This document shows, piece by piece, positions 1 through 12,055 of a DNA stretch of 12,055 bases. The position numbers and the translations under genes were made by a program. Within the stretch, counting starts at the first letter, position 1; each line of letters opens with the position of its first letter. The stretch is taken from the NCBI GenBank assembly GCA_030595135.1, contig JAUVDU010000013.1, forward strand, positions 1-12,055, read 5' to 3'. This DNA is from Deltaproteobacteria bacterium (GTDB lineage: Bacteria; Desulfobacterota; Anaeroferrophillalia; Anaeroferrophillales; Tharpellaceae). The notes below the pieces were generated by a model. It was not told the DNA's origin and did no database searches. It saw nothing but the letters and a program-made list of their open reading frames with translations.

Positions 1-214
1 CGATCAACCAACTGCCGATCAGCAGCACCTTTTCCACCGCCCCGTCACCCCACCATAAACCCAATGGTACGACAATCAGCAACAGATAGACCTCTTGGCG
101 AAAAGCCTGCTCGTGTTGAAAGGCGGCCCGTAAGCCGGCCAACGAATAACCGGTCGCCCGCCAAAGGCGGCTACCGGCCTGCTTCAGAGTTTGTTTAATT
201 TCTTCTTTTTTCAT
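1..214 (-). CDS. dgkA: Diacylglycerol kinase, 5' part (runs off the window)
   Basis: The reverse strand reads from ATG at 214-212 through 71 open codons to the window edge, beginning MKKEEIKQTLKQAG and continuing with RATGYSLAGLRAAF, HEQAFRQE and a hydrophobic stretch. This is the N-terminal pattern of small trimeric prokaryotic diacylglycerol kinases (DgkA), about 120 residues long: an amphipathic surface helix, then an acidic E-x-A-F-R-x-E segment near the active site, then the first membrane helix. The enzyme phosphorylates diacylglycerol to phosphatidic acid at the inner membrane and so recycles lipid left over from envelope synthesis. An in-frame TGA about eight codons upstream fixes this ATG as the start. 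The Shine-Dalgarno is weak. The gene is divergent from the LPS-kinase-like gene at 401. The family call is fairly sure; the C-terminal two helices are outside the window. Confidence 0.88.
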   Translation of the reverse strand, partial: MKKEEIKQTLKQAGSRLWRATGYSLAGLRAAFQHEQAFRQEVYLLLIVVPLGLWWGDGAVEKVLLIGSWLI

Positions 215-309
215 AATAATAACCAGTTGTATCCGAGTTCAATTTTGATAGTATTATTTTCTTGATCACAATTTAACATAGGTGACTGTTAGAGAATAGC
301 AATTTTTTT

Positions 310-327
310 GTAACTGTTCAGGTGTCC
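310..327 (+). repeat. Possible solo terminal repeat of the MITE family
   Basis: The bases GTAACTGTTCAGG match the terminal inverted repeat of the two intact elements (GTAACTATTCAGG) at 12 of 13 positions. They follow directly on a run of seven T, similar to the A/T-tract targets of the intact copies. No matching right end or target duplication was found, so this is at most a relic. The rest of the 215-400 gap shows no gene and no clear promoter. Confidence 0.3.
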
Positions 328-400
328 AGATGGTTGCAATCTAAAGAGTTTTCATGTAAGTAGTGAACTCAAATTTCCAGCAACCTCAACCAAACTTAAA

Positions 401-1162
401 ATGTCACGCCAAATCATTACCACAGCAACCCCTTTACCTCCCCCCTGGCATGAACTCCACTACGAAGAGATCATGACCCGCTCCGGCGGCCGGCTGATCA
501 ACGACGGTCGTTCATCCCGGGTATATCGCTTTGTTGACGGGGAGAACGTCTGTTTTCTTAAACGCTACACTTACCGAAAGATTCACTGGCAACATTGCTG
601 GCAAAAGTCACAGGTTCGCCGGGAATATGAAAACCTGAAAAAAATCGAGCAGAGTGATCTGGGCTGCAGAACAATTGAGATTCTCGCTTATGGAGAACAG
701 CGCCGATGCCGAGTCTTAATCGATGCTTTTCTTTTGAGCCATGAGGTCGATGGCGGTGAAAGCCTCGCCCTCTTCCTGAGCTTAAACAGTGATCATCCAC
801 AACGAAAAATAGTGCTTGAAAAATTGTTCCGACTGGGTAAAGAGATTATTAAAAGTGGACTGGCAATTACGGATCTCTTTTTTCGCAATATCGTCGTCGT
901 GCCGGAAGATGCTGAACTTTATCTACTTGACGTTCAGCGTTGTGACCGCAACCGACGCCGGGCCCGGATGAAATCATACCCTCAATACTGGTCCAACATT
1001 CTTCTATTCTGTACGCCGGTGGAGCAGAAACTGGCGGCCGAAACAGTGCTGCCCCACCTGCCATATGACCTCAAAGAGCTAACCAAAAGAGCGCAGCAAT
1101 TTATCCCTAAAGAGAAAAAAAGGAAAGCGGCCGAACTGGCCGCTTTCTCAGAGCTGACATGA
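401..1162 (+). CDS. WaaP/KdkA-family (Kdo/LPS-kinase-like) protein
   Basis: This 253-residue cytoplasmic protein has the plan of the protein-kinase-like LPS kinases (WaaP/KdkA/InaA). There is a probable ATP-binding Lys54 in CFLKRY, a helix-C-type Glu around residue 76 in RREYENL, a catalytic-loop-like segment ITDLFFRNIVV with Asp158 and Asn163, and a metal-binding Asp177 in LYLLDVQR that replaces the DFG motif. The usual H-G/R-D of the catalytic loop is degenerate here: residues 156-157 are I-T. Family members phosphorylate Kdo or heptose of the LPS core at the inner leaflet, but the exact acceptor cannot be read from sequence. No Shine-Dalgarno precedes ATG 401. The gene is 25 nt upstream of the ICMT-like gene, suggesting a shared transcript. 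Its last codons contain a perfect 10-bp hairpin (1123-1147). The family is likely; activity is less certain because of the loop divergence. Confidence 0.72.
   Translation: MSRQIITTATPLPPPWHELHYEEIMTRSGGRLINDGRSSRVYRFVDGENVCFLKRYTYRKIHWQHCWQKSQVRREYENLKKIEQSDLGCRTIEILAYGEQRRCRVLIDAFLLSHEVDGGESLALFLSLNSDHPQRKIVLEKLFRLGKEIIKSGLAITDLFFRNIVVVPEDAELYLLDVQRCDRNRRRARMKSYPQYWSNILLFCTPVEQKLAAETVLPHLPYDLKELTKRAQQFIPKEKKRKAAELAAFSELT
1123..1147 (-). terminator. Perfect hairpin, terminator-like on the minus strand
   Basis: GAAAGCGGCC (1123-1132) and GGCCGCTTTC (1138-1147) form a perfect 10-bp stem with a 5-nt loop inside the last codons of the kinase-like gene. Read on the minus strand, the stem is followed by a pyrimidine tract with seven T, the layout of an intrinsic terminator. 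Read on the plus strand, only TTTCTC lies in the stem and no U-tract follows. It may block antisense transcription, or it may be incidental. Confidence 0.4.
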
Positions 1163-1187
1163 CACCATAATAAAGGAAAAAATCAAA

Positions 1188-1760
1188 ATGGAAACCATCA
1201 TCGCAAAAATCTACGACCTCTTTAACAACCCCGAACTGCGTGGCAAGTTGCTCACCTATCGCTGGCCCCTGACAATTACCATCCTGATCATTCTCTCACT
1301 GCTCATGAAACCGCAGTACTTCTGGCTTGGCCTACTCATCTCACTAGCCGGAGAAGCTCTTCAGGTCTGGTGTTTTGCCGCTTTGCACAAGAAAAAGGAG
1401 CTCGCCAACACAGGTCCATACGCCGCTGTCAGAAACCCGATGTATATTGGCCGCTACTTTCTCATTCTGGGGATAGTCGCCATTACCGGCAACCTCTTTT
1501 TGATGATTATTTTCAGTCTCATCTACTATTTTTACATGGTCAACCGGGTGCAGCGAGAGGAGGAGGTCTTAAAAGAGATTTTTGGCGAGGCCTACCAGGA
1601 TTACTGTAATCAGACCAATCGTTTTATACCCGCCTGGCAAGGAGTTAATAAAGAGACAATACGCTATTTCAGGTGGGATCTGTTTTTTAAAAACAATGCC
1701 CACTTGAATCTACTTTCGGTAATTGTCGGTTACCTGATCGTCTACAGTTGGCTTTTTTGA
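1188..1760 (+). CDS. Isoprenylcysteine carboxyl methyltransferase (ICMT)-like membrane methyltransferase
   Basis: A 190-residue integral membrane protein. Hydrophobic segments lie at about 26-40, 45-66, 90-117 and 172-190. The family signature is clear: GPYAAVRNPMYIG at 76-88 (SAM-binding G-P-Y-x-x-x-R-N-P), followed by REEEVLKEIFGEAYQDY at 123-139 and a C-terminal RFIP. This is the conserved C-terminal core of the ICMT/phospholipid methyltransferase (PEMT) superfamily. Bacterial members methylate lipids or other small membrane substrates; the substrate here is unknown. ATG 1188 is preceded by AAGGA at a slightly long spacing. The TGA stop (1758-1760) is partly supplied by the end of an inserted MITE; removing the element restores ...SWLF followed by TAA, so the C-terminus is unaltered. 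The gene sits between an LPS-kinase-like protein and a MATE exporter, which suggests an envelope-modification role (inference). Confidence 0.78.
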   Translation: METIIAKIYDLFNNPELRGKLLTYRWPLTITILIILSLLMKPQYFWLGLLISLAGEALQVWCFAALHKKKELANTGPYAAVRNPMYIGRYFLILGIVAITGNLFLMIIFSLIYYFYMVNRVQREEEVLKEIFGEAYQDYCNQTNRFIPAWQGVNKETIRYFRWDLFFKNNAHLNLLSVIVGYLIVYSWLF

Positions 1761-1896
1761 ACTATTCAGGCACTAAGTGAGAAGCACCGTATATTGATGA
1801 ATTTCCGTAAATTCCGAGGACATAACCCGGTTCTCCGAAGGAAATCGGGATTGTGTCCCCGGAATTTACGGATTAGCTGAATAGTTACGCTTTTTT
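1751..1896. mobile_element. 130-bp IS66-type MITE, copy 1, with 8-bp target duplication
   Basis: The element spans 1759-1888. Its ends are GAACTATTCAG on the left (one T shorter than the consensus) and CTGAATAGTTAC on the right, which is the reverse complement of GTAACTATTCAG. Direct repeats GCTTTTTT flank it at 1751-1758 and 1889-1896. It has no coding capacity. Its centre is a long hairpin in which TCCGTAAATTCCG (1804-1816) pairs perfectly with CGGAATTTACGGA (1860-1872), extended by imperfect GGACATAACCCG/CGGGATTGTGTCC arms. GTAA-starting ends and 8-bp duplications are known traits of IS66-family insertion sequences, so this is probably a non-autonomous derivative. It is nearly the same as the copy at 5958-6087. 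It lies between the ICMT-like and MATE genes and may act as a terminator or RNA-stability hairpin. Confidence 0.88.
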
Positions 1897-1914
1897 AAAA
1901 AAGGGGTTCTGCAA

Positions 1915-1983
1915 ATCAACCAACGACTGGGAAAATTAGCTCAGGCTCCGCGCCGGGCCCTTTTTCGTCTGGCCTGGCCGACC
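1915..1983 (+). other. MATE N-terminal coding extension lacking a canonical start
   Basis: Upstream of the first usable TTG/ATG of the MATE gene, the same frame stays open back to the TAG at 1882-1884. It encodes NQRLGKLAQAPRRALFRLAWP, the typical amphipathic lead-in and start of helix 1 of MATE proteins. No ATG, GTG or TTG occurs in this stretch. The codon at 1915 is ATC, placed 8 nt after the purine-rich AAAAAAGGGG, exactly where a start codon would be expected. CTG at 1909 is an alternative but lies too close to the ribosome-binding site. Either the start was lost (ATG to ATC), or a non-standard start is used, or there is a base error. Confidence 0.55.
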
Positions 1984-3258
1984 TTGATGGCGACCATGGT
2001 GCAAACCATGTACAACCTTGTCGACACCGCGTATATCGGACGCTTGGGAACAGCGCCGCTGGCGGCCCTGACGTTCTCTTTCCCTCTCTTTTTCACGTTG
2101 GTCTCATTTAATATCGGCATGGGGGTGGGCCTTAACTCGACAGTTGCCCGCCTCCTCGGTGCCGGCAACGAAAAGGCGGCCGCGAATACGGCCCTGCATG
2201 GAATTGCCAGTTCACTGCTATGTGCGACTTTCCTCTTTCTGACAGTCGAGATTTTTCTCGATCCCTTACTGACAATTCTCGGGGCTGAAATGGAAGTCCA
2301 CAAACTGGCGGGTGACTATATGCGGATCATTGCCGTCGGGGTTTTTCTGATGTTTCCGATGTACGCCATCAACAGTATTTTTACGGCCCAGGGTGACACC
2401 GTTACCCCGATGAAACTTCAGTTTTTCACCCTTTTTCTCAACTTAGGCCTTGACCCGCTCTTTATCTTCACATTCAAACTCGGCATTAAGGGAGCCGCCA
2501 TCGCCACCGACATTGCCCTGCTGGCCGGTTTACTTCTGGCGATCTTCTACCTGAAACACCGCTCCGCCCTGCATCTTGGTCGCAAAGTCTGGCATTTCTC
2601 TTGGGCCACGATCAAAGAGATCTTTGCCATCGGCCTGCCGGCGAGCTTGACCATGCTCCTGATGGCCGTCTACATGATGGTCATCAACCGCCTGATTTCC
2701 GGATACGGCACCGACACCGTAGCGGCGTTAGGACTGGTCACCCGGATAGACAGTGCCGTCATTATTCCGATGGTCGCCTTTTCAGTTGCTTTGCTGACCC
2801 TGAGCGCCCTCTTTTACGGTGCCGGGCGTATTCAACTGCTTCGTGAGATCATCAATTTTGCGATTTTAGTCAATGTCGGTTTTGCCTTAATTTGTTCTCT
2901 TTTTATGTTTATCTGGCCCCACTTTTTTCTGCGTTTTTTTACCAACGAGGCCGAACCTCTGCGCCTGGCGTCCGCCTATCTGCGCCTTGAAGTATTGTGT
3001 TTTCCGTTTATGGCAATAACCATCTCGGCCAACCGTACCTTACAAGGTTTGGGTTTAAGCTTGCCCGGCCTGGCGATTAACGGAGCCCGCCTCTTTGTTG
3101 TCGCTCTGCCGCTGGCTGCTATTTTTATTATCTATCTCGAATGCGATTTTCGCATGGTCGCTATCGCCGGACTCTGCGGCAGCCTGACTTCAGCCACCAT
3201 CGCCAGCCTCTGGCTCAAAAAAACCCTGACGCGAATCGAAAACCGGGAAAGTACCTAA
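1984..3258 (+). CDS. MATE-family multidrug/cation antiporter
   Basis: The open frame encodes a polytopic membrane protein with about 12 hydrophobic helices in two similar halves. The first half starts with MVQTMYNLVDTAYIGRLGT, the classic helix-1 signature of MATE exporters (MatE domain). It continues with the loop motif VARLLGAGNEKAA, and the second half carries an equivalent pattern near LPASLTMLLMAVYMMVINR. MATE proteins export cationic drugs or metabolites in exchange for Na+ or H+; the substrate cannot be told here. Using TTG 1984 or ATG 1987 gives 424 or 423 residues but cuts into helix 1, whereas homology-like sequence extends to about 1915, giving about 447 residues, the usual family length. 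A MITE sits directly upstream. Before that insertion the gene would have followed the ICMT-like gene by about 17 nt. The stop overlaps that of the convergent porin gene. The family is clear; the start is unresolved. Confidence 0.85.
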   Translation: MMATMVQTMYNLVDTAYIGRLGTAPLAALTFSFPLFFTLVSFNIGMGVGLNSTVARLLGAGNEKAAANTALHGIASSLLCATFLFLTVEIFLDPLLTILGAEMEVHKLAGDYMRIIAVGVFLMFPMYAINSIFTAQGDTVTPMKLQFFTLFLNLGLDPLFIFTFKLGIKGAAIATDIALLAGLLLAIFYLKHRSALHLGRKVWHFSWATIKEIFAIGLPASLTMLLMAVYMMVINRLISGYGTDTVAALGLVTRIDSAVIIPMVAFSVALLTLSALFYGAGRIQLLREIINFAILVNVGFALICSLFMFIWPHFFLRFFTNEAEPLRLASAYLRLEVLCFPFMAITISANRTLQGLGLSLPGLAINGARLFVVALPLAAIFIIYLECDFRMVAIAGLCGSLTSATIASLWLKKTLTRIENREST

Positions 3259-4679
3259 AACTTGTAACGCACATGAAAAGTACTTACAAAAATATCTTCA
3301 TCACTGCTACCGTCACGCTGGTCCACTTCCCAAAAATCCATAGCGTCGCTACTAAACAGGTAACCGGCATTAATTGCAAATTCCAGATTATCGTAAATTT
3401 TGTATTTCATGAAAGCATCGATTTCAATCCCGACTTCATCCTCTCTTCTCTTTTTACCACTGTCATCAAGGTAGACAATATCTTCGGCCGTTAACATATA
3501 CATTGCCGCCGTACAAAAAGAGAGTTTTTTGCTGAATTTATAATCAAAGGCCAGCTTGTTCATGATAAAACCTTTATCAAGCAGATAGTCTTTTTCCGTG
3601 AAATAATCATCTTCAGTCGACATCGCTTTAAAAATACAGATATTGTCTTTACGATCAATATCAACCGCCATAAAAGCGTCAAAATCACTGTCACTACCAT
3701 CATCGTCGCCGGAAGCGTACCAGAAAGTGTAGGTAAATTTCATTTTATTAATCTTGTAACCAATGTCAACATGGGCCAGCCAGGCACTTACATCGAAATC
3801 TTCGTTAACTCGACCCTTGTTATAATCCCAGCCGTTGTAAGACTCTTTAAAATTGGCATCATCAACGCTGCCGGTCTGATACATGAGATCCCAATTAAGA
3901 AACATTGAACCAACATTGGCCTTACCATCCGTACCAATCGTAAAGAGGCTGAGATCATACTCGTTTTTAAATTTTTTCACTTCATAATTTTGCGAGGTGA
4001 TCGTACTAAAGTTTGCCGGGTCACTCTTGTCAGGGTCTCCGTTAAAGTAGAGCCCAAAAATACCGACACTGATATCTTGAGTCGGTTTAAAGTTAACCCG
4101 AACATAAAAAGCGTCAAGATCTTCAACATCATCATCATCATCTTGAACCGGATCCCGATAAGGTCGTAACCAGGCCAATTTCAAATTAACCGGCCCCGCC
4201 GCGATATCAGACGTCACCCCCATGATCGTCTCTTTCCAGAAATAGGAATTTACATTAAAAGGTTGCAGACCCATACGAATTCGGGCTTTACTTTCAAGCC
4301 ACGGTAACTGAAAATCAGTGTAGAGCCAACGAGTTTCAAGGTTGATGCCATCACCGGAGTAGCTCCCGCCCACACTTTTGCCGACACTACCAGGTTTACC
4401 ATACTCAAGAGAACCAACCTCCCAAGCCCAGACACCTCTAACTTTATCATCATTAGTTGCCGCATTAAACCACATCCGGTACTTGGTTTCACCCCAGGTT
4501 TCCGACGAGCTCCCGTCATGCAAAACCCCTTTCTCGGCATTCAACCAATCATTATGATTGGTGTAGACCATGAAACGGTTATTAAAATCACCCTTAATTT
4601 TAACGTCTGCAGCCAAGGCTGGAACAGCTATAATCACCAGTAGTAGAACAATTGTCAAAAGCACCATTCTTTTTCTCAT
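3255..4679 (-). CDS. Outer-membrane beta-barrel porin-like protein
   Basis: A 474-residue exported protein. A signal peptide (MRKRMVLLTI..., hydrophobic core to about residue 22) ends in ALAA, with the mature chain from about Asp25. Many alternating amphipathic strands follow, such as RFMVYT, KARIRMGLQPF and LEFAINAGYLF. The last residue is Phe in FHVRYKF, the usual outer-membrane insertion signal recognised by the BAM machinery. Two strongly acidic stretches (residues 180-189, with five Asp encoded by five GAT repeats, and about 325-335, DDDGSDSDFD) are probably surface or pore loops. ATG at 4679-4677 was chosen over the upstream ATG because AGGAGG precedes it at good spacing and the signal peptide begins there. 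It is divergent from the nickel operon and convergent with the MATE gene (stops overlap). No specific porin family was recognised; diffusion of small solutes or ions is the likely role. Confidence 0.75.
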   Translation of the reverse strand: MRKRMVLLTIVLLLVIIAVPALAADVKIKGDFNNRFMVYTNHNDWLNAEKGVLHDGSSSETWGETKYRMWFNAATNDDKVRGVWAWEVGSLEYGKPGSVGKSVGGSYSGDGINLETRWLYTDFQLPWLESKARIRMGLQPFNVNSYFWKETIMGVTSDIAAGPVNLKLAWLRPYRDPVQDDDDDVEDLDAFYVRVNFKPTQDISVGIFGLYFNGDPDKSDPANFSTITSQNYEVKKFKNEYDLSLFTIGTDGKANVGSMFLNWDLMYQTGSVDDANFKESYNGWDYNKGRVNEDFDVSAWLAHVDIGYKINKMKFTYTFWYASGDDDGSDSDFDAFMAVDIDRKDNICIFKAMSTEDDYFTEKDYLLDKGFIMNKLAFDYKFSKKLSFCTAAMYMLTAEDIVYLDDSGKKRREDEVGIEIDAFMKYKIYDNLEFAINAGYLFSSDAMDFWEVDQRDGSSDEDIFVSTFHVRYKF

Positions 4680-4922
4680 TTTCTCCTCCTGTAAAATGGT
4701 TTGCTTCATTTTTATTTCGTTTTTGACGTAACCCTAAAAAGTCTTAGTCCCTCAAGATTCAATAGTATAAATATTAATATAAATAGATACTTAGAGCTGG
4801 CATCATATGTAAAACATAGCATAAGATGACAGCTTTTCATACTTTTTTTATAAATTATTTTTGCAGCTATTCAGGCATCCATAAATCCGAATAGTTAAGT
4901 TAATAAAAAACCTTTCAAACAC
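4680..4922. other. AT-rich divergent intergenic region
   Basis: This stretch separates the porin gene (minus) from the nickel-operon promoter (plus). It contains the strong AGGAGG ribosome-binding site of the porin near 4681-4689 and an AT-rich zone around 4760-4860 with several possible minus-strand -10 boxes, none convincing. A short MITE relic lies at 4863-4898. No gene is visible on either strand, and no clear repressor palindrome (for example a NikR-type dyad) was found. Confidence 0.5.
4863..4898. repeat. Internally deleted relic of the MITE family
   Basis: Left-end-like GCAGCTATTCAGG and right-end-like CCGAATAGTTAA, each with about two changes from the intact ends (GTAACTATTCAGG and CTGAATAGTTAC), face each other across only about 11 bp. 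The hairpin core is absent and no 8-bp target duplication remains. It appears to be an old or internally deleted copy lying just upstream of the nickel-operon promoter. Confidence 0.5.
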
Positions 4923-4951
4923 TTGACATTTTCTCAAATACAAGCTAGCAA
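4923..4951 (+). promoter_or_regulatory. Candidate promoter of the nickel-transport operon
   Basis: A perfect -35 box TTGACA (4923-4928) is followed after 17 bp by TAGCAA (4946-4951), a weak -10 match. Transcription from here would give a leader of roughly 220 nt before nikK. It is the best sigma-70-like pair between the MITE relic and nikK. The weak -10 leaves room for an activator or an alternative site. Confidence 0.4.
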
Positions 4952-4963
4952 CAAGCGCAATAG

Positions 4964-4979
4964 GCATGCTGAAGCGTGC
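4964..4979 (+). promoter_or_regulatory. Leader hairpin with UGAA loop
   Basis: GCATGC (4964-4969) pairs with GCGTGC (4974-4979) around the tetraloop TGAA, with one G-U pair, and is followed by four T. It lies at the predicted 5' end of the nickel-operon leader. It could stabilise the transcript or form part of a regulatory fold. Confidence 0.35.
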
Positions 4980-5074
4980 TTTTACGAAGCGGATATATTT
5001 TATTCACCTTAACCCAAATTTGACCAGCTAACCTCAACAATAGATACATCGGCCCTTGAAGGCCAGGAACCGGC

Positions 5075-5126
5075 ACCACGAAGGTGTGGATATTATAAAA
5101 ATATCCCGCTCTCGTGGTTTTTTTTT
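5075..5126 (+). terminator. Candidate attenuator in the nikK leader
   Basis: ACCACGA (5075-5081) pairs perfectly with TCGTGGT (5112-5118). Nested inside is a second perfect 7-bp stem, GGATATT (5088-5094) with AATATCC (5100-5106), closed by a 5-nt loop. Nine consecutive T (5118-5126) follow. This is the form of an intrinsic terminator placed about 50 nt before the nikK start, within its own leader. A competing pairing exists: CACC (5074-5077) with GGTG (5083-5086) would use up part of the terminator's 5' arm. That arrangement fits transcription attenuation of the transporter operon, possibly by a metal or cofactor. No known riboswitch consensus was recognised with confidence. Confidence 0.55.
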
Positions 5127-5178
5127 GCCTACTCGGCAAAATTATTTTAATGCATCAATTAAGATCCTGGAGGAAACA

Positions 5179-5961
5179 ATGTTAAAATTTACCATCTCCT
5201 TAAGTACAGTGTTATTTTTTCTTCTCCTGATTTCCGGATCAGCAACCGCCCATTTCGGCATGCTCATCCCTTCCGACAACATGGTTATGCAGGGCGACAA
5301 TCGCACTATCAAACTGAACTTGAGTTTCTCGCATCCCTTTGAACAGGTCGGCATGAAGCTTTCAAAGCTTCAACATTTTGCCGTCCGCCATGGCGGCGTC
5401 ACCCATGACCTGAGCAGCACTTTAAGCCCGGCCACGATCATGGATCATCCAGCTTTAAGCTGTGACTACGCCATCAAACGTCCCGGTATCTATCAATTTT
5501 TCATGGAACCGACGCCCTATTGGGAACCGGCCGAAGACTGCTTTATCATCCATTATACCAAAACCGTGGTGGCCGCCTTCGGTGACGACGAAGGTTGGGA
5601 CGAAGAACTCGGCTTGAAAACTGAAATCGTGCCCCAAACCAAGCCTTTCGGCCTTTATCAAGGCAATCTTTTCCAAGGCATCGTCAAGGTCGACGGTAAA
5701 CCGGCAGCTTATGCCGAAGTTGAAGTCGAGTATTACAATGAAACGGGAACGGCCCAAGCCCCAAGCAACTATATGATTACCCAAACCATCAAGGCCGACG
5801 CCAACGGCCTCTTCAGTTACGCCGTACCCAAAGCCGGATGGTGGGGCTTTGCCGCCCTCAGTACGGCACAAACAAAGCTTCCTCGCAACGGCGTTGATAA
5901 AGAGGTTGAATTGGGGGCCGTAATCTGGGTTCATTTCGAGCCCTGGCAAGAAAAAAAGTAA
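5179..5961 (+). CDS. nikK: NikK-type periplasmic nickel-transport auxiliary protein (DUF4198)
   Basis: A 260-residue exported protein of the DUF4198 type that accompanies NikM-type nickel ECF transporters. The signal peptide (MLKFTISLSTVLFFLLLISG) ends in SATA, so the mature chain should begin HFGMLIPS; a His straight after the cleavage site is typical of this family. Other features are an acidic middle part and a beta-sandwich-like C-terminal region with KVDGKPAAYAEVEVEY, GLFSYAVPKAGWWGF and a final aromatic and charged segment. It probably captures or hands on Ni2+ (or Co2+) in the periplasm. ATG 5179 was chosen over an upstream in-frame ATG because TGGAGG precedes it and the signal peptide starts there. 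The TAA stop lies inside a MITE; without the element the end would be the same QEKK, then TGA. It is separated from nikM by that MITE and a 41-codon ORF. Confidence 0.8.
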   Translation: MLKFTISLSTVLFFLLLISGSATAHFGMLIPSDNMVMQGDNRTIKLNLSFSHPFEQVGMKLSKLQHFAVRHGGVTHDLSSTLSPATIMDHPALSCDYAIKRPGIYQFFMEPTPYWEPAEDCFIIHYTKTVVAAFGDDEGWDEELGLKTEIVPQTKPFGLYQGNLFQGIVKVDGKPAAYAEVEVEYYNETGTAQAPSNYMITQTIKADANGLFSYAVPKAGWWGFAALSTAQTKLPRNGVDKEVELGAVIWVHFEPWQEKK

Positions 5962-6095
5962 CTATTCAGTGCCAGTAGAGAAGCACCGAATATTGATGAA
6001 TTTCAGTAAATTCCGGGGACATAACCCGATTCTCCGAAGGAAATCGGGATTGTATACCCGGAATTTGCGGGTTAGCTGAATAGTTACGAAAAAAA
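5950..6095. mobile_element. 130-bp IS66-type MITE, copy 2, with 8-bp target duplication
   Basis: The element spans 5958-6087. It has perfect 12-bp terminal inverted repeats, GTAACTATTCAG (5958-5969) and CTGAATAGTTAC (6076-6087), flanked by direct repeats GAAAAAAA (5950-5957 and 6088-6095). It differs from copy 1 at about a dozen positions, mostly in the 12 bp after the left end. The core hairpin is kept, including AAATTCCGGG paired with CCCGGAATTT. It has no coding capacity. It inserted across the nikK stop codon and separates nikK from the rest of the operon. Its hairpin could reduce read-through or mark an mRNA processing point (inference). Confidence 0.9.
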
Positions 6096-6122
6096 ATGAC
6101 CAATAGCAAGCCAGGAGGAACT

Positions 6123-6248
6123 ATGAAACTTACAAAGTACACCCTGATTCTTTTTTCCATTTTCATTCTTATACTGCCATGCACCGCTTTTGCAGTTGAT
6201 ACCGAGGTTCTAGAACGGCAGGTACAGCAACTGGCCCTGGAATTTTAA
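6123..6248 (+). CDS. Short secreted ORF, 41 aa, probably a remnant
   Basis: ATG 6123 follows an excellent ribosome-binding site (CAGGAGGAACT) and encodes a convincing signal peptide (MKLTKYTLILFSIFILILP, then CTAFA). Only about 17 mature residues, AVDTEVLERQVQQLALEF, follow before TAA. The mature stub looks like the first turns of a coiled coil, of the kind that opens some outer-membrane porins. No long continuation was found in the next 118 bp; another frame stays open only for about 20 codons. It may be a truncated outer-membrane gene that once belonged to the nickel operon, or a true small exported peptide. Its signals look intact while the body is missing, so a remnant is favoured. Confidence 0.5.
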   Translation: MKLTKYTLILFSIFILILPCTAFAVDTEVLERQVQQLALEF

Positions 6249-6366
6249 GGACAAGCGGCGAACTCTGTCTCAAAAAACCTATTCTCGGACAGCCTCCTAG
6301 ACAACTGAAAAGATTTAGTGTATCAGTGCGGTATTGAAGGTATTAAACGTTAACCGGTAACAATCT

Positions 6367-6978
6367 ATGCATATAGCTGAGGGCGTTTTATCCGGCCCCG
6401 TACTGGCCGCAGGTTTTGCGATCACTGTAGTCGGTGTCGGAATTGGTCTGAAAAAACTCGATTTTGAGCATATCGCCGAAACCGGCATGATGGCGGCCGC
6501 TTTTTTCGTCGCTTCCCTGGTTCATGTGCCGATCGGCCCCGCCAATGTGCACTTGATATTGAATGGGGTTGTCGGCTTACTGCTGGGGTGGGCCGCATTT
6601 CCGGCAATCGCTACGGCCTTGCTTCTGCAAGCCGTATTTTTCCAGTTCGGCGGTTTCACCTCGCTCGGAGTTAATACCGCAATCATGGCCCTGCCGGCCG
6701 TAGCCGGCTACTATCTTTTCGCACCGTTGCTTAATAAATCCCCTAAAATTGCCGCCGGAGCGGCTTTTGCCTGCGGTTTTACGGCGGTCATGCTTGGAGC
6801 CCTCCTCCTCGGAGGAGCTCTTTTCTTAAGTGATGAAAACTTTCTTGAAGTCGCTTCAATTGCCGTCTCGGCCCATATTCCGGTAATGATAATTGAGGGT
6901 TTCATCACCCTCTTCTGTATCGGTTTTCTCAAAAAAGTCCGCCCCGAGATGCTGCCGGGAAAGGAAAACAGTCCATGA
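6367..6978 (+). CDS. nikM: NikM/CbiM-type substrate-binding membrane subunit of a nickel (or cobalt) ECF transporter
   Basis: A 203-residue integral membrane protein with about six hydrophobic helices. It starts MHIAEGVLSGPVL, the hallmark N-terminus of CbiM/NikM proteins, in which the amino group of Met1 and His2 bind the metal inside the membrane pocket. The other expected ligand region is present as LVHVPIGPANVHLILNG, with His53 and His62; His62 occupies the conserved V-H-L-x-L-N-G position. The subunit binds Ni2+ or Co2+ and works with NikQ (T-subunit) and NikO (ATPase). The start is fixed by the MHIAEG motif, though the ribosome-binding site is weak. It overlaps nikL by 4 nt (ATGA), indicating translational coupling. 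Nickel is preferred over cobalt because a NikL-type subunit and NikK accompany it rather than CbiN; this is inference. Confidence 0.88.
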   Translation: MHIAEGVLSGPVLAAGFAITVVGVGIGLKKLDFEHIAETGMMAAAFFVASLVHVPIGPANVHLILNGVVGLLLGWAAFPAIATALLLQAVFFQFGGFTSLGVNTAIMALPAVAGYYLFAPLLNKSPKIAAGAAFACGFTAVMLGALLLGGALFLSDENFLEVASIAVSAHIPVMIIEGFITLFCIGFLKKVRPEMLPGKENSP

Positions 6979-7634
6979 CCAAACGCTTTTTTTTACTTCT
7001 TCTGCTGCTTTTTGCTTGGGGATTCATAGATTGCCCCCCAGCTATGGCCCATCGCGTCAACGTATTTGCCTGGGTTGAAGGAAGCACAATCTACACAACC
7101 AGCAAATTCAGCGGTGGCCGAGTCGCGCAAAAGAGCCTTATCGAGGTCTACGACAGCCAGAAAAACCTGCTCATAAGCGGCCATACCGACGACGCCGGAG
7201 CCTTCTCTTTTCCGGTTCCGAAAATTGATGACTTAGAGATTGTTCTCCAGGCCGGAAGCGGCCATCGCGGCACCTGGCAGATAAAGAGACTCGAGCTCGC
7301 AGAGGCTCAAGAAGATCAGCCCGCTGAAAATCGCGAACCAAATAGAACATCTTCAAAACCGCAACCAACACCAACCACCCTGATTAAAAAATCAAAACCC
7401 CAAAGTTGCCTCCACTCCTCTGGACAATCCCCGGAAGCCACGATAGAACTTGAAAAGATCATCGAAGAGGCAATTTCACGGACGCTTGATCGAAAACTAC
7501 ACCCCCTGATGACAATGATCGCTGAAACCCGCAACCCCAAGCCGGGTTTTAAAGATATCCTCGGCGGCCTGGGCTATATTTTCGGCCTGATCGGCGTTGC
7601 CGCCTATGTCCACAGCCGCCGGAAACATCAATAA
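6975..7634 (+). CDS. nikL: NikL-type auxiliary subunit of the nickel ECF transporter
   Basis: A 219-residue protein with an N-terminal signal peptide (MTKRFFLLLLLLFAWGF, cleavage after PPAMA at about residue 25). A periplasmic domain follows, starting HRVNVFAWVEGSTIYT, and contains GHTDDAGAFSFPVP and GHRGTW. There is then a charged, Pro-rich linker at about 105-150, a short helix at about 155-185, and a C-terminal membrane anchor with GGLGYIFGLIGVAAYVHSRRKHQ. This is the plan of NikL/CbiL-like proteins, which take the place of CbiN beside NikM. The mature chain would again begin with His. The gene overlaps nikM by 4 nt and its TAA shares one base with the nikQ ATG, so the three are translationally coupled. 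The symbol is given by domain plan and position. Confidence 0.8.
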   Translation: MTKRFFLLLLLLFAWGFIDCPPAMAHRVNVFAWVEGSTIYTTSKFSGGRVAQKSLIEVYDSQKNLLISGHTDDAGAFSFPVPKIDDLEIVLQAGSGHRGTWQIKRLELAEAQEDQPAENREPNRTSSKPQPTPTTLIKKSKPQSCLHSSGQSPEATIELEKIIEEAISRTLDRKLHPLMTMIAETRNPKPGFKDILGGLGYIFGLIGVAAYVHSRRKHQ

Positions 7635-8407
7635 TGCTGCAAGAAACTTTCATCAGCCAAAAATCTCTTATCCAGAACCTGACCCCATGGACCAGAACCC
7701 TTGCAGTGATAATCTCTTCAACCGTCATTGCCTTGAGCAATAATCTATCGGTTCTACTGCCGGCACTCGGCACAGCCCTTTTGCTGGTCAGTGTTGCCGG
7801 CCTCGACTTCCGCCAGGTCGGCCGCCGACTGCTGGTACTCTCCGGGTTCCTCTTGATGATCTGGCTGATCCTGCCGTTCACCTACCAGGGTCAAATTGTC
7901 TGGCGCATCTCCTTTCTCAGCGTCAGTCATGAGGGATTGCTGGCCGCCACCCGGCTAACTTTAAAGACCTGCAGTATGCTGCTTATTTTTCTCACCCTGA
8001 TTTCGACCATGAGTACGGCTGACTTGGCCCACGCCCTGCACAGTCTGAAAATTCCAGCCAAACTGGTTCTCCTTTTGCTCATCACCTATCGCTATATTTT
8101 TCTCATCGAAGATGAGCTGCAAACCTTGCTCAGGGCCGCCAAAGTAAGAAACTTTAAACCCGGCACCACCCTGCACTGCTACCGAACCTACGCCTATCTG
8201 CTCGGCATGCTCTTTGTCCGAGCCGCGGAACGCGCCCAGCGAGTCCATCAGGCGATGCTCTGCCGCGGCTTTAACGGACGTTTTCATAGCTTACGGGAAT
8301 ATCACAACCGATCTCTGGATTATGGTTTCCTGGCTCTGGTTTCGATTATTGCTGTGCTGATGACTCTCTGTGAATGGAAAGTCATCACACTGCCAACCCT
8401 TTTCTGA
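7634..8407 (+). CDS. nikQ: NikQ/CbiQ-type energy-coupling (T) subunit
   Basis: A 257-residue membrane protein of the CbiQ/EcfT family. Hydrophobic segments lie at about 22-56, 65-82, 113-126, 143-157, 185-195 and 232-250. Two cytosolic coupling-helix motifs, which dock onto the ATPase, are visible: AAKVRNF (168-174) and MLCRGFNG (208-215), both variants of the A-R-G signature of T-subunits. It couples ATP hydrolysis by NikO to movement of NikM in the membrane. Its ATG shares a base with the nikL stop (TAATG). nikO follows after 14 nt. Together with its neighbours, the identification is firm at family level. Confidence 0.87.
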   Translation: MLQETFISQKSLIQNLTPWTRTLAVIISSTVIALSNNLSVLLPALGTALLLVSVAGLDFRQVGRRLLVLSGFLLMIWLILPFTYQGQIVWRISFLSVSHEGLLAATRLTLKTCSMLLIFLTLISTMSTADLAHALHSLKIPAKLVLLLLITYRYIFLIEDELQTLLRAAKVRNFKPGTTLHCYRTYAYLLGMLFVRAAERAQRVHQAMLCRGFNGRFHSLREYHNRSLDYGFLALVSIIAVLMTLCEWKVITLPTLF

Positions 8408-8421
8408 CTTAGGAATCACCC

Positions 8422-9156
8422 ATGCATCAAACCCATTCAGCGATTCTCTCTTTGCAGAAAATATCATTTCATTACCCCAATGGCCCAACCGTCATTAACG
8501 ACCTCGACTTCACCCTCAACAAAGGCGACCGTATCGGACTGACAGCCCCTAACGGGAGCGGGAAAAGCACCCTGTTTCACCTGATTGTCGGTCTGCTCAA
8601 AACCAGCTCCGGCCGGATTTTATGCGAAGATCAAGAGATCATCAAAGAGGAAGATTTCCGACAACTACGACGCCGGGTCGGCCTCCTCTTTCAGGATGCC
8701 GACGATCAGCTTTTCTTTCCCACCGTCTTGGAGGATGTTGCCTTCGGCCCGCTCAATCTCGGCAAAAGCAAAGAAGAAGCTCTAACCATCTCACACCAGG
8801 TTTTACAACGCCTGGAGCTTGTCGATTTCGCTGATCGCATCACGTTCAAGCTTTCCGGCGGCGAAAAAAAACTTGTCGCACTGGCTACGGTTCTGGCAAT
8901 GGAACCGGACGTCCTTTTACTGGATGAACCAACCGCCGGACTCGACCACAAAACCAAACTCCGGCTGATTGAGTTGCTCAACAACTTTACCGATCTCACC
9001 TACCTCATCGTCTCACACGAATTCGATTTTCTGACCGCCACAACAAACCATATCTACACCATGGAAAACGGCACAATTTTAGTTGATGAAGAACTCCATA
9101 TCCACCACCATGAACACGCCCACCGTTCCGGCCAACAACCCCACCGCCATATCTGA
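8422..9156 (+). CDS. nikO: NikO/CbiO-type ATPase of the nickel ECF transporter, with His-rich tail
   Basis: A 244-residue ABC ATPase with all core motifs: Walker A APNGSGKST (42-50, Lys48), Q-loop LLFQDADDQ (Gln91), signature LSGGEKK (144-150), Walker B VLLLDEP (164-170, Glu169), D-loop AGLD, and switch His199 in IVSHE. The first Gly of the Walker A consensus is Ala42. In the ECF complex it drives Ni2+/Co2+ uptake with NikQ and NikM. The C-terminus carries an unusual His-rich tail (residues 226-243, eight His in 18 residues, with a HIHHHEHAH core) that could bind the imported metal at the cytoplasmic side. AGGA lies 8 nt upstream of ATG 8422. It is the last gene of the operon; no clear terminator follows before the next promoter at 9176. 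Confidence 0.9.
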   Translation: MHQTHSAILSLQKISFHYPNGPTVINDLDFTLNKGDRIGLTAPNGSGKSTLFHLIVGLLKTSSGRILCEDQEIIKEEDFRQLRRRVGLLFQDADDQLFFPTVLEDVAFGPLNLGKSKEEALTISHQVLQRLELVDFADRITFKLSGGEKKLVALATVLAMEPDVLLLDEPTAGLDHKTKLRLIELLNNFTDLTYLIVSHEFDFLTATTNHIYTMENGTILVDEELHIHHHEHAHRSGQQPHRHI

Positions 9157-9175
9157 CTTGCCGCGTAATTTTTAT

Positions 9176-9206
9176 TTGACAAATTCCCCTCAATTTGTGC
9201 TAGATT
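9176..9206 (+). promoter_or_regulatory. Promoter of the partner-switching operon, with a dyad between the boxes
   Basis: TTGACA (9176-9181) is followed by an extended -10 TGCTAGATT (TAGATT at 9201-9206), with a rather long 19-bp spacer. A perfect 7-bp inverted repeat, ACAAATT (9179-9185) and AATTTGT (9192-9198) with a 6-bp centre, lies over the end of the -35 box and the spacer. This position suits a repressor or an activator that corrects the long spacer. It is the only good promoter between nikO and the STAS gene. Confidence 0.5.
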
Positions 9207-9260
9207 GACTCCATCGAGAAAAATCCAATACCGACAAATATTTATGGAGCTTGATAAAGA

Positions 9261-9593
9261 ATGGAAATTAAAGAGTTAAAACGAACAAATGATCTTCTGA
9301 CGGCCACCCTGAGCGGTCGCATGGATGCGATTACGGCAACCGAGTTTACAAATCAACTCGAAAGTTGGATTACGGAGAACCAAAAGAGTTTCACGATTGA
9401 TTGCAGTCAGCTTGACTATATCAGCAGTGCCGGTTTACGCGCCATCCTGATGGTGGCCAAAAAAGTACGCGGCCTGGATGGCAAACTCCAGCTCGCGGCT
9501 CTACAGGAGAGCGTCCAGACCGTCTTTGAAATCTCCGGCTTCGATAAAATCATCCCGATTTTTGCAAACCTTGATGATGCCGCCGCCCAGTAA
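9261..9593 (+). CDS. STAS-domain anti-sigma factor antagonist (SpoIIAA/RsbV-like)
   Basis: A 110-residue single STAS domain. The phosphorylation-loop motif is DYISSAGLRAIL (52-63); Ser56, aligned with the phospho-serine of RsbV/SpoIIAA, is the probable site acted on by the kinase encoded next door. The N-terminal strand pair (LLTATLSGRMDAITATEF) and C-terminal helix (ESVQTVFEISGFDKIIPIF) are complete, so the protein is full length. In the partner-switching scheme the unphosphorylated form binds the RsbW-like protein and frees its target, and a SpoIIE/PP2C phosphatase reactivates it. GGAG precedes ATG 9261 at a somewhat long spacing. Its end overlaps the start of the HATPase gene, so the two are coupled. 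Which sigma factor or other target is controlled is not visible here. Confidence 0.88.
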   Translation: MEIKELKRTNDLLTATLSGRMDAITATEFTNQLESWITENQKSFTIDCSQLDYISSAGLRAILMVAKKVRGLDGKLQLAALQESVQTVFEISGFDKIIPIFANLDDAAAQ

Positions 9594-10032
9594 CAAGCGA
9601 AAACCAATTGCGCTAAATCTTTTAGAGATGCCGGCAAAGCTTGAAAACCTACCCCGTTTTATGACTTTTGTCTGCGAACAGGCACGGCAATTTGATTTCA
9701 CTGACAAACGGACGCTGGAGATCGAACTGGTTCTTGAAGAAGCTCTGGTCAACGTTATAGAATACGCCTACCCGGCCGAACTGCCGGGTAGATTAATTCT
9801 CCATCTTGAGGGTAAAGCCGACGGCAAATTACACCTTGAAATCAGAGATCGGGGAATCGCATTCAACCCTCTGGAACGGGCCGCTCCCGACCTTGAAGCC
9901 GAGCTTATGGAGCGACCGATCGGCGGTCTCGGGATCTTCCTCATGAAAGAGTTTACCGACGGCCTTTCCTGGCATCGGGAAAACGACGAGAACTGTCTAA
10001 GCATCATTTTTGAGCCCCGCCATGCAGATTAA
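9574..10032 (+). CDS. RsbW/SpoIIAB-like anti-sigma factor histidine-kinase-fold ATPase
   Basis: A protein of about 150 residues with the GHKL ATP-binding fold. The N-box is LEEALVNVIEYAY (catalytic Glu and Mg-binding Asn), the G1 box is IRDRGIAFNP, and the G2 box is RPIGGLGIFLMKEFTD. It lacks a sensor or dimerisation domain, as expected for serine kinases of the RsbW type, which phosphorylate their STAS antagonist and otherwise hold a target protein. Two adjacent ATGs (9574 and 9577) are possible starts, both overlapping the STAS gene by about 20 nt. They are preferred over the longer upstream frame, which only reads through the STAS gene, and over ATG 9631, which would cut the first strand (KPIALNLLEMPA). 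The stop overlaps the next gene by 11 nt. Confidence 0.85.
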   Translation: MMPPPSNKRKPIALNLLEMPAKLENLPRFMTFVCEQARQFDFTDKRTLEIELVLEEALVNVIEYAYPAELPGRLILHLEGKADGKLHLEIRDRGIAFNPLERAAPDLEAELMERPIGGLGIFLMKEFTDGLSWHRENDENCLSIIFEPRHAD

Positions 10033-11035
10033 CCCCTTCAGCAGAAGAACACTCTGCATAGCTCTGCTCTGCCTGCTGTTAGCTTTGAGTCAACACGTTA
10101 ACGCTCAAACAATTAAAACTAAAACCGCCCCCTTAAAAAAAGTCACGTTCATCCCGCAATGGGTGCCCCAGGCTCAGTTTGCCGGTTATTATGTTGCCCA
10201 AGAGACCGGCATCTACAAAGAGCACGGCCTCGATGTCGAGATTATCAGTGGCGGCCCGCAACGCTCCTCATCCGACTATCTGAAAAAGCAAAAGGCCGAT
10301 TTTGCCAGTCTCTGGCTGGTTACCGGCCTCAATCTCTGTAATCAGGGAGTTGAGGTCGTCAACCTGGCCCAGATTGTTCAGCATAGCGCTTTGATGCTGG
10401 TCGCCAAGAAGAGTAGCGGTATCCTCAAACCGAGTGATATGGAAGGCCACAAAGTCGGCCTCTGGGGAAGCCCTTTCGAGATCCAGCCAAAAATCTTTTT
10501 CAAACAGTACAATTTAAGCGTAAAACCGCTCCAGCAATCGTACTCTATCAATCTCTTTTTACGGGATGGCGTCGCCGTCACTTCGGCCATGTGGTATAAC
10601 GAATACCACACAATTCTTAATGCCGGAATCGACCCTGATGAGCTGACCACGTTCTTCTATTCCGATCATGGCCTCAACTATCCGGAAGACGGAATTTATG
10701 TTCTCAAAAAGACCTGGCAGCAAAAACCGACCCTCTGCCGGGCCTTTGTTAAAGCCTCACTAAAGGGCTGGCGGCGGGCTTTTGCCGAACCCGAACTCGC
10801 CCTTGATATCACCATGCGCAATCTTAAAAAAGAGCATGTCATCAGCAACCGCGTCCATCAGGAGTGGATGTTGAAGCGGATGCGCGACATCATCCTACCG
10901 GCAAACGGCCCCAAAACTATTGGACATCTTAACATGGAGGACTTTCAACGAGTAGCAGGCGATTTAAAAAAAAATGGTCTCCTCAAGAAAGCCCCAAACT
11001 TTAAGACTTTTCATCAACCACCGGCGGGAGAGTGA
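10022..11035 (+). CDS. NMT1/THI5-like periplasmic substrate-binding protein (lone)
   Basis: A 337-residue exported protein. The signal peptide is at about 1-28, with core LCIALLCLLLALS and cleavage near HVNA/Q. The mature part has the NMT1/THI5-like (ThiY/SsuA-type) opening: VTFIPQWVPQAQFAGYYVA, QETGIYKEHGLDVEI, a Gly-rich GGPQ, KADFASLWL and LAQIVQHSALMLVAKK. Relatives bind pyrimidines, thiamin precursors, sulfonates or similar small molecules; the ligand is unknown. No ABC permease or ATPase gene is near, and the gene lies inside a signalling operon. It overlaps the RsbW-like gene by 11 nt and is 2 nt from the dCache sensor gene, so a sensory rather than transport role is likely (inference). 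ATG 10022 is preferred; TTG 10010 would add four residues. Confidence 0.82.
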   Translation: MQINPFSRRTLCIALLCLLLALSQHVNAQTIKTKTAPLKKVTFIPQWVPQAQFAGYYVAQETGIYKEHGLDVEIISGGPQRSSSDYLKKQKADFASLWLVTGLNLCNQGVEVVNLAQIVQHSALMLVAKKSSGILKPSDMEGHKVGLWGSPFEIQPKIFFKQYNLSVKPLQQSYSINLFLRDGVAVTSAMWYNEYHTILNAGIDPDELTTFFYSDHGLNYPEDGIYVLKKTWQQKPTLCRAFVKASLKGWRRAFAEPELALDITMRNLKKEHVISNRVHQEWMLKRMRDIILPANGPKTIGHLNMEDFQRVAGDLKKNGLLKKAPNFKTFHQPPAGE

Positions 11036-11037
11036 TA

Positions 11038-12055
11038 ATGAACTGGCTGCGCCGCCGCGGAATTGCTTTCAAATTGAGCTTGCTGGTCTTAAGTGGAGTG
11101 ACCCTGGTCATCGCCGGTATTTTGACGTTGAATTATAACGTCACCCGGCGCTTGATGGTCGAAAAGATCGAGGAGAACGCCTTCAATCTGGCCCAGGCCA
11201 CCGCCAACCGGATCAACACCCTCCTTAAAGCGGCGGAAAAGATCCCGGCCGGCGTCGCCCTGACGATTACTGAACTGAAACCCGACGATGCAGAGCTTAC
11301 CTCCTTGCTGAAAGCCCGGCTTGAACAAAACCCGGAACTCTTCGGCATCGCTGCTGCCTTCGTCCCCACCTCCAAATCTAATCGCGATATCGACGACTCT
11401 GGATCTAACAACCATAAGCTTAACTTTTACTCCCGTTACTACATCCGCACCTACGACCGCATCAAAAACAGTCCCATCAACTACGACTACCGCTCCCACG
11501 ACTGGTATCAGATCCCCAAAGTACTCGGTCAAGCAATCTGGAGCGAGCCCTATTTCGGCGAGAGCGGGGGCACCGTCATGACCAGCTATTCGTACCCCTT
11601 TTACCGGGGAAAATCCGGCCATAAGGAGTTTGGCGGCATCGTCTGCATCGATTTAAGCCTCAACTGGCTGCGCAATGTCGTCTCCTCTTTGAAAATCGGC
11701 GAAACCGGCTACGCTTTTCTCATCACCCGCAACGGCACATTTGTCACCCACCCCAACCTTGATCTGGTTATGAACGAAACCATTTTCAGTGTCGCCGAAG
11801 CCCACAACAATCCTCGAATTCGGAAAATCGGCCGCCGCATGATTGCCGGTGAAAAAGGTTTTACGGCTTTCACCAGCCTGACCACCAACAAAAAATACTG
11901 GATGGTCTACACCCCGCTGCCGGCTAACGGTTGGTCACTAGGCGTACTTTTCCCGCAAAATGAACTAATGGCCGACATCCAGGCCCTGACCAAAATCATG
12001 CTCGGTTTAGGCATCGGCGGTTTTTTCCTGATCATGCTGGTCATCCTGCTGATCT
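11038..12055 (+). CDS. dCache-domain membrane sensor, N-terminal part (runs off the window)
   Basis: An open frame of 339 codons from ATG 11038 to the window end. A first membrane helix (about 10-32, IAFKLSLLVLSGVTLVIAGI) is followed by a periplasmic double-Cache domain. Typical ligand-pocket motifs are DWYQIPK (Asp155-Trp-Tyr), IWSEPYF, TSYSYPFY, GGIVCIDLSLNWL (Asp205) and IGETGYAFLITRNGTFVTHP. The second membrane helix begins at about 318 (MLGLGIGGFFLIMLVILLI). The missing cytoplasmic part cannot be seen. In this gene order a HAMP plus SpoIIE/PP2C phosphatase that dephosphorylates the STAS protein is the natural expectation, but a methyl-accepting, kinase or GGDEF output is also possible. 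GGAG lies 7 nt before the ATG, and the upstream binding-protein gene ends 2 nt earlier. Confidence 0.85.
   Translation, partial: MNWLRRRGIAFKLSLLVLSGVTLVIAGILTLNYNVTRRLMVEKIEENAFNLAQATANRINTLLKAAEKIPAGVALTITELKPDDAELTSLLKARLEQNPELFGIAAAFVPTSKSNRDIDDSGSNNHKLNFYSRYYIRTYDRIKNSPINYDYRSHDWYQIPKVLGQAIWSEPYFGESGGTVMTSYSYPFYRGKSGHKEFGGIVCIDLSLNWLRNVVSSLKIGETGYAFLITRNGTFVTHPNLDLVMNETIFSVAEAHNNPRIRKIGRRMIAGEKGFTAFTSLTTNKKYWMVYTPLPANGWSLGVLFPQNELMADIQALTKIMLGLGIGGFFLIMLVILLI

Follow-up and report, generated by a model that had tools for sequence, protein, structure and literature searches.

Two short elements beside gene ends

The window, by which we mean the whole stretch of 12,055 nucleotides that was analyzed, carries two short elements, one overlapping the end of a methyltransferase-like gene and the other the end of a DUF4198 gene, each bracketed by an 8-bp direct repeat that is read directly from the sequence. 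The features are as follows.

1188–1760, plus strand: methyltransferase-like gene (PEMT), its stop codon TGA (1758–1760) completed by copy 1
1751–1758: left target duplication of element 1, GCTTTTTT, 8 bp, found singly and without the element in two relatives
1759–1888, plus strand: MITE copy 1, 130 bp long, its left end GAACTATTCAG short of one T, its right end CTGAATAGTTAC located at 1877–1888
1804–1872, plus strand: internal hairpin of copy 1 (the element with its target duplications folds at -57.1 kcal/mol, z -6.6)
1889–1896: right target duplication of element 1, GCTTTTTT, 8 bp
5056–5961, plus strand: DUF4198 gene, its stop codon TAA (5959–5961) coming from the GTAA end of copy 2, with a true start that may be internal to these limits
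5950–5957: left target duplication of element 2, GAAAAAAA, 8 bp
5958–6087, plus strand: MITE copy 2, 130 bp, both ends intact, GTAACTATTCAG (5958–5969) and CTGAATAGTTAC (6076–6087)
6006–6068, plus strand: internal hairpin of copy 2 (the element with its target duplications folds at -56.3 kcal/mol, z -8.6)
6088–6095: right target duplication of element 2, GAAAAAAA, 8 bp

An earlier note on this DNA had described two elements of 130 bp, each with its own perfect 8-bp direct repeat, and all of these are present at the positions given there. Its statement that the two share the terminal repeat GTAACTATTCAG is correct for three of the four ends, which are exact, but not for the left end of copy 1, which reads G-AACTATTCAG and is short by one T. 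Pairwise alignment of copy 1 with copy 2 yields 8 mismatches and 6 gap positions, close to the dozen or so differences that had been claimed. Matches to the end with two mismatches or fewer number seven in the window compared with 0.57 expected, and a count of seven was reached in none of 200 shuffles. Both elements have terminal inverted repeats that start with GTAA and both have 8-bp duplications, as is characteristic of the IS66 family. They are also shorter than about 300 bp, gene-free, multicopy and bounded by terminal inverted repeats and target duplications, as is typical of MITEs. No Rfam family was detected in the window at gathering scores.

Other IS66-like sequences occur in the window. 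At 310–321 there is a solo end, GTAACTGTTCAG, which has one mismatch and follows a T tract, the next match with at most two mismatches being at 1758. A 36-bp remnant at 4863–4898 has IS66-like ends that face each other, GCAGCTATTCAG on one side and TTAACTATTCGG (minus strand) on the other, with two mismatches each.

Copies in the host genome and an empty site

The host genome is a 2.18-Mb draft (2,181,224 bases) in 415 contigs that is 70% complete. A deep-branching Desulfobacterota lineage, for which the phylum Tharpellota is proposed, is described in the paper on Candidatus Tharpella aukensis (PMC9213671). The exact end GTAACTATTCAG occurs 134 times in the host genome (71 forward and 63 reverse), while a reversed-pattern control gave no occurrence in either direction. 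A BLAST search with copy 1 matched 40 places among the best 40 of 98 candidates, partial matches included, with identities down to 83%, and copy 2 was matched, in some cases partially, in 14 of the 22 genomes of the order. The window shuffles and the genome end counts exclude chance, and the observation is real and confirmed.

We surveyed end-pairs in 137 contigs or part-contigs (792,397 of 2,181,224 bases, 36%), which were mostly those bearing hits, together with C319–C385, taken by number, and, from C386–C414, C391 only. This survey yielded 76 end-pairs, a count in which spurious pairs may be included; 53 of them measure 128–134 bp and the others 59–244 bp. With the boundary of copy 1 corrected, an 8-bp repeat flanks 33 of the 76 exactly and 48 with at most one mismatch (32 and 47 uncorrected), compared with 0.48 and 1.01 per 76 when the flanks were re-paired, a control run on the uncorrected boundary list. 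Exact flanking repeats of other lengths were found at four end-pairs for 7 bp and at none for 9–12 bp.

The first site also has an empty counterpart, since relatives G010, which is of the same genus as the host, and G019 carry a single GCTTTTTT and lack the element. Relatives G013 and G020 are without the element at the second site, where the junction has diverged so that the target copy number is unreadable.

End-pairs on contigs C366, C138, C282, C77, C35, C383 and others of the host genome measure 59–77, 152, 167 and 188–199 bp. Such end-pairs of other sizes, several of them with 8-bp duplications, apparently represent additional MITE families that share these ends.

A resident TnpC fragment and assignment of the ends

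The sole match to PF03050 in the host genome is a 126-codon C-terminal fragment of TnpC located at the very start of a contig (C203:1–381), which scores 45.7 bits against a cut-off of 23.1; the partial protein scores 84.5 bits against NF033517, under the cut-off of 180 for that model. The sequence CTGAATAGTTAC is found at C203:399–410, 17 bp past the tnpC stop codon, and is identical to the MITE end at 12 of 12 positions. Only the right end of this element is assembled, the contig end cutting off the rest, and tnpC is represented in this 70% complete assembly by its C-terminal fragment only. Read inward, the C203 end is GTAACTATTCAGCGTAA, which over 17 bp is identical to the left end of the consensus for the MITE family, and the window copies diverge from this match after base 12 or earlier. 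By eye, the MITEs and the resident fragment are alike over their 12–17 terminal bases, the remainder of the parent being unassembled.

The earlier note had listed three findings that would speak against its IS66 interpretation: no further copies, no 8-bp duplications at other copies, or ends unrelated to any IS66 transposon in the genome. None of these was obtained, and the interpretation is therefore supported.

In the 22 genomes of the order there are 10 PF03050 loci. The end is present with one mismatch or none in three of these (L031, L197 and L200) and absent from the remaining seven, some of which are cut by a contig end or belong to another IS66 lineage. TnpC matches with an E value of 1e-20 or better were found in 10 of the 395 genomes of the phylum, the host included. 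Sixteen loci were retrieved with the TnpC fragment. In six of them each of the two ends has one mismatch or none; L213, an end pair with one and two mismatches, was excluded from the six, and all the others have one end or none. Perfect 8-bp duplications flank four of these two-ended relatives, AAAACGCC in G224 and AAACAAGT, AGATATTT and AATAAAAA at three copies in G177, and L208 and L215 are without a duplication. All six have one long frame of 471–495 codons, and their sizes are 1757–1758 bp (L207, L214 and L218), 1566 bp (L208), 1730 bp (L215) and 1833 bp (L219, with a duplicated left end). In L219, from G177, the duplicated left end is 75 bp long and the 8-bp duplication AATAAAAA lies outside the outer copy.

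Duplications of 8 bp are not unique to IS66, being produced also by, for example, IS256, ISL3 and IS1595, and mobilization by one of these or another DDE family that makes 8-bp duplications would be compatible with the target repeats. However, the 12-bp end is shared without a difference by a PF03050 element of the host genome and by tnpC-bearing relatives, and we regard mobilization by such a different family as extremely improbable.

The presence of one long frame in the relatives, together with the lack of any match to TnpB (PF05717) in the host genome, conforms to the single transposase of the ISBst12 group. A member of this group, ISDge4 of Deinococcus geothermalis, is described as having the ends GTAACTGCTCAGCA/GTGACTACTCAGCA, a single transposase of 449 aa and an 8-bp repeat, and as having been caught transposing (PMC12898284). 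Based on the resemblance of the ends, the 8-bp duplications and the single long frame to those of published ISDge4, we place the ends in the ISBst12 group of the IS66 family. The window elements resemble this group (ISDge4; ISBst12) in their GTAAC–TCAGC ends, which have 11 of 13 bases in common with one ISDge4 end, and in the 8-bp duplication, and their relatives do so in the single long transposase frame; they are unlike it in that they are 130 bp long and transposase-free. With classical IS66 (tnpA-tnpB-tnpC, e.g., ISPa75) the shared features are the GTAA start and a DDE_Tnp_IS66 transposase, whereas the two-ended relatives here measure 1.57–1.83 kb with one long frame, and the classical ends given in PMC12888890, GTAAGCGTCC and GTAACCGTCC, differ past GTAA. 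The IS66 reading of the repeats is supported, with the refinement that they belong with the single-gene ISBst12 group and not with classical tnpABC IS66.

We conclude, with a probability that we place at roughly 0.94, that both repeats are non-coding MITEs with ISBst12-group IS66 ends that are apparently mobilized in trans by TnpC with an 8-bp stagger. In the proposed mechanism the TnpC transposase, supplied in trans, would recognize about 12–13 bp at each element end, and insertion with an 8-bp stagger would give rise to the 8-bp duplications. It is from sequence comparison that we infer that this particular TnpC moves the elements, and the transposition chemistry and the minimal length of the ends are likewise proposed on that basis.

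The same ends in other genomes

The pattern GTAACTATTCAG-N92-120-CTGAATAGTTAC was found in at least 113 stretches of public genomes. Records among the matches listed are from Gamma-, Alpha- and Betaproteobacteria, Mariprofundaceae, Desulfobacterota groups, Lachnospiraceae, Bacteroidota, Chloroflexi, Nitrospirota, Verrucomicrobia, Planctomycetaceae and Deferribacteres. The matches listed include 118 exact-ended elements from 113 loci, which BLAST linkage divides into 46 unrelated interior groups. Among the 115 listed elements with full flanks, an 8-bp repeat is exact at 50 and has one mismatch at 21 more, and an exact 9-bp repeat occurs at two; re-pairing the flanks of these elements gave 0.5 exact repeats and 1.3 with at most one mismatch.

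This kind of element is already known, as an IS-derived MITE, and the finding is a solid but fairly ordinary one, elements with the same ends being present in many unrelated bacteria. Like the window elements, the IS-derived MITEs MITECca01 and MITEPsy1 are short and non-coding, have ends resembling those of a parental IS and are present in several to many copies; the parental families given for them are other ones, IS982 and probably IS5 (PMC9769881, PMC3189936). We found no literature joining the terms 'ISBst12' and 'MITE', in a search that most subscription papers lay outside, so that this is weak evidence of novelty. The present analysis documents an ISBst12-group IS66 MITE family whose ends are parent-like, for which an empty site exists and of which a genome can hold tens of copies. 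In addition, the recurrence of these ends in many phyla around interiors that are unrelated and often form hairpins provides natural material for testing how short the ends of this transposase group can be and whether a hairpin core helps.

The internal hairpin and its relation to RAYT palindromes

Across 53 copies of the element, two-sided changes that preserve pairing were seen at 4 of the 33 predicted pairs of the hairpin. A copy in another genus (L075), flanked by the 8-bp duplication AGGCGTGA, has a different, well-paired stem. The stem contains a 13-mer, AATTCCGGGGACA, which has 18 exact sites in the host genome: 10 in full elements, five in three truncated elements and three elsewhere, these last being upstream of the stronger of two Y1_Tnp matches (C137:7302), in an array on C374 and on C415.

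The strong hairpin in both window copies is a feature that would also be expected if a Y1 (RAYT) transposase had spread the repeats as REP/REPIN-type palindromes, the IS66-like ends being incidental. The 13-bp stem motif is indeed shared with the flank of a RAYT gene of the host, as AATTCCGGGGACA lies just upstream of the stronger Y1_Tnp match within an array of related motifs, with a similar array on C374. However, the window elements have DDE-type terminal inverted repeats, and their 8-bp duplications directly adjoin the GTAAC ends on the outer side, whereas enzymes of the IS200/IS605 type are described as acting without larger duplications (PMC2817692). Furthermore, a substrate of a REPIN/RAYT system should exist as a free repeat, but none of the 18 exact motif sites is a free hairpin copy: 15 are inside elements and the other three are not hairpin copies. 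We therefore consider spread by a RAYT to be very unlikely as an account of the elements, which we continue to view as IS66-type MITEs.

The RAYT-like (Y1) transposase gene on C137 is a frame at 1198–1980 of locus L220, on the minus strand, with arrays of ATTCCGGGGACA-like motifs on both sides. The similar motif array on C374 is located around 1600–1740, and C374 has no Y1_Tnp match.

The shared AATTCCGGGGACA is a lead to, and not proof of, a link with RAYT palindromes. One form such a link could take is that the interior is a captured RAYT-type palindrome, making the element a chimera in which a vehicle moved by IS66 surrounds a REP-like hairpin. The 13-mer common to the hairpin stem and the RAYT flank is consistent with capture, as is the presence of hairpins in unrelated elements with the same ends elsewhere, but the similarity of the stem to the RAYT flank stops after ACA and the consensus of the MITE family is CTGGGG, not CCGGGG. 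In G399, an unrelated host, the interiors were read at 30 loci of 93 matches, and both IS66-type ends were present at 22, one end at six and neither at two, which likewise argues against capture. On balance we think a chimeric origin rather unlikely. The candidate idea that a free hairpin repeat is the main form in G399 was rejected, based on the 22 of 30 loci read with both ends.

When one interior was scored for each of the 46 listed groups from other genomes, 28 had a fold z of -3 or lower, compared with 3 of 88 adjacent flanks. After 26 bp had been trimmed from each side, the corresponding figures were 20 of 46 groups and 7 of 175 flanks; the groups that did not reach this threshold thus number 18 untrimmed and 26 trimmed. 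These hairpin-rich interiors, which were scored against flanks, may reflect a general property of MITEs. A tentative suggestion, which we hold to be possible rather than probable, is that ISBst12-group ends are a cross-phylum chassis, in which 12 bp may suffice for the mobilization of unrelated interiors and an internal hairpin has been repeatedly selected. If the hairpin has a role, it would perhaps be selected for bringing the ends together or for protecting host mRNA at gene-end insertions. In one same-ended element from Methylococcaceae (L394, G399:C470), tandem partial matches at 20-bp spacing lie beside the hairpin.

Target sequences and placement at stop codons

In the host, the A/T content is 76% for the 48 duplications with one mismatch or none, compared with 63% in 40-bp flanks, and runs of five or more A or T are present in eight of the 48 versus 2.5 expected. 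The corresponding duplications in other genomes (71 of the 115 listed elements) are 75% A/T versus 60%, with 13 such runs versus 3.3 expected. A weak palindromic tendency, TA-[AANNNNTT]-WA, is seen in both target sets. The preference for A/T tracts that had been suggested from the two window sites is therefore upheld as regards A/T richness, which is real, but homopolymeric targets are not the rule; they are enriched yet a minority (8 of 48 in the host, 13 of 71 in other genomes), and those in the window are of this minority type.

Joining the flanks with the element removed gave the same predicted last residues for the genes at both window sites. In relatives G010 and G019 the methyltransferase-like gene ends with the same last residues before its stop codon, and in the relatives at site 2 the last residues of the DUF4198 gene differ by a few. 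The position of insertions relative to genes was determined for 42 of the 48 host sites (the six with flanks too short were dropped), using frames of 100 codons or more. Of the 42, 27 are intergenic, 14 are in-frame and one is in a frame that runs off the edge of a contig; for random positions (n = 1500), 70% are inside frames and 17% in an open frame. Eleven of the 14 in-frame insertions are within 14 bp of the stop codon, one is 33 bp away and two are within 24 bp of the predicted start. Overall, 20 of the 42 insertions (11 inside and 9 outside) are no more than 15 bp from a predicted stop codon, compared with 14% of non-disruptive positions and 17% of A/T-rich ones, an excess whose size is approximate because the gene caller was crude and missed short genes, and because the elements themselves are among the control positions. 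Insertions are thus mainly intergenic or at the extreme ends of genes.

Two factors would contribute to placement at gene ends: a preference for targets that are rich in A/T and resemble TAAA-N4-TTTA, among which stop codons can be included, and selection against gene disruption. The stop-codon-proximal insertions and the hairpin-rich interiors across phyla are the parts worth following, the hairpin cores and the insertion sites being two puzzles. Insertion beside stop codons that leaves the predicted protein almost unaltered, as read in two cases, suggests how elements of this kind become numerous while doing little harm.
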